A stretch of DNA of 64,000 nucleotides from Pectinatus sottacetonis (GTDB lineage Bacteria > Bacillota > Negativicutes > Selenomonadales > Selenomonadaceae). The position numbers and the translations under genes are program-made. Positions 1 to 64,000 of the stretch are shown piece after piece. The notes beneath the pieces were generated by a model. The model did no database searches. It saw only the letters and a list, made by a program, of their open reading frames with translations, and had not been told where the DNA came from. The DNA lies in assembly GCF_015732155.1 (NCBI RefSeq), contig NZ_WIQK01000001.1, forward strand, positions 2,180,001 to 2,244,000, written 5' to 3'. Numbering within the stretch: position 1 is the first letter of the stretch; each line of letters opens with the position of its first letter.

Positions 1-633
1 GCGGATATAAGTAACTCGGGCAGAAACTTCTTCTCCTACATGAGGATGCTGTGGCATTTCTTTTTCGGCAATGAAAGCAATATTTCTGTCTGTTGTAAAG
101 ATAAAAGCTCCCTCTTCAGTTATATTATAGACCGATCCATCAATGGTACTGCCTATTTTTATGGATGCGGCTGCTGGTTTAGAAGCACGTCTCATTTCAT
201 CTTCGACTTTCATAGTTACAGCTAGACGCCCTGATTTATCGGTATATAATTTTGCCCAGACATAGTCACCAATTTTTAGATTGCCACGCATTCCTGCATA
301 AGGCATAAAAATACCGCGTTCAGCTCCTACATCAAGAAAAGCGCCATCTTTGGAGATGTTAATAACTTTTAAACGGGCAATTTGGCCTTCCTTCATTTTA
401 GGAACACGCATACTGGCAGTGAGACGTCCCTTAGGGTCCTTGTAGAGAAAGACTTTTACTGTGTCATTAACATCTACAGGTGAAGTTTGCTGTGATTTAT
501 GTAATAAAATGTCATCGGAAGTATTACCTGTCTGAGCATCCAAAAATACACCCATTTCATTTTTACGTACAGCTTTTAATGTTGCAACAGTACTGGCTTT
601 AAATGTTTTTTCTGAAAAATTATTCGTCTTCAT
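1..633 (-). CDS. S1 RNA-binding protein, CvfB-like (5' part, cut by window edge)
   Basis: Translated leftward from the ATG at 633 the frame stays open to the window edge (211 codons visible). The protein has consecutive S1-like OB-fold segments: an N-terminal one (...VRKNEMGVFLD...), a second around residues 70-140 (KEGQIARLKVINISKDGAFLD, then FMPYAGMRGNLKIGDYV), and the start of a third (GSTIDGSVYNITEEGAFIF). This tandem arrangement is that of the CvfB/YitL family of RNA-binding regulators in Firmicutes. The ATG overlaps the 3' end of rsfS by 14 bp, so it is the last visible gene of the yqeK-LCP-rsfS operon and is probably translationally coupled. The C-terminal part, where CvfB proteins carry a winged-helix domain, is outside the window. 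Confidence 0.85.
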   Translation of the reverse strand, partial: MKTNNFSEKTFKASTVATLKAVRKNEMGVFLDAQTGNTSDDILLHKSQQTSPVDVNDTVKVFLYKDPKGRLTASMRVPKMKEGQIARLKVINISKDGAFLDVGAERGIFMPYAGMRGNLKIGDYVWAKLYTDKSGRLAVTMKVEDEMRRASKPAAASIKIGSTIDGSVYNITEEGAFIFTTDRNIAFIAEKEMPQHPHVGEEVSARVTYIR

Positions 634-1003
634 ATTTTGTAATTTCCGCATCGCCCCAGAGGGTTTCCAATCCATAAAATTCACGACTTTCTTCCGTAAA
701 AATGTGAGCTACACAATCACCATAATCAAGTAATATCCATTCACCTGTTTTATATCCTTCTTTGTGAATAAAATGTTCACCAGCGATGTTGAGCTCATCA
801 TCAATATTATCAGCAATTGCCCTTGCCTGTGTAGTTGAACCGGCACTGCAGACAATAAAATAATCGGTTGAAGTTGTTAATGTATGCATATCCATTATGC
901 AGATCTGCCGGCCTTTTTTATCATATGCGGCTTTGCTAATCAGTTTGCCTTTTTCAATAGAAGTTCTTTTGTTTTTTGTTTTGGGATTAATTATAAAAAT
1001 CAT
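620..1003 (-). CDS. rsfS: Ribosomal silencing factor RsfS (Iojap family)
   Basis: A 127-residue protein with the RsfS/Iojap core: a KAAYDKKG helix, the strand-plus-TSTDYFIVCSAGSTTQARAIADNI segment, then EGYKTGEWILLDYGDCVAHIF and REFYGLETLWGDA. Family members bind ribosomal protein uL14 and block 50S-30S joining when nutrients run low. It lies 21 bp after the LCP gene and overlaps the next S1 gene. The start is uncertain: the ATG at 1003 abuts its AAAGGA sequence with essentially no spacing, and the first 15 residues (MIFIINPKTKNKRTS) are unlike usual RsfS N-termini, so initiation may be non-canonical or slightly downstream. Confidence 0.93.
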   Translation of the reverse strand: MIFIINPKTKNKRTSIEKGKLISKAAYDKKGRQICIMDMHTLTTSTDYFIVCSAGSTTQARAIADNIDDELNIAGEHFIHKEGYKTGEWILLDYGDCVAHIFTEESREFYGLETLWGDAEITKYEDE

Positions 1004-1024
1004 TCCTTTCTATGGTAAAATTTT

Positions 1025-2014
1025 TTATAAAAACATTTTTTTGGTAAGGCTGTCTATTAAAATGTTATCCGGCAGCCAATATTTTCCATCGGGAGAAAAA
1101 TGTCCTGGCAGTGTCTGTATAATAAAAGTATTCTTATATACAGCCCGCAGATAAGTGCATATATTTGTAAAGCTTAATAAAGCAGTATTGGTTATAAGTG
1201 ATTTGTTTATGATACTGGCGACAGAAAAAACTTTGGGCAGAGAAGAAAAAGTTAATATATCAGTAAAGAAATTTTTCATGAATTCCTTCTGACGGTGTGC
1301 TTTTCCAATATCTCCCAGGTCGTCACTGCGATATTGGAAATATTCCAGAGCTTTTTGCCCATCAATATGCTGATAACCTTGCTGTAAATGAATGGAAACA
1401 TGAGCTGATTTATCATCATAGTTCATATTGGTACCGATGTACATATTTATGTTGTTAAATATATCAATGAAACGGACAAAAGTATTTTTATCCATGATGA
1501 CATATTGGTTTATCCTAATGTCTAAAAGGCGCGATAGCGTATCCAGAGTTTTCTGGGTACCTTGCTGCTGGACAGAAGCAGCTGTTATATAAGAGGTATT
1601 ATTTTGGGCAATTACAGTATTAGATGGAATAATTAATACTGATACAATCCCAGTGGTATGGTTTATGCTAAAAAGCATTAAGCTATCAGCGGAACTGTTA
1701 AGATTTTTGTAGTTATCTATACCAATAAATAAAACATTTGTTATTTCGTTATACTGAATAGGGACAGTAACCGGCATAATATTTTTTTCTTTTAATTGTT
1801 TGGCAGTTTTATATTGGGTATAAGATGTTTCCAAATAATTATAAGTGATTATACTAACTTTATATATATACTGAACACCACGCATGATACCAAATAAAAT
1901 AAAGCCTAATAATATTAAAAACAGGATTATCCGCAGAAATTTAGGATGTCTTCTTTTTCTAACAATTCTTGTGCGCTTTTTTTGTGGGAAAGAAGTATTT
2001 TTATCATTAGCCAT
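1025..2014 (-). CDS. LytR-CpsA-Psr (LCP) family protein
   Basis: A 329-residue protein with a basic cytoplasmic tail (KKRTRIVRKRRHPK), one membrane segment at about residues 27-47, and an extracytoplasmic LCP domain beginning with NVLFIGIDNYKN and continuing through the Asp/Ser-rich SADSLMLFSINH segment and the IPSNTVI strand. LCP proteins transfer undecaprenyl-linked polymers to peptidoglycan or other acceptors; Arg and Asp residues of the fold bind the pyrophosphate lipid. Here the acceptor and polymer are unknown. The ATG at 2014 overlaps the yqeK stop by 8 bp. The order yqeK-LCP-rsfS is common in Firmicutes. The protein is rather divergent in the middle of the domain. Confidence 0.88.
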   Translation of the reverse strand: MANDKNTSFPQKKRTRIVRKRRHPKFLRIILFLILLGFILFGIMRGVQYIYKVSIITYNYLETSYTQYKTAKQLKEKNIMPVTVPIQYNEITNVLFIGIDNYKNLNSSADSLMLFSINHTTGIVSVLIIPSNTVIAQNNTSYITAASVQQQGTQKTLDTLSRLLDIRINQYVIMDKNTFVRFIDIFNNINMYIGTNMNYDDKSAHVSIHLQQGYQHIDGQKALEYFQYRSDDLGDIGKAHRQKEFMKNFFTDILTFSSLPKVFSVASIINKSLITNTALLSFTNICTYLRAVYKNTFIIQTLPGHFSPDGKYWLPDNILIDSLTKKMFL

Positions 2015-2585
2015 GACAAATATTTTTGGCTATTAGGGCATTCCGGGCTAATACAGTCTGCGGATGGATAAGCTGGCCTTTTTTTATTATAAAAGAAAGT
2101 GATTCACTAAAAGCGGCAATCATTACTATATCTAAGGTACTGTTTTTTATTAAATCACGGAGATGGTTAATAGAATCATATCGGCGATGTGGTTCGACCA
2201 TATCAGCTAAATAAATTATTTTGGCTAAATCAGTCATATCAGCTTTACCGGTAGTATGCAGTTTTATAGCATCAAGTATTTCTGTATCATTGATCAAATA
2301 CTTTTTTTGTGCCAATATAGCACCCAGCGCAGCATGTAGTAAAATTGGTTGGCAGGTTTCGATTGGCCCAATGGGAATATGATATTCTTTAGCGGCGTCT
2401 ATGAGGGAACTGGTAGGAATTTCACGAGCACAATCGTGTAAAAGACCAGCTAATTTTGCTTTATGCTGATCTATATTATATCTTTGTGCCAGAGTGGTAG
2501 CAGTATCACTTACGCTTAATGAATGAAGATAGCGAGTTTCGTTGAGATTTGTTTTTAATTTTTTAGCAATATCATTATAATCCAA
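2007..2585 (-). CDS. yqeK: HD-domain hydrolase YqeK (symmetrical Ap4A hydrolase type)
   Basis: A 192-residue single-domain HD phosphohydrolase. The first metal ligand is H21 (YLHSLSVSDTA), the HD pair is H50-D51 (LAGLLHDCARE), and further His/Asp ligands sit in LLHAALGA and IIYLADMVEPHRRY. YqeK proteins of Firmicutes cleave Ap4A symmetrically to two ADP and influence stress and biofilm traits. The start is a TTG at 2585 with AAAGGAGA ten bases upstream. A good promoter lies immediately upstream, so the gene seems to head the yqeK-LCP-rsfS-S1 operon; nadD, often next to yqeK, is not adjacent here. Confidence 0.93.
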   Translation of the reverse strand: MDYNDIAKKLKTNLNETRYLHSLSVSDTATTLAQRYNIDQHKAKLAGLLHDCAREIPTSSLIDAAKEYHIPIGPIETCQPILLHAALGAILAQKKYLINDTEILDAIKLHTTGKADMTDLAKIIYLADMVEPHRRYDSINHLRDLIKNSTLDIVMIAAFSESLSFIIKKGQLIHPQTVLARNALIAKNICHG

Positions 2586-2603
2586 CGTTAAATGTCTCCT
2601 TTT

Positions 2604-2632
2604 ATGATAATACAGTTATCAAATAATAGCAA
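2604..2632 (-). promoter_or_regulatory. Sigma-70 type promoter for yqeK operon
   Basis: On the minus strand TTGCTA (2632-2627), 17 bp, then TATCAT (2609-2604). The predicted transcription start would leave a 5' leader of only about 15 nt with the ribosome binding site almost at the RNA end. Matches are to consensus only; no start site has been seen. Confidence 0.55.
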
Positions 2633-2719
2633 TTCTATTTTTTATGATATATTAATTGACTTTAATAAAATTTCGTTTGATGAACAGTTGTACTTAAGTT
2701 CAGCTGTCCAGTAAAATAA

Positions 2720-2758
2720 TATATTCCCAAAGCATAACTATTATACTATGGGAATATA
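2720..2758 (-). repeat. Perfect 10-bp inverted repeat upstream of yqeK promoter
   Basis: TATATTCCCA (2720-2729) and TGGGAATATA (2749-2758) are perfect inverted repeats with a 19-nt AT-rich spacer, lying between the rnpB 3' end and the yqeK promoter. No T-run follows on either strand, so it is not an obvious terminator. It could be a protein-binding operator. Confidence 0.4.
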
Positions 2759-2809
2759 ACTAGTTATAAGTCTAAAATATAAGAAACGAAATGGTTAAAT
2801 TATAGCCAG

Positions 2810-2843
2810 AATAAAAAATAAACTGCCTGACGGCAGCTTTTTT
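2810..2843 (-). terminator. Intrinsic terminator of rnpB
   Basis: Hairpin CTGCC-TGAC-GGCAG at 2823-2836. On the minus strand it is followed by TTTATTTTTTATT and directly follows the RNase P RNA. On the plus strand the same stem is followed by CTTTTTT, so it may also work in the other direction. Confidence 0.8.
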
Positions 2844-2847
2844 ATAA

Positions 2848-3202
2848 TCATGAGTAGTCAATAAGCCGAGTTCTGTACCGCTTTTAGCGGCGATAATCAT
2901 TTATCTAGATTAATAGTTGCCTATTAATTCCAGCGACACAACCCGGAAGGCTCAGCGGGCAGCTTCATCCCTTCCCTATTCGGTCTTGCTCCATATGGGG
3001 TTTACCAAAGCCATACAGTCACCTGTATGCTGGTGCGCTCTTACCGCACCTTTCCATCCTTACCTGTAAACAGGCGGTTTAAATTTCTATAGCACTTTCC
3101 CTAAGGTTACCCTTGCCGGACGTTATCCGGCATATTGCCCTGCGGAGCCCGGACTTTCCTCAGATATCAATAGATACCCGCGATTATCTTTCGTACTCAT
3201 AA
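2848..3202 (-). ncRNA. rnpB: RNase P RNA, bacterial type A
   Basis: The catalytic RNA of ribonuclease P, which matures the 5' ends of tRNAs. Read on the minus strand it contains the universal P4/CR-I block GAGGAAAGTCCGGGCTC (3161-3145), the AAGGGTAACC-type and GGTAAACCCC segments of the specificity domain, and the 3' CR-V block ACAGAACTCGGCTTA near the end. Ends are set by the P1 helix: ATGAGTA at 3200-3194 pairs with TACTCAT at 2856-2850. Its length of about 355 nt and the layout fit the ancestral type A fold, not the Bacillus type B fold, as expected for Negativicutes. A perfect consensus promoter precedes it and a hairpin terminator follows. Confidence 0.97.
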
Positions 3203-3214
3203 TATTACATTTGC

Positions 3215-3243
3215 ATTATAACATTGTTCAAAATGCCTGTCAA
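3215..3243 (-). promoter_or_regulatory. Consensus promoter of rnpB
   Basis: Minus strand TTGACA (3243-3238), 17-bp spacer, TATAAT (3220-3215): a perfect sigma-70 consensus. The predicted start, about 3208-3203, coincides with the 5' end of RNase P RNA. The -35 hexamer overlaps the stop codon of the upstream methyltransferase gene. Confidence 0.9.
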
Positions 3244-4049
3244 TTAAAGTGTTTCTGCCGCATTATTTCGTACATTATTATTGCAGCAGCACAAGAAGCG
3301 TTTAATGATTCTGCTTGTCCGTACATGGGAATAAAAATGTTTTCCGCGGATAATTTTTTTATTTGAGGCGAAATACCGGCACCTTCATTACCAAAAGCTA
3401 TGGCTGAAGGTATCTTATAGTTTATGGAAAAACAGGGTTTAGCGTTTTTAGAGATGACTGTTGATAATAGCTGGAGTTGATTTTCTTGAAGAAAGAATTG
3501 TAGCTGTTCAACAGTTATTTTATCGATAATTGGCAGATGAAATATAGAACCCATACTGGCTCTTACAACTTTGGGAGAAAATAAATCTACAGTACCTTTC
3601 AGGGAAATAATACCATTTATACCAGTAGCATCAGCTGTCCGGATTATCGTACCAACATTTCCGGGATCTTGTAACTGATCCATAATTATAAAAATGGGAG
3701 TTTTATTTGTTTTAGGCATAGTAGATAAATTAATAGAAGTTTTTTCTCCAACAGCTATAATTCCCTGAGGTGAATTTGTATCAGATAGTTTGTGGAAGAT
3801 ATTTTCACTAACTTCATAGATGGGACAATTCTTCTGTGCTAGATTTTCTATTATAGCAGCAGCTCTGTTATTAGCGGCAGCAGCAGGAGTACAAAAACAT
3901 TTTTTTATGACGGCATTGCTTTCCACAGCTGTTTCAACTAATCTGGTACCTTCAATAAGAAAAAGATTTGCTGCATCACGATATTTCTTCTGTTTTAAAG
4001 ATGAGGCATATTTTATTTGAATATTTTCAGAACTTTTGATGGCAAGCAC
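3240..4049 (-). CDS. TrmH/SpoU-family RNA 2'-O-methyltransferase
   Basis: A 269-residue SPOUT methyltransferase. An N-terminal substrate-binding domain (KYASSLKQKKYRDAANLFLIEG) precedes the catalytic domain with the three knot motifs: motif 1 LQDPGNVGTIIRTADATG, motif 2 IAFGNEGAGISP, and motif 3 ESLNASCAAAIIMYE. It should methylate a ribose 2'-OH in rRNA or tRNA using S-adenosylmethionine; the target cannot be told from sequence. A second paralogue (RlmB-like) lies at 44.85 kb. It starts with GTG at 4049 behind GAAGGAGG (6-nt spacing). Monocistronic by position: 155 bp separate it from ruvA and its end abuts the rnpB promoter. Confidence 0.92.
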   Translation of the reverse strand: MLAIKSSENIQIKYASSLKQKKYRDAANLFLIEGTRLVETAVESNAVIKKCFCTPAAAANNRAAAIIENLAQKNCPIYEVSENIFHKLSDTNSPQGIIAVGEKTSINLSTMPKTNKTPIFIIMDQLQDPGNVGTIIRTADATGINGIISLKGTVDLFSPKVVRASMGSIFHLPIIDKITVEQLQFFLQENQLQLLSTVISKNAKPCFSINYKIPSAIAFGNEGAGISPQIKKLSAENIFIPMYGQAESLNASCAAAIIMYEIMRQKHFN

Positions 4050-4204
4050 AGAATACCTCCTTCAATATAAATAGATAATATTAGTCAAATAGCTGATGTT
4101 ATTGGTTGTTTACGGAAGATGACAAAACTACAACAGTATCATTATAGTCTGAAAATATTTAAATATAAAAAGAGTGATAAAATGTTTTGTAATATGATAT
4201 AGAT

Positions 4205-4801
4205 TTATATGCTTAATTCTTTTAAGGCAAATTTTATTATTTCTTCGGTGGATTTTAAATGATGGGCTTTTTTTAAAACAGCTGTTATTTCCTGTGAAGT
4301 ATATCCTAGAGATGTTAAAGCTTGTTTAGCATCTGTCCAGATGTCAGGGGAAGTCTGATTAGTAACTGGTTCATTTTCAAAAGCAGTATGGTCATTGACA
4401 ATACTGCCCAGTTTATCATTTAATTCTAACGTGATACGTTCGGCTGTTTTTTTGCCAATGCCTGGTGCTGCTGTTAATAAAGAAGCCTGTTTATTTTGTA
4501 TGGCCCAGATAATTTTTTCTGTTGTCATTACAGATAAGATGTTTAATGCAGCCTTGGGGCCGATTCCAGATACAGAAACAAGGCTGCTGAATACATCATA
4601 CTGGGCTTGGGTGGAAAAACCATATAATTGCAAGGCGTCTTCGCGTACATTAAGGTAAGTATACATAGTCAGTTCTTGATCCAGTTGAAGCTGGGAACGC
4701 GTTGATGAAGCGATCAAGACTCTATAGCCGATACCATTTACATCGATAAAGCAAGAGTCAGCGAAAAGTCTGGTGACTTTTCCATGCAAGTAACCTATCA
4801 T
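4205..4801 (-). CDS. ruvA: Holliday junction DNA helicase subunit RuvA
   Basis: A 198-residue protein with the three RuvA domains: N-terminal OB fold (MIGYLHGKVTRLFADSCFID), tandem helix-hairpin-helix segments (VSGIGPKAALNIL and APGIGKKTAERI), and the C-terminal UBA-like domain that contacts RuvB (DAKQALTSLGYTSQEI). RuvA tetramers hold the four-way junction for RuvB-driven branch migration. It follows ruvC by 13 bp with GGAGG before the ATG. ruvB, usually next in this operon, is absent: a methyltransferase gene and rnpB come next. Confidence 0.97.
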   Translation of the reverse strand: MIGYLHGKVTRLFADSCFIDVNGIGYRVLIASSTRSQLQLDQELTMYTYLNVREDALQLYGFSTQAQYDVFSSLVSVSGIGPKAALNILSVMTTEKIIWAIQNKQASLLTAAPGIGKKTAERITLELNDKLGSIVNDHTAFENEPVTNQTSPDIWTDAKQALTSLGYTSQEITAVLKKAHHLKSTEEIIKFALKELSI

Positions 4802-4814
4802 ATAGCCTCCTTAA

Positions 4815-5306
4815 TCAGCTGTTACGCCATATTATATTATTCATGCAATGTGTTGTGCAGATTGCTGCCGCTAATGCGTCAGCAACATCATCAGGATGGG
4901 GAGCCTTTGGCAGATGAAGTATTTTTTGTACCATATATATAACTTGCTCTTTTGTTGCTTTGCCATAGCCGACGACGGACTGTTTTATTTGTAAGGGAGT
5001 ACGTTCGACAAGCTCAATGTTGTTTTGTGCAGCTGTCAGCAAAATAATACCGCGTGCTTGTCCAACAGGAATGGCTGTTGTAACATTGCGGTTGAAAAAT
5101 AATTGTTCTACACCCATAACATCAGGAGAATATTTTTTTATTAAAAGAGTAAGCTGTGTGTGGATTGTCAGCAGCCTGTCCTGTGGTCTGGCTTTAGAGC
5201 TGGTGGTTATGGCACCATACTCGACTGCTTTTAAACGACTGCCGGTCATTTCAACGAAACCATAACCACATATTGCTGTTCCTGGATCAATACCTAATGC
5301 CAGCAT
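4815..5306 (-). CDS. ruvC: Crossover junction endodeoxyribonuclease RuvC
   Basis: A 163-residue RNase H-fold resolvase. Acidic active-site residues are visible in LALGIDPGTAICGYG (D7), GVEQLFFNRN (Glu), and the C-terminal HPDDVADALAAA. It cuts Holliday junctions symmetrically after RuvAB migration. It begins 3 bp after the yebC stop and is followed by ruvA, giving the classic yebC-ruvC-ruvA operon. Length is normal for the family. Confidence 0.97.
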   Translation of the reverse strand: MLALGIDPGTAICGYGFVEMTGSRLKAVEYGAITTSSKARPQDRLLTIHTQLTLLIKKYSPDVMGVEQLFFNRNVTTAIPVGQARGIILLTAAQNNIELVERTPLQIKQSVVGYGKATKEQVIYMVQKILHLPKAPHPDDVADALAAAICTTHCMNNIIWRNS

Positions 5307-5309
5307 CGA

Positions 5310-6044
5310 TTATGCTTCTTCAGTTATTTCATAATTGGCATAAACATTCTGTACATCATCATGTTCTTCAAGTTCATCAATTAGCTTGAGCATTTTATCG
5401 GCATCTTTTCCTGTGAGATTTACGGTTGTGTCAGGAAGCATTGTTATTTCTGCCTGAACTGTTTCAATATTATTTTTTTCCAGGGCTTCGGCAATTTTAT
5501 CAAAATCATCAGGTGCAGCTGTGATTTCAAAGGAATCATCTTCTGCCTTGAAGTCTTCAGCACCTGCGTCTAGGGCCAGCATCATAAGTGTTTCTTCATC
5601 GTCAAAGGTTTCTTTATCGATAATAAAAACAGCTTTTTGATGGAACATCCAACCTACACATCCGGTTTCACCAAGATTTCCGCCATGTTTGACAAATAAA
5701 TGACGGATATCAGCAGCGGTACGATTGCGGTTATCTGTCATTATGTCGATCATAACAGCACTGCCGCCGGGACCGTAGCCTTCGTAAACAAATTCTTCAT
5801 AATTATTTCCGTCTGATGCACCAAGACCCTTTTGGATGGCTCGCTGGATGTTATCTTTGGGAATATTATTGGCCTTAGCCTTTGATAATGCCAATTTTAA
5901 TCGCATGTTTCCGATAGGATCACTTCCGCCCATACGTACAGCAATAGTTATTTCACGGCCTATTTTAGTGGTTACTTTACCCCTTATGGCATCATTGGCC
6001 CCTTTTTTTCTTTTTATGTTTGCCCATTTTGAATGTCCTGACAT
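5310..6044 (-). CDS. yebC: YebC/PmpR family transcriptional/translation regulator
   Basis: A 244-residue protein with the signature N-terminus MSGHSKWANIKRKKG and the conserved block YEGYGPGGSAVMIDIMTDNRNRT; the acidic C-terminal domain (DELEEHDDVQNVYANYE) is also typical. Members were described as DNA-binding regulators; recent work links the family to relief of ribosome stalling at proline-rich stretches. It starts with ATG behind GAGGTGTA. First gene of yebC-ruvC-ruvA; the 77-bp gap from tyrS holds a 12-bp inverted repeat. Confidence 0.95.
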   Translation of the reverse strand: MSGHSKWANIKRKKGANDAIRGKVTTKIGREITIAVRMGGSDPIGNMRLKLALSKAKANNIPKDNIQRAIQKGLGASDGNNYEEFVYEGYGPGGSAVMIDIMTDNRNRTAADIRHLFVKHGGNLGETGCVGWMFHQKAVFIIDKETFDDEETLMMLALDAGAEDFKAEDDSFEITAAPDDFDKIAEALEKNNIETVQAEITMLPDTTVNLTGKDADKMLKLIDELEEHDDVQNVYANYEITEEA

Positions 6045-6075
6045 TATTACACCTCATAAATTTTAGTATAGTTGA

Positions 6076-6112
6076 TGTTTTTATACTGATAGTGGTTACA
6101 AGTATAAAAACA
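6076..6112 (-). repeat. Perfect 12-bp inverted repeat between tyrS and yebC
   Basis: TGTTTTTATACT (6076-6087) and AGTATAAAAACA (6101-6112), 13-nt spacer. There is no T-run after the stem on the minus strand, so it is not a standard terminator; it may be an operator upstream of yebC or an mRNA hairpin in the tyrS-yebC junction. Confidence 0.5.
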
Positions 6113-6121
6113 TTATTAATA

Positions 6122-7339
6122 TTATTTTAAAATTAAGCGATAATACTTTTTCTTACCTTTTTTTATCATACATGCATTATCGGGAAAATCATCTGTAGAT
6201 AAGATTTTATCAATATCACCTAATTTTTTATCATTTATAGATAAGCCGTTTTGCTGAATAAGTCTTTTACCCTCGCCTTTTGAAGTAAATATTTTTTCTT
6301 TTACTAAAACATCTAAAAGTTTACTGCCCAGGCATGACGAGCTGATTAGTATAGTTGGTACGCTGCTTAAAGTACCCTGACCGCTGAAGAGGGCTTTGGT
6401 AGCTTCTGCTGCTTTTTGGGCTTCTTTTTCCCCGTGTACTATCCTAGTAACTTCATAGGCAAGGATCTTTTTGGCCTCATTGATTTCTTTGCCTTTCAGG
6501 CTGCCTAAGCGGTTTACTTCATCCATTGGCAGGAAGGTTAGTAATGCCAGACATTTTTTTACATCGGAATCATTTACATTACGCCAATATTGATAAAAAT
6601 CATATGGAGAAGTTTTCTGGGGATCAAGCCATAGCGCACCCTTGCTTGTTTTGCCCATTTTTTTCCCTTCACTTGTAGTCAGCAGAGTGAAAGTGAGTCC
6701 ATAGGCAGGTTTTTCATATTTGCGGCGCAGTAATTCAACACCGGCAATAATGTTCGACCATTGATCGTTGCCACCCATTTCCATTTTACAGTTATAACGA
6801 CGGCTAAGTTCCATAAAATCATAAGCCTGCATGATCATATAATTAAATTCTAAAAACGTTAAACCTTTTTCCATACGCTGTTTGTAACATTCAGCAGTCA
6901 GCATCCTGTTTACCGAAAAATGAGGGCCTATATCCCGCAATAATTCTATATAATTTAATTTCCGCAGCCATTCGCCGTTATTTACGATCAAAGCTTTATC
7001 ATTACTAAAATCAATAAACCGTTGCATTTGTTTTTTAAAACAATTACAATTATGTTCAATCATTTTATCTGTAAGCATTTGGCGCATATCAGTTCTTCCT
7101 GAAGGGTCACCTACGGTGCCTGTTCCACCGCCGATGAGGCAAATAGGCCTATGGCCGGCTTTTTGCATATGAGCCATTATCATCATGGCTAGGAAGTGAC
7201 CTACATGCAGGCTGTCAGCTGTCGGGTCAAAACCAATGTAAAAAGTAATTTTTTCTGTATCCAGTAGATGCCTTATTTCTTCTTCATGTGTGGCTTGGGC
7301 GATATAACCGCGTTCTTTTAATGTATCATATATATTCAA
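6122..7339 (-). CDS. tyrS: Tyrosyl-tRNA synthetase (TyrS)
   Basis: A 405-residue class I aminoacyl-tRNA synthetase charging tRNA-Tyr. The HIGH motif appears as HVGH (residues 45-48), the KMSKS loop as KMGKT, and the tyrosine pocket as [12 protein letters not shown] and [11 protein letters not shown]-terminal S4-like RNA-binding domain follows (residues about 340-405, [15 protein letters not shown]). The start is a TTG at 7339 preceded by AGGAGG at good spacing. It sits 20 bp after pbp1A, so both are probably co-transcribed. No T-box leader is present; regulation by tRNA charging is therefore not evident here. Confidence 0.97.
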
Positions 7340-7359
7340 CTAAAAACCTCCTAAATAAA

Positions 7360-9486
7360 TTAGTTTTTTCCTTTACCGCTCTGTTCACCGGGTTCAGGTG
7401 GGATATCAATATTTTCTGGTAAAGGCATATTTTGTTCTTTGTCAGTTTTATTTTTATCTTTGTTTTTAGCCTTATCCATATTATCTTTTATCTTAGCGGA
7501 ATCTTTCATTTTGTTATCGCCCTTTTTTAATTTATCGTTATCATCAGCTTTTTTTATAGTTTCGTTTTTATCCATACTAGTACGGACTTGCGCAATATTG
7601 CCGCCTGAAGAGAGTGATGTTGGTTGCGAAAAAGCAGTTGGTCTGACAGCAGCTAGAGCGCTGGTCATGAATGTTTTCCAAATAGTGGCAGGGACTGTTC
7701 CTCCATACATTCCAGGCATTTTTGTATTGTCGTCACAACCCACCCATACTGCGGTGACTAATTCAGGGGTGTAGCCGACAAACCAGGCATTTTTATAATC
7801 ATCAGTTGTCCCAGTTTTACCGGCAGCGGGACGGTTTATGTTGGCACCCCGGCCTGTGCCATGGGTAATAACATCCTGCAAAATGCTGGTTACAAGATGG
7901 GCACTGCGCTGGGTTATTGCCTGATGTTTTTCAGGCTGATTTTGTTCAATTACTTTACCATTACGGTCAACGATTTTTATAATTGGTGTTGGTTTTATAT
8001 ATACTCCGTCGTTATCGAAAGCACTGTAAGCAGCAGCCATATCAAATGGAGTTACACCTTTTGTGAGACCACCTAGTGCTGCTGCCAAATTACGGTCATT
8101 GCTGGCACCATCTAATACCAGAGTAGAAATGCCGAGCTTTTGGGCAGTATCTAATACCCTGTCTATGCCAAGTGAATAAGCTAATTTTATTGTTGGGATA
8201 TTTATTGAATGTGTAGCTATCTGGCGTATATTGACAAGTCCGCTGAAAGTATGCTCATCGTTTTGCGGCTGCCATGAACCAATTTTTATGGGAGCATCAT
8301 CTACTAACGTGTTTGGGCTCATGTTATTTTCAAAAGCAGTGGCAAATACAAAAGGTTTAAATGCCGAACCAGGCTGACGGACAGCCATGGTAGCCCGGTT
8401 GAATTTATCTGTGCCACGACCGCCAACCATTGCTTTTATATAACCAGTATGAGGATCTATGGCGATTAAAGCTCCCTGTGGTTGTTCCAGTCCATTTTTA
8501 TCTTTGCGGGAATTGGGCAGTTTTTTCATGGCGGCTTCAGCATCACGCTGCATATTTAAATCCAGTGTAGTATATATTTTCAAACCTTCTTTATATACTT
8601 TATCAGCACCGTATTTATCAATAAGTTTCTGTGTGACATAATCGACAAAATAAGAGGCAATTTTAAAATTTGCTGTACTTTTCTTAGGATGCAGCTTTAG
8701 TGCTTCATTATTGGCCTGCTGGAATTGACTGTTGGTAATATAATTATGTTTTAGCATTTCTTCTAAAACAACAGTTTTTCTTTGTTTGGCTGCCTTGGGA
8801 TTATCGAGGGGAGAATAATAATTGGGGCTTCTGGGAATACCGGCAAGCATGGCACATTCTGATAAATCGAGTTTGGATACATCTTTGCCAAAGTAGGTCT
8901 GCGCTGCTGCCTGAACACCATAAGCACCTTGACCGAAATATATCTGATTGAGATATTTTTCTAATATTTCCTGCTTGGTATACTTATGTTCAAGTTGTAA
9001 TGCTAAAAATACTTCCTGTATTTTTCGTTTTATTGTCCTGTCCTGTGTCAGGTAAGCATTTTTAGCTAGTTGCTGAGTGATAGTACTGCCACCTTCGGCT
9101 ATTTCATGATTGGTAATGTTGGCCCATAAAGCACGCAGGATACCTCGTGGATCAATTCCAAAATGTTCATAAAAGCGTGCATCTTCGTTAGCAATAAAAG
9201 CGTTTTGTAAATTCAGCGGAATTTTTGCTAATGGGACGGGAACACGATTTTCTACCGCGTGGATATTCGTTATTAATGTACCATGAACATCATATATTTG
9301 TGAAGAAGCTGAAGGGGTAATATCATCAATCATACCAGGTTTCGTATTTATTGTTGCGGTTAAAAAGCCACAGCCAACGCCGACTATCATAACTATAAGA
9401 ACAACTGTAGTTATAAAAGCTGCTCTTTGCCAACCGTTATTATTTTTCTGGTTATTATGAGAAGGTATCTTTGTTTGGTGGTTCAT
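7360..9486 (-). CDS. Class A penicillin-binding protein (PBP1A-type)
   Basis: A 708-residue bifunctional peptidoglycan synthase. A membrane anchor lies at about residues 22-46. The GT51 glycosyltransferase domain shows EDARFYEHFGID and EGGSTITQQLAKN. The transpeptidase domain carries the SxxK serine in RQPGSAFKPF, the SxN motif in THSINIPT, and the KTGTT motif near residue 560. The C-terminal 70 residues are a Lys/Asp/Asn-rich low-complexity tail (about 7370-7590 in DNA). It polymerises glycan strands and cross-links peptides on the outer face of the inner membrane. RBS AGGAGG precedes the ATG; tyrS follows in the same direction. Confidence 0.96.
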   Translation of the reverse strand: MNHQTKIPSHNNQKNNNGWQRAAFITTVVLIVMIVGVGCGFLTATINTKPGMIDDITPSASSQIYDVHGTLITNIHAVENRVPVPLAKIPLNLQNAFIANEDARFYEHFGIDPRGILRALWANITNHEIAEGGSTITQQLAKNAYLTQDRTIKRKIQEVFLALQLEHKYTKQEILEKYLNQIYFGQGAYGVQAAAQTYFGKDVSKLDLSECAMLAGIPRSPNYYSPLDNPKAAKQRKTVVLEEMLKHNYITNSQFQQANNEALKLHPKKSTANFKIASYFVDYVTQKLIDKYGADKVYKEGLKIYTTLDLNMQRDAEAAMKKLPNSRKDKNGLEQPQGALIAIDPHTGYIKAMVGGRGTDKFNRATMAVRQPGSAFKPFVFATAFENNMSPNTLVDDAPIKIGSWQPQNDEHTFSGLVNIRQIATHSINIPTIKLAYSLGIDRVLDTAQKLGISTLVLDGASNDRNLAAALGGLTKGVTPFDMAAAYSAFDNDGVYIKPTPIIKIVDRNGKVIEQNQPEKHQAITQRSAHLVTSILQDVITHGTGRGANINRPAAGKTGTTDDYKNAWFVGYTPELVTAVWVGCDDNTKMPGMYGGTVPATIWKTFMTSALAAVRPTAFSQPTSLSSGGNIAQVRTSMDKNETIKKADDNDKLKKGDNKMKDSAKIKDNMDKAKNKDKNKTDKEQNMPLPENIDIPPEPGEQSGKGKN

Positions 9487-9664
9487 GCATATCCTCCTAA
9501 ATGTAAGTAAATGTATAATAATAAAATTATTTGCACAAGTATAATATCATAAAATGATAAATGTTACCACTTACAATAATTTTAAACAATTTATAAGGAT
9601 ATGCAAGTTGTTTTTATAATCATTTGTTGATAGAATTTGTGTTATACGTTTTATCAGTAGAATA

Positions 9665-12040
9665 TTATCTTAGTTGAACTACTGTAGCACCGCTGCCACC
9701 TTCATTTATGTCGGCAAGAGAAAAATCCAGAACATTGCGATGGTTTTTTAAATATTCATGGATGCCCTTGCGTAATGCACCGGTACCTTTGCCATGGATA
9801 ATGATAATTTGCTTTAAACCGGCAAGAAGAGCATCATCAATGTATTTATCGAGCAGTTCTGCAGCATCGGAAACCATCATGCCGCGAATATCAATTTGAC
9901 GTTTTATATGGCTGGTCTTAGCCAATTGGGAAAATGTTTTTTTAGCTGTCGTAATTACAGTGGGACACTTGCCCTCTTTGCTATGACTTATAAAACTGCA
10001 TTTAGAAATATCAACGGTTGTTTTTAAACCTCCAAGTAATAATACTAATTTGTTGTTTTTTATTTCGTGGACAGTAGCCTGCTGCTGTAATGTTTTTAGA
10101 AAGACGATATCTCCAGGAGCTATTGTTTGAAGATCAACGGCAGTTCCCTTTAGTTGCTGATTATTAGTTATATCATTAAATTTGTCTGCTTGCATTTGTA
10201 ATTTTTGTCGAGCAGCATCAATAGCATTCTGTCGATTCTTTTTTCCAGTATCATTAAATTGTAGTTTTAGTTCTTTGATAATCATTTCTGATTGGCGGCG
10301 GGTATCACGAATAACTGCTGCACATTCTTTTTTAGTGTTTTTTATTGCTAGATTCTTTTTATGGGCCAGTTCCTGTTTTTGTTCATTCAACCGTCTTTCC
10401 AGATGAGTTATATAGCGTTCTTTTTCTGCCATGGCAGAATTTTTTTGTTCATATAACAGCTTTTCTGTTTCCAGGGTATTTAATATATTTTCAAAATTGT
10501 TGTGGTCAGCTTTTATCAGTTGTTTTGCCCGAAAAATTATGGAATCATCTAGTCCGAGCCGGCGACTTATAGCAAAGGCGTTGCTGGCACCGGGAATACC
10601 GATGAGAAGTCGATAAGTTGGCTGTAGTGTTTTTATGTCAAATTCAACACTGGCATTTTCTATATTATCATGGCTGTATGCGAAAGTTTTTAGTTCGTTG
10701 TAATGTGTTGTGGCGATAACGGATACATTGATATCCATGAGTTTTTCTAAAACAGCCATAGCTAAAGAAGCCCCTTCTTCTGGATCAGTACCCGAGCCAA
10801 GTTCATCCAGCAGCACTAAGTCATCTGAATCAGCAGTCTGTAGAATATTTATTATATGTGTCATATGGGCAGAAAATGTGCTTAAACTCTGCTCAATGCT
10901 TTGTTCATCACCTATATCAGCAAATATATTCCGATAAAATCCTAGTTGTGAGCCATCGGCAGCAGGAATAAAAAGGCCTGACTGAGCCATTAGGACAAGC
11001 AGTCCCATTGTTTTCAAGCTGATGGTTTTTCCTCCAGTATTAGGGCCGGTGATCAATAGTGTCCTGTAATTTTTCCCCAAAACTATATTAATGGGAACAA
11101 CTTGTTTTTGATCAATCAGGGGATGGCGGGCAGCTGTCAGCTCAGTATAGCCTCTTTCATTCAATATAGGCATGCAAGCATTCATTTTGCGTCCTAATCC
11201 GGCTTTGGCAAAGGCGATATCCATATTAGTAATATGCTCGCAGTTTTGTTGTAAAGTACTGACATTCTCTGCTATTTCTGCTGAAATAGCTTTTAAAATG
11301 CGTTCAATTTCTTTTTTTTCATTCAATTTATAGCGTCTTATATCATTGTTTAAGGCTGCTATGGTCATAGGTTCAATGAAAAGAGTGGAGCCGCTGGCCG
11401 ATTGATCATGTATTATGCCGGGAAAATACTGGCGGTATTCCTGTTTAATGGGAATAACATATCTGTCATCACGAATCGTTATGATATTTTCCTGAAAAAA
11501 CTTCTGCATATCAGGATTTTTTAAAATGTTATTGATTGTTGATTTTACCTGGCTCTGTGAAATTTTTATATTATTTCTTATGCGGGCCAGATCATTGCTG
11601 GCGTTGTCCTTGATACTGCCATGCTCATCAATAATATTATTGATATTTCTTTCGAGTTGTCCCAGTATTTCGATGGAAACAGCCCAGGTTTTTAAGTCAA
11701 TACAGGCAACAGGACATTCTTTAAAAAAATGTTTAATGTTTCGCATACCATACATAGTACTTGCTATATTCATTAAGGATTGGGGGGATAATATCATACC
11801 CATATGGGCTTTCTGGAGATCTTTTTGTATATCAAAAATTCCGCCAAAGGGAGGAGCTTGATATTCAGTTATTATATTATATGCTTCCTGAGTTTGCTGC
11901 AGACTGGAACATATATCTTCAAAATCAGCCAGCGGGGTCAGTTTACTGACGCGGTTTTTCCCTTGCAGAGTATTAGCATGGAGTGATAATTGCTCAAGTA
12001 TTTTATTGTACTGTAATACTTTTAATGTTGCTTGTTCCAT
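9665..12040 (-). CDS. mutS2: Endonuclease MutS2 (Smr-domain MutS homologue)
   Basis: A 791-residue protein with a MutS core (clamp and lever helices), the ATPase with Walker A GPNTGGKTISLKT and Walker B LVLLDELGSGTDPEEGA, a long Lys/Glu-rich coiled coil, and a C-terminal Smr nuclease domain (IDIRGMMVSDAAELLDKYI, IIHGKGTGALR). It lacks the mismatch-recognition domain; family roles are suppression of homologous recombination and splitting of collided ribosomes. I place the start at 12040 (MEQATLKVLQ) because AAGGTGA lies at proper spacing; the open frame extends upstream to 12109 inside the U32 gene. It follows the U32 gene by 10 bp. Confidence 0.95.
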   Translation of the reverse strand: MEQATLKVLQYNKILEQLSLHANTLQGKNRVSKLTPLADFEDICSSLQQTQEAYNIITEYQAPPFGGIFDIQKDLQKAHMGMILSPQSLMNIASTMYGMRNIKHFFKECPVACIDLKTWAVSIEILGQLERNINNIIDEHGSIKDNASNDLARIRNNIKISQSQVKSTINNILKNPDMQKFFQENIITIRDDRYVIPIKQEYRQYFPGIIHDQSASGSTLFIEPMTIAALNNDIRRYKLNEKKEIERILKAISAEIAENVSTLQQNCEHITNMDIAFAKAGLGRKMNACMPILNERGYTELTAARHPLIDQKQVVPINIVLGKNYRTLLITGPNTGGKTISLKTMGLLVLMAQSGLFIPAADGSQLGFYRNIFADIGDEQSIEQSLSTFSAHMTHIINILQTADSDDLVLLDELGSGTDPEEGASLAMAVLEKLMDINVSVIATTHYNELKTFAYSHDNIENASVEFDIKTLQPTYRLLIGIPGASNAFAISRRLGLDDSIIFRAKQLIKADHNNFENILNTLETEKLLYEQKNSAMAEKERYITHLERRLNEQKQELAHKKNLAIKNTKKECAAVIRDTRRQSEMIIKELKLQFNDTGKKNRQNAIDAARQKLQMQADKFNDITNNQQLKGTAVDLQTIAPGDIVFLKTLQQQATVHEIKNNKLVLLLGGLKTTVDISKCSFISHSKEGKCPTVITTAKKTFSQLAKTSHIKRQIDIRGMMVSDAAELLDKYIDDALLAGLKQIIIIHGKGTGALRKGIHEYLKNHRNVLDFSLADINEGGSGATVVQLR

Positions 12041-12050
12041 ATGTTCACCT

Positions 12051-14564
12051 TCAGTCATTGAGAATAATGCCGCGGAAAAAATGACCGCGGGTAAAATTGC
12101 TGCCCTCAATTGTTTCTATAGAGTTGTTTTGAAAAATAGGGTGATATTTACCTTTTTTTAGTACTTCTTTATATATTTTTACAGTTTGTTTTAATTTGTT
12201 TATATTCATATATCTTCCATCAATACGGATTCGGCTTAATCCTATATGAGAAAGATCTGGTATATGAGCCAGCATAACTAACTCCCGGCCATTTAAAATA
12301 TGCATATGGCAAAATTGATCACTGATGACAGGAAAATGTTCATTCTTTCTGTCTTTTAGATAGAAATTGTTGCGTTTGCAAGGTGCGGTGCAGCTTCCAC
12401 TGTCTACTCCGCCTAAAAAACTGCCAGGAATACAATATTCAGATACCATTAATTCAATATTGCCTTGAACAATAATTTCTGCAGGTAAAGTAGAAAACGA
12501 CAAGATATTTTTTATTTGTGCTAAATTTAATTCCGGGGATAAGGTTACTCCTTGGATAGTTAGTTCTTTAAGAAAAGCTATAGAAGCATTATTGAAAACA
12601 TTCATGGAAAAATCTGTCCAGATTGGCAGAAATTTATTAATTTTAGCGAAAATAGTGCGAAGTTTTCTAAGTTGTCCTAAAGTGTTAACGTATATACCAG
12701 AAAAATTTTCTATATCAATATGGGTTATGAGTGAATCAATATAGCCCATTTGATCCTGCCTTAGGATTCGGGGCAGGTTGAGATATAAAGCAGTATCAGT
12801 ATCGCGGCATATTCTGCTGGCAGCTCTGTAATCGTCACTTGTCAGCGGCCGCCCTGTATAACTGTCACCACCCAAAAGTATACCATCGCAATGGGCGGCT
12901 GCTCCTGACAATTTGTCTATGGTGTCCACTGAAACAAATAATTGGGGTACAGTGCCTGTATGGTGCTGTTCATGGGCGAAAAAATTTTTCTTGCAGTTAG
13001 GTGCAGTTATTTTTGGACGGAGAAAACGCTGTTGCCGTTTTTCGATTATTTTATTGATGACATTGCGGCGTAGTTCATTTAATATGCTCATAGGAACCAT
13101 TACATTGTCATCAATATCGCAGGATAATTCAGCTAAAAAATAAATGGTATTGCCCAGTCGGCTCATTTGTTTGTGAATAGTATCATAATTAAGCGGTCGT
13201 TTTAATGCTTCCTCAGCAATGAATTCTGCTGTGAATGAAGCTGTTATATTGTCAGTATCAACAATATCTATCCTCACAGGGCTGCCAATATGAGCAGTAA
13301 GTTTCATATTCAGGGGGATACGTCTGACAGGATCACTGCTAGTGAAAAAAGGTTTTGTTTTTTCTGCCAGGGTCATATCGAATACTTTAAATACACGGTC
13401 ATGTTCATGTACATGGGAAGGCAGTTTAATGGTTACAATATCACCTTTATGTGCGGTATCAACAGCAGTCTTTCCTATTTTCATAGAAGTGATGTTCTGG
13501 TTTATTCTGCCGCCTACTTTTACCCATAAGTCAATTTTATCACCAATTGATAAGTCATCTGACAACTTGATTTGGGCAAGATGGCTGCTGTAGTCATATT
13601 GATAAACGCGGCCGATAAGCATACCACGATTATTAGGCTTTTTGTCGCTTATCATAGTTTTCCCTGGACGATTTTTCAAATAAGCTGTTGTAAAATCTCT
13701 GTTGAATATTTGGGCAAGTTCCCTATCGGTTTTTTCTTTGTTGTAGGATATGCTGTTATTATAGAATGAATCTATTTTGTTGCGATATGCTTTTACCACT
13801 ACAGTTACGTATTCAGGTTTTTTCATGCGGCCTTCTATTTTAAACGATTTAACACCGGCTTTAATAAGGTCGGGAATCATATCAATAGTTCTCATGTCGC
13901 GTGGACTCAATAAATATTGTCCAGCTTCAGCTGATTGTAATAAATCATTGTCATCTTTGTCTACCAGTGTATAAGGAAGACGGCAGGGCTGGGCACAGCA
14001 ACCACGGTTGCCGCTTCTGCCACCAATCATGCTGCTCATAAGGCACTGTCCGGAATAACATACACAGATAGCACCATGGATAAATGTTTCTATTTCAATA
14101 GCTGTATTGGCGCATATCAATTGTATATCTGCTAAGGTTACTTCTCTAGCCAGGACCACCCGGCGAAAATTCAATTCCTCAAGCATTTTTACGGTTTCCA
14201 GATTATTTACACTCATTTGTGTGCTGGCGTGCATTGGCAGATCAGGAACGACGGTTTGGGCAATTTTAGCAACACCCAGATCCTGGACTATTATAGCGTC
14301 TACGCCGATAGAATATAAATAACATAAATAGTCGGCAAGTTTTTGTATTTCTTTATTATCTATTAATATGTTTACTGTTACATGTACAGCCGTGTTGCGT
14401 AGATGGGCATAATCAACAGCCCGTTTTAAGTCATCATTAGCAAAGTTATCGGCAAAAGCGCGGGCACCAAAATTTTTGCCAGATAAATATACGGCATCAG
14501 CACCGCTTTCAACAGCGGCTTTAAAAGACTGCCATGTTCCTGCCGGAGCAAGTAATTCAACCAA
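12051..14564 (-). CDS. U32 family peptidase with DUF3656 (RlhA-related)
   Basis: An 837-residue protein. The N-terminal U32 domain reads MVELLAPAGTWQSFKAAVESGADAVYLSG and contains the Cys-rich signature GAICVCYSGQCLMSSMIGG followed by GCCAQPCRLPY, likely an Fe-S or metal site. A middle DUF3656-type region and a second TIM-barrel-like half with GSCTAPCKRNN follow. Related proteins include E. coli RlhA, which hydroxylates C2501 of 23S rRNA, and collagenase-like U32 proteins; a tRNA or rRNA hydroxylation role is more likely than proteolysis, but that is inference. The start is TTG at 14564 behind GGAGG (7-nt spacing). Forms a two-gene operon with mutS2. Confidence 0.9.
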   Translation of the reverse strand: MVELLAPAGTWQSFKAAVESGADAVYLSGKNFGARAFADNFANDDLKRAVDYAHLRNTAVHVTVNILIDNKEIQKLADYLCYLYSIGVDAIIVQDLGVAKIAQTVVPDLPMHASTQMSVNNLETVKMLEELNFRRVVLAREVTLADIQLICANTAIEIETFIHGAICVCYSGQCLMSSMIGGRSGNRGCCAQPCRLPYTLVDKDDNDLLQSAEAGQYLLSPRDMRTIDMIPDLIKAGVKSFKIEGRMKKPEYVTVVVKAYRNKIDSFYNNSISYNKEKTDRELAQIFNRDFTTAYLKNRPGKTMISDKKPNNRGMLIGRVYQYDYSSHLAQIKLSDDLSIGDKIDLWVKVGGRINQNITSMKIGKTAVDTAHKGDIVTIKLPSHVHEHDRVFKVFDMTLAEKTKPFFTSSDPVRRIPLNMKLTAHIGSPVRIDIVDTDNITASFTAEFIAEEALKRPLNYDTIHKQMSRLGNTIYFLAELSCDIDDNVMVPMSILNELRRNVINKIIEKRQQRFLRPKITAPNCKKNFFAHEQHHTGTVPQLFVSVDTIDKLSGAAAHCDGILLGGDSYTGRPLTSDDYRAASRICRDTDTALYLNLPRILRQDQMGYIDSLITHIDIENFSGIYVNTLGQLRKLRTIFAKINKFLPIWTDFSMNVFNNASIAFLKELTIQGVTLSPELNLAQIKNILSFSTLPAEIIVQGNIELMVSEYCIPGSFLGGVDSGSCTAPCKRNNFYLKDRKNEHFPVISDQFCHMHILNGRELVMLAHIPDLSHIGLSRIRIDGRYMNINKLKQTVKIYKEVLKKGKYHPIFQNNSIETIEGSNFTRGHFFRGIILND

Positions 14565-14610
14565 AAAAAAACCTCCATAATATATATAAATCTACTGTGA
14601 GAATTTACTG

Positions 14611-14644
14611 AAATAAAAATAAACGGCATGGAAAAACCATACCG
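14611..14644 (-). terminator. Intrinsic terminator after zapA
   Basis: On the minus strand CGGTATGG-TTTTT-CCATGCCG (14644-14624, one U-G pair) followed by TTTATTTTTATTT. It separates zapA from the U32-mutS2 operon. Confidence 0.8.
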
Positions 14645-14669
14645 CCTTATCTATTGATAAAAGCTGTAT

Positions 14670-14912
14670 TTATTTATCGTTTAAAAATTTTATTAGATCA
14701 TCATAGTCTTTTTTCATTTTAAAATAGTCATCAGCAATATGTAGGGCTGTTAATACGCCGATACGCTGAATAGGAAGATATTGATTCTTTTTTACTAATT
14801 CACGCATTTTTGTATCAACTATAGTAGCAAGCTGTTTCATATATTCTACATCAACATCACCTTTTATGGGATATTGTTCACCATAGATATCTACTGTTAA
14901 TTTGTTTTCCAT
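14670..14912 (-). CDS. zapA: Cell division protein ZapA
   Basis: An 80-residue protein (MENKLTVDIYGEQYPIKGD...) with the ZapA N-terminal beta domain and C-terminal coiled-coil helix (LTALHIADDYFKMKKDYDDLIKFL). ZapA bundles FtsZ filaments at the division ring. The start at 14912 is chosen because AGGTGA lies five bases upstream; an in-frame GTG at 14921 overlaps that site. A promoter with 17-bp spacing precedes it and a terminator follows, so it is likely monocistronic. Confidence 0.9.
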   Translation of the reverse strand: MENKLTVDIYGEQYPIKGDVDVEYMKQLATIVDTKMRELVKKNQYLPIQRIGVLTALHIADDYFKMKKDYDDLIKFLNDK

Positions 14913-14948
14913 GAATATCACCTGTCAAATATGGATTTATCTATGCTA

Positions 14949-14977
14949 ATTTTAGCAAAAGATATATAAATATGCAA
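14949..14977 (-). promoter_or_regulatory. Promoter of zapA
   Basis: Minus strand TTGCAT (14977-14972), 17 bp, TAAAAT (14954-14949), about 30 bp before the zapA ribosome binding site. Confidence 0.65.
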
Positions 14978-15047
14978 GAAATCACCAAAAATAAACAAAG
15001 ACAAAAACTAAAACCTTATATTTTACCGAAGGCAAAAAGAAACTTAT

Positions 15048-15076
15048 TTGACATATTTTATCCTTTTTTATACTAT
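15048..15076 (+). promoter_or_regulatory. Promoter of the DUF4127 gene
   Basis: TTGACA (15048-15053), 17 bp, TACTAT (15071-15076), about 45 bp upstream of the AGAAGGA ribosome binding site. Confidence 0.7.
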
Positions 15077-15131
15077 GAATAAACAATAGGCATAATATTT
15101 GCTGATAAAATATTACAGAAGGATGAATAAA

Positions 15132-16841
15132 TTGCATAAACGAAGTATATTTTTAGTATTGGCTGTAATCACTTTTGCAGCAGTTTTTCACTATATATAT
15201 TTTGCAGATACACAGGGTAAATATAAAATACCTGAACAAAAATATAGTAAAAATGTAGTACTTATACCGTTAGACGGTCGGCCTCCTTGTAGAAAATTTG
15301 TCATTGATGCCGGAAGGCTGGCTGATATAAAAATAGAGACACCGCCGCAGCAAATTATGGATTATTATACTAAAGCTGGCAATACAAAAGCACTTTGTGA
15401 TTGGTTAAAAGAGAATGCTTCTTTTTCAAACGGGATAATTGTATCAGCAGATCAGCTTTTATACGGTGGCTTGCTGGCATCACGGCGGTCGTTTGGCAAA
15501 AATACCGATCAGCAGTTTTTATGGTATACGCTCGATACTGTTCATCAGGAAAATCCTTCTCTGCCGGTATACGTATTCAGCATATTACCGCGTATAACGC
15601 CGCCAAATAGTGTCGATTCAGCGGATGATATAAAAAATCTTATTAAATATTCGCGTTTGACTGATAAAATAATCTTTAGTCATAATAAAAAAGACATTAA
15701 TGAATTAGATAAGCTACAACGTAAAATTTCTAAGAAATATTTGGCACAGTATGTGGACTTATACAATAAAAATTTACTTTTAAATAAAAGGCTGGTTGAT
15801 TTGGCAAAACAGGGAATAATAACTAAATTGGTTATAGGTCAGGATGATGGAGAAAAATATGGCATTCCCAATATAGAAAGAAGAAAATTGAAAACATATA
15901 TTAAACAGACTGGAACAGAGAATAATGTGATAATAACACATGGTGCTGATGAAGTAGCTATGTCATTATTATTTAATATGGCAGAAACAATAAGAAGAGA
16001 AAATTATCATCCGCGTATTTTTGCGGCATATAATGCACCACAGTCAGAAGATATAATATTACCCTATATGGCGGCTGATGTTAAAAAAATAGTAGAGGAA
16101 AAAGTATCATTGGCAGGAGGAACTATAGTCACTTCGCCGGAAAATGCCGATTTTATATTGTATCTTCATATTGGAACAAAAAAAAATTTATCTACACGAT
16201 ATTTTGATGCTATGCGTATAAAAAAATGGCTTAGTGAAGGGAAAAAAGTTGCTTTGGTCGATTTGAGCAAAAATTTTCGAGCCGATGAGACGGTTTTTCC
16301 CATATTATTGTCTAATGATGTTCCGGTTAATCAATTGATAGCATATTCGGGCTGGAATACAGCCAGCAATTCAATAGGGACAGCCGTGGCACAGGCTGGT
16401 TTATATACAATGATGGGGAAATATGCATTAAATGATAATGATAAACTGCGATTAATTTATGATAATCTTACAATATTGTATGATCATTTTGTTGAGGATT
16501 ATTTTTATTTAAAAGGAACTTTATATGCTGTGAATACAGTTTTGCGCAAAGCAGGGATAAATAATGTTAACGATCTCGATATGGATAATAGCTATCTATG
16601 GGCAAATTATATGTTAGAAAAATCGTTGCAAAGACAAATTGATAAATTTGCCTATTGTGAGGCTTCTCGTGAGCCAATAAAATTTAAAACGGCATATGGA
16701 ATAAAAAATATATATTTGCGTAATATAAAAATAAAGGCATTTTTCCCTTGGCCAAGAACTTTTGAAATAAATACGGATGTAAAATTTACTATGGACAGTG
16801 GACAATCACGTAATATTATGCATAATAGTAAGGATGATTGA
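15132..16841 (+). CDS. DUF4127 family protein, membrane-anchored
   Basis: A roughly 569-residue protein with an N-terminal hydrophobic segment (RSIFLVLAVITFAAVFHYIYF) that is a signal anchor, then the DUF4127 hallmark strand NVVLIPLDGRPPCRKFV and the SADQLLYGGLLASR and QDDGEKYGIPN motifs, with ITHGADEVA and YSGWNTASNSIGTA further on. These repeated Asp/His/Gly-rich motifs suggest an alpha/beta enzyme fold, but no activity is established for the family. I favour a TTG start at 15132 because AGAAGGA is eight bases upstream; an ATG at 15123 overlaps that site. It stands alone, with its own promoter, divergent from zapA. Confidence 0.85.
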   Translation: MHKRSIFLVLAVITFAAVFHYIYFADTQGKYKIPEQKYSKNVVLIPLDGRPPCRKFVIDAGRLADIKIETPPQQIMDYYTKAGNTKALCDWLKENASFSNGIIVSADQLLYGGLLASRRSFGKNTDQQFLWYTLDTVHQENPSLPVYVFSILPRITPPNSVDSADDIKNLIKYSRLTDKIIFSHNKKDINELDKLQRKISKKYLAQYVDLYNKNLLLNKRLVDLAKQGIITKLVIGQDDGEKYGIPNIERRKLKTYIKQTGTENNVIITHGADEVAMSLLFNMAETIRRENYHPRIFAAYNAPQSEDIILPYMAADVKKIVEEKVSLAGGTIVTSPENADFILYLHIGTKKNLSTRYFDAMRIKKWLSEGKKVALVDLSKNFRADETVFPILLSNDVPVNQLIAYSGWNTASNSIGTAVAQAGLYTMMGKYALNDNDKLRLIYDNLTILYDHFVEDYFYLKGTLYAVNTVLRKAGINNVNDLDMDNSYLWANYMLEKSLQRQIDKFAYCEASREPIKFKTAYGIKNIYLRNIKIKAFFPWPRTFEINTDVKFTMDSGQSRNIMHNSKDD

Positions 16842-16971
16842 CAGCAAAATTAACTGGTAACCGCAAGAGGATAGGAAAAAAAATAAAATATAGTTCATGA
16901 ATAATTATAAATAAAATATGAATATTTATCGAAAAAAATGACAAAGTAATATAACTTTTGTTTATATAGTG

Positions 16972-17000
16972 TTGTCAAAAAGAACAATATTCTCTATAAT
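16972..17000 (+). promoter_or_regulatory. Promoter of korDABC, with leader hairpin
   Basis: TTGTCA (16972-16977), 17 bp, TATAAT (16995-17000). The leader of about 160 nt contains a hairpin CGTTTTATC-CGAA-GATAAACG at 17068-17088 followed by GCTTTTG, a weak terminator-like element that could attenuate the operon. The remainder of the 16842-17165 gap is AT-rich with no coding signal. Confidence 0.75.
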
Positions 17001-17165
17001 ATACATTATGACTTATAGTTTAGATCCTTATTTATAAAAAATTTTTATATTTTATTAGAAAATGAGGCGTTTTATCCGAAGATAAACGGCTTTTGTATAC
17101 TATTTAAGGGATATATCAAATAAATGGCTGGTTTATGAGCGGATAATCAAATGGGAGGAAACTTT

Positions 17166-17366
17166 ATGAATGTGGAAATATTGTTGAAGTCAGAACGCTG
17201 TAAAGGATGTGGAATTTGCGTAGCTTTTTGTCCTAAAAAAGTATTGCAGCTCGATACATTGGGACACTGTAGTGTAGTAAATCCTGAAGCATGCATTGCC
17301 TGTGGTCAATGCGAATTGCGTTGTCCTGATTATGCAATTTTTGTTGATAAGAAGGTGGGTGCATGA
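17166..17366 (+). CDS. korD: 2-oxoacid:ferredoxin oxidoreductase, ferredoxin (delta) subunit
   Basis: A 66-residue 2[4Fe-4S] ferredoxin with two cluster motifs, CKGCGICVAFCPKK and CIACGQCELRCPD. It passes electrons from the thiamine-dependent catalytic subunits to free ferredoxin. The ATG at 17166 has GGGAGG at good spacing; an in-frame ATG at 17151 lies inside that site. Its stop overlaps the korA ATG by 4 bp. Gene order delta-alpha-beta-gamma is that of 2-oxoglutarate (Kor) or branched-chain 2-oxoacid (Vor) oxidoreductases. Confidence 0.93.
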   Translation: MNVEILLKSERCKGCGICVAFCPKKVLQLDTLGHCSVVNPEACIACGQCELRCPDYAIFVDKKVGA

Positions 17367-18505
17367 AAAAAATGAGATTACTTCAAGGCAATGAAGCCTG
17401 TGCAGCAGGGGCGATAGCAGCTGGAGTCAGATTTTTTGGTGGTTATCCGATAACACCGTCAACAGAAATAGCTGAAACCATGGCAAGAGATTTGCCGTCT
17501 GTCGGGGGGCATTTTATTCAGATGGAAGATGAAATCGGCGGAATGGGAGTAGTTTTGGGAGCTTCTCTGGCAGGGAAAAAGGTCTTAACAGCAACTTCTG
17601 GACCCGGTTTTTCGCTGAAGCAGGAACTTATCGGTTACGCGGCATGTGCAGAAATACCAGTAGTAATAGTCAATGTGCAGAGAGTGGGGCCGTCAACGGG
17701 GCAGCCAACATCACCGTCGCAGGGGGATGTCATGCAAGCGCGCTGGGGAACACATGGTGATCATCCGATGATTGCGCTGTCACCATGGACAGTCAAAGAA
17801 ACATTTGATGCTGCTGTCATGGCAGTTAATTATGCAGAACGGTTTCGTACGCCGGTAATTCTGCTCATGGATGAAATTATTGGTCATTTAAGAGAAAATG
17901 TACAGCTGCCTGAGACGGCTGAGCTAAATATTTATCCGCGCCGTAAACCTGTTAAAACAAGAGCTGAAGGATATGAACCATATAAACCTGAAGCTGATAT
18001 GGTGCCTAATCCAGCCGATTTTGGTACAGGGTATCATATTCATGTGACAGGGCTTGTCCATGATTATACGGGATTTCCTTCGGGCAGTCCTGTAGTTACT
18101 GAAGAATTTATTGACAGACTGCATAAAAAAATTGCGATAGCACAAGATGAAATTACCCATTATGATGCCTTTTTTATGGATGATGCTGAATATGCTGTAG
18201 TATCATATGGCGGAGTAGCGCGCACAGCTTATGAAGCAGTAAGGCAGGCTCGCGAAAAGGGCTTGAAAGTAGGTATGATAAGGCTGATGACCATATGGCC
18301 GTTTGCCGATAAAATAATCAGAAAAACTGCTGACAAAGTAAAAGCGATATTAGTTCCGGAATTGAATTATGGGCAGCTGAAATATGAAGTTGAAAGAGCA
18401 GCTATGGGAAAATGCCCAATTAAACTGCTTGCTAAATATAATACAGAGATTTTTACTCCGACAGAAATTTTAACGGCAATTACGAGTTTAAAGGGGGAAT
18501 TTTGA
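17363..18505 (+). CDS. korA: 2-oxoacid:ferredoxin oxidoreductase subunit alpha
   Basis: A 380-residue subunit containing the pyrimidine-binding and transketolase C-terminal domains: GNEACAAGAIAAGVRFFGGYPITPSTEIAE at the N-terminus, TATSGPGFSLKQELIGYA, and QRVGPSTGQPTSPSQGDV. With the beta subunit it oxidatively decarboxylates a 2-oxoacid to acyl-CoA, reducing ferredoxin; in an anaerobe with an incomplete TCA cycle it may run reductively to make 2-oxoglutarate. The single-domain alpha plus separate gamma and delta genes and GYPITPSTE motif fit KorA; VorB-like substrate use cannot be excluded. Confidence 0.93.
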   Translation: MKKMRLLQGNEACAAGAIAAGVRFFGGYPITPSTEIAETMARDLPSVGGHFIQMEDEIGGMGVVLGASLAGKKVLTATSGPGFSLKQELIGYAACAEIPVVIVNVQRVGPSTGQPTSPSQGDVMQARWGTHGDHPMIALSPWTVKETFDAAVMAVNYAERFRTPVILLMDEIIGHLRENVQLPETAELNIYPRRKPVKTRAEGYEPYKPEADMVPNPADFGTGYHIHVTGLVHDYTGFPSGSPVVTEEFIDRLHKKIAIAQDEITHYDAFFMDDAEYAVVSYGGVARTAYEAVRQAREKGLKVGMIRLMTIWPFADKIIRKTADKVKAILVPELNYGQLKYEVERAAMGKCPIKLLAKYNTEIFTPTEILTAITSLKGEF

Positions 18506-18506
18506 A

Positions 18507-19331
18507 ATGATGGAACGTACATATGAAAAATATTTTCGTCAGAATCGTTTACCCCATATATGGTGTCCGGGCTGCGGCAATGGTATTGTTATGAAGGCAA
18601 TTGTCCAGGCTGTAGAAAAAGAAAAACTTTCTCGTGATAATACAGTTATAGTTTCCGGTATTGGTTGTTCATCAAGAGCCTCTGGTTATATGGATTTTGA
18701 TACCCTGCATACTGCGCACGGCAGGGCAATCCCTTTTGCTACGGGAATAAAATTGGCTAATCCGGAATTGAATGTTATTGTTATAACCGGTGATGGTGAT
18801 TGTACCGCGATTGGAGGAAATCATTTTATTCACGGAGCAAGAAGAAATATTGATTTGACAGTTGTTCTTTTCAATAATACTATTTATGGAATGACTGGAG
18901 GACAAGCTTCGCCCATGACACCACTGCATAAAAAAGCGACTACGGCACCTTACGGTAGTGTAGATCGTCCATTTAATGCCTGTTATTTGGCTCAGGCAGC
19001 CGGAGCAGCTTATGTTGCTCGCAGTACGGCGTTTCATGTGCAGCATTTGACAGACATGATAGCTGATGGAATAAGCTGTGAGGGCTTTTCCTTTATTGAG
19101 GCAATTGTGCAATGCCCAACAGCTTATGGTCGTAAAAATAAGCTGCCCGATCCAGCTGATATGATGAAATGGATGCGTGATAGTGCAGTGATGAAATCAG
19201 CATGGGATAAACTGCCGGAAGAAAAGAAAACTGATAAGTTCCCTATAGGTTTATTTTATAAGCATAAATTTGTAGAATATACGAAAGCTTATGATGAAGT
19301 AATCAAAGCAGCGCAGGGGGGAAATAAATAA
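18507..19331 (+). CDS. korB: 2-oxoacid:ferredoxin oxidoreductase subunit beta
   Basis: A 274-residue thiamine pyrophosphate-binding subunit: WCPGCGNGIVMKAI at the N-terminus (Cys residues typical of the beta subunit), VSGIGCSSRASGYMDFDTLHTAHGR, and the TPP-Mg motif GDGDCTAIGGNHFIHGARRNIDLTVVLFNN. It pairs with KorA to form the active site. Two consecutive ATGs begin the frame at 18507 and 18510, with GGGGGA upstream; the second is equally possible. The stop overlaps the korC start by 1 bp. Confidence 0.95.
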   Translation: MMERTYEKYFRQNRLPHIWCPGCGNGIVMKAIVQAVEKEKLSRDNTVIVSGIGCSSRASGYMDFDTLHTAHGRAIPFATGIKLANPELNVIVITGDGDCTAIGGNHFIHGARRNIDLTVVLFNNTIYGMTGGQASPMTPLHKKATTAPYGSVDRPFNACYLAQAAGAAYVARSTAFHVQHLTDMIADGISCEGFSFIEAIVQCPTAYGRKNKLPDPADMMKWMRDSAVMKSAWDKLPEEKKTDKFPIGLFYKHKFVEYTKAYDEVIKAAQGGNK

Positions 19332-19852
19332 TGAAACAATTACGGTTATCAGGTTCTGGTGGACAGGGAGTTATTACTGCGGCAATTATTTTTGCTGAAG
19401 CTGCGATGAATGAAGGCAGGCAGGTTGTACAATCACAGTCTTATGGACCGGAAGCACGTGGCGGGGCATCTAAGGCTGAAGTTATTATTGCCGATGAAGT
19501 AATATATCATCCTAAAATTATTAATCCTGATATTGTTTTATCGCTTACACAGAAAGCGGCTGATAAGTATTATAAGGATCTTGATAAGACAAATGGGCTT
19601 CTCGTAGTTGATGAAGATTTAGTACCCAATGTACCGAATTTTCCTAATGTAGTTAAAGTTCCGGTAACACGTATAGCTTCGGAAAAAGTGGGGAAAACAT
19701 TGTTTACTAATATTGTAGCATTAGGTGTATTGGTAAAATTATCAGAGCTGGTTTCATTTGACAGCATTAAAAAATCAGTAGAACAGCGTGTGCCAGCACA
19801 TACAGTTGCCCAGAATATAAAGGCATTGGAACTAGGATATAATGCTGTATGA
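19331..19852 (+). CDS. korC: 2-oxoacid:ferredoxin oxidoreductase subunit gamma
   Basis: A 173-residue gamma subunit with the characteristic N-terminus LRLSGSGGQGVITAAIIFAEAA and QSQSYGPEARGGASKAEVII, ending with VPAHTVAQNIKALELG. It is the last gene of korDABC and is followed by a strong 15-bp hairpin terminator. Length and motifs are normal for the family. Confidence 0.95.
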   Translation: MKQLRLSGSGGQGVITAAIIFAEAAMNEGRQVVQSQSYGPEARGGASKAEVIIADEVIYHPKIINPDIVLSLTQKAADKYYKDLDKTNGLLVVDEDLVPNVPNFPNVVKVPVTRIASEKVGKTLFTNIVALGVLVKLSELVSFDSIKKSVEQRVPAHTVAQNIKALELGYNAV

Positions 19853-19870
19853 TAAAGTAATATAATTATA

Positions 19871-19915
19871 AAAGACCCAGACCATGATAATGATTATTAT
19901 GGTCTGGGTCTTTTT
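19871..19915 (+). terminator. Bidirectional terminator, korC / aminomutase
   Basis: AAAGACCCAGACCAT (19871-19885) and ATGGTCTGGGTCTTT (19899-19913) form a perfect 15-bp stem with a 13-nt loop, followed by TT-G on the plus strand and preceded by an A-tract, so it can serve both convergent genes. Confidence 0.9.
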
Positions 19916-19947
19916 GTATCTGGGTGGGACTAAAAAAGCAGTAAAAT

Positions 19948-21207
19948 TTATGTTTCATATTCTATGATGCGATCTTCCCAAGTTCGCAGATGTAGTTTGT
20001 TGTTATGTTTGTCTATTATATATTCAGGTAAAAGGGGAATTTTTCCGTAACCATTAGGAGCATTTACAATGTAAGAGGGAATTGCCATACCGGAAGTATA
20101 ACCACGCAGATTTTTCATTATTTCCAGGCCTTTATCAATAGAGGTCACAAAATGCATGGTGCCTTCTACCGGCTTGGCCTGAAATAGATAATAGGGCCGT
20201 ATGCGGATTTTTAATAATTCCTGGTTTAATTTTTTTATTATATCAGGATCATCGTTTATACCCTTTAATAAAACGGATTGGTTGCCCATAATAACACCGG
20301 CACTGGCTAATTTGTCACAAGCTGTTTTGCTTTCCGGGGTAATTTCTCTGGGATGGTTAAATTGGGTGTTGATATAGACGGGTGGATGTTTTTTTAATAT
20401 ATAGCACAATTCATCAGTAACTCGCTGTGGCAGGGTGACAAGTGTACGTGTACCGATGCGTTTAATTTCGACATGGGGAATATTGTCCAGTTCAGTTAAG
20501 ATCCAATCGAGCATATTGTCATTTAGCAGCAAGGCATCTCCACCGGTTACAAGAACGTCACGTATTTCATTATTATCACGGATATAATTAAGTGCTGCAT
20601 TGATGTCTGTTTTAGCAGCTTGATGATCGGTTTCACCAATATTTCTGCGCCTTTGGCAATGGCGGCAGTACATTGCGCATTGATTAGTAACATTGATTAT
20701 TAGTCTGTCGGGGTATCTCCTGACGATACAGGGAGCCGGAGAAGTAAATTCTTCAGCCATTGGGTCTGCTACTCCGGTGTGGACAGTTTCTTTTATAGAA
20801 GGAATGCTTTGCATTTTTATAGGGTCCATAGGGTCTTTTTCATTGATGAGGGAAAGATAATGAGGTGAAACAGCCCAGCGGAAGGTGCTTTGGACTGTTT
20901 CTATTTCTTTTAACACTGTATCAGGAAAGCTGCTGAGTGCCCTTAAATTTTTTACATTTGTTATTCTGTGAGAAAGCTGCCAATGCCAGTTATTCCAATC
21001 TTTGTTAGTAGCAGAAAAATATTTTAATAAAAGATTTTTTTTGGCAGAATATTCGTCCTGTATGTCAAAACCAGTTTTTATAGAAGCTTTTTTCTCAATA
21101 TAGTTTTTTATTTTCTTTTTTAATGTTGTTACGCGTTTCAATGCCATATCTCTTTTTTCTTCTTCGGTAAAATTGACAATTTTTCTTATTTTCTTATAAC
21201 TATTCAT
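19948..21207 (-). CDS. eam: KamA-family radical SAM aminomutase, probable glutamate 2,3-aminomutase
   Basis: A 419-residue PLP/[4Fe-4S] radical enzyme. The cluster cysteines C177-x3-C181-x2-C184 lie in CAMYCRHC, and the PLP lysine is K389 in NGYGKIP. In lysine 2,3-aminomutase two aspartates, 37 residues apart, bind the side-chain amine of lysine. Here the aligned positions are K345 (LFQAKPV) and N382 (YIVNAP), also 37 apart; this Lys/Asn pair is what was reported for Clostridioides glutamate 2,3-aminomutase. The enzyme would therefore convert L-glutamate to beta-glutamate, a compatible solute. Symbol and substrate are inference from these residues. Monocistronic with its own promoter; convergent with korC. 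Confidence 0.85.
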   Translation of the reverse strand: MNSYKKIRKIVNFTEEEKRDMALKRVTTLKKKIKNYIEKKASIKTGFDIQDEYSAKKNLLLKYFSATNKDWNNWHWQLSHRITNVKNLRALSSFPDTVLKEIETVQSTFRWAVSPHYLSLINEKDPMDPIKMQSIPSIKETVHTGVADPMAEEFTSPAPCIVRRYPDRLIINVTNQCAMYCRHCQRRRNIGETDHQAAKTDINAALNYIRDNNEIRDVLVTGGDALLLNDNMLDWILTELDNIPHVEIKRIGTRTLVTLPQRVTDELCYILKKHPPVYINTQFNHPREITPESKTACDKLASAGVIMGNQSVLLKGINDDPDIIKKLNQELLKIRIRPYYLFQAKPVEGTMHFVTSIDKGLEIMKNLRGYTSGMAIPSYIVNAPNGYGKIPLLPEYIIDKHNNKLHLRTWEDRIIEYET

Positions 21208-21298
21208 GGATAATATACGCTTCCTTTCATTTCATAAATAAACTAATGATATACTGGCTGATATACAGTGAAATTGTGTTATTTTGTATAGTATTGTC

Positions 21299-21327
21299 AT
21301 GATAAGCAGTGAAGTCAATACTGTCAA
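21299..21327 (-). promoter_or_regulatory. Promoter of the aminomutase gene
   Basis: Minus strand TTGACA (21327-21322), 17 bp, TATCAT (21304-21299). It leaves a leader of about 85 nt before the ATG at 21207; RBS AAAGGAAG is about 11 bases upstream of the start. Confidence 0.75.
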
Positions 21328-21476
21328 AGATAAAATAACATATAATAAAAATGTATTATATTTTGATTTATAATAAGTATAATACTATGATAACATATTT
21401 ACAGTTAAAAATAAACTGCTATATACTGGGGGAAAATATTAACTATAAATATTATCTGCCGAGAAAATTAACAGCC

Positions 21477-21505
21477 TTGTGGCAGCGTATATTTTTTTGT
21501 ATAAT
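21477..21505 (+). promoter_or_regulatory. Possible promoter of ung-trmB-ftsW
   Basis: TTGTGG (21477-21482), 17 bp, TATAAT (21500-21505). The -10 is perfect but the -35 weak. The 379-bp gap 21208-21586 otherwise holds only the divergent aminomutase promoter and AT-rich sequence. Confidence 0.5.
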
Positions 21506-21586
21506 ATACTATATTGTTTCATTAAGGCAGGCTTAATATAACTGCTTAATCAAAGTTTATTGAAAATAGAGGAATAGTTTAGGTTT

Positions 21587-22264
21587 ATGGAAATTTTTAA
21601 GAATGACTGGGCGCAGTACCTTAATGCGGAATTAAAGGAAGACTATTATTTAAAATTACGTGAATTTTTGAAAGAGGAATATAAGAATAGAATAATATAT
21701 CCGAGTATGTATGATATATTTAATGCTTTGCATTATACAAGCTACCATGAGTGCAAGGTGGTAATTTTGGGGCAGGATCCATATCACGGGCCGGGACAGG
21801 CTCATGGACTTAGTTTTTCAGTAAAGCCAGGAGTAAAGTCACCGCCGTCGCTTATTAATATATTTAAAGAATTACATGATGACCTGGGATGCAGGGTTCC
21901 CAATAATGGCTGTCTTAAAGCATGGGCACAGCAAGGGGTATTGCTCTTAAATACAGTATTGACTGTGCGCGAACGTCAGGCTAATTCGCATAAAGGTCTT
22001 GGTTGGGAAAGGTTTACTGATAAAGTAATCTCGCTTTTAAATGAACGGGAAAAACCTGTTGCTTTTATTTTATGGGGAGCACCGGCCAGACGTAAAAAAG
22101 CAATGATTACAAATCCCTGGCATTTTATTGTAGAATCGGCGCATCCTAGTCCGCTATCAGCGTTTAATGGCTTTTTTGGCAGCAGGCCTTTTTCAAAAGT
22201 AAATAATTTTTTGATAAATAATGGTCAAAAGGCAATTAATTGGCAGATTCCTGATATAAATTAA
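21587..22264 (+). CDS. ung: Uracil-DNA glycosylase (family 1)
   Basis: A 225-residue family 1 UDG. The water-activating motif [18 protein letters not shown] and the C-terminal [17 protein letters not shown] loop, which inserts into the minor groove, are both intact. It excises uracil arising from cytosine deamination or dUMP incorporation, starting base excision repair. It is the first gene before trmB and ftsW in the same direction. Confidence 0.97.
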
Positions 22265-22293
22265 AAAAATAATATTCAGCTGGAGGATAAAAT

Positions 22294-22947
22294 TTGCGAT
22301 TACGTAGGAAACCATGGATAGAAGACGCTATTTTTCAGTTTAAAGATTTTGTTTTTATTAAAGATAATTTTAATGCTGTGGATTTAAAGGGAAATTGGCA
22401 TAATATTTTTGCTAATGAAGCTCCCTTATATGTGGAGCTGGGAACAGGCAAGGGGGATTTTATCAGCCAGGCAGCAAAGAACCATCCCGAGATTAATTTT
22501 CTGGGTTTGGAATTACAGCAGGATATTATTTATCATGCAGCAGAGAAAGTCAATGAGGCTGAGTTAACCAATGTTCGTTTAGCTGTTTTTGACATAAATC
22601 ACATTGAGGAATTACTTGATAGTAATGAAGTGCAGAGATTCTATATAAATTTTTGCGATCCGTGGCCCAAAAAACGGCATGCCAAAAGAAGATTGACATA
22701 TATAAGTTTTTTGCAGAAATATAGTGATTTGCTGGTATCGGGTGGTGAGCTGTTTTTTAAAACGGATAACAGACCGCTATTTGATTTTTCCTTGGAACAG
22801 TTTAAAGAAGCGGGCTGTAATTTGAAAAATATAAATTATGATTTACATAGCGGCGATATTTTGCAGGAAGATTATATGACTGAGTATGAACGTAAATTTA
22901 GTGCGTTTGGTGAGAAAATAAATCGTTGTGAGGTTGTATTTCCTTGA
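22294..22947 (+). CDS. trmB: tRNA (guanine-N7)-methyltransferase TrmB
   Basis: A 217-residue Rossmann-fold methyltransferase that forms m7G46 in tRNA. Visible motifs: the SAM-binding YVELGTGKGDFI, FLGLELQQDIIYHAAEK, and the catalytic FCDPWPKKRHAKRRLTY. The start is TTG at 22294 with TGGAGG at correct spacing; no in-frame ATG lies near. Its stop overlaps the ftsW start by 4 bp. Confidence 0.96.
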   Translation: MRLRRKPWIEDAIFQFKDFVFIKDNFNAVDLKGNWHNIFANEAPLYVELGTGKGDFISQAAKNHPEINFLGLELQQDIIYHAAEKVNEAELTNVRLAVFDINHIEELLDSNEVQRFYINFCDPWPKKRHAKRRLTYISFLQKYSDLLVSGGELFFKTDNRPLFDFSLEQFKEAGCNLKNINYDLHSGDILQEDYMTEYERKFSAFGEKINRCEVVFP

Positions 22948-24152
22948 AAAAACTTAAAAAAAATGAACTGTCGGCAAAAAAACATTTTTGGATGAATGAT
23001 ATGGAAGCAATATTTGTCATAATGATGATTCTTATTATCATAGGCATGGTAAATGTTTTCAGTGCCAGTTTCGTAACGGCAGAAATGACATTCAAAAATC
23101 CATATTTTTTTCTGGTTAGGCATTTGATCAGTATAGGTGTGGGCGCGCTGTTGTTCATTGTTGCTGCTAATTTTAATTATCATAAACTAAGGACATTTGT
23201 TCCTGTTTTAATGGTTTTTACTTTGGCAGCGCTTGTTTTTGTTTTATTTATGGGAACTAGTGTAAATGGTGCCAGACGATGGGTAGGGCTTGGTAGTATG
23301 CAGTTTCAGCCATCAGAAATTGCTAAAATTGTTTGTATTATAATGACGGCCTCTTTTTTAGGGGGGAAGATTGATAAACATAGAACTATTTCTTTATTTA
23401 ATAGGACTTTTCTAATAGTTTTGCTGATGGCAGCGGCTGTTGAATTTGAACCTGATATGGGTACAGCTGTTCTGATTGGCGGCATTCCTGTATTGATGCA
23501 TTTTATTGCCGGAATGAAAACTAAATGGATATCCTATGCGCTTTTAGTTGTAGGGGTTTTGTTTGGTCTGCTCATTACATTTCAGTCATATCGTATAGAT
23601 AGAATCAAAAGTTGGTATGACCCGTGGTCACAGTCACAGGGATTTGGTTATCAGACGGTGCAGTCTTTATCGGCAATAGGTTCAGGCGGACTTTTTGGGA
23701 TGGGACTGGGGAAGGGAATAAGTAAATACTCTTACTTACCAGAAGCACACACAGATTTTGCCTTTGCAGTTTTTAGCCAGGAAAATGGATTGATTGCAGT
23801 TTTATTTGTATTTTTTTTATATGCTGCATTGGCTGTTTATTGCGGGAAAATAGCTAAGCGGGCCTATGATGGATTTGGTAAAATGCTGGCTTGTGGTATA
23901 ATGCTGCTGATTGTAGGACAAGCAGCGGCAAATTTGTATATGGTTGTTGGATTACTGCCTGTTGTCGGTGTGCCACTGCCTTTTATAAGCTATGGAGGGA
24001 CTTCGCTTATTTTGAATATGGTCAGTATAGGTATATTGATCAATATAGGAAGATATGCAAAGAAGGCAAATAAAAAAGCTTATAATAATTCATTGGAAAG
24101 GAGTAAAGCATCAACAACTGAACGCCGGAGGATGATACATAGGTTAAAATAA
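22944..24152 (+). CDS. ftsW: FtsW/RodA/SpoVE family peptidoglycan glycosyltransferase
   Basis: A 402-residue SEDS polytopic membrane protein (about ten helices). Hallmarks: NGARRWVGLGSMQFQPSE, the catalytic aspartate region VEFEPDMGTA, and the C-terminal PLPFISYGGTS. SEDS proteins polymerise lipid II together with a class B PBP. The NGARRW and SYGGTS forms favour FtsW (division) over RodA, though this cannot be certain without the partner gene. It starts with TTG at 22944, overlapping trmB, with GAGG about ten bases upstream. The tail (residues 378-402) is basic and Ser/Thr-rich. Confidence 0.9.
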   Translation: MKKLKKNELSAKKHFWMNDMEAIFVIMMILIIIGMVNVFSASFVTAEMTFKNPYFFLVRHLISIGVGALLFIVAANFNYHKLRTFVPVLMVFTLAALVFVLFMGTSVNGARRWVGLGSMQFQPSEIAKIVCIIMTASFLGGKIDKHRTISLFNRTFLIVLLMAAAVEFEPDMGTAVLIGGIPVLMHFIAGMKTKWISYALLVVGVLFGLLITFQSYRIDRIKSWYDPWSQSQGFGYQTVQSLSAIGSGGLFGMGLGKGISKYSYLPEAHTDFAFAVFSQENGLIAVLFVFFLYAALAVYCGKIAKRAYDGFGKMLACGIMLLIVGQAAANLYMVVGLLPVVGVPLPFISYGGTSLILNMVSIGILINIGRYAKKANKKAYNNSLERSKASTTERRRMIHRLK

Positions 24153-24255
24153 AAACTTGTGGCAGGCTCATTACTGTGAGAATTTTTCAATGGTGCAGGG
24201 AATAATAATGGTTTATATTAAACAATAAATTTATTAAAACAAAATTTTTTAGTCA

Positions 24256-24294
24256 TAAAAAACCAGACAGGAGAGGCTCCTGTCTGGTTTTTAT
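24256..24294 (+). terminator. Bidirectional terminator, ftsW / AdoMetDC-like gene
   Basis: A perfect 16-bp stem, 24258-24273 with 24277-24292 (core ACCAGACAGGAG / CTCCTGTCTGGT), 3-nt loop, flanked by A- and T-tracts; fits termination of both convergent transcripts. Confidence 0.9.
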
Positions 24295-24309
24295 GGAAAA
24301 TAAAGAGAT

Positions 24310-24807
24310 TTAGTTTTCTATATTTTGTTTATTTTTTCGGCGTAATTTTTTTACAAACTTACGTCCTGGCAATAAGTGGATTACCTTTACTCCTGTATTT
24401 TGAATACGTCGTAATGGGGCAGTACGTACTTTAATGTGTGGTTTCATATCAGAAATAGTTCCAAAATCACCACGGCATAAATAAGTTATTTTTATTTTTT
24501 CTGGTTTTATAACTTTTCTTAAAGCACGGACAGCTTTTTCAGAAGAACTATCCTGATTGCAGATAAATAAATCTATAGCGACATAACGCAGAGTAGAATA
24601 GATATGAGTAGTAAAGTGCCCCTCCATAAGTGGGATGAAAACAATAAAATGATCTTGTTCTACCCGTTTTATATTCATTTCTAATACGGTTAATCCAACT
24701 TTATGGAGAGTATTTTTTAAAGCAACAGACAGTAAATCAATATTTACTATTTTTTCAGGTTTGCAATTATACATATCAATTGCGAGCTGACGTGCTAAAA
24801 TTTTCAC
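24310..24807 (-). CDS. AdoMet decarboxylase (class 1b)-like protein lacking the processing serine
   Basis: A 165-residue protein whose first 120 residues follow the prokaryotic S-adenosylmethionine decarboxylase fold (IDMYNC, KVGLTVLEMN, YVAIDLFIC). In the Thermotoga enzyme Ser63 self-cleaves to the pyruvoyl cofactor, with His68 and Cys83 as helpers. Here residues 62-68 are EGHFTTH: position 63 is Gly (codon GGG at 24621-24619), while H68 and C83 are kept. Without Ser63 no pyruvoyl group can form, so AdoMet decarboxylation is unlikely; a regulatory, binding or structural role is possible. A basic C-terminal tail (KFVKKLRRKNKQ) is added. It begins with GTG behind AAGGAG, 11 bp after rpoD, so it is the last gene of dnaG-rpoD. 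Confidence 0.85.
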   Translation of the reverse strand: MKILARQLAIDMYNCKPEKIVNIDLLSVALKNTLHKVGLTVLEMNIKRVEQDHFIVFIPLMEGHFTTHIYSTLRYVAIDLFICNQDSSSEKAVRALRKVIKPEKIKITYLCRGDFGTISDMKPHIKVRTAPLRRIQNTGVKVIHLLPGRKFVKKLRRKNKQNIEN

Positions 24808-24818
24808 ACAAATGCTCC

Positions 24819-25937
24819 TTATTCGAGGAAATCTTTTAACTTTTTACTACGACTGGGATGACGCAGTTTCCGCAAGGCTTTTGCTTCTATTTGGCGAATA
24901 CGTTCACGTGTAACGCCAAAACTCTGACCGACTTCTTCCAGTGTTCTGGCTCGCCCGTCATCCAGGCCGAAACGCAGTCGCAATACTTTTTCTTCTCTAG
25001 GAGTAAGTGTTTTTAAAACCTCTTCAAGCTGTTCCTTTAGCAGGACAAAAGAAGCTGCATCAGCGGGAGCAGGAGCATCATGGTCTTCAATGAAATCACC
25101 AAGATGTGAATCTTCTTCTTCTCCTATAGGAGTTTCCAAAGATACCGGTTCCTGGGCAATTTTCATAATTTCGCGAACCCGTTCAACACTTACATCCATT
25201 TCCTTGGCAATTTCTTCTGGTGCCGGATCACGTCCTAGGGATTGTAAAAGTTGACGTGAAACACGAATAAGTTTGTTTATTGTTTCTACCATGTGAACAG
25301 GAATACGGATGGTTCTTGCCTGGTCGGCAATGGCACGTGTTATAGCCTGTCGTATCCACCATGTGGCATAAGTACTGAATTTATAGCCTTTATTGTAATC
25401 AAATTTTTCTACAGCCTTTATTAAACCGAGATTACCTTCTTGTATAAGGTCAAGGAAAAGCATCCCACGGCCAACATATCTTTTAGCAATGCTGACAACT
25501 AGCCGCAGATTAGCTTCTGCCAATTTCTTTTGAGCGGCAATACTGCCCTGTTCCATCTGTTTTGCTAATGTGATTTCTTCATCAGCACTAAGCAGAGGAA
25601 CTCGCCCAATTTCTTTGAGGTACATACGAACCGGATCATCAATATTTATTCCTTCTGGAATGCTAAGATCAATATCGTCATCCGATTTATCATCAGAGGA
25701 GCCCTTTTTATGTGATTTTTTTTCATCAGCTTCGTCAACGAAATTTATACCCTTTTTGGTAAATTTTTCATATAACTCATCTATTTCTTCTGGTGACAAA
25801 TCAATGTTCTGTAGAGCTTCCATAACCTCACCATATGTCAGAACGCCGCCTTTTTTTTGTCCTTTTGTGAGTAACTTTTTTATAAATTCGGCACTTTGCG
25901 AGACAGTCGTAGATGCTTGTTTAGTTACTTGTTGCAT
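24819..25937 (-). CDS. rpoD: Primary sigma factor RpoD (SigA)
   Basis: A 372-residue sigma-70 factor with a short region 1.1, an acidic linker ([12 protein letters not shown]), region 1.2 ([11 protein letters not shown]), region 2 with -10 recognition ([20 protein letters not shown]), region 3 and region 4 with the -35 helix-turn-helix ([20 protein letters not shown]). It directs RNA polymerase to housekeeping promoters, consistent with the near-consensus promoters in this window. It lies 52 bp after dnaG, as usual in Firmicutes. Confidence 0.98.
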
Positions 25938-25989
25938 TTACATGCCTCCTCTCCAATCTTATAAATGTACAAAATAACTCGTGCAATGC

Positions 25990-27783
25990 TCAATTAACTC
26001 CATCCATTTCTTTTATTATTCGCTGAATTTCCTTAAGTTCCTGCTGAAATCTATTATCACCGTTACGTTCGAGTTCGTCTGCTTTTAAGCTATGCTCGGC
26101 ATAACTTTTTTTTAAGTAGGACAAATGAATTTTTTTCAGATAATCATCAAGTAATTTTGCTTCAGCATTGTTTTCTCTTTCCACTATACAGCGCGATAAC
26201 TCTGTATAGGCATCACTGCTTAATTCATCTGACGCGGTGACATCATTTATAGGTTGATTGTTATTTAGTTGTGCGGCTATAAATTTTAATATTTCCCGGT
26301 GGTTTTTATTGTCAAATTCTTCTATATGTGCGGTAGCTAAAACGTAGTTTAGAATATCTGGTTCGTGCCAAACTTTATTTACAATATAACGGCCAGCTTT
26401 CATTACCGCATTATCAACAGGTTTAGTAATAGAATGATTGATTTTTAGCGTATTATAATTATTAAAATGATTATTATTCCGGCGATATCTTTGCAGTTCG
26501 TTTCGTAAATCTGTTTCATCAATACCGAGTGTCTGGGCAATTTTAATGATATAACCATTAGTTTCGACGAGATTATTCACAGTTGCTAGTACCGGCAGAA
26601 TAAAAGAAACAGCTTTTATTTTGCCCTCAAGCGTAGTGTAATTCGTATTTTGCATTATATAATGCAGATGAAAATCAATAAAATTCAATGCTTTGTCAAT
26701 TAATCCGGCAAATTTATCAGCATCATATTTTCGGATAAATTCATCTGGATCTTTTCCCTCGGGAATTAATATGACCTTCACATTGGTGATACCCGTACTG
26801 TGGGCTATTGAAAGAGCACGTAATGTAGCTTTCTGTCCGGCTGAATCGCTGTCGTAGCAAAAATAGATATTGGTACTGTAACGCATTAGTCTTTTACATT
26901 GTTCCATTGTGAATGCAGTTCCCAGTGAAGCTACAACATTTGATATGTTGTGGCTTGCCAGAGCAATAGCATCCATATATCCTTCAACAACAATAGCATA
27001 ATCTTTTTCTCTTATATATTTTTTGGCTTCGTTGAGCCCAAATAATAGTTTGCGTTTGTTGAATAATGGCGTTTCCGGAGAGTTTAGATATTTAGGCTGA
27101 TCATTATTTAGTATACGAGCACCGAATCCTACAGTTCTTCCCTTTTCATTATCTATAGGAATAATAACGCGTTCGCGGAATCGGTCATAATATCCGCCAG
27201 ATTTTTTTTTAACGATCAATCCGACTTGCAGTAATAAATCTTCATTGATACCGCGTTTTATAAATGCAGACGATAATTTATTCCATCCGGGGGGAGCAAA
27301 TCCTAAATGGAACATCTTAATGATTTCATTATTTATACCACGTTTTTTTAAATAAAGTAATCCTGGTTTTCCATAATTAGTTTTTGTCAGACAATTATAA
27401 AAAAAAGTCCGTGCCATTTCATGAAGCCGATATAAATTTTCTATGTTTTTTTCTTTTTTTAATTCATAATCGGATTTTTTTTTCTGAGGAACAGGAATAT
27501 TTAAGCGTTCTGCCTGTAATTTTATTGCTTCACCATAAGAAATATTTTCAATTAAGGATAAAAATTTGAAAACATTTCCTCCCTTATGACAACCAAAGCA
27601 ATAAAAAAAACCTTCATCCGGCACCACAGAAAAAGAAGGTGTTTTTTCTTTATGAAAGGGACAGCAGCCCCAATAGTTGTGGCCGCGTTTCTTTAAGGGA
27701 ACATATGCAGAGATTACTTTTATAATGTCGGATGAAGAATGGACTTTTTCTACAAAGTCTCTGTAAGTAACATTGTCTATCAT
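25990..27783 (-). CDS. dnaG: DNA primase DnaG
   Basis: A 597-residue primase. The N-terminal zinc ribbon has C-P-F-H-x-E and CFGCHKGGN (about residues 40-65); the TOPRIM domain shows VVEGYMDAIAL and YFCYDSDSAGQKA; the C-terminal region contacts the replicative helicase. It makes RNA primers at the fork. The start at 27783 (MIDNVTYRDFVEK) is favoured because GGGTGA lies five bases upstream; the frame is open to 27831. First gene of dnaG-rpoD and the AdoMetDC-like gene. Confidence 0.97.
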   Translation of the reverse strand: MIDNVTYRDFVEKVHSSSDIIKVISAYVPLKKRGHNYWGCCPFHKEKTPSFSVVPDEGFFYCFGCHKGGNVFKFLSLIENISYGEAIKLQAERLNIPVPQKKKSDYELKKEKNIENLYRLHEMARTFFYNCLTKTNYGKPGLLYLKKRGINNEIIKMFHLGFAPPGWNKLSSAFIKRGINEDLLLQVGLIVKKKSGGYYDRFRERVIIPIDNEKGRTVGFGARILNNDQPKYLNSPETPLFNKRKLLFGLNEAKKYIREKDYAIVVEGYMDAIALASHNISNVVASLGTAFTMEQCKRLMRYSTNIYFCYDSDSAGQKATLRALSIAHSTGITNVKVILIPEGKDPDEFIRKYDADKFAGLIDKALNFIDFHLHYIMQNTNYTTLEGKIKAVSFILPVLATVNNLVETNGYIIKIAQTLGIDETDLRNELQRYRRNNNHFNNYNTLKINHSITKPVDNAVMKAGRYIVNKVWHEPDILNYVLATAHIEEFDNKNHREILKFIAAQLNNNQPINDVTASDELSSDAYTELSRCIVERENNAEAKLLDDYLKKIHLSYLKKSYAEHSLKADELERNGDNRFQQELKEIQRIIKEMDGVN

Positions 27784-28089
27784 CATATTCACCCGCATGC
27801 TAAATTGGATTAAAATATAAAAGCCTACCAATCGACAAATAATTAGCCAGATAAGTAAGATTCTATATTTATATTAAATATCCTTCAATATAAATAAATA
27901 AAAATAATAATTATTATTTTTCCTGATATGAATAAGATTCAATAAATTTGTCAGATAATCCTTTTTTTGTTAACAAATTCGTTGTTTTTTTATATTTAAT
28001 TTGTTAGGATATACATTATAGTTTATATTGTATTGTTTAAATTACCAAGGAAATTTTTACGAGTCTTTAAAGACAGGCAGGGAAAACAT

Positions 28090-28143
28090 AACTAGCAGCT
28101 GTGGTTATATGCAGTGAGGTTGTTATAAGATTTTCTGCTAGTT
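28090..28143 (+). promoter_or_regulatory. Leader inverted repeat upstream of pepD
   Basis: AACTAGCAG (28090-28098) and CTGCTAGTT (28135-28143) are perfect 9-bp inverted repeats in the probable pepD leader, with a 36-nt loop that includes further pairing potential. No T-run follows, and no known riboswitch consensus was recognised. The rest of the 411-bp gap 27784-28194 is AT-rich and holds the unassigned promoters of the divergent dnaG and pepD genes. Confidence 0.4.
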
Positions 28144-28194
28144 CATGTTTATTTCATAATAATATAAACTATAGCATTTATAGGAGGCAGTATC

Positions 28195-29655
28195 ATGGAT
28201 AAAAATCTTATTTTAGAAGATGTATTAGAAGAATTTACAAAACTTGCCGAAATTCCAAGACCTTCGGGTCATGAAAAAAAGGTAAGTGATTATATTGCAT
28301 CAAGATTGAAAGAACTGGGGCTTGAGGTGGTGCAAGACCAGTATAATAATATAATAGCAAATAAAAAAGCGGAACCAGGTTTTGAACATGTACCGCTGAT
28401 ATTATTCCAAGGCCATATGGATATGGTTTGTGTTGCCGATCCAGGTGTGCAATATGACCCGGTTAAAGATGCCATAAAGGTAAAAAATGATGGGAAATAC
28501 CTATTTGCAGAAGGTACCAGCCTGGGAGCTGACGATGGAATAGGAGTTGCCAGTGTAATATATTTGTTAACACAAAAGTTTGTCCATGGTCCGCTGCGTG
28601 CAATATTTACAGTTGACGAAGAAAATGGGATGACAGGCGCACGTGGCCTCGATAAAAAATATTTAGAAAATGTTAAATATGTTATAAATTGTGATTCAGA
28701 AGATTATGATGTAGTTACAGTAGGCAGCGCAGGAAGTGTGAGATTGAATTTTGTTTCAGATGTGGATGTATGCAACCGTTTTAATGGTGATAGCAGTGCC
28801 AGTATTATTATAAAAAACTTACTGGGCGGACACTCTGGCGCAGAAATAAATCAAAACAGGGCAAATGCAATAAAAATATTAACAATTATTTTACAGCGCT
28901 TAGAAAAAAATAATATATGTTTTGAAGTTGCGGATATTAACGGTGGTGCTGCTGTTAATGCTATAGCGGCAAAAGCTTCGGCAGATATTGTCTACAATAA
29001 AACTGATGAAAATAAAATAAAAGCTGTTATTGATGAAGTACAATGTGAATTTACTGAAGTCTATGGCAGTGCAGAAGAAAAGGCAGCATTTATTTTTACC
29101 CCAATAACTATGTCAAACACAGTTATTGACAAAAAAACAGTAAACAAGCTTATTATGCTTTTGTCGGCCTTACACAGTGGTGTTTATGCTATGTCCCAGA
29201 CTACAGCAGATTTACCCGAGTTATCGGCTAATATTGGCAGAGTATATATAAAGGATAAAAAAGTTGTAGTATCATTGTTGGCCAGAAGTGCTACAAATGC
29301 TAATCTATCATTTATAAAAAATTCCTATGAAGCTTTTGCCTGCCTGACTGGGTTTAAGGTCAAATTTGCCCCTACTTCACCGGCGTGGAATGGAAATGCT
29401 GATAGTGAATTAGTGCGGATGGCTCTAGATATTTTCAAAAGACAAAATAATAAATACATGAAGGTTGAATTTATACATGGCGGACTGGAATGTAATTATT
29501 TTTCCGATAAGATGCCGCAATTGGAAATAATCTCCATAGGACCAAACAATATTGATATTCATACGCCACAGGAAAGATTACAGCTTGACACGATAATTCC
29601 GCAGATTTGTTTAATGAAGGAAATGACTGAACAGATAGCGGAAAAGGGAAAATGA
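28195..29655 (+). CDS. pepD: Aminoacyl-histidine dipeptidase (M20/M28, PepD)
   Basis: A 486-residue zinc dipeptidase. Metal-site motifs of the M20 clan are present: QGHMDMVC (ligand His and catalytic Asp), GADDGIGVA (bridging Asp), DEENGMTGA (catalytic Glu and ligand), CDSEDYD, and the C-terminal IHGGLECNYF and DIHTPQE (His ligand). It hydrolyses beta-alanyl-histidine and other dipeptides in the cytosol. RBS AGGAGG precedes the ATG. The acyltransferase gene follows after 4 bp. Confidence 0.95.
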   Translation: MDKNLILEDVLEEFTKLAEIPRPSGHEKKVSDYIASRLKELGLEVVQDQYNNIIANKKAEPGFEHVPLILFQGHMDMVCVADPGVQYDPVKDAIKVKNDGKYLFAEGTSLGADDGIGVASVIYLLTQKFVHGPLRAIFTVDEENGMTGARGLDKKYLENVKYVINCDSEDYDVVTVGSAGSVRLNFVSDVDVCNRFNGDSSASIIIKNLLGGHSGAEINQNRANAIKILTIILQRLEKNNICFEVADINGGAAVNAIAAKASADIVYNKTDENKIKAVIDEVQCEFTEVYGSAEEKAAFIFTPITMSNTVIDKKTVNKLIMLLSALHSGVYAMSQTTADLPELSANIGRVYIKDKKVVVSLLARSATNANLSFIKNSYEAFACLTGFKVKFAPTSPAWNGNADSELVRMALDIFKRQNNKYMKVEFIHGGLECNYFSDKMPQLEIISIGPNNIDIHTPQERLQLDTIIPQICLMKEMTEQIAEKGK

Positions 29656-29659
29656 AATA

Positions 29660-30802
29660 ATGGATAGTACCGGTACTTTAAGAAAACCGCGTGTTAACGC
29701 AATTGAATATATGCGTGGCATTTCTATGCTGGGGGTCGTTGGTATACATGTAGGCTCACAGTACATAGTAAATAATACAGTAGCAAATATGCATCTTGTT
29801 GCTGTTTTTGAAATAGTAACGCGTTTTTCTGTTCCTATATTTTTTTTTATTTCAGCTTTTGGCCTTTTCTATAATCTTGATTGGGATAAAAAACTTAATT
29901 ATGGTAAATTTATCAGAAAACGTTTTAAAACAGTTGTGGTTCCTTACTTGGCCTGGTCAGTTTTTTATTTGCTTTTATATGGGAGTCACTATGATAATAT
30001 GGCAGTATTTAAGCCGATTCATGTATTGTTTGTACTTTTTTTTGGTTTGGCATGCTATCAGTTGTATTTTATGGTCATATTAATATGGTTTTATTTACTC
30101 ATGCCGCTATGGATTTTTATTGTAAAAAGGATGGATTACAGTAGATTGACCGTTATGTTTGTACTGCAGATAATTTTTGATTATTATTCCAGTTTTGTGA
30201 TGAACCCTTATGGAATAACTAATTCCTTACTGCGGGATTTATTAGTATACCGGCTTAATTACTGGGTACTTCATTATATATTTATTTTTATAATTGGCGG
30301 CTATATAGCTGTACATTTTAAAGAATTTCAACTATTTATGAAAAATAAACGGGCTGAAATAGCGGTTTTTTTCCTGCTCTCTCTTATAGGTATATTGGCA
30401 TATTATTATTATTGTCTGTTTGGGAAGGGGTATACTCTGCTGGAAGCTATAAATACTGCTCACCAATTATCACCAGCAGGTGTTTTTTATACGCTGGGGG
30501 CTACAATATTTCTCTTTAGTGAATTTTATCATGCAGATAGAGTAAAATTAGTAAAAAATATTTTTTCACCTTTGGGAAAACATTCATATTTTGCTTATTT
30601 ATGTCACCCTGTTTTTATTTCTCTTTTAGCAGCTATTTTAGGCAGGTTGAATTTAATGATGACGGGATTCATTAGCATAGTGTTTTATTGCGGTACAGTT
30701 TTTTTGGCCGTTTTGGCAGCAATAATCTGCAGAAATTTTTCAGAAAAATATTTTCCGTACTTGAATGCATTGACGATAGGTAAGTATCCTAGACACAAAT
30801 AA
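29660..30802 (+). CDS. Acyltransferase family 3 membrane protein
   Basis: A 380-residue polytopic protein. Motifs of the OafA/acyltransferase-3 family: the first helix VNAIEYMRGISMLGVVGIHVGSQ (conserved RG and His), RFSVPIFFFISAF, and RKRFKTVVVPYLAWS. Around ten helices are predicted from hydrophobicity. Members O-acylate envelope glycans or other surface molecules; the acceptor here is unknown. It begins 4 bp after pepD, probably read from the same transcript. Not recognised more closely. Confidence 0.85.
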   Translation: MDSTGTLRKPRVNAIEYMRGISMLGVVGIHVGSQYIVNNTVANMHLVAVFEIVTRFSVPIFFFISAFGLFYNLDWDKKLNYGKFIRKRFKTVVVPYLAWSVFYLLLYGSHYDNMAVFKPIHVLFVLFFGLACYQLYFMVILIWFYLLMPLWIFIVKRMDYSRLTVMFVLQIIFDYYSSFVMNPYGITNSLLRDLLVYRLNYWVLHYIFIFIIGGYIAVHFKEFQLFMKNKRAEIAVFFLLSLIGILAYYYYCLFGKGYTLLEAINTAHQLSPAGVFYTLGATIFLFSEFYHADRVKLVKNIFSPLGKHSYFAYLCHPVFISLLAAILGRLNLMMTGFISIVFYCGTVFLAVLAAIICRNFSEKYFPYLNALTIGKYPRHK

Positions 30803-30805
30803 ATC

Positions 30806-30834
30806 TTGCAATTTATACAAAGATATGTTATATT
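30806..30834 (+). promoter_or_regulatory. Promoter of rpmB
   Basis: TTGCAA (30806-30811), 17 bp, TATATT (30829-30834), about 35 bp before the AAGGAGG site of rpmB. Confidence 0.6.
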
Positions 30835-30885
30835 GTTTCTATTGTGTGTTAATTAACTTATGATTATTAAGGAGGCGTGTTATAG

Positions 30886-31080
30886 ATGGCAAATGTTTGT
30901 GAAATTTGTGGAAAAGGCGAAATGTCGGGTATGAACGTCAGTCATTCTCATTTAAAAACTAAACGTAAATGGAAGCCTAATATCCAGCGTGTACGTGCAG
31001 TTGTGGATGGCGAAGTAAAACGCATCAATGTTTGCACTCGCTGCATGCGCACCAGCAGCAAAGTTCAGCGTGCTAATTAA
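30886..31080 (+). CDS. rpmB: Large-subunit ribosomal protein bL28
   Basis: A 64-residue L28 with the N-terminal MANVCEICGKGEMSGMNVSHS and basic KTKRKWKPNIQRVR. Four cysteines (CEIC near the N-terminus and C-x-x-C in VCTRCMR) form a zinc-binding C+ type L28, not the zinc-free form. It sits in the 50S subunit near the L1 stalk. Strong AAGGAGG site precedes the ATG. It is the only ribosomal protein gene at this place. Confidence 0.97.
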   Translation: MANVCEICGKGEMSGMNVSHSHLKTKRKWKPNIQRVRAVVDGEVKRINVCTRCMRTSSKVQRAN

Positions 31081-31192
31081 TATGCGCTCTCGTTTTGGAA
31101 ATATATGATTATTTATTTTCTGTCTATATAATGAGTAATGGGTGCTTTTTAGCTCGGTACTCTGTTTCTACAGCAGTGTTAGTGTATTATGT

Positions 31193-31226
31193 AAGCCCTT
31201 ATCCTGAAGGATAGGGGTTTTTCTAT
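31193..31226 (+). terminator. Terminator downstream of rpmB
   Basis: CCCTTATCC-TGAA-GGATAGGGG followed by TTTTTCT. It lies 110 nt after the rpmB stop; the stretch between has no frame and only weak pairing (GAGTA/TACTC at about 31131-31161), so the mRNA has a long 3' tail or a small RNA is made there. Confidence 0.85.
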
Positions 31227-31311
31227 TTTTGGATAAATTAGGCTGATCTATACGAGCAATATTGAATTAATATAAATTATAATTATAGAAGCTTTTATTA
31301 TAAAACGGGGG

Positions 31312-32565
31312 ATGTTAGAATTGTTTTCGGAAAATATACTGAAGGTTAAGGAACGAGCCTTAAAAGAATGTAAACAATATTTTTCTAATCCAGATAAAAT
31401 TGCCGAAAAAAATACTTTGAAAATATTAAACGCTATGCGCAAGGTAAAGGTATCAGAAGCACATTTTAATACATCGACGGGTTATGCTTATGATGATATT
31501 GGACGCGGTAAATTGGAAGATTTATATGCGGAAATATTCAAAACAGATAGTGCCTTGGTAAGAACCCAGTTCGTTTCGGGTACGCATACATTATCGACAG
31601 TCTTGTTTGGGATACTACGGCCGGGTGATGAGCTGGTATCTGTCATGGGAAAACCTTATGATACTATGCGTACTGTTATCGGCTATGAAAATCCCAGCCC
31701 CGGATCTTTAAAAGAATTTGGCATTAGTTACAAGGAAGCACCGCTTGACAAGGATGGACATGTTGATTTTGCCGCTGTAAAAAGATGTATAAATAAGAAT
31801 ACCAAGATGGTATTGATACAGCGGTCACGTGGTTATAGTCTACGGCCAACTCTGACGGTAAACGATATAGGTGAAATTTGTGCTTTTATAAAAAATATTA
31901 AACCTGATTGTATATGTTTTGTAGATAACTGTTATGGAGAATTTATAGAAGAAAAAGAACCTACAGAAGTTGGTGCTGATATTATGGGTGGCTCGCTGAT
32001 AAAAAATCCAGGTGGCGGGATAGCACCTACAGGCGGGTATATTGTTGGCAGAAAAGATTTGGTTGAGTTGGCTTCTTATAGAATGACATCCCCTGGCATG
32101 GGTGCTGAACTGGGGGCTTCACTGGAAAATAACAGGCTATTATTCCAAGGCTTGTTTGTGGCACCGCATGTTGTAGCTCAGGCAGTGAAAAGTGCAATCT
32201 TTGCCGCAGTGTTTTTTTCTGATCTGGGTTATATTACCCGGCCTAATGCTTCTGCTAAACGCGGTGATATTATTCAGGCCATAGAATTGAAAACAAGAGA
32301 AAATCTCATAGCCTTTTGTCACGGTATCCAAAAATATTCGCCGGTAGATTCCTTTGCAGCTCCTGAACCATGGGATATGCCAGGATATACAGACCAGATT
32401 ATAATGGCAGCAGGAACTTTTGTGCAGGGAGCGTCAATAGAACTCAGTGCCGATGGTCCGATGCGGGAACCATTTAGTGTGTATATGCAGGGAGCATTGA
32501 CATTTGAACATGGAATTATTGCAGCAATGGGAGCGGCGCAGGAATTAGAAAACCTGCAGGATTAA
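31312..32565 (+). CDS. Methionine gamma-lyase-like / aluminium resistance family PLP enzyme (YnbB-like)
   Basis: A 417-residue fold-type I PLP protein of the family named for aluminium resistance and related to methionine gamma-lyase. The PLP lysine is in GGSLIKNPGGG, preceded by FVDNCYGEFIE (Asp to the pyridine nitrogen); other conserved blocks are HFNTSTGYAYDDIGRGKLE and RTQFVSGTHT. The true substrate is uncertain. GGGGG is adjacent to the ATG at 31312, so the TTG at 31321, nine bases further, may be the real start. It ends at a strong bidirectional terminator. Confidence 0.9.
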   Translation: MLELFSENILKVKERALKECKQYFSNPDKIAEKNTLKILNAMRKVKVSEAHFNTSTGYAYDDIGRGKLEDLYAEIFKTDSALVRTQFVSGTHTLSTVLFGILRPGDELVSVMGKPYDTMRTVIGYENPSPGSLKEFGISYKEAPLDKDGHVDFAAVKRCINKNTKMVLIQRSRGYSLRPTLTVNDIGEICAFIKNIKPDCICFVDNCYGEFIEEKEPTEVGADIMGGSLIKNPGGGIAPTGGYIVGRKDLVELASYRMTSPGMGAELGASLENNRLLFQGLFVAPHVVAQAVKSAIFAAVFFSDLGYITRPNASAKRGDIIQAIELKTRENLIAFCHGIQKYSPVDSFAAPEPWDMPGYTDQIIMAAGTFVQGASIELSADGPMREPFSVYMQGALTFEHGIIAAMGAAQELENLQD

Positions 32566-32606
32566 AAAAAGGAGGCAAAATTTCTTTAATTTTGCCTCCT
32601 TTTTTT
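32564..32606 (+). terminator. Bidirectional terminator
   Basis: Perfect 19-bp stem, 32564-32582 with 32588-32606 (core GGAGGCAAAA / TTTTGCCTCC), 5-nt loop, A- and T-tracts in the arms. It serves the gamma-lyase-like gene and the convergent SGNH hydrolase, whose stop codon lies in the arm. Note that the core mimics a strong Shine-Dalgarno sequence. Confidence 0.92.
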
Positions 32607-34206
32607 AATTATTAGGGTCAGACCAGATAAATAGATTTTTATTTCGGTTTATTATAGCAGCCATTATTTTTTTACCGGCTATATTGGGATGCAAACCGTC
32701 AGGGGAATATTTTTCAGCCATATTTCCATTTTCATCAAGAAAATATGGTTCAATATCTATATGGCAGGGGAGGCTGAGAATATAATCATTAACCTTTTTC
32801 AATTTATTTTTCCAATCAGGATCAGTGTTAGTATTGAATACGGATTTTATATTAGCAGGATTTAGGGGAAGCAGTGTCATGAAAACAGGATGGATATTAT
32901 TATCAAGACATTTCTGCCGGATTTTCTGTAGTTCAGCTATGATAGTATCTGCACTGATATTTTCGTCACGCAGGCTGTTTGTTCCGCACAGGATCAGTAA
33001 GTTGCGCGGAGCAAAGGGAAGTACATCATGGTCGAAACGGTCCAATGCCATACGTGAAGTATCACCACTTTTGGCAAGGTTGATTGTAGGAAAATCGAGA
33101 TAAGTCTGATAATTGTATTCCATATTAGCAGGAGAATAAGATATATTGCCGCCGCCATGGGTGATGCTGTCACCAAAAGTAGCGATAGTAACTCCTCCGG
33201 CCGTAGGAGCAGTATAGTTTATTTTTTGCAGATCAGACCACTCTCCCAAAGCAGTACCTTTAGCATCTATGCCTCGTACGCGCCAATAGTACGTCCCCTT
33301 TTTCATAAGTGGTTTTTTATCATAACAGCTAAAAAGATCATTTACCTTTAAAGTTTCTATGGTAATAAGTGATGTGGGAGTTTGTTTTAATAATTCTACC
33401 TCATAGTGAGTTGTATTGAGCATGGGAATCCAGTTATAGACAGGATATAAAGGCATTTTCCGACCAGGAATAGTATCATAATTATCAAGCAATGGTTTAT
33501 GCGGAACAGGGACAGCTGGATTTATAATTATTTTCTGAAGCGTGGAAAATACGCCAATAGGATTGCCATGAAAATCAAGGGCTCTTATGCGCCAGAATAT
33601 ATGTTTTTCCTTTTCATAAGGAGATAAATCAACTTGGCATCCATGGGTGAAGATATTTTCCGATGAATACAAGTGATTTGTCTGGGATAATTTTATGCCA
33701 TGGGGATCGTCTGGAGGACCAGATAATAATTCTAATTGATAATACACAGCATTGGGGACGGTATGCCATATTAAATAAGGTCTTAAGCTAGCAGGATTAT
33801 TTTTATTATAAATAGTTATAGGGGTGGGGATAAGAGGTTTTCCGGTAAAAATGGTATCACCCTTAAAAGAGGAAGACTGGCCGATTCTGCCAAACATACC
33901 ATAAGCTTTTATCTGATAGTAAGTAGGCAATATAGGAGCAATAGCATATGTATTATTAAAGGTAAAATGCTTTTTTACTAGTTTATATTTTTCTTTGATA
34001 GCAGGATTGTTGGGATTTTTGATGAAAGTATCTACTTCATAAAGAGAAGGGTAAGGCAATTTCTGCCATGTAAGCAGTGAATCATTTGTAATTCGTATAT
34101 TCCAGGGTGTTGTTTTGAAAGACAAAGCGTCAGTTTTTTCTGTTAAAAATATACATATTATCACAAAATATAGAATAATAAGGGAAAATGCCATAAATTT
34201 TTTCAT
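32605..34206 (-). CDS. Secreted SGNH/GDSL hydrolase with fibronectin-III-like modules
   Basis: A 533-residue protein. An N-terminal signal or anchor helix (FMAFSLIILYFVIICIFL) is followed by three repeats resembling fibronectin type III domains, each with a Trp/Tyr pattern such as LTWQKLPYPSLYEV, LIWHTVPNAVYYQLEL, and YNWIPMLNTTHYEVEL, the latter two ending in FWRIRALD and YYWRVRGID. The C-terminal esterase domain carries the SGNH blocks: FGDSITHGGG (Ser), LILCGTNSLRD (Gly-x-Asn), and SPDGLHPN (Asp/His). It probably deacylates an envelope or dietary glycan outside the cytoplasm. RBS GAGGA precedes the ATG. Monocistronic. Confidence 0.88.
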   Translation of the reverse strand: MKKFMAFSLIILYFVIICIFLTEKTDALSFKTTPWNIRITNDSLLTWQKLPYPSLYEVDTFIKNPNNPAIKEKYKLVKKHFTFNNTYAIAPILPTYYQIKAYGMFGRIGQSSSFKGDTIFTGKPLIPTPITIYNKNNPASLRPYLIWHTVPNAVYYQLELLSGPPDDPHGIKLSQTNHLYSSENIFTHGCQVDLSPYEKEKHIFWRIRALDFHGNPIGVFSTLQKIIINPAVPVPHKPLLDNYDTIPGRKMPLYPVYNWIPMLNTTHYEVELLKQTPTSLITIETLKVNDLFSCYDKKPLMKKGTYYWRVRGIDAKGTALGEWSDLQKINYTAPTAGGVTIATFGDSITHGGGNISYSPANMEYNYQTYLDFPTINLAKSGDTSRMALDRFDHDVLPFAPRNLLILCGTNSLRDENISADTIIAELQKIRQKCLDNNIHPVFMTLLPLNPANIKSVFNTNTDPDWKNKLKKVNDYILSLPCHIDIEPYFLDENGNMAEKYSPDGLHPNIAGKKIMAAIINRNKNLFIWSDPNN

Positions 34207-34346
34207 TTCATCATCCTCAGAGATGTTATAGTAGTATACTTTATGTGGTAAACAGGAATTTTATTCATAAAAACCATTATATAAAAAAGACGGGTGAAGG
34301 TAAAGAGTTCTTTTGTATTAAAATATTGGTAATTGTTAGGGATTAC

Positions 34347-34375
34347 TTGACGATAGTATATTAAAATCTTATAAT
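34347..34375 (+). promoter_or_regulatory. Promoter of mfd
   Basis: TTGACG (34347-34352), 17 bp, TATAAT (34370-34375), about 70 nt before the mfd start. Confidence 0.8.
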
Positions 34376-34391
34376 AAAACTCATGTGCTCA

Positions 34392-34430
34392 GGGACTGTC
34401 GAAGAATGAATTTTTTTGATAGTCCCCTTT
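34392..34430 (+). terminator. Terminator-like hairpin in the mfd leader
   Basis: GGGACTGTC (34392-34400) pairs with GATAGTCCC (34418-34426), one G-U, loop of 17 nt, followed by CTTTTCG. It begins only about 10 nt after the predicted transcription start and ends 20 nt before the mfd ribosome binding site, a position suited to attenuation. Confidence 0.6.
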
Positions 34431-34454
34431 TCGCCTTGGTAAATGGAGGTATCT

Positions 34455-37400
34455 ATGAATATACTTTTTGAGAAAATGTTTTCTGATCCGAGTGTTAAAA
34501 AATTAATACACTGTTATAATGATGATAAAGGACAGGAATATATATATGGGTTATCTGGTTCACAAAAACACGCAATGCTGTCAGCCTGTTATCTGCAAAA
34601 TCCTAAAACTATTGTTATTATCTGCAATAATGGAGAAGCTGCTGCCCAGTGGCTGTCTGATTTAAATATGCTTTTGCCGGAAGAAGCAGTGATAACGGAA
34701 TTGCCGGCTTTGGATATAATGTCTGTTTCAGCAACAGCAAAGAGTATGGAGCTGGTTGCTAAAAGGATGGAAATACTGGGACGGCTGACGCAAAATATGC
34801 CTTTGGTTGTTGTAGCAACCACAGCAGCAGCAGTTCAGGGAAATTTGTCAAAAGCAGATTTTGACAAATACAGCCTGTCACTCAGTATAGATGATAAAAT
34901 GGAAATAGATACATTGCTTGAAAGACTGGTGAGTCTGGGCTATGAAAATATAGATCAAGTCGAGCATATAGGTCAATTCAGTATGCGTGGCGGCATTGTC
35001 GATATATTTCCGATAAATGCAGTAGAACCATTTCGTATAGAATTTTTTGATAATAGTGTAGAATCAATAAGAATATTTGATTTGGAAACACAGCGATCAG
35101 TCAAAAATGTGGGAACGGTAACGGTTATGCCGCTGGCACCATCGGATGAAGTGGGACAGAAAACAGTATTTTTATCTTATTTACCCGAAAATTCTGTAAT
35201 ATTTATTGATGAACCTCTGCGCATCAAGGAAGAAATATTAACAATGGTTAAAGAGATACCTGAGGCAAAAAACAATATTTTTTCATGGGAGGATATACTG
35301 GCAGCAGCCGGTAAAAAAAATCTTATATATTCTTCTTTGATGCTGCAAAAAATACATATTGCTAAACCAGCACAAATTATTAGCGCGGTGGTTAAAGAGG
35401 TTGCCCCTTTTCAACGCCAAATAGAATTATTGTGTGAGGAGTTAAAAAATTGGCTTGTACAGAAAAATGACATAATAATATTAATGAATGATGAACAAAA
35501 AGCAGAGTATATCCACGATATCCTTAATCAGCATAAAGTTCCGGCTAATTTTTCCCGTACAGGAAAGCTGACACAAGGACTTGTATGTATAACCATTGGA
35601 ACACTTTCCAATGGTTTTGAACTGCCTGGAGCCCATTTGGTTGTAGTAACGGAAAAGGATATAATGGGCCGCCAGAAAAAGCGTTCAGCAGCGCGGCATA
35701 TAAATAAAGGAGAAAAAATAACCCATTTTCGTGACATAAACATTGGTGATTATGTAGTTCATGTTAATCACGGAATTGGTAAATATCTTGGTGTAAAAAC
35801 CATTACTGTAAATGGTATTCATCGTGATTATCTGCATATAAAATATGGTGGGGATGATAAACTGTTTGTGCCGACTGATCAGGTACACTTACTGCAAAAA
35901 TATATCGGCAGTGAAGGCGACATTCCCCGTTTAAGTAAAATGGATGGTATTGCATGGAATAAGGCCAAAGCTAAGGCTAAAGAGGCAGTAGAAAAAATAG
36001 CTAAGGATTTGGTTAAATTATATGCTGAAAGAAAAAATGGCAAGGGATATGCTTTTTCTCCTGATACACCGTGGCAAAGAGAATTTGAAGATGCATTTCC
36101 TTATGAAGAAACACCAGATCAGTTAGCGGCGGTTAAAGATATAAAAGCTGATATGGAAAAAGAAAAAGCCATGGACAGGTTGCTCTGCGGTGATGTAGGG
36201 TTTGGTAAAACAGAAGTAGCTATAAGGGCTGCTTTTAAGGCTGCTATGGATGGTAAGCAGGTTGCCGTGTTAGTGCCTACTACTGTACTGGCACAACAGC
36301 ATTTTCAGACATTTAGCAGCCGCTTTGAAGGATTCCTGCCAACAGTTGATGTAATTTGTCGTTTCCGTACACCGAAGGAACAAAAGATTACCTTGGAAAA
36401 AGTTGCTATGGGTGAAATTGATATTCTTATAGGAACACATGCTATTTTAAATAGTAAAAAAGTTAAGTTTAAAGATTTGGGATTACTCATTGTTGATGAA
36501 GAACAACGGTTTGGAGTAAAACAAAAAGAAAAAATAAAAGCTATGAGTAAAAACCTCGATGTTTTGACATTGAGTGCTACACCTATTCCCCGCACGCTGC
36601 ATATGTCGCTGGTAGGAGCCAGGGATATGAGTATAATAGAAACACCGCCGAAAGAACGATTTTCTATTCAAACATATGTTATTGAAAATAATGATACTAT
36701 TCTTTGCGATGCCATAAGGCGGGAAATCAGACGCGGCGGACAGATATATTTTATTTATAATAGGATTGAAACTATTGACAGAATGTATTTGAAATTGACA
36801 GATCTGCTGCCAGAGGCGCGCATAAAAGTGGCACATGGGCAAATGCCCGAAAGTCTTTTGGAAAAAGCTATGATGGAATTTTATGAAGGGAAATATGATA
36901 TACTGTTGGCTACGAGTATAATAGAAAATGGACTTGATATTGCCAATGCCAATACTATTATAATATATGATGCTGATAAATTTGGATTATCCCAGTTATA
37001 TCAGATGAGAGGTCGTGTCGGCAGGTCTAAAAGTATGGCATTTGCTTATTTTGTTTATCAACGGGACAAGGTTTTAACTGAAACAGCAGAAAAAAGATTA
37101 AAAGCGATAAAAGATTTTGCTGAATTGGGATCTGGTTTTAAAATTGCCATGAGGGATTTGGAAATTCGCGGTGCGGGTAATCTTTTGGGTTCACAGCAGC
37201 ATGGACATATTTCCAGTGTTGGATTTGAAATGTATTGTCGTTTGCTGGAAGAAGCAATAGAACAGATGCGCACTGGCAAAAAAGTGGTTGAAACAGTAGA
37301 GCCGATTATAGAAATGAAAATAGATGCATATATTGATGGAGGATATATAAGCGATGCTATGCATAAAATGGAGATATATCAAAAAATAGCTGCTTTGCGT

Positions 37401-37754
37401 AATGATGAGCAGATAGTTAGTTTAAAAAGCGAATTAGAAGATCGCTTTGGCAGTATAACGGAGCCAGTAAAAAATTTGCTGAAAATAGCCAGTATAAAAA
37501 ATTATGCGCGTAATTTAGGAATTAAATCAATAGTGGAAAAGAAGGATTATATTGACTTTGTGCTTATAGAAAATCATAATATAAAAGCAGAAAATTTATT
37601 ATTGATGCGACAGTATTTAGGCGGAATGGTAAAATTTATCCAGAGCGATAATAATATAATAAGATTAAAATTGACAGCTAAAACAGCGGCTAATCCGGTA
37701 AATATTGTTATGCGTACGGTCAAGCGGCTAGCAGGAGTTAAGGATGTAGTATAA
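34455..37754 (+). CDS. mfd: Transcription-repair coupling factor Mfd
   Basis: A 1099-residue DNA translocase. In order: UvrB-like N-terminal domains, the RNA polymerase-interacting domain (GDYVVHVNHGIGKYLGV), the RecG-like helicase with Walker A GDVGFGKTEVAIRAA, DEEQRFG box, and TLSATPIPRTLHMS, the TRG motif region, and the C-terminal D7 domain. It removes RNA polymerase stalled at lesions and recruits UvrA. The start at 34455 follows TGGAGG at 5-nt spacing; the frame opens 12 nt earlier. mazG follows after 10 bp. Confidence 0.97.
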   Translation: MNILFEKMFSDPSVKKLIHCYNDDKGQEYIYGLSGSQKHAMLSACYLQNPKTIVIICNNGEAAAQWLSDLNMLLPEEAVITELPALDIMSVSATAKSMELVAKRMEILGRLTQNMPLVVVATTAAAVQGNLSKADFDKYSLSLSIDDKMEIDTLLERLVSLGYENIDQVEHIGQFSMRGGIVDIFPINAVEPFRIEFFDNSVESIRIFDLETQRSVKNVGTVTVMPLAPSDEVGQKTVFLSYLPENSVIFIDEPLRIKEEILTMVKEIPEAKNNIFSWEDILAAAGKKNLIYSSLMLQKIHIAKPAQIISAVVKEVAPFQRQIELLCEELKNWLVQKNDIIILMNDEQKAEYIHDILNQHKVPANFSRTGKLTQGLVCITIGTLSNGFELPGAHLVVVTEKDIMGRQKKRSAARHINKGEKITHFRDINIGDYVVHVNHGIGKYLGVKTITVNGIHRDYLHIKYGGDDKLFVPTDQVHLLQKYIGSEGDIPRLSKMDGIAWNKAKAKAKEAVEKIAKDLVKLYAERKNGKGYAFSPDTPWQREFEDAFPYEETPDQLAAVKDIKADMEKEKAMDRLLCGDVGFGKTEVAIRAAFKAAMDGKQVAVLVPTTVLAQQHFQTFSSRFEGFLPTVDVICRFRTPKEQKITLEKVAMGEIDILIGTHAILNSKKVKFKDLGLLIVDEEQRFGVKQKEKIKAMSKNLDVLTLSATPIPRTLHMSLVGARDMSIIETPPKERFSIQTYVIENNDTILCDAIRREIRRGGQIYFIYNRIETIDRMYLKLTDLLPEARIKVAHGQMPESLLEKAMMEFYEGKYDILLATSIIENGLDIANANTIIIYDADKFGLSQLYQMRGRVGRSKSMAFAYFVYQRDKVLTETAEKRLKAIKDFAELGSGFKIAMRDLEIRGAGNLLGSQQHGHISSVGFEMYCRLLEEAIEQMRTGKKVVETVEPIIEMKIDAYIDGGYISDAMHKMEIYQKIAALRNDEQIVSLKSELEDRFGSITEPVKNLLKIASIKNYARNLGIKSIVEKKDYIDFVLIENHNIKAENLLLMRQYLGGMVKFIQSDNNIIRLKLTAKTAANPVNIVMRTVKRLAGVKDVV

Positions 37755-37764
37755 AGGAGTTTTT

Positions 37765-39219
37765 ATGGGTAGTATAAGCATAGTAGGGTTAGGTCCAGCT
37801 GATGGTGGATTTATAACCAATCAGACTTGGGAATTGATGAAAAAAGCAGACGTACTGTATTTTAGGACAAAATATCATCCAGCAGCAGATGATGTAGAAA
37901 AAGCTGGAATTATTTTTAATACATATGATTATTTATATGAACAATCAGAATCATTTGAAGATGTATATAAGGCGATAAGTATGGATGTCATAAAACGTGC
38001 TAAAACTGGAGCAGATATCGTTTATGCAGTTCCCGGCAGTCCTATGGTAGCAGAACAGACGGTTATAATTATTCGCGATATGGCAAAACAAAAAAATATA
38101 CCAGTCAGGATTTATGCTGGAATGAGTTTTTTGGAATTATTATATATAAAACTCAATATAGATCCTATCGATGGGCTGCTGGTTTTAGATGCACTTGAAT
38201 TGGAAAATCAGTCAGTATATAATTCCGTAAATAAAATAATTACCCAGTTATATGATGTTCATACTGCTTCCGAAGTTAAGCTGACATTAATGGGAGAGCT
38301 GCCGGACGACCATGAAGTGGCACTGATATACCATTTGGGGTTGGCTGATGAAAAGATAGATTATATACCTCTTTATGAACTGGACAGGCATAAAGAGATC
38401 GATTATTTGACAAGTCTTTATGTTCCGCGCTATGATGGAAAGCAAACAGCCTTTACAATACAGCCATTATCAGATATAATACATATTCTGAGGGCACCTG
38501 GTGGATGTCCCTGGGATATAGTGCAGACACATAAGTCATTGCGGCGCAACCTTATTGAAGAAGTATATGAGGTAATTGAGGCTATTGATTTACAAGATGC
38601 CGATCTCTTATGTGAAGAATTGGGCGATTTGCTTATGCAGATAGTTTTTCATGCTCGTGTGGCTGAGGAAACAGGTGTTTTTTCAATGCAGGATGTAGTA
38701 GATGGCGTTACCAAAAAGCTAATTCATCGTCATCCGCATGTTTTTGGTAATACATCGGTAAAGGATGCAGGAGAAGTCCTGTTAAATTGGGAAAAAATAA
38801 AAAGAGAAGAAAAAAAGGACAGAAAATCTGTTCTTGACGGAGTACCAAAAGATCTGCCGGCACTTATGAGTGCCTATAAATTGCAGTATAAAGCGGCAAA
38901 AGTCGGATTTGACTGGAAAACTGTTGGACCAGTTTGGGAAAAGGTGACTGAAGAATTTGCTGAACTTAAAAATGCAGTTGCTGCCAATGATGAGGACAAT
39001 ATTGAAGAAGAGCTGGGGGATCTTTTATTTAGTGTGGTTAATTTGTCACGCTTTTTAAAAGTTGATGCAGAATTAGCACTGCGTTCTAGTAATAAAAAAT
39101 TCTGCCGCCGTTTTTCTTATATAGAAAAAGAGCTGAAGAGGCAAAATAAGGATTGGGACCAATTTAATTTAGCACAGCTGGATAGAATGTGGGACGCAGC
39201 TAAAGCAGCAGAAAAATAG
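37765..39219 (+). CDS. mazG: Nucleoside triphosphate pyrophosphohydrolase MazG fused to a tetrapyrrole-methylase-like domain (YabN)
   Basis: A 484-residue two-part protein. The N-terminal 220 residues match the SAM-dependent tetrapyrrole methylase fold (ISIVGLGPADGGFIT, YAVPGSPMVAEQTV). The C-terminal half has two MazG domains, the first with LRAPGGCPWDIVQTH and the EExxE...ExxD metal motifs EEVYEVIEAI and CEELGDLL, the second with EFAELKNAV and EEELGDLLF. It hydrolyses non-canonical NTPs to NMP and PPi. This fusion equals B. subtilis YabN, found next to mfd in Firmicutes, as here. Confidence 0.95.
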   Translation: MGSISIVGLGPADGGFITNQTWELMKKADVLYFRTKYHPAADDVEKAGIIFNTYDYLYEQSESFEDVYKAISMDVIKRAKTGADIVYAVPGSPMVAEQTVIIIRDMAKQKNIPVRIYAGMSFLELLYIKLNIDPIDGLLVLDALELENQSVYNSVNKIITQLYDVHTASEVKLTLMGELPDDHEVALIYHLGLADEKIDYIPLYELDRHKEIDYLTSLYVPRYDGKQTAFTIQPLSDIIHILRAPGGCPWDIVQTHKSLRRNLIEEVYEVIEAIDLQDADLLCEELGDLLMQIVFHARVAEETGVFSMQDVVDGVTKKLIHRHPHVFGNTSVKDAGEVLLNWEKIKREEKKDRKSVLDGVPKDLPALMSAYKLQYKAAKVGFDWKTVGPVWEKVTEEFAELKNAVAANDEDNIEEELGDLLFSVVNLSRFLKVDAELALRSSNKKFCRRFSYIEKELKRQNKDWDQFNLAQLDRMWDAAKAAEK

Positions 39220-39407
39220 TAATATAATTGTTGTTATTCAAAAGAGTATTGTAGAATATTTTTTTAAAATTAGAAAATAAGTCTTTATACTGCTCTTTTT
39301 TATAAAAAATCTATAAATTTTATAAAAAAATTATAGATAAAAAAAGGAATAATCCAAGTTACAGCGAATTGGAAGTATCGTAACAAAATCAAAAGGAGGC
39401 TATATTC

Positions 39408-39680
39408 GTGAATAAATCCGAATTAGTGGCCAGTGTTGCTGAACAAGCTGGCTTGACCAAAAAAGACGCTGAAAAGGCAGTTAATGCTATTTTTGCTAGT
39501 GTACAGGACACTTTAGTCAAAGGTGAAAAAGTGCAGATTATCGGCTTCGGTACTTTTGAAGTCAGAGCTCGCGCTGCTCGTAAGGGCCGCAATCCTCAGA
39601 CGGGTGACACTATCGAAATTCCAGAATCAAAGAACCCTGTATTCAAAGCAGGTAAAGCATTAAAAGATGCTGTAAATTAA
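39408..39680 (+). CDS. hup: DNA-binding protein HU
   Basis: A 90-residue histone-like protein with the HU signature [21 protein letters not shown] and the beta-arm [24 protein letters not shown] dimers bend and compact DNA. The start is GTG at 39408 with AAAGGAGG at correct spacing. The 188-bp gap before it is AT-rich with no convincing promoter match. Downstream there is no immediate terminator; a structured RNA region follows. Confidence 0.97.
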
Positions 39681-39684
39681 TTTA

Positions 39685-39895
39685 GGATACATACGTAATC
39701 ACTGTAAAAAGCCTTATGCTTTAGCACAGGGAATATAAAGTGTGTCCTGAGAATTTGCGCAAGTAATTGAAACTGGATAAATCTATAAATGGATGGGGCA
39801 TCATTCATTGTGAAGACAACTTGCAGGGATCTGTTTTAGCAGGCTGGGTCATTATCACAGAATCCTCTGGCCTTTAGCTATGAGGAGTATGTCAA
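39685..39895 (+). ncRNA. Structured RNA candidate, 6S-like topology or SDR leader
   Basis: No frame explains this stretch. Pairings read by eye: outer ACATAC (39689-39694) with GTATGT (39887-39892); CAGGGA (39727-39732) with TCC-CTG (39863-39869, one bulge); ATAA/TTAT (39735-39738/39852-39855); CCTG (39746-39749) with CAGG (39840-39843); then a large asymmetric internal loop (9 nt against 15 nt); GCAAGT (39759-39764) with ACTTGC (39819-39824); and apical GATG/CATC near 39792-39802. A long rod with a big central bubble resembles 6S RNA, and GTCCTG occurs near its 5' side. Alternatively it is a leader controlling the SDR gene. An intrinsic terminator follows at once. Identity is not established. 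Confidence 0.45.
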
Positions 39896-39930
39896 AGAGC
39901 TTGATTTTATATCAGGCTCTATATTTTTTT
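39896..39930 (+). terminator. Intrinsic terminator between the structured RNA and the SDR gene
   Basis: AGAGCTTGAT (39896-39905), loop TTTAT, ATCAGGCTCT (39911-39920), 10 bp with one U-G, then ATATTTTTTT. It ends directly before the AGGAG ribosome binding site of the SDR gene at 39943. Confidence 0.9.
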
Positions 39931-39942
39931 AGGAGCATTATT

Positions 39943-40686
39943 ATGAAAATAGCAGTTATAACGGGTGGAACATCAGGAATAGGTTTGGCAGCAGCAAAAT
40001 TATTTTTGGAAAATGGTTTTACTGTTGTTGCCATAGGCAAAACAATAAAAAAATATGAAACTGCATTAAAAAAACTTGCTGCTTATAAAACCAGATATCA
40101 TTTTATTAAAGCTGATATTATGTATTGTGAGGAATGCAGCCGGGCTGCAGCTTTGATTAAAGAAAAATTTTCTCAAGTTGAGGTTTTGGTTAACTCTGCC
40201 GGAATTTACCAGGAAAATCCTATCGATGATGTTGAAGAAAAAGATTTTGACCTAATGGTGGGAGTAAATCTCAAAGGAACATATTTTATGTGCAAATATA
40301 TTATGCCTCTTTTACGAAAAAATACTACTGGCGCATCCATAGTAAATATATCATCGGATGCGGGAATAAATGGAAATTATTTTTGCACATTATATTGCGC
40401 TACAAAAGGGGCAGTTACCGTTTTTACCAAAGCACTTGCCCTGGAAACAGCAAAAGATAATATACGTGTGAATTGTGTTTGTCTGGGGGATATCAATACA
40501 CCGCTAACACAAAAACAGCTTGCTGAAGATGATTATGGTAAGGAGCATATAGCTGATCCTTATCCTCTAGGACGTATTGGGACAATCTATGAAGCTGCTG
40601 AGGTAATATATTTCCTCGCATCGGCAAAAGCGTCTTTTGTCACAGGAGCAGCATGGGCTGTAGACGGTGGTTTGACAGCTTATTAA
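39943..40686 (+). CDS. Short-chain dehydrogenase/reductase (SDR)
   Basis: A 247-residue classical SDR. NAD(P)-binding TGGTSGIG at the N-terminus, NSAG-type motif VNSAGIY, catalytic Ser in NISSDAG, and the YxxxK pair in YCATKGA, then the GGLTAY C-terminus. Substrate unknown; 3-oxoacyl-ACP reductase-like length and motifs, but fabG genes normally sit with other fab genes. The start at 39943 follows AGGAG; the frame is open further upstream through the terminator, which is not credible as coding. Expression may depend on read-through of the upstream terminator. Confidence 0.9.
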   Translation: MKIAVITGGTSGIGLAAAKLFLENGFTVVAIGKTIKKYETALKKLAAYKTRYHFIKADIMYCEECSRAAALIKEKFSQVEVLVNSAGIYQENPIDDVEEKDFDLMVGVNLKGTYFMCKYIMPLLRKNTTGASIVNISSDAGINGNYFCTLYCATKGAVTVFTKALALETAKDNIRVNCVCLGDINTPLTQKQLAEDDYGKEHIADPYPLGRIGTIYEAAEVIYFLASAKASFVTGAAWAVDGGLTAY

Positions 40687-40725
40687 GATTTATTTATAAC
40701 GATATTCAGCTTTCCGTATTCTATG

Positions 40726-40754
40726 TTGATTTTCCAATTGAACTCAGGTATAAT
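40726..40754 (+). promoter_or_regulatory. Promoter of recA
   Basis: TTGATT (40726-40731), 17 bp, TATAAT (40749-40754). No Firmicutes-type LexA box (CGAAC-N4-GTTCG) was seen around it. Confidence 0.8.
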
Positions 40755-40790
40755 CAGTTTATAGAAGAGAAAGGCTGGTATCGAAAATAA

Positions 40791-41900
40791 ATGGAAAAAA
40801 ATCAAACCTTGGATAAGGATAAAGCTTTAGAAAATGCCTTGAAGCAGATTGAACGGGATTTTGGTAAGGGGGCAATAATGAAGCTGGGAGAAGCTGCAGC
40901 TGATATGAATATCGAGGTTATTCATACGGGAAATCTACCGCTTGACATAGCATTGGGAGTTGGTGGTGTACCGCGGGGGAGAATTGTGGAAATTTACGGA
41001 CCAGAATCTTCCGGGAAAACGACAGTAGCGCTGCACATCATAGCTGAAGCACAAAAGACTGGTGGCATAGCGGCATTTATTGATGCTGAACATGCGCTGG
41101 ACCCTGTTTATGCCAAGAAACTGGGTGTAGATATTGATAATTTATTGATATCGCAGCCGGATAATGGCGAACAGGCATTGGATATTGCTGATGCTTTGGT
41201 AAGGAGCGGTGCTATTGATGTTGTGGTAATTGATTCTGTTGCAGCATTGGTACCTAAAGCAGAAATTGAAGGTGAAATGGGGGATTCGCATGTAGGTCTT
41301 CAGGCAAGACTTATGTCACAGGCAATGCGGAAATTGACCGGATATATCAGCAGGTCAAGAACAACGGCAATATTTATTAACCAGATACGTGAAAAAGTGG
41401 GTGTCATGTTTGGCAGTCCGGAAACAACGACAGGTGGTCGGGCTTTAAAATTTTATGCTACTATTCGTCTTGATGTTCGCAAAATTGATACAATAAAACA
41501 AGGCAATGAAATAGTCGGGAACCGTACACGAATAAAGGTTGTAAAAAATAAGGTTGCTCCACCATTTAAACAGGCCGAATTTGATATAATGTATGGCGAA
41601 GGAATTTCCCGTGAAGGTGGTATTATTGATTTAGGAACAAATTATGAAATAGTTGATAAGAGTGGTACATGGTATTCATATAATGGGACACGACTGGGGC
41701 AGGGAAAAGAAAATGCCAAAAAATTTTTGAAGGAAAATCCTAAAATATGCCAGGAAATTGAGGATAAAATACGTATAAAAGTTGCGCCTGCGCCGGAATC
41801 AGATAAAGATAAGGATAAAAGTACAGATAAGGGTAATCGAAAAGACGAAATGATAATTACCTCAGAAGATAAGGCAGTAGCTGATGCCGGTAAAAAATAA
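40791..41900 (+). CDS. recA: Recombinase RecA
   Basis: A 369-residue RecA. Walker [14 protein letters not shown], Walker [14 protein letters not shown], loop L1 [22 protein letters not shown], and loop L2 around [22 protein letters not shown] are intact. The C-terminal tail is charged and Lys/Asp-rich ([16 protein letters not shown]). It drives strand exchange and SOS induction. The ribosome binding site is weak or distant (GAAAGG 16 nt upstream). The end overlaps recX by 17 bp. Confidence 0.98.
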
Positions 41901-42351
41901 TAAAACAGCATTAGTAAAGGCTGTGGATTATTTATCGGTACAGGACTATTCGGTTAAACAAATATATGATAAATTAAGTCGTTGTGGTTATGAACAGGAA
42001 GAAATAAAAGTAGCAATAGACAAATTAGTTCAAAAAGGATATTTGGACGATGCTGATCTGTGTGACAGGCAAAGTAAGATATATTTGAAGGAAAAACGCT
42101 ATAGTGTAATGATGATAAAACAAAAATTGCTCAGGAAGGGATTTTCTCCTGATATGGTAAATAAATCACTAACTAGTGATTTTACTATATATGAAAAAAA
42201 TACTGCTGTGTGTATTTTGCAAAAACATTTAAAAAAAACAACAGATACTGCTAAATCTATGCAGTATCTTTACAGAAAAGGATTTTCTCCGTCAAGTATC
42301 CGTTATGCGGTCGATATATTACTAACTAATGGATATGATGCTAATATATAA
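41884..42351 (+). CDS. recX: Regulatory protein RecX
   Basis: A 155-residue alpha-helical protein made of three-helix RecX repeats: [30 protein letters not shown], then [25 protein letters not shown], and [19 protein letters not shown]. RecX caps and modulates RecA filaments. It begins inside recA in another frame, so translation is probably coupled and expression follows recA. A terminator lies about 100 nt downstream. Confidence 0.92.
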
Positions 42352-42449
42352 AATGAATAATAAAAAATCCCCTATATTATCTAAATTATGATGAAATAAT
42401 AAATTGAAAAAATGTACAACTGTAAATATAAATAATTGTAATCATTAAG

Positions 42450-42476
42450 CTGCTGGTATTTATACGGCAGTTTTTT
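42450..42476 (+). terminator. Terminator after recX
   Basis: CTGCT-GGTA and TACGGCAG pair around TTTA (one bulge, one T-G), followed by TTTTTTCTTA; ends the recA-recX transcript just before the guaB promoter. Confidence 0.8.
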
Positions 42477-42487
42477 CTTATTATATG

Positions 42488-42517
42488 TTGACAAATAACG
42501 AATAAACGTACTATCAT
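42488..42517 (+). promoter_or_regulatory. Promoter of guaB
   Basis: TTGACA (42488-42493), 18 bp, TATCAT (42512-42517), about 25 nt before AAGGAG. No purine riboswitch or PurR-type box was recognised. Confidence 0.75.
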
Positions 42518-42554
42518 TTATACAAATAAAATTTAAAGAAAAGGAGAATGTAAC

Positions 42555-44060
42555 GTGGCGTATTTTTTTGAAAAACCAGCACATACTTTTGGCGAATATT
42601 TATTAGTTCCAGGTTATTCCTCTGACAAATGTATTCCAGCAAATGTGTCGCTTCAAACCCCGTTAGTAAAATTTAAAAAAGGGGAAGAACCAGAATTAAA
42701 GTTAAATATTCCCCTGACATCGGCAATAATGCAGGCTGTATCTGATGATACCATGGCTATTGCCCTGGCTAAGGAAGGTGGCGTTTCTTTTATATATGGG
42801 TCGCAGTCGATAAAGCAGCAGGCTGAAATGGTTACTCGTGTGAAAAATTATAAATCAGGCTTTGTAAGCAGCGATTCCAATATTAAGCCATCGACGACTT
42901 TAGGCGAAATATTGGAATTAAAAGACAAAACGGGACATTCTACTATGGCTGTTACGGAAGATGGAACGGCAACCGGGAAATTAGTAGGAATAGTTACGAG
43001 CCGTGATTATCGCATAACACGGATGAACATGGGTACACAGGTGCGGGAATTTATGACACCATTTGCCAAGCTTGTTTATGCTGATGCTGATACTACGACA
43101 TTATCTCAGGCCAATGACATGATCTGGGACAATAAGCTGAATATGCTGCCGCTTGTTGATAAAAACCAACGCTTACGCTACATGGTTTTTCGTAAAGACT
43201 ATACTGATAACAAAGAAAATAAAAATGAATTGATTGATATGAAGAAACGTTATCTTGTAGGGGCCGGTATCAATACAAGAGATTATGCCGAACGTGTTCC
43301 GGCACTGCTGGATGCGGGAGCAGATGTTTTGTGTATTGATTCATCAGAAGGATTCAGTGAATGGCAGAGTATAACACTCAAATACATTCATGAAAAATTC
43401 GGTTCTGATGTAAAAGTCGGGGCTGGTAACGTTGTTGATGCGGAGGGCTTTCGGTTTCTAGCCGAAGCCGGAGCTGATTTTATAAAAGTCGGAATTGGCG
43501 GCGGTTCTATTTGTATAACACGTGAAACAAAGGGAATAGGCCGTGGGCAGGCAACAGCAGTTATTGATGTTGCTAAGGCACGTGATGAATATTATGCGGA
43601 AACGGGTATTTATATACCAATATGCTCAGATGGCGGGATAGTCCACGATTATCATATGACATTGGCACTGGCTATGGGAGCTGATTTTATGATGCTGGGA
43701 AGATATTTTTCCCGGTTTGATGAAAGTCCTACTAATAAAGTGAAGATCAATGGTACGTATCTCAAGGAATATTGGGGCGAAGGATCTAACAGGGCACGCA
43801 ACTGGCAGCGTTATGACATGGGCGGTGATAGAAAGCTGTCCTTTGAGGAAGGTGTTGATTCCTATGTGCCTTATGCCGGAGCGTTGAAGGATAATGTTGG
43901 GCTTACCTTGAGTAAAATGCGTTCTACAATGTGTAATTGCGGGGCTCTTACGATAAAGGAATTTCAGGAAAAGGCAAAACTTACACTGGTTTCTTCGACG
44001 AGCATTGTTGAAGGCGGTTCACATGATGTCATTTTAAAAGATAAATTTTCCCATGAATAA
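42555..44060 (+). CDS. guaB: IMP dehydrogenase, Tritrichomonas-like type
   Basis: A 501-residue enzyme converting IMP to XMP with NAD+, the first step to GMP. The catalytic loop is [21 protein letters not shown] with Cys320; the mobile flap has the catalytic Arg-Tyr in RARNWQRYD; two CBS domains lie at about residues 105-225. The E in place of the usual V/T after ICTTR and the [21 protein letters not shown] and [14 protein letters not shown] blocks are closer to what I recall of the protozoan Tritrichomonas foetus enzyme and its bacterial relatives than to standard GuaB. It starts with GTG at 42555 behind AAGGAG. Confidence 0.93.
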
Positions 44061-44092
44061 TAATTATATTATTTGTTTATTGATGATATAAT

Positions 44093-44128
44093 GAAAACAG
44101 CTATTGCATTAGCAATGGCTGTTTTTCT
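44093..44128 (+). terminator. Terminator after guaB
   Basis: AACAGCTATTGC (44096-44107) and GCAATGGCTGTT (44112-44123), one G-U pair, 4-nt loop, followed by TTTCTAAT; lies 20 bp before the thyX ribosome binding site. Confidence 0.85.
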
Positions 44129-44146
44129 AATAAATGGAGGATATTT

Positions 44147-44833
44147 ATGAAAGTAAAACTAATAAAATATACCAGTGAACCTGAACGTACTGTAGCAATG
44201 GCAGCACGCTTGTGCTACTCATCTGTCGGTGCAGAAGAACTATCGGAGAAAATGACTGATGAGCAGGTGGAAAAGCTTGTAAAAAAGATAGTTGGAATGG
44301 GGCATGCATCAACGCTGGAACATGTGACCTTTACCTTTGCTATTGAAGGTGTTTCCCGTGTATTGACACATCAGCTGGTCAGACACCGTATAGCCTCTTA
44401 TTCCCAGCAATCACAGCGTTATGTGGCCGAGCATGATTTTGAATATATCATTCCCCCATCAATAACTAAAAATGCAGCAGCAGAAAAAAAATTCACTGAA
44501 TTAATGAGTTTAATAAGAAAAACATATGATGAATTAACAACCATGGATATTCCTAAAGAAGATGCCAGATATGTTTTGGCTAATGCCACAGAAACAAAAA
44601 TTGTAGCAACCTTCAATACGCGGTCTCTGCTGCATTTCTTTTCTTTGCGCTGCTGCAACCGAGCACAGTGGGAAATAAGGGCAATGGCTAATATGATGCT
44701 CAAAGAAGTGAAAAAAGCGGCGCCGCTGCTTTTCAAAAATGCAGGACCATCCTGTATTGCGGAGGGAAAATGTCCTGAAGGCGATATGACGTGCGGGAAA
44801 TTTGAGCAAATGATAAAAATGCATGAAGAATAA
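44147..44833 (+). CDS. thyX: Flavin-dependent thymidylate synthase ThyX
   Basis: A 228-residue FAD enzyme that methylates dUMP to dTMP with methylenetetrahydrofolate and NAD(P)H. The ThyX motif is R79-H80-R81 in [15 protein letters not shown]; the nucleotide site includes [15 protein letters not shown]; the C-terminus has the cysteines [17 protein letters not shown]. It replaces ThyA, as in many anaerobes. GGAGG precedes the ATG. rlmB starts 19 bp after the stop. Confidence 0.96.
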
Positions 44834-44852
44834 TATTGAAGTGGAGAAAAAT

Positions 44853-45722
44853 ATGCCGTTTTATAAAAAAAATACCGTGAAATCAGATAAAAAAAGAAAT
44901 AAGAAATCTGTTGACAATTATAAAAGCAGTAATAAACAAAAGCTGGACGACATAAAGAAAAGCCAGGAAGAAAATACTGTTGATACGGCTGATATGCTTA
45001 TAGGCCGTAATGCAGTACGTGAAGCGTTAAAGAATAACAGAGATATAAATAAATTATTGATAGCAGAAAACGCACATGGGGGTTCATTGCAGGAAATAAT
45101 TTCTTTGGCCAGAAGTAAAAAAGTTATAATGCATATGGTCAGTCAAAATAAACTTGATAGTTTATCAGGAGAGAAGCATAATCAGGGAATTCTGGCATAT
45201 ACACCACCAGTTGATTATGCGGATTTTGATGTTGTTTTAGAAGAGGTTTATCAAAAAAAAGAAATACCGTTTTTTATTTTACTAGATGAACTTGAAGATC
45301 CGCATAATTTAGGAGCTGTCTTGCGGACAGCTGATGCGGTGGGGGCACATGGTGTTATAATAGCAAAACGCCGCAGCTGTCCACTTTCGTCTACAGTGGC
45401 GAAAACTTCAGCTGGTGCTATAGAATATGTACCGGTAATTCGTATTAATAATATGGTGCAGATGATCAATAAACTGAAGAAACAAGGATTCTGGGTAGCC
45501 GGAGCAGATGCAGCTGCGGAAAGATTATATTATAATGCTGATCTGAAAGGTCCGCTGCTTTTAGTGATTGGCAGTGAAGGAAAGGGAATAAGCCGTCTGA
45601 TAAAGGAATCATGTGATTTTCTGGTGAAATTACCTATGCGGGGAAAAGTCAATTCGTTAAATGCTTCAAATGCGGCGGCGGTACTTATGTATGAAGTCCT
45701 GAAACAACGTACTAACAATTAA
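44853..45722 (+). CDS. rlmB: 23S rRNA (guanosine-2'-O)-methyltransferase RlmB / TrmH family
   Basis: About 289 residues. A Lys/Asn/Ser-rich N-terminal tail precedes the substrate-binding domain (LIGRNAVREALKNNRDINKLLIAENAHGG) and SPOUT catalytic domain with motif 1 LEDPHNLGAVLRTADAVG, motif 2 VIGSEGKGIS, and motif 3 KVNSLNASNAAAVLMYEVLKQR. It should form Gm2251 in the peptidyl-transferase P loop. The start at 44853 follows TGGAG at 6 nt; an earlier in-frame ATG lies inside thyX at 44823. Placed thyX-rlmB-yacP, as in several Firmicutes. Confidence 0.93.
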   Translation: MPFYKKNTVKSDKKRNKKSVDNYKSSNKQKLDDIKKSQEENTVDTADMLIGRNAVREALKNNRDINKLLIAENAHGGSLQEIISLARSKKVIMHMVSQNKLDSLSGEKHNQGILAYTPPVDYADFDVVLEEVYQKKEIPFFILLDELEDPHNLGAVLRTADAVGAHGVIIAKRRSCPLSSTVAKTSAGAIEYVPVIRINNMVQMINKLKKQGFWVAGADAAAERLYYNADLKGPLLLVIGSEGKGISRLIKESCDFLVKLPMRGKVNSLNASNAAAVLMYEVLKQRTNN

Positions 45723-45746
45723 GGAGATTTAATTAAGGAGATTGCA

Positions 45747-46289
45747 ATGATAAGCACGATGAGGACTCATCTTATCGTAGATGGGTATAATGTAATAAAT
45801 TGCTGGCCGGAATTTTTAAAACTTAATAGTGATTTGGAATATGCCCGTGACAGACTGGTGCAGCTTTTATTAGAATATGGTGCATATCAGAAGTATGATA
45901 TAACATTGGTTTTTGACGCATTATACACATCATCTGTGCAATCTTTAGAAAAAAGAAATAAACATTTTGAAATAGTTTATACGAAAAAAAAGGAAACAGC
46001 AGATAGTTATATTGAAAAATTGGCTTATGATTTAGTACGGGAGGGAAAAGAAGTCTTTGTCGTTACTTCAGACGGGGCAGAACAAAATGCTATACTAGGA
46101 GCAGGCGCATATCGGGTTACTGTTAAGGAGTTAAGAAAGACTATAAAAAGTACCAAAAAACATTTGCGTAAATCTTACACAAATAAAATAACAGCAACTT
46201 CACATAGAAGTGAGTTAGCAGATAGACTGGATGAAACGATATTGTCCAAGTTAAATATTTTGCGTAAGAAACATTACGATCAGGAATGA
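45747..46289 (+). CDS. NYN-domain PIN-like ribonuclease (YacP/Rae1)
   Basis: A 180-residue protein of the YacP family: LIVDGYNVINCW at the N-terminus (catalytic Asp), ITLVFDALYTSS, YTKKKETADSYIEKLAYDL and VFVVTSDGAEQNAILGAGA supply the acidic site. Rae1 of B. subtilis cleaves mRNA on translating ribosomes. The order rlmB-yacP is conserved in Firmicutes. GGAGA lies before the ATG at 45747. Confidence 0.93.
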   Translation: MISTMRTHLIVDGYNVINCWPEFLKLNSDLEYARDRLVQLLLEYGAYQKYDITLVFDALYTSSVQSLEKRNKHFEIVYTKKKETADSYIEKLAYDLVREGKEVFVVTSDGAEQNAILGAGAYRVTVKELRKTIKSTKKHLRKSYTNKITATSHRSELADRLDETILSKLNILRKKHYDQE

Positions 46290-46367
46290 GGATGAATTTG
46301 TTGTACAGTATTTACAACAACTGAAATTTTTGTATTTTATTTTTGATATAAATGTTTGGCAGTGCAG

Positions 46368-46396
46368 TTTACATTTTCATTATCTGGTGTTATAAT
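46368..46396 (+). promoter_or_regulatory. Promoter of the rimP-nusA-infB operon
   Basis: TTTACA (46368-46373), 17 bp, TATAAT (46391-46396). The leader runs about 75 nt to the rimP start and holds a hairpin. Confidence 0.78.
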
Positions 46397-46422
46397 AATA
46401 GCATCAACTTAAGCATGTATTT

Positions 46423-46449
46423 AAAGAGTGGGTGGCAAACCCACTCTTT
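46423..46449 (+). promoter_or_regulatory. Leader hairpin upstream of rimP
   Basis: AAAGAGTGGGT (46423-46433), loop GGCAA, ACCCACTCTTT (46439-46449): perfect 11-bp stem, then AGTATTATAGGGATTTTTAGGAGG. The TTTTT tract comes 13 nt after the stem, too far for a standard terminator, so a regulatory leader structure is more likely than an upstream gene's terminator. Confidence 0.65.
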
Positions 46450-46477
46450 AGTATTATAGGGATTTTTAGGAGGAACA

Positions 46478-46924
46478 ATGGCGGGATATATAGAAAGTAA
46501 GGCAGAAAAAGTAGTAGAAAAATTACTTTTAAATACAGAATATGAACTCGTTGATATCGAATATGTTAAGGAAAAAAATTGGTATTTACGGGTGTTTGTT
46601 GATAAAAAAAATGGGATTGATTTAGATGATTGCCAAAAAATAAGTCGTGAAATTGATGAAGAATTAGAAAAAATAAGTTTAATAAAAGATAGCTATATTT
46701 TAGAAGTATCATCGCCGGGATTAGATCGTCAATTAAAAAAAGACCGTGACTTTGAGCGGGAAACAGGAAAACAGATTGATATTGTAACTTATGTGCCTGT
46801 AGATGGGAAAAAGAAATTTACGGGTAAATTAAGTGCGTATTCAAATGAAACGATAACAATTGATGAAGATATTGTGATATCACGGTCACAAATATCATCA
46901 GTGCGTCTGCATATTGATTTTTAA
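46478..46924 (+). CDS. rimP: Ribosome maturation factor RimP
   Basis: A 148-residue protein with the two RimP domains: LLNTEYELVDIEYVKEKNWYLRVFVDK then GIDLDDCQKISREIDEELE, the LEVSSPGLDRQLKK signature, and the C-terminal SH3-like part (FTGKLSAYSNETITIDED). It assists 30S assembly. First gene of the operon rimP-nusA-ylxR-ylxQ-infB-rbfA-nrnA-truB. AGGAGG precedes the ATG. Confidence 0.95.
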   Translation: MAGYIESKAEKVVEKLLLNTEYELVDIEYVKEKNWYLRVFVDKKNGIDLDDCQKISREIDEELEKISLIKDSYILEVSSPGLDRQLKKDRDFERETGKQIDIVTYVPVDGKKKFTGKLSAYSNETITIDEDIVISRSQISSVRLHIDF

Positions 46925-46942
46925 TAATAGGGGGATATAGAT

Positions 46943-48070
46943 TTGGCTACCAAAAATAAGAGCGGTGCTAAAAATAAAGGTTTTTTAGAAGCATTTCGTG
47001 AAGTGGGAAAAGAAAAGGGAATAGCACTGGAAGTCCTTTTTGATGCAATTGAAGCAGCATTAATTTCTGCATATAAAAGAAACTTTAATTCGGCACAGAA
47101 TGTACGTGTTTCACTTGACCGGACTACGGGAGAATTTCATGTATATGCAGTAAAAACTGTCGTGGAACAGGTACAGAATAAAATTACGGAAATTTCGCTG
47201 GAAGATGCGAAGAGAATACATACCGATTATGCTATAGGTGATGTAATTGAAACAGAAACAACACCGGCCAATTTTGGTAGGATTGCTGCACAGACAGCAA
47301 AACAAGTGGTGGTACAGAGAATACGGGAAGCTGAACGAGGGATCATTTATGAAGAATTTTCCAATCGGGCCAATGATATTTTAACTGGCATTGTTCAGCG
47401 TATCGAAGGGAAAAATGTCATAATTGATCTGGGAAAGACAGAAGCCCTGCTGACACCGGCAGAACAGATTTCCACAGAAAAATATACTCCTAATGAAAGA
47501 TTGAAGCTGTATATTGTTGAAGTAAAAAAAACAACAAAGGGACCGCAGATACTTTTATCACGCACTCATCCCGGATTGCTTAAACGTTTATTTGAACTTG
47601 AAGTTCCAGAAATAAGTGATGGCATGGTTGAGATTAAATCTGTAGCCAGAGAACCGGGCATGCGTTCTAAAATTGCGGTGTATTCCAAAGATGAAAATAT
47701 AGATCCCGTTGGTTCATGCGTAGGACAAAAAGGACTGCGTGTGCAGGCTGTAGTTGATGAACTGCGGGGAGAAAAAATTGATATCGTGAAATGGAATGAA
47801 GATCCGGCAAAATATATAGCAAATTCATTAAGTCCGGCAAAAGTAGTTTCTGTGGCAATAAGGGAAGAGGAAAAAATTTCCAAAGTAATAGTCCCTGATT
47901 ATCAATTATCCCTGGCTATTGGCAAAGAAGGCCAGAATGCACGCTTGGCAGCTAAGCTTACAGGCTGGAAAATAGATATAAAAAGTGAGTCCCAGGCAGC
48001 TGAAAATGGTGTTGGCGATGATATGGAAGTTGTTACAGTGACAAGTGAAGACTCTTTTTCAGTGGATTGA
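46943..48070 (+). CDS. nusA: Transcription termination/antitermination factor NusA
   Basis: A 375-residue NusA of the short Firmicutes form: N-terminal RNA polymerase-binding domain, S1 domain (NDILTGIVQRIEGKNVIIDLGKTEALL), KH1 (EVPEISDGMVEIKSVAREPGMRSKIAVYS, then DPVGSCVGQKGLRVQAV), and KH2 (LAIGKEGQNARLAAKLTGWKIDI). It lacks the C-terminal acidic repeats of proteobacteria. It starts with TTG at 46943 behind GGGGGA. Confidence 0.97.
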   Translation: MATKNKSGAKNKGFLEAFREVGKEKGIALEVLFDAIEAALISAYKRNFNSAQNVRVSLDRTTGEFHVYAVKTVVEQVQNKITEISLEDAKRIHTDYAIGDVIETETTPANFGRIAAQTAKQVVVQRIREAERGIIYEEFSNRANDILTGIVQRIEGKNVIIDLGKTEALLTPAEQISTEKYTPNERLKLYIVEVKKTTKGPQILLSRTHPGLLKRLFELEVPEISDGMVEIKSVAREPGMRSKIAVYSKDENIDPVGSCVGQKGLRVQAVVDELRGEKIDIVKWNEDPAKYIANSLSPAKVVSVAIREEEKISKVIVPDYQLSLAIGKEGQNARLAAKLTGWKIDIKSESQAAENGVGDDMEVVTVTSEDSFSVD

Positions 48071-48087
48071 TTATAAGGAGAAGAATT

Positions 48088-48363
48088 ATGGCAGTAAAGA
48101 AAAAAATGCCAGAACGCGTATGCGTAGGATGCCAGAAAGTGCGCAGCAAGAAAGAACTTATAAGAATAGTGAGAAGCCCCGATGGTGAATTTTCCATTGA
48201 TACAACAGGGAAAAAGTCAGGCAGAGGAGCATATATCTGTCCTAATAAGGAATGCTTGGAAACAGCAATAAAAGGTCATAAGTTGGAAAAATCTTTCAAG
48301 AGTGCGATAGATAGCAGCATATATGATAAATTACGAGCAGGGTTTTCTAATATAAATGAATAA
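48088..48363 (+). CDS. ylxR: YlxR (DUF448) RNA-binding protein
   Basis: A 91-residue protein with the family pattern PERVCVGCQKVRSKKELIRIV and GRGAYICPNKECLETAIK. YlxR is a nucleoid/RNase P-associated regulator in B. subtilis. The start at 48088 follows AAGGAG; an upstream ATG at 48067 lies in the nusA end. It overlaps ylxQ by 8 bp. Confidence 0.93.
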   Translation: MAVKKKMPERVCVGCQKVRSKKELIRIVRSPDGEFSIDTTGKKSGRGAYICPNKECLETAIKGHKLEKSFKSAIDSSIYDKLRAGFSNINE

Positions 48364-48667
48364 TATACAGCAGAAACTGTTTAATATATTAAGCATGGCT
48401 TCATGTGCCAATAAAATAATTTCAGGTGATTTTGCAATAAATAAAATAGTGGATAAAAAAAATATAAAACTTTTACTTATAGCAGAGAATACAGCAGAAA
48501 AAACATGTCAGGAATATAAAAAACTGAATTTAAAATATAATGTACCTGTAAAAAAGATTCCTTTGGGCAAGGATGAATTAGGGAGATGTGCAGGTAAAAC
48601 TGAGCGAGCTGCGCTTGCTGTATGTGATGAGGGGTTTGCGAAAACGATAAATAAGATATTGAAGTGA
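48356..48667 (+). CDS. ylxQ: L7Ae/L30e-like RNA-binding protein YlxQ
   Basis: A 103-residue L7Ae-fold protein ([39 protein letters not shown]...). YlxQ proteins are thought to bind kink-turn-like RNA. The usual place between ylxR and infB supports the call; sequence alone is fairly divergent. It overlaps ylxR by 8 bp, and infB starts 23 bp after it. Confidence 0.88.
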
Positions 48668-48690
48668 CATCAAATAATGGGGGTGGATCG

Positions 48691-51312
48691 ATGTCAAAAT
48701 ACAGAATATATGATTTAGCAAAGGAATTTAAAACAGACAGCAAAACTGTTTTAAACATATTAAAAACTAACAATGTTAGTGTAAAGAGTCATGCCAGTAC
48801 AGTAGGCGATGATGAAAGAAAAATAGTAGAAAAAAATATATCAGCTAAGAAAACAGCAGCTAAAGGGCAAAAAGTAAAAACTGTTTCTTCTCAAGAGAAA
48901 AATAAAGCAAATATTTCCAGTAAAAACAAAGTAAGTATAAATAAGGTAAGTACAAATAAAGAAAAAACAGCTTCAGAAAAATATAAGAATGGCTTAACTG
49001 TTATGCAGAAACAGCATAATGAAAAAAAACCAGTAAATAGGGGTAATGATAATATAGAAACTACAGCCAAAAAACAGGCAAATGCAACAACAGCAGCCAG
49101 TAAAAAAAATAGGAATAGTACTACAAGACAGGGACATGAGAAATTCAATAGAGATGCCCAGACAAGTCATACCGGACATACCAGCAGACAGAGAAGAGAT
49201 AATACTACCAGCAGCAGAAATGATAGCAATAAAACACCTAATGATAAAAACACTAATAGCAGGACTAATAGCAATAATAGAGCCAATACCAATAGCAGAA
49301 CTAATAACAATAGCAAAAATAAAACAGGTATGAATAGCAGGAATAATACTGGTAGTAAGGTAAATAATAATAATAACAATAGAAATAGTGACAGTAGAAC
49401 CAATAATACTACTAACAGATCTAATAGTAATAATAATAGCAGTAATAAAGCTAATTTTAATAACAGAAAAAATAATAATTTTAGTGGAAACAAACATAAT
49501 AGTAGAAGAAATTGGAAAAATAGCAGAAACAGACAGCAGCTGCCCAAGCAGGAAATAGTTCGGCCTAAAGTAATAAAAGTAGGTGAATCTATTTCGGTTA
49601 AGGAATTAGCCAGCAAAATGACATATACTGTTACAGATGTCATAAAAAAGCTTATGATGCTGGGGATTATGGCAACGATTAACCAGGAAATAGATTTTGA
49701 TACAGCTGTCCTGGTGGCGGCTGAATTTAATATAAGTGTAGAAGAGTTACCACCGGAAGTTGACTTAACGGAAATACCGGAAATTGATGATTCAGAAAAA
49801 GATTTGCTGCCGCGTCCGCCAGTAGTGACAGTCATGGGGCATGTAGATCATGGAAAAACATCACTGCTTGATGTCATAAGGAAAACATCGGTAACTTCAA
49901 ATGAAGCCGGGGGAATAACACAGCATATCGGGGCCTATCAGGTAATGTGTAAAAATAAAAAGATTGTATTCCTTGATACACCGGGACATGAAGCATTCAC
50001 CGCTATGCGTGCGCGCGGAGCACAGGTAACAGATATTGCGGTTTTAGTAGTCGCAGCTGATGATGGCGTTATGCCGCAGACATTAGAAGCAATAAATCAT
50101 GCTAAAGATGCCAAAGTACCTATTGTTGTAGCTATTAATAAGATCGACAAACCGGGAGCAAATCCAGAACATGTAAAACAGCAGTTGGCAGAACATGAAC
50201 TCATTCCCGAAGACTGGGGCGGTGATACCATAATGGTGCCGGTTTCAGCTAAGAAGAAATTAGGCATTAATGATTTGCTGGAAATGATTTTGCTGGTAGC
50301 AGAAATGCAGGAACTCAAGGCTAACCCGAATCGCGATGCCCGTGGTATAATAATTGAAGCACAGCTTGATAAGGGCCGTGGCCCAGTAGCAACTATTTTA
50401 GTGCAAAATGGTACTCTGCATATAGGTGATTCAATAATAGCAGGTACTACTTATGGTAAAGTAAGAGCGATGATCAATGATCGCGGTGAAAAAATAAAAA
50501 AAGCAGGACCATCTGTTCCTGTTGAAGTTTTAGGATTATCAGATGTACCGGCAGCAGGCGATGAAATAGCTGCGCTGGATGAACATTTAGCACGTACCAT
50601 ATCAGAAAAACGAGTGGAAAAGCAGCGTACAGAACTTATCAATAATAAAAAAGTTTCCTTGGATGATCTCTTTGAACAGATTAACGAAGGAAATATAAAA
50701 GATTTAAATATTCTTTTGAAAGCTGATGTACAAGGCTCAGTAGAAGCATTAAAGACCTCCCTGCTGGGGCTGAACAAAAGTGATGAAGTTCGTGTAAGTA
50801 TTGTTCATGCCGGAGTCGGTGCGGTTAATGAATCAGATGTCATGCTGGCTTCAGCAGCAAATGCTTTGATATTGGCATTTAATGTACGGCCTGATGCCAA
50901 TGCCAGAAAATTAGCAGATACAGAAAGTATAGATATCCGTACTTACCGGGTAATTTATGAAGCAATAAATGACATAGAAGCGGCCATGAAGGGAATGCTT
51001 GCACCTAAGTATAAGGAAGTTATTCAGGGAAAAGTAGAAATACGGCAGGTAATGAAATTCTCTAAGGCTTTGGTTGCTGGTTCATATGTATTGGAAGGTA
51101 AAATAACTAATACATCACAGATTCGTGTTATTCGTGATAATGTAGTTGTTTATGAAGGGAAAATAGAATCCTTACGCCGCTTTAAGGATGATGTTAAGGA
51201 AGTTGCTGCTGGCTACGAATGTGGTATCACTATGGATAATTACCGTAACTTTAAGGAAAAAGATATAATTGAAGCATATACTATGGAAGAAATAGCTCCA
51301 CAGAGCTTATGA
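48691..51312 (+). CDS. infB: Translation initiation factor IF-2
   Basis: About 873 residues. An IF2-N subdomain ([25 protein letters not shown]) is followed by a long Lys-rich stretch and a low-complexity Asn/Ser/Thr/Arg region (DNA about 49150-49540), a second IF2-N ([20 protein letters not shown]), the GTPase with G1 [13 protein letters not shown]3 DTPGHEAF and G4 NKID, then domains II-IV. It brings fMet-tRNA to the 30S subunit. The start at 48691 follows GGGGGTGG; the frame opens 27 nt earlier. Confidence 0.97.
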
Positions 51313-51331
51313 CATAAAAGGTTGTGACATA

Positions 51332-51712
51332 ATGGGCGTTCGTGTAGAAAAAATGCAAGAACAAATAAAGCATGAAGTAAGCCAGATAATTTTACGCAGT
51401 TTAAAAGATCCGCGTATAGGATTTGTAACTGTCACCAAAGTTGATCTTTCCAGTGATTTGAGAAATGCACATATTTATGTCAGCATACTGGGAAATGAAC
51501 AGCAATTTAAGGATACATGGCAGGGATTGAAACATTCTGTTGCGTATATTCGCCAGGAACTGGCGAAAAGGATAAGAGTCAAATTTATGCCGGAAATAGC
51601 TTTTTATCCAGATGATTCAATGCAGTACAGCGCGCATATTCAGGCTCTTATCAATAAAATACATCAGTCGGAACAGAAAGGAAAATCTGACGATGGAAAT
51701 AACGCTAAATGA
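51332..51712 (+). CDS. rbfA: Ribosome-binding factor A
   Basis: A 126-residue KH-like protein with the signature VRVEKMQEQIKHEVSQIIL and DPRIGFVTVTKVDLSSDLRNAHIYVSILG. It aids late 30S maturation at the 16S 5' end. The nrnA start lies inside its end (20-bp overlap). Confidence 0.96.
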   Translation: MGVRVEKMQEQIKHEVSQIILRSLKDPRIGFVTVTKVDLSSDLRNAHIYVSILGNEQQFKDTWQGLKHSVAYIRQELAKRIRVKFMPEIAFYPDDSMQYSAHIQALINKIHQSEQKGKSDDGNNAK

Positions 51713-52649
51713 GGCTGCTGAAAAGATTTTAACGAAGAAAAATATTATAATTGCCCCGCATATAAATCCTGATTGTGATGGATTGGGATCAACGCTGGCA
51801 CTGTACTATGCGTTGATAAAAAAAGGATGTAATGTAAGAATTTTTGTCGACGATGATATTCCAGAAGCCTACCATTTTTTACCTGGCTGGGAAAAGTTTG
51901 CCAGGCCGGAAGAGAAGATAACTAATGCTGATCTGCTTATAGTTCTGGATGCAGAACCTGAGCGGACAGGCAGAGTGACAGCAATGGTAGAAGCACCGGT
52001 ATTAAATTTAGATCATCATCGTTCTAATACGAGAACAGCCGATTATTTATATCTTAATCCACAGCGGGCAGCAACGGGTGAGATAGTGTATCAGCTGATT
52101 AAGCAGATGGCAGTGTCATTTGATATTGATATGGCAACTTGTCTTTATACAGCAATTGCAACTGATTGCGGCTTTTTCAAATATTCGAATACAACAAGTT
52201 TTACAATGAGGATAGCAGGTGAACTTTTGGAATGCGGGGTAAAACCTAATGTGGTTTCGGAAGCTCTGGAACGTAAGAAATTAGCTGATGTTAAAATACT
52301 TGCTCCTATTATAGATACACTGGAAGTGTATAATAATGGTACTGTTGCAGCAATAAGCGTTGTTAAAGAAATAAGAGAAAAATGTGATAATACGGAGGGC
52401 TTTGTAGATTTTGCCCGTATAGTTGAAGGTGTAGATGTTGCTATTCTGGTAAAATATGCTGAACCTGAACTAACGCGTATAAGTATGCGATCAAAAAAAA
52501 CTGATGTAGCATCAATTGCTGAAAAATTAGGTGGTGGTGGTCATGTACGGGCTGCCGGTTGTAGTTTAAAAATGCCGTTTGCAGAAGCTTATAAAAAAAT
52601 CGTTGATTTTGTGATAAATGAAATGGCGGGAGCTTCAGATGGAGATTAA
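51693..52649 (+). CDS. nrnA: DHH-family phosphoesterase NrnA (oligoribonuclease/pAp phosphatase)
   Basis: A 318-residue DHH/DHHA1 enzyme: IIAPHINPDCDGLGST (DxD motif), VLDAEPERTGR, the DHH box as LNLDHHRSN, and the C-terminal DHHA1 GGGGHVRAAGCSL. NrnA degrades nanoRNA and dephosphorylates pAp. The start at 51693 (MEITLNEAAEKIL) is chosen because the upstream part of the open frame lies within rbfA and lacks the family N-terminus. It overlaps truB by 11 bp. This gene between rbfA and truB is the Firmicutes order. Confidence 0.93.
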   Translation: MEITLNEAAEKILTKKNIIIAPHINPDCDGLGSTLALYYALIKKGCNVRIFVDDDIPEAYHFLPGWEKFARPEEKITNADLLIVLDAEPERTGRVTAMVEAPVLNLDHHRSNTRTADYLYLNPQRAATGEIVYQLIKQMAVSFDIDMATCLYTAIATDCGFFKYSNTTSFTMRIAGELLECGVKPNVVSEALERKKLADVKILAPIIDTLEVYNNGTVAAISVVKEIREKCDNTEGFVDFARIVEGVDVAILVKYAEPELTRISMRSKKTDVASIAEKLGGGGHVRAAGCSLKMPFAEAYKKIVDFVINEMAGASDGD

Positions 52650-53520
52650 TGGATTTATAAATGTTCTTAAGCCGCCGGGAATGACATCACATGATGTTAT
52701 AGGTTATATACGGCGGATTTATAGAACAAAAAAAGTTGGACATGCCGGTACACTTGATCCGGCAGCAGCGGGTATTTTAGTGGTGGCTATAGGCCAGGCT
52801 ACACGGGCTTTGGAATATTTAACTGATACGGATAAGACTTATCGGGCGGAAGTGCTGCTGGGGGTAGAAACTGATACAGGCGATGATACCGGAACTGTTT
52901 TAGCGCAGCGTGACTTTGAGATGCCGACGAAAGAAAGAATAGTTGAAGTTTTAAAGACTTTCTGTGGGGAAATATACCAAATACCGCCGGCTTATTCAGC
53001 TATAAAGATTAACGGGCAAAAAGCCTGTAATCTGGCGAGAAAAAATATTGCAGTGGAGATTCCACCGCGTAAAATTAATATTTTTGATATTTCCCTAGTG
53101 GGAATATCCAGCAATAGCTTTTGTATTGATGTTCATTGTTCAAAGGGAACGTATATAAGGTCACTTTGTGTCGATATTGGGAAAAAACTTAATATACCGT
53201 CAACAATGGCTTTTCTTGTTCGTATGGGTATAGGAAATTTTACTCTGGCTGAGGCAAATACGCTGGAAGAAATTATAAATTCACCGTTAAAAGCCTTGAA
53301 TAATATGAACTATCTTATTGGCTGTATGGCAGATTATGAGATTAATGAGCAGACTGCTATTGATTTTTCGCAGGGGAAAAGGATACCTTATAGGGAAAAT
53401 GGCAGTAGCGATGATGTTTTACTGATACGTAATGGTGATATTATAATCGGCATTGGTAAAATAAATAGAGCCGATAAATGCATTGCGCCGCATAAAGTGT
53501 TTAATTCATTAACAAAATAA
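52639..53520 (+). CDS. truB: tRNA pseudouridine-55 synthase TruB
   Basis: A 293-residue pseudouridine synthase forming psi55 in the T loop. Motifs: GFINVLKPPGMTSHDV, the catalytic GHAGTLDPAAAGIL (Asp), KTYRAEVLLGVETDTGD, and CSKGTYIRSLCVDIG, with a C-terminal PUA-like part. The start at 52639 follows GGGAG. It ends the operon; ribF, rpsO and pnp, common next genes, are not here. A 25-bp hairpin follows. Confidence 0.96.
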   Translation: MEINGFINVLKPPGMTSHDVIGYIRRIYRTKKVGHAGTLDPAAAGILVVAIGQATRALEYLTDTDKTYRAEVLLGVETDTGDDTGTVLAQRDFEMPTKERIVEVLKTFCGEIYQIPPAYSAIKINGQKACNLARKNIAVEIPPRKINIFDISLVGISSNSFCIDVHCSKGTYIRSLCVDIGKKLNIPSTMAFLVRMGIGNFTLAEANTLEEIINSPLKALNNMNYLIGCMADYEINEQTAIDFSQGKRIPYRENGSSDDVLLIRNGDIIIGIGKINRADKCIAPHKVFNSLTK

Positions 53521-53526
53521 ATAATG

Positions 53527-53580
53527 CTCTATACTAATAAAGGGTAAGCAGAAACCTGCTTACCCTTTATTAGTATAGAG
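53527..53580 (+). terminator. Perfect 25-bp hairpin between truB and the LPS cluster
   Basis: 53527-53551 and 53556-53580 are perfect inverted repeats with a 4-nt loop (AAAC); inner core AAAGGGTAAGCAG / CTGCTTACCCTTT. It lies between convergent genes and probably terminates both, using the internal TTTATT tract, since no T-run follows the full stem on either strand. Confidence 0.8.
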
Positions 53581-53603
53581 TTAAAATGAAAATATAGTGC
53601 AGT

Positions 53604-54605
53604 TTAAAAGTGTAACAACAAAGAAAGTTTATATTTGATCTTAGTATAACTATATTTTAGATACCAATATAGACCCTGCCTGTATTTTCCATATAATATA
53701 TGGGAATATCCCATCCGTTTCATAGTCTTATAAGAAGAAATTTTATTTAAGGGAGAGTCCCTCCATAAAGAGAGTTTTTCTATTGCAAAAAATTTTTCTT
53801 TTAATGGATTAAGGCACCATTCATCCCAGGGTTTATAACGACCTACATAATGCACAAAAATTGTGTTATCAGGGATGGATACATTTTTATATTTTAAATC
53901 AAGTAAATAATCATATTTTTTATCTAAATAAATGCATTTACCTTCAAGGACAACATTCAAAGCATCCTGATCCTGCCAGTTAAATCGGTCACGATTTTTA
54001 AAAGCCACAGCCATAGTTTTTTCTGAGATATTTCCTTTATTCCAATTAGAAACGTTAATAAACATGAAACCAGCATTGAAATAAGAAGGATCTTTTAATT
54101 TTAAAAAGACCGACTGCCGCTGTCTGACTATGGGGATATCATTTACAACAGCAGCAATTTTATTGGATAAGTTTACGGCAGATAAACCTGATAATTTGTT
54201 AAAACACTGTATATCGGCATCAATATAGATGATCTCATCGACTAGTCCATCTAGAATTTTGGGCATAAGCAGCCGATTATAAGTAGCTTTGGCAAAATGC
54301 TGTGTGTAGGAAAATTGTTCAAATATAGCAGGATCAATTAAATATATGATAACAGGAACATTATTATTTAATGCGAATAGTTTAAGTTTATTTTTGTTCT
54401 CCTCATCAATAAAATCAATGAAAACATGAAATGTTATTTTTTCATGGGGGTTATTATTAATGATTGAGGTCATTGATATGCCCATCGGGCGAACAAAATT
54501 ATTGTCAATACCATAACCAATATTGATGGAAGTATCATATTCATGTTTACTGACAGCTGTATTGCTGTAGATAAATTTTTGCCGGACAAATTCTTTTGCT
54601 TGCAT
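53604..54605 (-). CDS. Glycosyltransferase family 8 (LPS core glucosyl/galactosyltransferase type)
   Basis: A 333-residue GT8 protein (WaaJ/RfaJ-like): NIGYGIDNNFVRPMGISMTSI at the start, the DxD motif in EIIYIDADIQCF, YFNAGFMFINVSNW, and DQDALNVVL with HYVGRYKPW near the C-terminus. GT8 retaining enzymes add glucose or galactose from UDP-sugars to the LPS core. It is the last gene of the cluster on the minus strand, 43 bp after the ligase gene. Confidence 0.9.
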   Translation of the reverse strand: MQAKEFVRQKFIYSNTAVSKHEYDTSINIGYGIDNNFVRPMGISMTSIINNNPHEKITFHVFIDFIDEENKNKLKLFALNNNVPVIIYLIDPAIFEQFSYTQHFAKATYNRLLMPKILDGLVDEIIYIDADIQCFNKLSGLSAVNLSNKIAAVVNDIPIVRQRQSVFLKLKDPSYFNAGFMFINVSNWNKGNISEKTMAVAFKNRDRFNWQDQDALNVVLEGKCIYLDKKYDYLLDLKYKNVSIPDNTIFVHYVGRYKPWDEWCLNPLKEKFFAIEKLSLWRDSPLNKISSYKTMKRMGYSHILYGKYRQGLYWYLKYSYTKIKYKLSLLLHF

Positions 54606-54648
54606 AAAAACTCCGTCTTTTATAAATTAAATTTCCAGCCTGATAATA

Positions 54649-55983
54649 TCAGTAATGGATTGCTAAATAACGGCTGGTTATCCGCAATAAAACGATGAAT
54701 AATATAAAAACATAGGGATATATTATATATTTCTTTTCTATGTCCCGGGCAAAGAAAGTACCGTTGTCAGCATGGGTATATAGGAGATATAATCCCCAAA
54801 TAAAAAAATATATTGTCATGGCGCCTAAGTTGCCAAAATTATATTCATCCAATCCGTGTAGTAGAAAATTAATGGTAATGAAGAGCATGGACAAGTCGAT
54901 AAAATTGTTTTTATATCGCCAGTTCTTAAAAGTATGAAGCAAGATACTGCCGTATAATAAAATATATAGTATACCGCCGATAATACCGAATTGCGACAGG
55001 AACATCACTAGTTCATTATGGGCATGGGGAATTACCAAAGTATTGTTAATATGGGCCGCCATATCATGTTTAAGGTTTTCTTTTGATTCAGGAGAGATTA
55101 GATTTTGGTCAAGGATGGCTGTCTGGAAGTTGTCCAGTCCCACGCCAAAATAGAAATTATGCAGAAATAGCCTAAAACCGTCCCGCATATAAAAAAAATG
55201 TCCGCGGGTGGATACATCATTAGTGTTAAAAAGTTTGTTTACACGGGTATATATTTTAGTATTAAAATTATATAAACCAGTGAGTAAGATAATAAAGCAC
55301 AAAACAACGGTTAATTTTTTACGCCAGCCTTTTATAAGAAAAAAACTTAAAAGCAGGATATCTATGATAATTATAAACCAAACCATTCTGGTACCGTTGA
55401 CGAATAAAGTAATGATGCCAATACAGGATAATAGTATATAAAAAATTTTATAATAAATAGCAGATGATTTTTTTATGGTCAGAAGGAAAAAAATTGGCAA
55501 TTGGATCAATAGGAGATTTGATAAGCCGATAACATCGTTATTGAAGCCGCCGGCTCGGGGTATGTGGCAGAAGAAATATTGATAAATGGCACAAAGGTTA
55601 TTGATGGACAAGCTGAATAAAACTGTTATACATAATAGCTTTATAGTATTTTTCCTCGTGGCAAATAAGAGTACAGCCAGAAAAGGAATAAGCATTTTGA
55701 CCCAGGCTTCATAAGTCAGAATAGAGCGGGAAAAATTACTGCTGAAAAAATTAAGAAAAAACAAGCCTAGATAAAATATTATCAAAGGCAGTAAATATGG
55801 TTTATAATATTCCCAATTAAAATGTACTGAAGGCTGTTTCAGTTTATATATGAGTATTAATAAGAAACCTGCCCTGATAAATATATCAGCAATTTTTTCC
55901 TCAATAAAAAAAGTCAGGGAAAATGCTAATAAACAGAAAATGATTGTTTTTTCTAAGTAGGACTGATGCTGCTCAATGCTCAT
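54649..55983 (-). CDS. O-antigen ligase family membrane protein (WaaL-like)
   Basis: A 444-residue protein with about ten to twelve hydrophobic helices and a periplasmic loop with FYFGVGLDNFQ and AHNELVMFLSQFGIIGGILY, the H-N-x-h motif of the Wzy_C/O-antigen ligase family. It would join O-polysaccharide to lipid A core in the periplasm. WaaL and Wzy share this fold; ligase is preferred because it is the only such gene in the cluster visible. It overlaps the HtrL-like gene by 11 bp. Confidence 0.85.
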   Translation of the reverse strand: MSIEQHQSYLEKTIIFCLLAFSLTFFIEEKIADIFIRAGFLLILIYKLKQPSVHFNWEYYKPYLLPLIIFYLGLFFLNFFSSNFSRSILTYEAWVKMLIPFLAVLLFATRKNTIKLLCITVLFSLSINNLCAIYQYFFCHIPRAGGFNNDVIGLSNLLLIQLPIFFLLTIKKSSAIYYKIFYILLSCIGIITLFVNGTRMVWFIIIIDILLLSFFLIKGWRKKLTVVLCFIILLTGLYNFNTKIYTRVNKLFNTNDVSTRGHFFYMRDGFRLFLHNFYFGVGLDNFQTAILDQNLISPESKENLKHDMAAHINNTLVIPHAHNELVMFLSQFGIIGGILYILLYGSILLHTFKNWRYKNNFIDLSMLFITINFLLHGLDEYNFGNLGAMTIYFFIWGLYLLYTHADNGTFFARDIEKKYIIYPYVFILFIVLLRITSRYLAIHY

Positions 55984-56905
55984 TTTTGTTGAATCTCCTG
56001 AATAAATATTTAAGATAATAGCGAAAAGACTGTTGGTAGTTTTTTTCTTTTAAAGCTATTTGGCATAATTTTTTATAGCGCTGGTATTTTTTTATTTTAA
56101 ATGGCCTTATTGTTAAATGTTTACCGCCCAGTTCTTTAAGCCAGCCAACCCAGGTAGTGACTTTATGCAAGGCAAAAATCGGCGGTTTTTTTCTGTAGGC
56201 CATTAAAGCAATGGTTTGGTCATCATCAGCAAAACCACAATCGGTAAGGCTTATCATGCTTTCCCGGCAGAGGTTATGATAAACAGGCCATAAGAATTGT
56301 GGGCCTATGATACCAGTGCCGGTTATTATGGAATCCATATCTTTAACAATATCAAAAATAGGTTTATTAATTCCCACATCTTCTATTACAAAAAGGTGCA
56401 TTTTTTCGGCAAAGTTATACTGCCAGAGAAAATCAAATTCCTCGGCATTGGGGTAACCATCAGCGCCGCCTTTATTGAAACCAAAATCTAGCCAGGCAAT
56501 AAAACCACCAGCCAGGCCGCGTTTTACAGCATCTGCGGTAAAATAAGATTTAAGATAGGTTATGTAGTTGTATTTGGCATTCCATGACTCGGGATTATCT
56601 GGTTCCTTTCTAAAATAGCGAAAAATCTTTGACTGCATGGCACGGGTTATTTTATCATAGATTTCCCTATCGCAGTCCAGAAAATTGTCAATTACTATTA
56701 CCTGAGTACGCTTTTCTAAGCCATAGGATTTTCTTATGTTAAGAATTTCTGCGGCAAAAGATTTTTCCGTATATATTATAACTTTGTTTTGTATTCTGGC
56801 CCAGAATTTAAAATAATCAATATATTTATTGCTGCTTCGCTGTGAGTCTGACCAGGCAGCGCGGCCGATGTCAAAAAATGCTGTGACTATAGTTAGTTCG
56901 CTCAT
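55973..56905 (-). CDS. HtrL/YibB-WlaTC family putative glycosyltransferase
   Basis: A 310-residue protein of the HtrL_YibB family: LTIVTAFFDIGRAAW at the N-terminus, KVIIYTEKSF, WNAKYNYITYLKSYF, and FIAWLDFGFNKGG (Asp-containing). In enterobacteria the related gene lies in the LPS core cluster; the function is not proven, though WlaTC-type galactosyltransferases of Campylobacter belong to it. The start at 56905 uses AAGGGA upstream; the frame opens at a TTG 9 nt earlier. Confidence 0.82.
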   Translation of the reverse strand: MSELTIVTAFFDIGRAAWSDSQRSSNKYIDYFKFWARIQNKVIIYTEKSFAAEILNIRKSYGLEKRTQVIVIDNFLDCDREIYDKITRAMQSKIFRYFRKEPDNPESWNAKYNYITYLKSYFTADAVKRGLAGGFIAWLDFGFNKGGADGYPNAEEFDFLWQYNFAEKMHLFVIEDVGINKPIFDIVKDMDSIITGTGIIGPQFLWPVYHNLCRESMISLTDCGFADDDQTIALMAYRKKPPIFALHKVTTWVGWLKELGGKHLTIRPFKIKKYQRYKKLCQIALKEKNYQQSFRYYLKYLFRRFNKNEH

Positions 56906-56938
56906 AGTTATCAATTCCCTTTTAAATAGATTAAATAT

Positions 56939-57982
56939 TCAGCAGAGTTTCTGGATTACAGACAAATAGTTATCTAGCATTTGTGATGCAGTGAACCGTT
57001 GGCATACAGTGGCATAGCCGTTAGCGATTAACGCATGTACATCTATCTGCTTATATTTTATCTGCAATATGCAGTGGGCTAATTTTTTATAATCTCCTGG
57101 CGAAAATAACAATCCATCGCAGCCGTCAGTGAGCAATTCTCTAGCTGCAGGAATATCGGTAAAAATAACGGGTAGTTTAGCAGCCATGGCTTCACATATA
57201 ACTAATCCCTGTCCTTCATAATGGGTAGATAAGACAAAAGCATCTATTTTAGGAATCAGGTCGGCAAAACGGCCCGTTGTAAAAAATATATTGTCTGCTA
57301 GATTGTGTTCTTTCACATATGATTGGCAGCTATGTTTGGTTTTGCCATCGCCCATAAGCACTAAGTGCAGCACTTCATTTTTTTCTTTTATAAGATATTC
57401 CACAGCCTTTATCAAAGTAAGCTGGTCTTTCTGCCGTGTGAAGCGTGCGACCATTCCCAGCGTAAAGACAGCATGTGCTGCTGTCTGGAGATGGGTAAAA
57501 TTATTTATTTCGATGCCGTTATATATGACCATGACTTTGTTTTTGTCAATATCCTGTTGTATTAAATGGTCAGCTACAGTGTGAGAAACACATATATACT
57601 TAGTGGTGTATTTATCTAAAATTTTTGTCAGCCAGCGTCGCAAAGGGGTATATTTTTCTGTATTGTGTTCTACATGGATCAGCTTTATATCCATTTTACT
57701 ATGTGCTAAAGCTAACTTTGTCCAGATATGGGTGCTATAACCGTGAACAATAATTAAATCGGGGTGTTCCAGCCTGATTAACCTGCTTAATGATAGGATA
57801 TAATCTAAAGTAAATTTATCATTGACTACAGTGATATTTTCTAGGGTAGTGTTATTGTATTTACGAAAAATATCCGTTACTGTATAGCCGGTGTTTTTGA
57901 GAAATTTGCTGATGGACATGGCTACGTTCAAGGCGCCTGAAGGATTACCGGATACAATATTAAAAATTTTTTTAGCTGGCAT
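56939..57982 (-). CDS. Glycosyltransferase family 4 (GT-B)
   Basis: A 347-residue GT4 enzyme: an N-terminal GT4-like domain with VEHNTEKYTPLRRWL and the C-terminal donor domain with TLGMVARFTRQKDQLTLIKAVEYL, VLMGDGKTKH, and FVLSTHYEGQGLVICEAMAAKLPVI, the EX7E motif of retaining GT4 enzymes. It probably adds a hexose to the LPS core or O-unit; donor unknown. Confidence 0.9.
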   Translation of the reverse strand: MPAKKIFNIVSGNPSGALNVAMSISKFLKNTGYTVTDIFRKYNNTTLENITVVNDKFTLDYILSLSRLIRLEHPDLIIVHGYSTHIWTKLALAHSKMDIKLIHVEHNTEKYTPLRRWLTKILDKYTTKYICVSHTVADHLIQQDIDKNKVMVIYNGIEINNFTHLQTAAHAVFTLGMVARFTRQKDQLTLIKAVEYLIKEKNEVLHLVLMGDGKTKHSCQSYVKEHNLADNIFFTTGRFADLIPKIDAFVLSTHYEGQGLVICEAMAAKLPVIFTDIPAARELLTDGCDGLLFSPGDYKKLAHCILQIKYKQIDVHALIANGYATVCQRFTASQMLDNYLSVIQKLC

Positions 57983-58027
57983 TATTATACTCCCCTAAAT
58001 ATATATTTACCGACCATAATGGATTTA

Positions 58028-59014
58028 TTATAAAAGCTCATTTTTCAGCAGGAGGTCTTTTACCTGCGTAAATTTTATATTATCCATGCATCTGTTCCCG
58101 ACTGGTTTAGGACATTTATCCCACTTAAGACAAGGAACGCAGGGCAGATTGCTTTGTATTACCAAGGCCGACTTCGGGGCCCAGCGGCGTGGATCACTAG
58201 GACCGTAAAGAGCAATGATCGGCAATTTTGCCACTGTACTGAGAATATGCAGTGGGCCGGTACACATGGATAAAGCCCAGGAAGCGTATTGGGCTACTTC
58301 GGGGATATCACGCAGGGAAAGTTTGCCGGCCAGATTAATTTTGTCACCACAAATACTTTCTATATATTTTGTGTCATGGGGTGAACCAATATACAGGGGC
58401 TTTATTCCTTGAGTATTAAGATATTCGTTGAGCTTTCCCAATTCTTTGATATTCCAGTTTTTGATATCAGCTGCTGTCCGCGGAACAATAAGTACTATTT
58501 TTTTTGTTATATGACGGGTTTTTTTTATCCAGGCAGTTATTTGTTTCTGACGCTCACTACTACAGGCACCAATCCGGGGAGTAAGCTTATCTTTAGCAAA
58601 ATCGATGTTTAACAAAGAGCTGGCATATAGTGAAAAATCTTCTATAGCTCTTGTTGCTGTTTCTTTCCGCGGAAAAAAATGATGCCTGTTCACTGATATA
58701 CAATATCCTTTGTTTAATAGATGGCAGCCGGCTTTCCAGGCAAGCAGTGTTGAACTAAGTCGCCCGTCAACGATTATGGCATCAGTATAGCCTTTTTCCT
58801 TTATCCCGGCAATAATGTTTTTTTTTGCTTGTCGGTGTTTATAAGAAAAAACATCATCTATATATTTGTGGTTCTGTAAAAGATCGACAGCCTTATCGGC
58901 TGTTAAAAAACCTACAACGGCATCCTGGATATTTTCTTTTATAAGTTGGGCCAGTGGGGTTGTTAATACTACATCACCAATACCAAGGCGGTTTATAATT
59001 AATATTTTCTGCAT
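58028..59014 (-). CDS. Glycosyltransferase family 9 (heptosyltransferase WaaF type)
   Basis: A 328-residue GT9 protein: KILIINRLGIGDVVLTTPLAQL at the N-terminus, ADKAVDLLQNHKYIDDVFSY, and the donor-site ALSMCTGPLHILSTVAKLPIIALYGPSDPRRWAP. The C-terminal C-x2-C pattern LPCVPCLKWDKC is common in this family. ADP-heptose:LPS heptosyltransferase activity is the family's main role; the visible paralogue at 63.2 kb may be heptosyltransferase I. Confidence 0.88.
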   Translation of the reverse strand: MQKILIINRLGIGDVVLTTPLAQLIKENIQDAVVGFLTADKAVDLLQNHKYIDDVFSYKHRQAKKNIIAGIKEKGYTDAIIVDGRLSSTLLAWKAGCHLLNKGYCISVNRHHFFPRKETATRAIEDFSLYASSLLNIDFAKDKLTPRIGACSSERQKQITAWIKKTRHITKKIVLIVPRTAADIKNWNIKELGKLNEYLNTQGIKPLYIGSPHDTKYIESICGDKINLAGKLSLRDIPEVAQYASWALSMCTGPLHILSTVAKLPIIALYGPSDPRRWAPKSALVIQSNLPCVPCLKWDKCPKPVGNRCMDNIKFTQVKDLLLKNELL

Positions 59015-59042
59015 TACTGCTTCCTCATAGTTGTTATCTTTT

Positions 59043-60143
59043 TTACATATTTGTGAACGTATTTATATATGCCCGAGCCATTTTATTAATGCTCAAGTGT
59101 TCTTTTATATATGCAGCGACAGCCTTTGGTTCATCAGGTGGCAGGGCAAAGGCTTTATTGATTTCTACAGCCATATTGTCTACAGTGGCAGGTTTGTCCT
59201 GTCCGTCAAAATTAACATCACAGGCATAGGCGATATTTGCCTGTGTTATTAAGCCTATAAAACTGTGGCTGTTGCGGATGGCAATAACTGGTTTTTCACA
59301 GGCCAGGCATTCAATGGCTACACGTCCTTCACCAATTAGAATATCTGCAGCATTGTACCAGGCAGCGATATTAGAAACAAAGTTTCTGACGGTTATCCAT
59401 TGACCATATTGGGCATTAAACAATTGTGCCCTATGGTCTATTTCGGTACGAAGCGGTCCTTCGCCAATGAGGATGGTGTTATAAAACTGGCCTTTTTCTG
59501 CCAGATGATGCAGGGTGTCGATTATAAGCAGTGATACAGCACCCTTTATGCTGCTCATGCGGCTGACATGAAGAATGATTTTTTTAGCTTGGGAAAGTGA
59601 AAGCTGCTGCCGGGCTTTTAGCTGTTCCATAGGATAAAAGATAGAAAAATCAATTCCATTATTGATTATGCGGATGTGTTTCGCGGGAAACCCATAATTT
59701 TTTTCCAGAATTGCAGCTAAATTTTTGCTGACAGCGATCATCTGGGGAAATATATGTGGGTATATTTTTTTTATTTTTGCCCGGTGCCAGGGATCATGCA
59801 TAGTAACTGTATATTTTATACTGCTGTTTTTGCTAAGCAGACTGGCCCAGATGCCCGCAGTTCTCTGCTGGCAGGCAATAATATCTATATGGTGTATTTT
59901 TAATAAACTTTTTAAGGCTTGGAAACTTTTATACCATTTAAAGATATTTATACCGCGGGCCTGAATAGTAAGAACGTGCACGTTAGGATAGAGCTGCTCC
60001 AGTGTATTTAATTTGTCAGAGCTGCTGCCGTAATTGACGGCCAAAAAAATATTATGAGCCGACAGACCTTTCAGCAGAGCCTGGACATGTGTTTCAGCCC
60101 CGCCTGTCCGCCAGGGCTGTGTAAATAATATTAATATATTCAT
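59043..60143 (-). CDS. Glycosyltransferase family 4 (GT-B)
   Basis: A 366-residue GT4 protein: ILILFTQPWRTGGAETHVQALLKGL at the N-terminus (acceptor-site Gly-Gly-Ala-Glu), IIACQQRTAGIWAS, NNGIDFSIFYP, and the donor domain with ILHVSRMSSIKGA, ILIGEGPLR, and ADILIGEGRVAIECLACEKPVI (EX7E form). Substrate unknown. Its ATG is 9 bp after the preceding GT4 stop. Confidence 0.9.
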   Translation of the reverse strand: MNILILFTQPWRTGGAETHVQALLKGLSAHNIFLAVNYGSSSDKLNTLEQLYPNVHVLTIQARGINIFKWYKSFQALKSLLKIHHIDIIACQQRTAGIWASLLSKNSSIKYTVTMHDPWHRAKIKKIYPHIFPQMIAVSKNLAAILEKNYGFPAKHIRIINNGIDFSIFYPMEQLKARQQLSLSQAKKIILHVSRMSSIKGAVSLLIIDTLHHLAEKGQFYNTILIGEGPLRTEIDHRAQLFNAQYGQWITVRNFVSNIAAWYNAADILIGEGRVAIECLACEKPVIAIRNSHSFIGLITQANIAYACDVNFDGQDKPATVDNMAVEINKAFALPPDEPKAVAAYIKEHLSINKMARAYINTFTNM

Positions 60144-60152
60144 TATTTCCTG

Positions 60153-61259
60153 CTAACTGAATTTATTTGAAAGACAATCATTGTATATACTAATAATTGA
60201 TTTTACCATAACTGATGTTGAAAAGCGATTTTTAACATCTATGCGGGCATTAATTCCCATTTTTAGCCGGTGTGGTTTATCAGCAGCTAAAGTGTAGAGC
60301 TTTTTGTAAAGCTGTGGAATATTTCCATAGGGAACTAAGAATCCCGTAGTATTATCCTTTATTATTTCACTGATACCGCCCACATCGTAGGCAACGGCTG
60401 GAAGCTGTGCTGCCATGCCCTCAGCTAATACCAGGCCAAAGGTTTCAAAATACGAGGGAAGGACAACAATATCGGCGGCGGCCAGATAATTTTCTACATC
60501 TTGTTTATGGCCGAGAAAATGAACTTTGGCAGATAAGTTGTTTTTCCATATCTGCCAACGCAGCTGCCATCGGCCTTTTCCTGTACCGATTATGAGCAGA
60601 TGCCAGTCACGGGCGTCGGAATAGTGCGTCAGGATATCCAGTAAGTGCTGGTGTCCCTTATTGTGAAGATTTTTTATGCGCGAAATTATTACCGGGCAGA
60701 AAGCGTCCTGAGGTATGGCATATTTTTTTCTCAATATGGATCTGTTGCTTTGAGGAGAAAATTTTTTTGTGTCAATGCCATTATAAATGGTGATGATTTT
60801 GTCAGGATCAACCCCTTTTTGTATCGCAGCCTCACGGACAAAACGACTCACAGCAATTATCCGGTCACATTTAAACAACAGTTTTTCTTTGGCATTGCCA
60901 AAAATGCCATGAGCTGTATAAATTACCGGCAGGGATGGATAATATTTAATTTTACACTTCATGGCACTGATCCCCGCGGCAGCAGAATGGGCATGAATTA
61001 AATTTATGTGGTATTTTTTTATAAGGTGTTTTAAACAGCGGGCGGCAAGATATGTACTGAGGCGCAAGGGCAGAAATACTTGTTTGATACCTTGGCGTGA
61101 TAATGTTTCGGCAAGTTTTCCACCGCCTGAAGCAACAATGACATTATAGCCTTTTAATACTAATAAAGGAGCCAGCATGGCTACATGGCTTTCAGCTCCG
61201 CCGATATTCATGCGTGGTACGAGAAGCAGTATATTGACAGTAGAATGATTATTTATCAT
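60153..61259 (-). CDS. Glycosyltransferase family 4 (GT-B)
   Basis: About 368 residues. Motifs: LLLVPRMNIGGAESHVAMLAPLL, LIHAHSAAAGISAMK, TIYNGIDTKKFSP, SRIKNLHNKGHQHLLDIL, and VLPSYFETFGLVLAEGMAAQLPAVAYDVGG (EX7E). It is paralogous to the neighbouring GT4. I place the start at the ATG at 61259; an in-frame TTG at 61274 overlaps the end of the Stealth gene. Ribosome binding site weak. Confidence 0.9.
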   Translation of the reverse strand: MINNHSTVNILLLVPRMNIGGAESHVAMLAPLLVLKGYNVIVASGGGKLAETLSRQGIKQVFLPLRLSTYLAARCLKHLIKKYHINLIHAHSAAAGISAMKCKIKYYPSLPVIYTAHGIFGNAKEKLLFKCDRIIAVSRFVREAAIQKGVDPDKIITIYNGIDTKKFSPQSNRSILRKKYAIPQDAFCPVIISRIKNLHNKGHQHLLDILTHYSDARDWHLLIIGTGKGRWQLRWQIWKNNLSAKVHFLGHKQDVENYLAAADIVVLPSYFETFGLVLAEGMAAQLPAVAYDVGGISEIIKDNTTGFLVPYGNIPQLYKKLYTLAADKPHRLKMGINARIDVKNRFSTSVMVKSIISIYNDCLSNKFS

Positions 61260-61263
61260 AAAT

Positions 61264-62277
61264 TTATTTCTCAAAACTAGATTTTTCCGGTAAAATTTTA
61301 TTAAAAGAAGCTATTATTTGTTTTTTTATACCGGCAAAATCAATATTATCGTTGTCGTTTATGCAGATCATAGGCATGGATTGATTTTCTATTGTTTTAT
61401 ATAGATCATTGTTGTCACTGATCTGACCATAGATTTCAAAGACACGGCCTTTGGCATGACGCCCAATAGGGGTGAAATCACCTTTTACGAGCTGCCAGTA
61501 ACGGATGAGCCACTGGTCGACATCATTGCGGCTGCGGAATTTATTACGGCTGCTTTCATCGAGTATGATATTTTCTTTATGCCAGATATCAGTATAAGTA
61601 TTTTTTAGAAAAGAATAAGGCAGATGATTGTTAGAAAAGCCACGAAAATGATGTTCGCCGGAGAAGATAAGGTTGCGCAGTGCATCCCAGCCATACCGGG
61701 GAGACATCCATTTCCAAAAATTTTTGGCTACCTGTTCCTTTTTATCAAAATCAGTATTCAGCACGGCGATACTGTTGAATTTTATAAAGGGCATCATATC
61801 ATTTTTTACAGGGGCACTGATAGCAGTGGCAATACAAAAATCAGTCGGCAGGCCTTTTTGAAAAAATAATTCTTTTTCTACGGGTTTGATGATATACATG
61901 TCATCATTGAAAGAAACAAAATGTTCTGCTAAGCCTTTTATCCGATGTAAATTGAGCTCAAGGGGACTGGAACTGAAAGTCGGCATATATGGTGGCAGGA
62001 GGTAGTCCTCGTGACGCACGATATTCAACTTGGGATGGGTAGTATTCAGCCATTTTGGCAAATGTCCCCAGGTAATGAAATGAATTTTATTGACCCATGG
62101 GGCAAATTTTTCTACACCGCGAAACCAATATTGTAAGTTATCCCAGTCGCGATAACGGCTTATGCGCTTGTCACCATTTACATTGGGGTCATACTTGGCT
62201 TTTTCCCTTAACCAGGCCGGGTCACTACCATCTACCCAGCAGACTGTAAAATCTATTGGCTGATTATTTTTTTGCAT
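61264..62277 (-). CDS. Stealth-family sugar-phosphate transferase
   Basis: A 337-residue Stealth protein. Conserved region 1 (IDFTVCWVDGSDPAWL) and region 2 (RYRDWDNLQYWFRGVEKFAPWVNKIHFITWGHLPKWL, then LNIVRHEDYLLPPYMPTFSS, and EHFVSFNDDMYI) are plain; regions 3 and 4 follow less clearly. Members transfer hexose-1-phosphate to capsule or teichoic-type polymers and to GlcNAc-phosphotransferase substrates. In this cluster it likely forms a phosphodiester in the LPS. The start at 62277 follows AGAAAGG; the frame opens earlier at 62313 inside the acyltransferase gene. Confidence 0.88.
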   Translation of the reverse strand: MQKNNQPIDFTVCWVDGSDPAWLREKAKYDPNVNGDKRISRYRDWDNLQYWFRGVEKFAPWVNKIHFITWGHLPKWLNTTHPKLNIVRHEDYLLPPYMPTFSSSPLELNLHRIKGLAEHFVSFNDDMYIIKPVEKELFFQKGLPTDFCIATAISAPVKNDMMPFIKFNSIAVLNTDFDKKEQVAKNFWKWMSPRYGWDALRNLIFSGEHHFRGFSNNHLPYSFLKNTYTDIWHKENIILDESSRNKFRSRNDVDQWLIRYWQLVKGDFTPIGRHAKGRVFEIYGQISDNNDLYKTIENQSMPMICINDNDNIDFAGIKKQIIASFNKILPEKSSFEK

Positions 62278-62290
62278 TTTATCTGCCTTT

Positions 62291-63184
62291 CTAAGTATAT
62301 GTTTTAGTAGCACGATGATTTTCTACTGATTTCCAGCGATCATGCAGCCAGAACCATTCGTTAGGGTATTTTTTTATGTGTTCTTCAATTTTTTGTGTCA
62401 GTAGTATAGTAGTTTTTCGGATATCAGCGTGTTTATTGCTGGTTTTTTCTACAAATACAGCTTTGTCAATGTTGATATTATGGGTTCTTCCGGGACCTTT
62501 GGAAATAAAAATAGGAATAATGGGGGCTTGAGTGCGGCGGGCAATTGTGGCAGCACCGTGGGCACAGGAAGCATCACGGCCTAAAAATGGAATTACTATA
62601 CCATCATCAGCAGCATCCTGATCCATTATAAGACCAATAAGATATCCCTTGGCAATCATTTTGAACATACCACGAACATTATATTTATACATTATATACA
62701 TGCCAACCATAGCCCGATATTCATTTATAAATTTATCAGCACCTTGATTGGATTGTTCTTGCGATACGCCGACTAATTTGTATCCATGCTGGGAAAGGGC
62801 GCCTCCCAGAAGTTCCCAGTTATCGCTGTGCGCTGTGGCGATTATCCCACCGCGTCCTAAACTTAATGCGGCATCAAGATTTTTTATTCCGGAAAAATTT
62901 ATATATTTATCCATGTTATTGCGCATAATAGGGAAACGCAGGACTTCTATAATCATTGGGCCGAAACGTGTCCAGCTGTTTTTTACAATTCTTGAGGCCG
63001 GCCCGGCTGATATATTTAAAGCTTGCTCAGCATTGCTTATGGCCATCTTTTTCCTTTTTGGCGGAACAAATAGCCAAGTAATATATCCAATAAGATCACC
63101 AATAAAATAGGCGGCACTTTCTGGAAGCAGACAAAATAATCTGCTTAATATTTTTAAAATATAGTAAAGGGGAATGATAGACAC
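62291..63184 (-). CDS. Lipid A biosynthesis acyltransferase (LpxL/HtrB family)
   Basis: A 297-residue membrane-anchored lysophospholipid acyltransferase: ILKILSRLFCLLPESAAYFIGDLIGYI anchor, the catalytic H-x4-E in GIIATAHSDNWELLGGAL, VGVSQEQSNQGAD, LIMDQDAADDGI, and YPNEWFWLHDRWK. It should add a secondary acyl chain to Kdo2-lipid A. The start is a GTG at 63184 (an in-frame TAG is just upstream) with its AGAAG site almost adjacent, so expression may be weak or coupled. The Stealth gene follows after 13 bp. Confidence 0.9.
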   Translation of the reverse strand: MSIIPLYYILKILSRLFCLLPESAAYFIGDLIGYITWLFVPPKRKKMAISNAEQALNISAGPASRIVKNSWTRFGPMIIEVLRFPIMRNNMDKYINFSGIKNLDAALSLGRGGIIATAHSDNWELLGGALSQHGYKLVGVSQEQSNQGADKFINEYRAMVGMYIMYKYNVRGMFKMIAKGYLIGLIMDQDAADDGIVIPFLGRDASCAHGAATIARRTQAPIIPIFISKGPGRTHNINIDKAVFVEKTSNKHADIRKTTILLTQKIEEHIKKYPNEWFWLHDRWKSVENHRATKTYT

Positions 63185-63203
63185 CTTCTAACTAGTTGAA
63201 TAA

Positions 63204-64000
63204 TTAGGAAAAAATTATACGTAATTTATCTGCTACCTGTTGAGGTTTTATCGCGGCAAGACAATCACGATGAAACCGGCATTTTCGTTTCCAGCAGTGT
63301 TTGCAGTCATAGCTTACTTCGATGGTATTATGTTTTTGATTATAAGGACCGTTACGGACAGCATCAGTTGGTCCCATGACCATTACGGCAGGAATGTTGA
63401 GCGCTGCTGCCATATGCATACTACCGGTGTCACCGCCAATTACAGCTGCGGCATTTTTTATGATATAGGCTAATTCTTTTAGTGTTGTGTTATTGACTAA
63501 ATTTATGCATTTCACGGAAGTGCCGGCCAATATTTCAGCGGAGATTTTTTTGTCAGTTTTACCGGCACCAGCTAAAAGTACCGTTAGATTTTGTGTTTTA
63601 CACCAGTCTGCCAGCCAGGAAAAATAGCGGGCCGGCCACCTTTTATTGGGCCAGTTAGCCCCAACGATAAAAACAACATAAGGTGCAGTTATACTGATGT
63701 TATTTGTTTTTAACAAAGCCGTTGCATCGGTGATATTTTCGTCAGTTATTCCCAGTGGAAATGATATATTTTCTGTATTGCAGCCTAAAAACCTGACTAC
63801 ATCAAGGTAACGTTCTACAATATGCCCGTTATAGTATTCTCCTTTGATGGGCTTGCTTATAAAACCGCTGCCCTCACGCATATTTACATAGCCTAACTTT
63901 ATATCAGCATGACTTAAATAGGCAATCAAAGCAGATTTTAATAATCCCTGCAAATCTAAACAGATATCATAATGTTTTTGCTGGAGTTTATGTGAAAAAG
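63204..64000 (-). CDS. Glycosyltransferase family 9, heptosyltransferase (partial, cut by window edge)
   Basis: The frame is open to the right edge (265 codons visible), so the 5' end is missing. Visible motifs: YDICLDLQGLLKSALIAYL near the edge (typical of heptosyltransferase I, VIDLQGLLKSAL), VIGGDTGSMHMAAALNIPAVMVMGPTDAVRNGPY, and CKHCWKRKCRFHRDC. The internal ATG-like start at 63953 is not the real start. It is the first visible gene of the LPS operon on the minus strand. Confidence 0.88.
   Translation of the reverse strand, partial: FSHKLQQKHYDICLDLQGLLKSALIAYLSHADIKLGYVNMREGSGFISKPIKGEYYNGHIVERYLDVVRFLGCNTENISFPLGITDENITDATALLKTNNISITAPYVVFIVGANWPNKRWPARYFSWLADWCKTQNLTVLLAGAGKTDKKISAEILAGTSVKCINLVNNTTLKELAYIIKNAAAVIGGDTGSMHMAAALNIPAVMVMGPTDAVRNGPYNQKHNTIEVSYDCKHCWKRKCRFHRDCLAAIKPQQVADKLRIIFS

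Follow-up and report, generated by a model that had tools for sequence, protein, structure and literature searches.

A class-wide AdoMet decarboxylase paralogue of the Negativicutes with a conserved C-terminal tail and repeated changes of its pyruvoyl-forming serine

What is the function of a protein that resembles AdoMet decarboxylase (AdoMetDC, SpeD) and lacks the serine from which that enzyme makes its cofactor? This question is raised by a short gene of Pectinatus sottacetonis, located in a stretch of 64,000 nucleotides that is referred to here as the window (Table 1). A preliminary description of the locus had proposed a retained pseudoenzyme, tied to the neighbouring dnaG and rpoD genes and acting in housekeeping transcription or replication. 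Our analyses suggest that the job of this protein does differ from its annotation, and they place it in a much wider family, most members of which have neighbours of another kind.

Fold and active site of the window protein

The closest named relatives of the window protein are those of Pectinatus, in the class Negativicutes. Judging by an AAGGAG sequence over the rpoD stop codon, a gap of 11 bp between rpoD and the gene, and a stem-loop with a T-run downstream, the gene looks like the last of a dnaG-rpoD operon in the Pectinatus sottacetonis genome.

Table 1. Features of the locus, in window coordinates.
Feature	Position	Strand	Basis or remark
Tailed AdoMetDC-like pseudoenzyme gene (putative)	24310..24807	-	165 aa, GTG start
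AdoMetDC-fold core, residues 1-113	24469..24807	-	PF02675 and AlphaFold2 model
Gly63 codon at the pyruvoyl-forming Ser position	24619..24621	-	Gap-free alignment to the T. maritima enzyme
Conserved motif RGDFG..DMKP..K, residues 112-126	24430..24474	-	Conservation in 129 Ser-less sequences
Basic C-terminal arm, residues 127-165	24313..24429	-	Charge count; AlphaFold2 model
rpoD, upstream neighbour	24819..25937	-	Linkage seen in Pectinatus only
Putative ribosome binding site AAGGAG	24815..24820	-	Overlaps rpoD stop codon; by eye
Stem-loop and T-run, probable terminator 3' of the gene	24259..24292	-	By eye

The core is readily recognised. Residues 8-113 match PF02675 (AdoMet_dc) with 70.7 bits against a cut-off of 25 (E 1.5e-19), and a profile of the family aligns residues 1-117 to the AdoMetDC of Thermotoga maritima (1TMI, 1TLU, 1VR7) without a gap. 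Because of this alignment the residue numbering E62-G63-H64, H68 and C83 is correct, which bears out the preliminary description, where E62-G63 had been placed at the processing site in Thermotoga numbering with H68 and C83, residues of processing and catalysis, retained. The AlphaFold2 model has a mean pLDDT of 78.6, and its best structural matches are four chains of the T. maritima enzyme (1vr7, 1tlu, 1tmi), with TM scores of 0.87-0.88 by target length at 28% identity. This comparison of the model with the T. maritima chains confirms the AdoMetDC fold.

The protein shares with class 1b AdoMetDC (SpeD; TIGR03330, T. maritima TM0655) the fold, the gap-free stretch, H64, H68, D79 and, in many relatives, C83. 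It differs from that enzyme in Gly63, in lost pocket residues, in Asp11, where all four canonical rows have Glu, and in a C-terminal extension. The TIGR03330 equivalog model, the sole one listed for it at E <=1, gives 64.8 bits, under the cut-off of 75.65, and TIGR03331 (class 1a SpeD) does not appear in that list. It had also been claimed that the processing residue alone was lost. That proved too narrow, as F, P, S and E of the four canonical rows are replaced here by V49, Q51, I55 and T72. Because F49, S55 and E72 are gone, AdoMet binding, one of the roles proposed earlier, looks unlikely in the window protein.

Glycine is unable to form a pyruvoyl group, so the decarboxylation mechanism of the family should be closed to the window protein. 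A sequencing error at this codon had been named as a possible refutation. It is ruled out, because glycine is found at this position in all 31 family loci that were read first and in all 47 rows of the alignment A2.

The C-terminal tail and residue 63 across the class

Behind the core the window protein carries the RGDFG..DMKP motif and a basic arm, as do the other copies of a tailed paralogue found across the Negativicutes. The net charge from residue 118 onward is +12 in the window protein and ranges from +5 to +13 over 75 tailed rows. Confidence in the modelled arm is low, with pLDDT below 50 at residues 132-148 and a predicted helix at 149-163. None of the Pfam, NCBIfam or PHROGs models covers the tail above its cut-off, and no credible homologue was found among PDB sequences. 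The best of these matches (9szu, E 0.0033) was rejected as a chance match; the chain is repetitive and no single stretch of it passes alone.

How widely is this protein distributed? Profile A1, built from 14 tailed sequences, matches 237 of 250 sampled Negativicutes genomes, 194 of the 197 good ones and 86 of 91 genera; the 80 loci retained from the contig scan with A1 are titled Selenomonadaceae or uncultured Veillonellaceae/Selenomonadales, and the class names of other families come from kinship labels. PF02675 matches 148 of 151 genomes of the family to which the window belongs and 241 of the 250 of the class. In a sample of the phylum A1 matches 135 of 199 genomes. Outside the class these hits extend no further than model position 130 of 153, apart from three that get to 134, 140 and 143 only by running through stop codons, and all five out-of-class loci that were read encode a plain, tail-less class 1b SpeD. 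A tail-only profile matches 13 of 299 phylum genomes, including all ten class genomes among those listed, each at E 5e-11 or better. The remaining matches, in three of the other 289 genomes, are weak (E 3e-5 to 1.2e-4), two running through stop codons and one lying within an unrelated ORF of 347 aa. No credible match to the tail was thus found outside the Negativicutes with this profile in the 299-genome sample. Viral contigs yielded no relative by A1 or by a peptide pattern, plasmids no tblastn match to the window protein, and phage records a single weak, core-only tblastn match at 24% identity.

Judged by its sequence, the window gene represents in Pectinatus a paralogue of class 1b AdoMetDC that is found class-wide. 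Three genomes (L170, L171 and L172) encode a tailed copy with Ser63 together with a tail-less class 1b SpeD that has canonical motifs (ISESHLAIHTWPE), and because both are found in one genome the tailed and canonical proteins are paralogues. The tailed protein can also be lost, because a few near-complete genomes of one family, f15 (G164, G242 and G290), have no PF02675 match whatsoever.

The motif and the arm are better conserved than the core. Among 129 sequences without Ser63, R112 is kept in 129, G113 in 128, D114 in 111 and F115 in 119, followed by D/E120 in 129, K/R122 in 128 and P123 in 129. The canonical catalytic and pocket positions are kept far less often, with an aromatic residue at position 49 in 9 sequences, P51 in 6, S/T55 in 33, E62 in 67 and E72 in 41. 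Still common are H68 (119), an aromatic residue at position 70 (127) and C83 (104), which tells against a complete loss of the pocket; what is left of it may still have a ligand in these copies. D11, C15 and D79 are nearly fixed. Mean column entropy in 61 Ser-less rows is 1.28 bits for residues 112-126, 1.90 for 127-146 and 2.31 for the core.

Selection acts in the same direction. In 16 pairs of at least 80% identity, all Gly/Gly and from named Selenomonadaceae-type loci (the Ser63 copies have no close pairs), dN/dS is 0.071 for the whole protein. Split by region, the core has 0.089, with 165 nonsynonymous changes, the motif 0.021, with 6.5, and the tail 0.016, with 6.0. When pairs were bootstrapped, motif and tail together had the lower value than the core in all 1000 of 1000 replicates. 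These estimates show that fold, motif and arm are held by strong purifying selection. They agree with the preliminary description on two counts, that the pseudoenzyme is retained and that a basic tail has been added; this tail does exist, and it is under tighter constraint than the core.

The reading of residue 63 covers the retrieved loci, which hold 149 distinct tailed sequences, a subset of the 237 matching genomes. The residue is Gly in 119, Ser in 20, Cys in 4, Ala in 2 and Thr, His, Phe or Val in 1 each. All the Selenomonadaceae copies that were read have Gly63. Whether position 63 is always something other than serine had been put forward as a check: this is so for the copies linked to rpoD (Gly in four of four), but it does not extend to the wider family with its 20 Ser63 sequences. 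Twelve of these 20 also have T55, E62, H68, E72 and C83. Seven have lost Cys83, and because of that loss their Ser63 may not be a working residue. In five loci (L153, L158, L167, L169 and L181) Phe83 replaces Cys83, and there Ser63 is probably not a working residue.

Near-copies were removed, which left 103 rows, and random sampling of the rows of family f1 cut these to 79 for a tree. On this quick tree, which has SH-aLRT support only, few columns, 28 open forks and some long rows, a branch with SH-aLRT 100 divides the tailed rows from four canonical ones, and the states Ser and non-Ser require 9 changes, of which at least 4 are forced by starred branches. Loss of serine is the natural direction, because the canonical outgroup has it. 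The tree shows, within these terms, that the pyruvoyl-forming Ser63 has changed several times independently in the tailed paralogue. One Ser63 row, L183 of family f13, lies inside a Gly clade on a branch of 1.4, and may be a misplacement or a reversal.

Gene neighbours and polyamine genes

Does the company of the gene hint at its role? We looked for rpoD, at 50% identity or more and up to about 5 kb on each side, at 120 further loci. Besides the window it is found next to the tailed gene at 3 of the 120 (L034, L035 and L036, all Pectinatus) and at none of the other 117 loci tested, with a contig end less than 1 kb upstream of the tailed gene at no fewer than 12 of the 120. By eye, the recurrent neighbours elsewhere are an lgt-like gene in many Selenomonadaceae, ctsR/mcsA/mcsB-like genes further upstream in other families, and recD2-like and HAD-like genes in family f15. 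None of these recurrent neighbours is shared in a way that points to a pathway. The dnaG-rpoD linkage noted earlier is therefore genuine in the window and is not a property of the family, as rpoD adjacency was seen in Pectinatus only. A role tied to rpoD is rejected on the loci searched, where the neighbours elsewhere differ by family, and the proposed part in housekeeping transcription or replication is not supported.

The polyamine genes of the genome lie elsewhere. The whole Pectinatus sottacetonis genome has two PF02675 matches. The second, a class 1a SpeD (TIGR03331), belongs to a cluster that contains, by eye, an Orn/Lys/Arg-decarboxylase-like gene, speE and an agmatinase-like gene. The earlier remark that no spermidine synthase lies nearby is accurate for the neighbourhood but not genome-wide. 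A second canonical speD and a speE had been suggested as things to look for: speE is present, and the class 1a speD is present but split. The interrupted gene occupies L003:5191-7233 (about 2443190-2445232 of contig C1), with the ORF of an ISAs1-family transposase at L003:5565-6668 and, by eye, inverted repeats at the edges of the insertion. In three genomes of the same genus (L239, L240 and L241) the class 1a speD is a single ORF of 273-279 aa, in each case above the TIGR03331 cut-off.

Many genomes of the class have two or more PF02675 matches, and so do all 20 genomes whose tailed copy reads Ser63. By a hand count, the tailed protein is the sole PF02675 match in about 56 of the 197 good genomes, 21 of them from the family of the window, 30 from f15 and 5 from others, and each has an A1 match. 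Four of the sole-match genomes that have a speE-like gene were examined (L235-L238), and all four have an nspC-like gene near it, three above the TIGR01047 cut-off and one just below. One of the four also has a carboxynorspermidine-synthase-like gene, below its cut-off. In these genomes spermidine may come from the carboxyspermidine route, for which AdoMetDC is not required.

What the protein may do

The reading that we consider moderately probable is that the tailed protein is a non-catalytic scaffold of AdoMetDC fold that acts by means of its C-terminal arm; the arm perhaps binds RNA, DNA or another polyanion. The fold would provide the scaffold, probably as a dimer, and the RGDFG..DMKP motif would dock together with the cationic arm on a polyanion, for which RNA, the ribosome or DNA are the likeliest candidates. 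Docking on a protein or a membrane would be less likely. Polyanion binding by the arm is a tentative proposal drawn from its charge and conservation; it is our best guess, though taken by itself less probable than not. The paralogue would have acquired a second job first, with catalysis dropped later in several lineages. This order of events is probable, because tailed copies with Ser63 share the motif and the arm and sit beside another SpeD homologue. A bolder version is a long shot: the former decarboxylase would have become a non-catalytic regulator, the old pocket region sensing diamines and the arm binding an RNA or a partner in envelope synthesis, and would thereby couple polyamine supply to the peptidoglycan, which in this class is diamine-modified and holds the outer membrane in place.

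Could the protein still be an enzyme, with another residue providing the cofactor or with a reaction independent of a pyruvoyl group? Changes of substrate are known among SpeD homologues. Li et al. (2023) describe pyruvoyl-dependent homologues with new substrates, and SpeDA and SpeDC, which act on arginine or ornithine and often lie beside a second SpeD, resemble the tailed protein in having a new role (PMC10407285). These are, however, active pyruvoyl decarboxylases with Ser63, which the window protein has replaced by Gly63. The H68, aromatic residue 70 and frequent C83 of the Ser-less copies would suit a remaining activity, but according to the same paper S63, H68 and C83 are all essential to self-processing of the T. 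maritima proenzyme (PMC10407285). Moreover, most Ser-less copies have G, A, F, V or H at position 63, and no nearby Ser, Thr or Cys is invariant: at position 66 a T, S or C occurs in 44 of 68 rows outside the group with intact Ser63 and Cys83. When 150 positions are ranked by conservation, 49, 51, 55, 62 and 72 come 100th or lower. We judge a surviving enzyme to be quite unlikely. We also consider a small-molecule sensor unlikely; its remodelled pocket would bind a nucleotide, a diamine or AdoMet, with the arm signalling to a regulator or an RNA. The fold and part of the pocket are kept, and the peptidoglycan of Negativicutes is polyamine-modified (PMC10628300), so diamine supply matters to them, but most Ser-less copies no longer have F49, S55 and E72.

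Another thought is that the dead paralogue pairs with a canonical SpeD and activates or regulates it, as the AdoMetDC prozyme does in trypanosomatids. The fold is shared, many genomes of the class have the two or more PF02675 matches that such a pair would need, and a catalytically dead AdoMetDC paralogue that activates the live one is known from Trypanosoma brucei (5tvm, 5tvf; PMC5201418). That prozyme is larger, of eukaryotic type and works with a live AdoMetDC, whereas the tailed protein often has no live partner. Partnership with an active paralogue, which the preliminary description had also raised, cannot be the general role, because some 56 of the 197 good genomes have no other AdoMetDC homologue; the nspC-like genes of the four genomes examined and the split class 1a speD of Pectinatus sottacetonis itself also count against it. 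We hold such a pairing to be decidedly unlikely. Self-cleavage has also been lost by other AdoMetDC domains, namely in the Victivallis SpeD-SpeDC fusion and in class 2 AdoMetDC, where it is the C-terminal half (PMC10407285). Those domains are fused to a live one, whereas the tailed protein stands alone. A functionless, decaying relic of a duplicated speD is barely credible: catalytic residue and pocket have been lost and the gene is missing from a few near-complete genomes, but it is present in nearly all good genomes of the class and its dN/dS is low.

A loss of catalysis on this scale would have consequences for annotation. An AdoMet decarboxylase call based on PF02675 is very unlikely to be right for the tailed gene in a large part of the Negativicutes, and polyamine predictions that rest on this gene would therefore be wrong for gut, rumen and oral members of the class. 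Pathway predictions are affected in the genomes where it is the only PF02675 hit. The family also offers a natural series from enzyme to non-enzyme, with several changes of the same catalytic residue within one family and one class, and with Ser-bearing and Ser-less relatives available for comparison.

The near-fixed tail points to a job for which we found no description in the literature searched. No account of the tailed protein turned up in full-text literature, a scope that leaves most subscription journals outside, and the main text of PMC10407285 has no mention of Bacillota, Firmicutes, Negativicutes, Sporomusa or Veillonella. One entry may concern a relative: Vpar_0438, an annotated AdoMetDC of Veillonella parvula that could be either paralogue, is listed with a value of -18 in coaggregation (PMC6529473).
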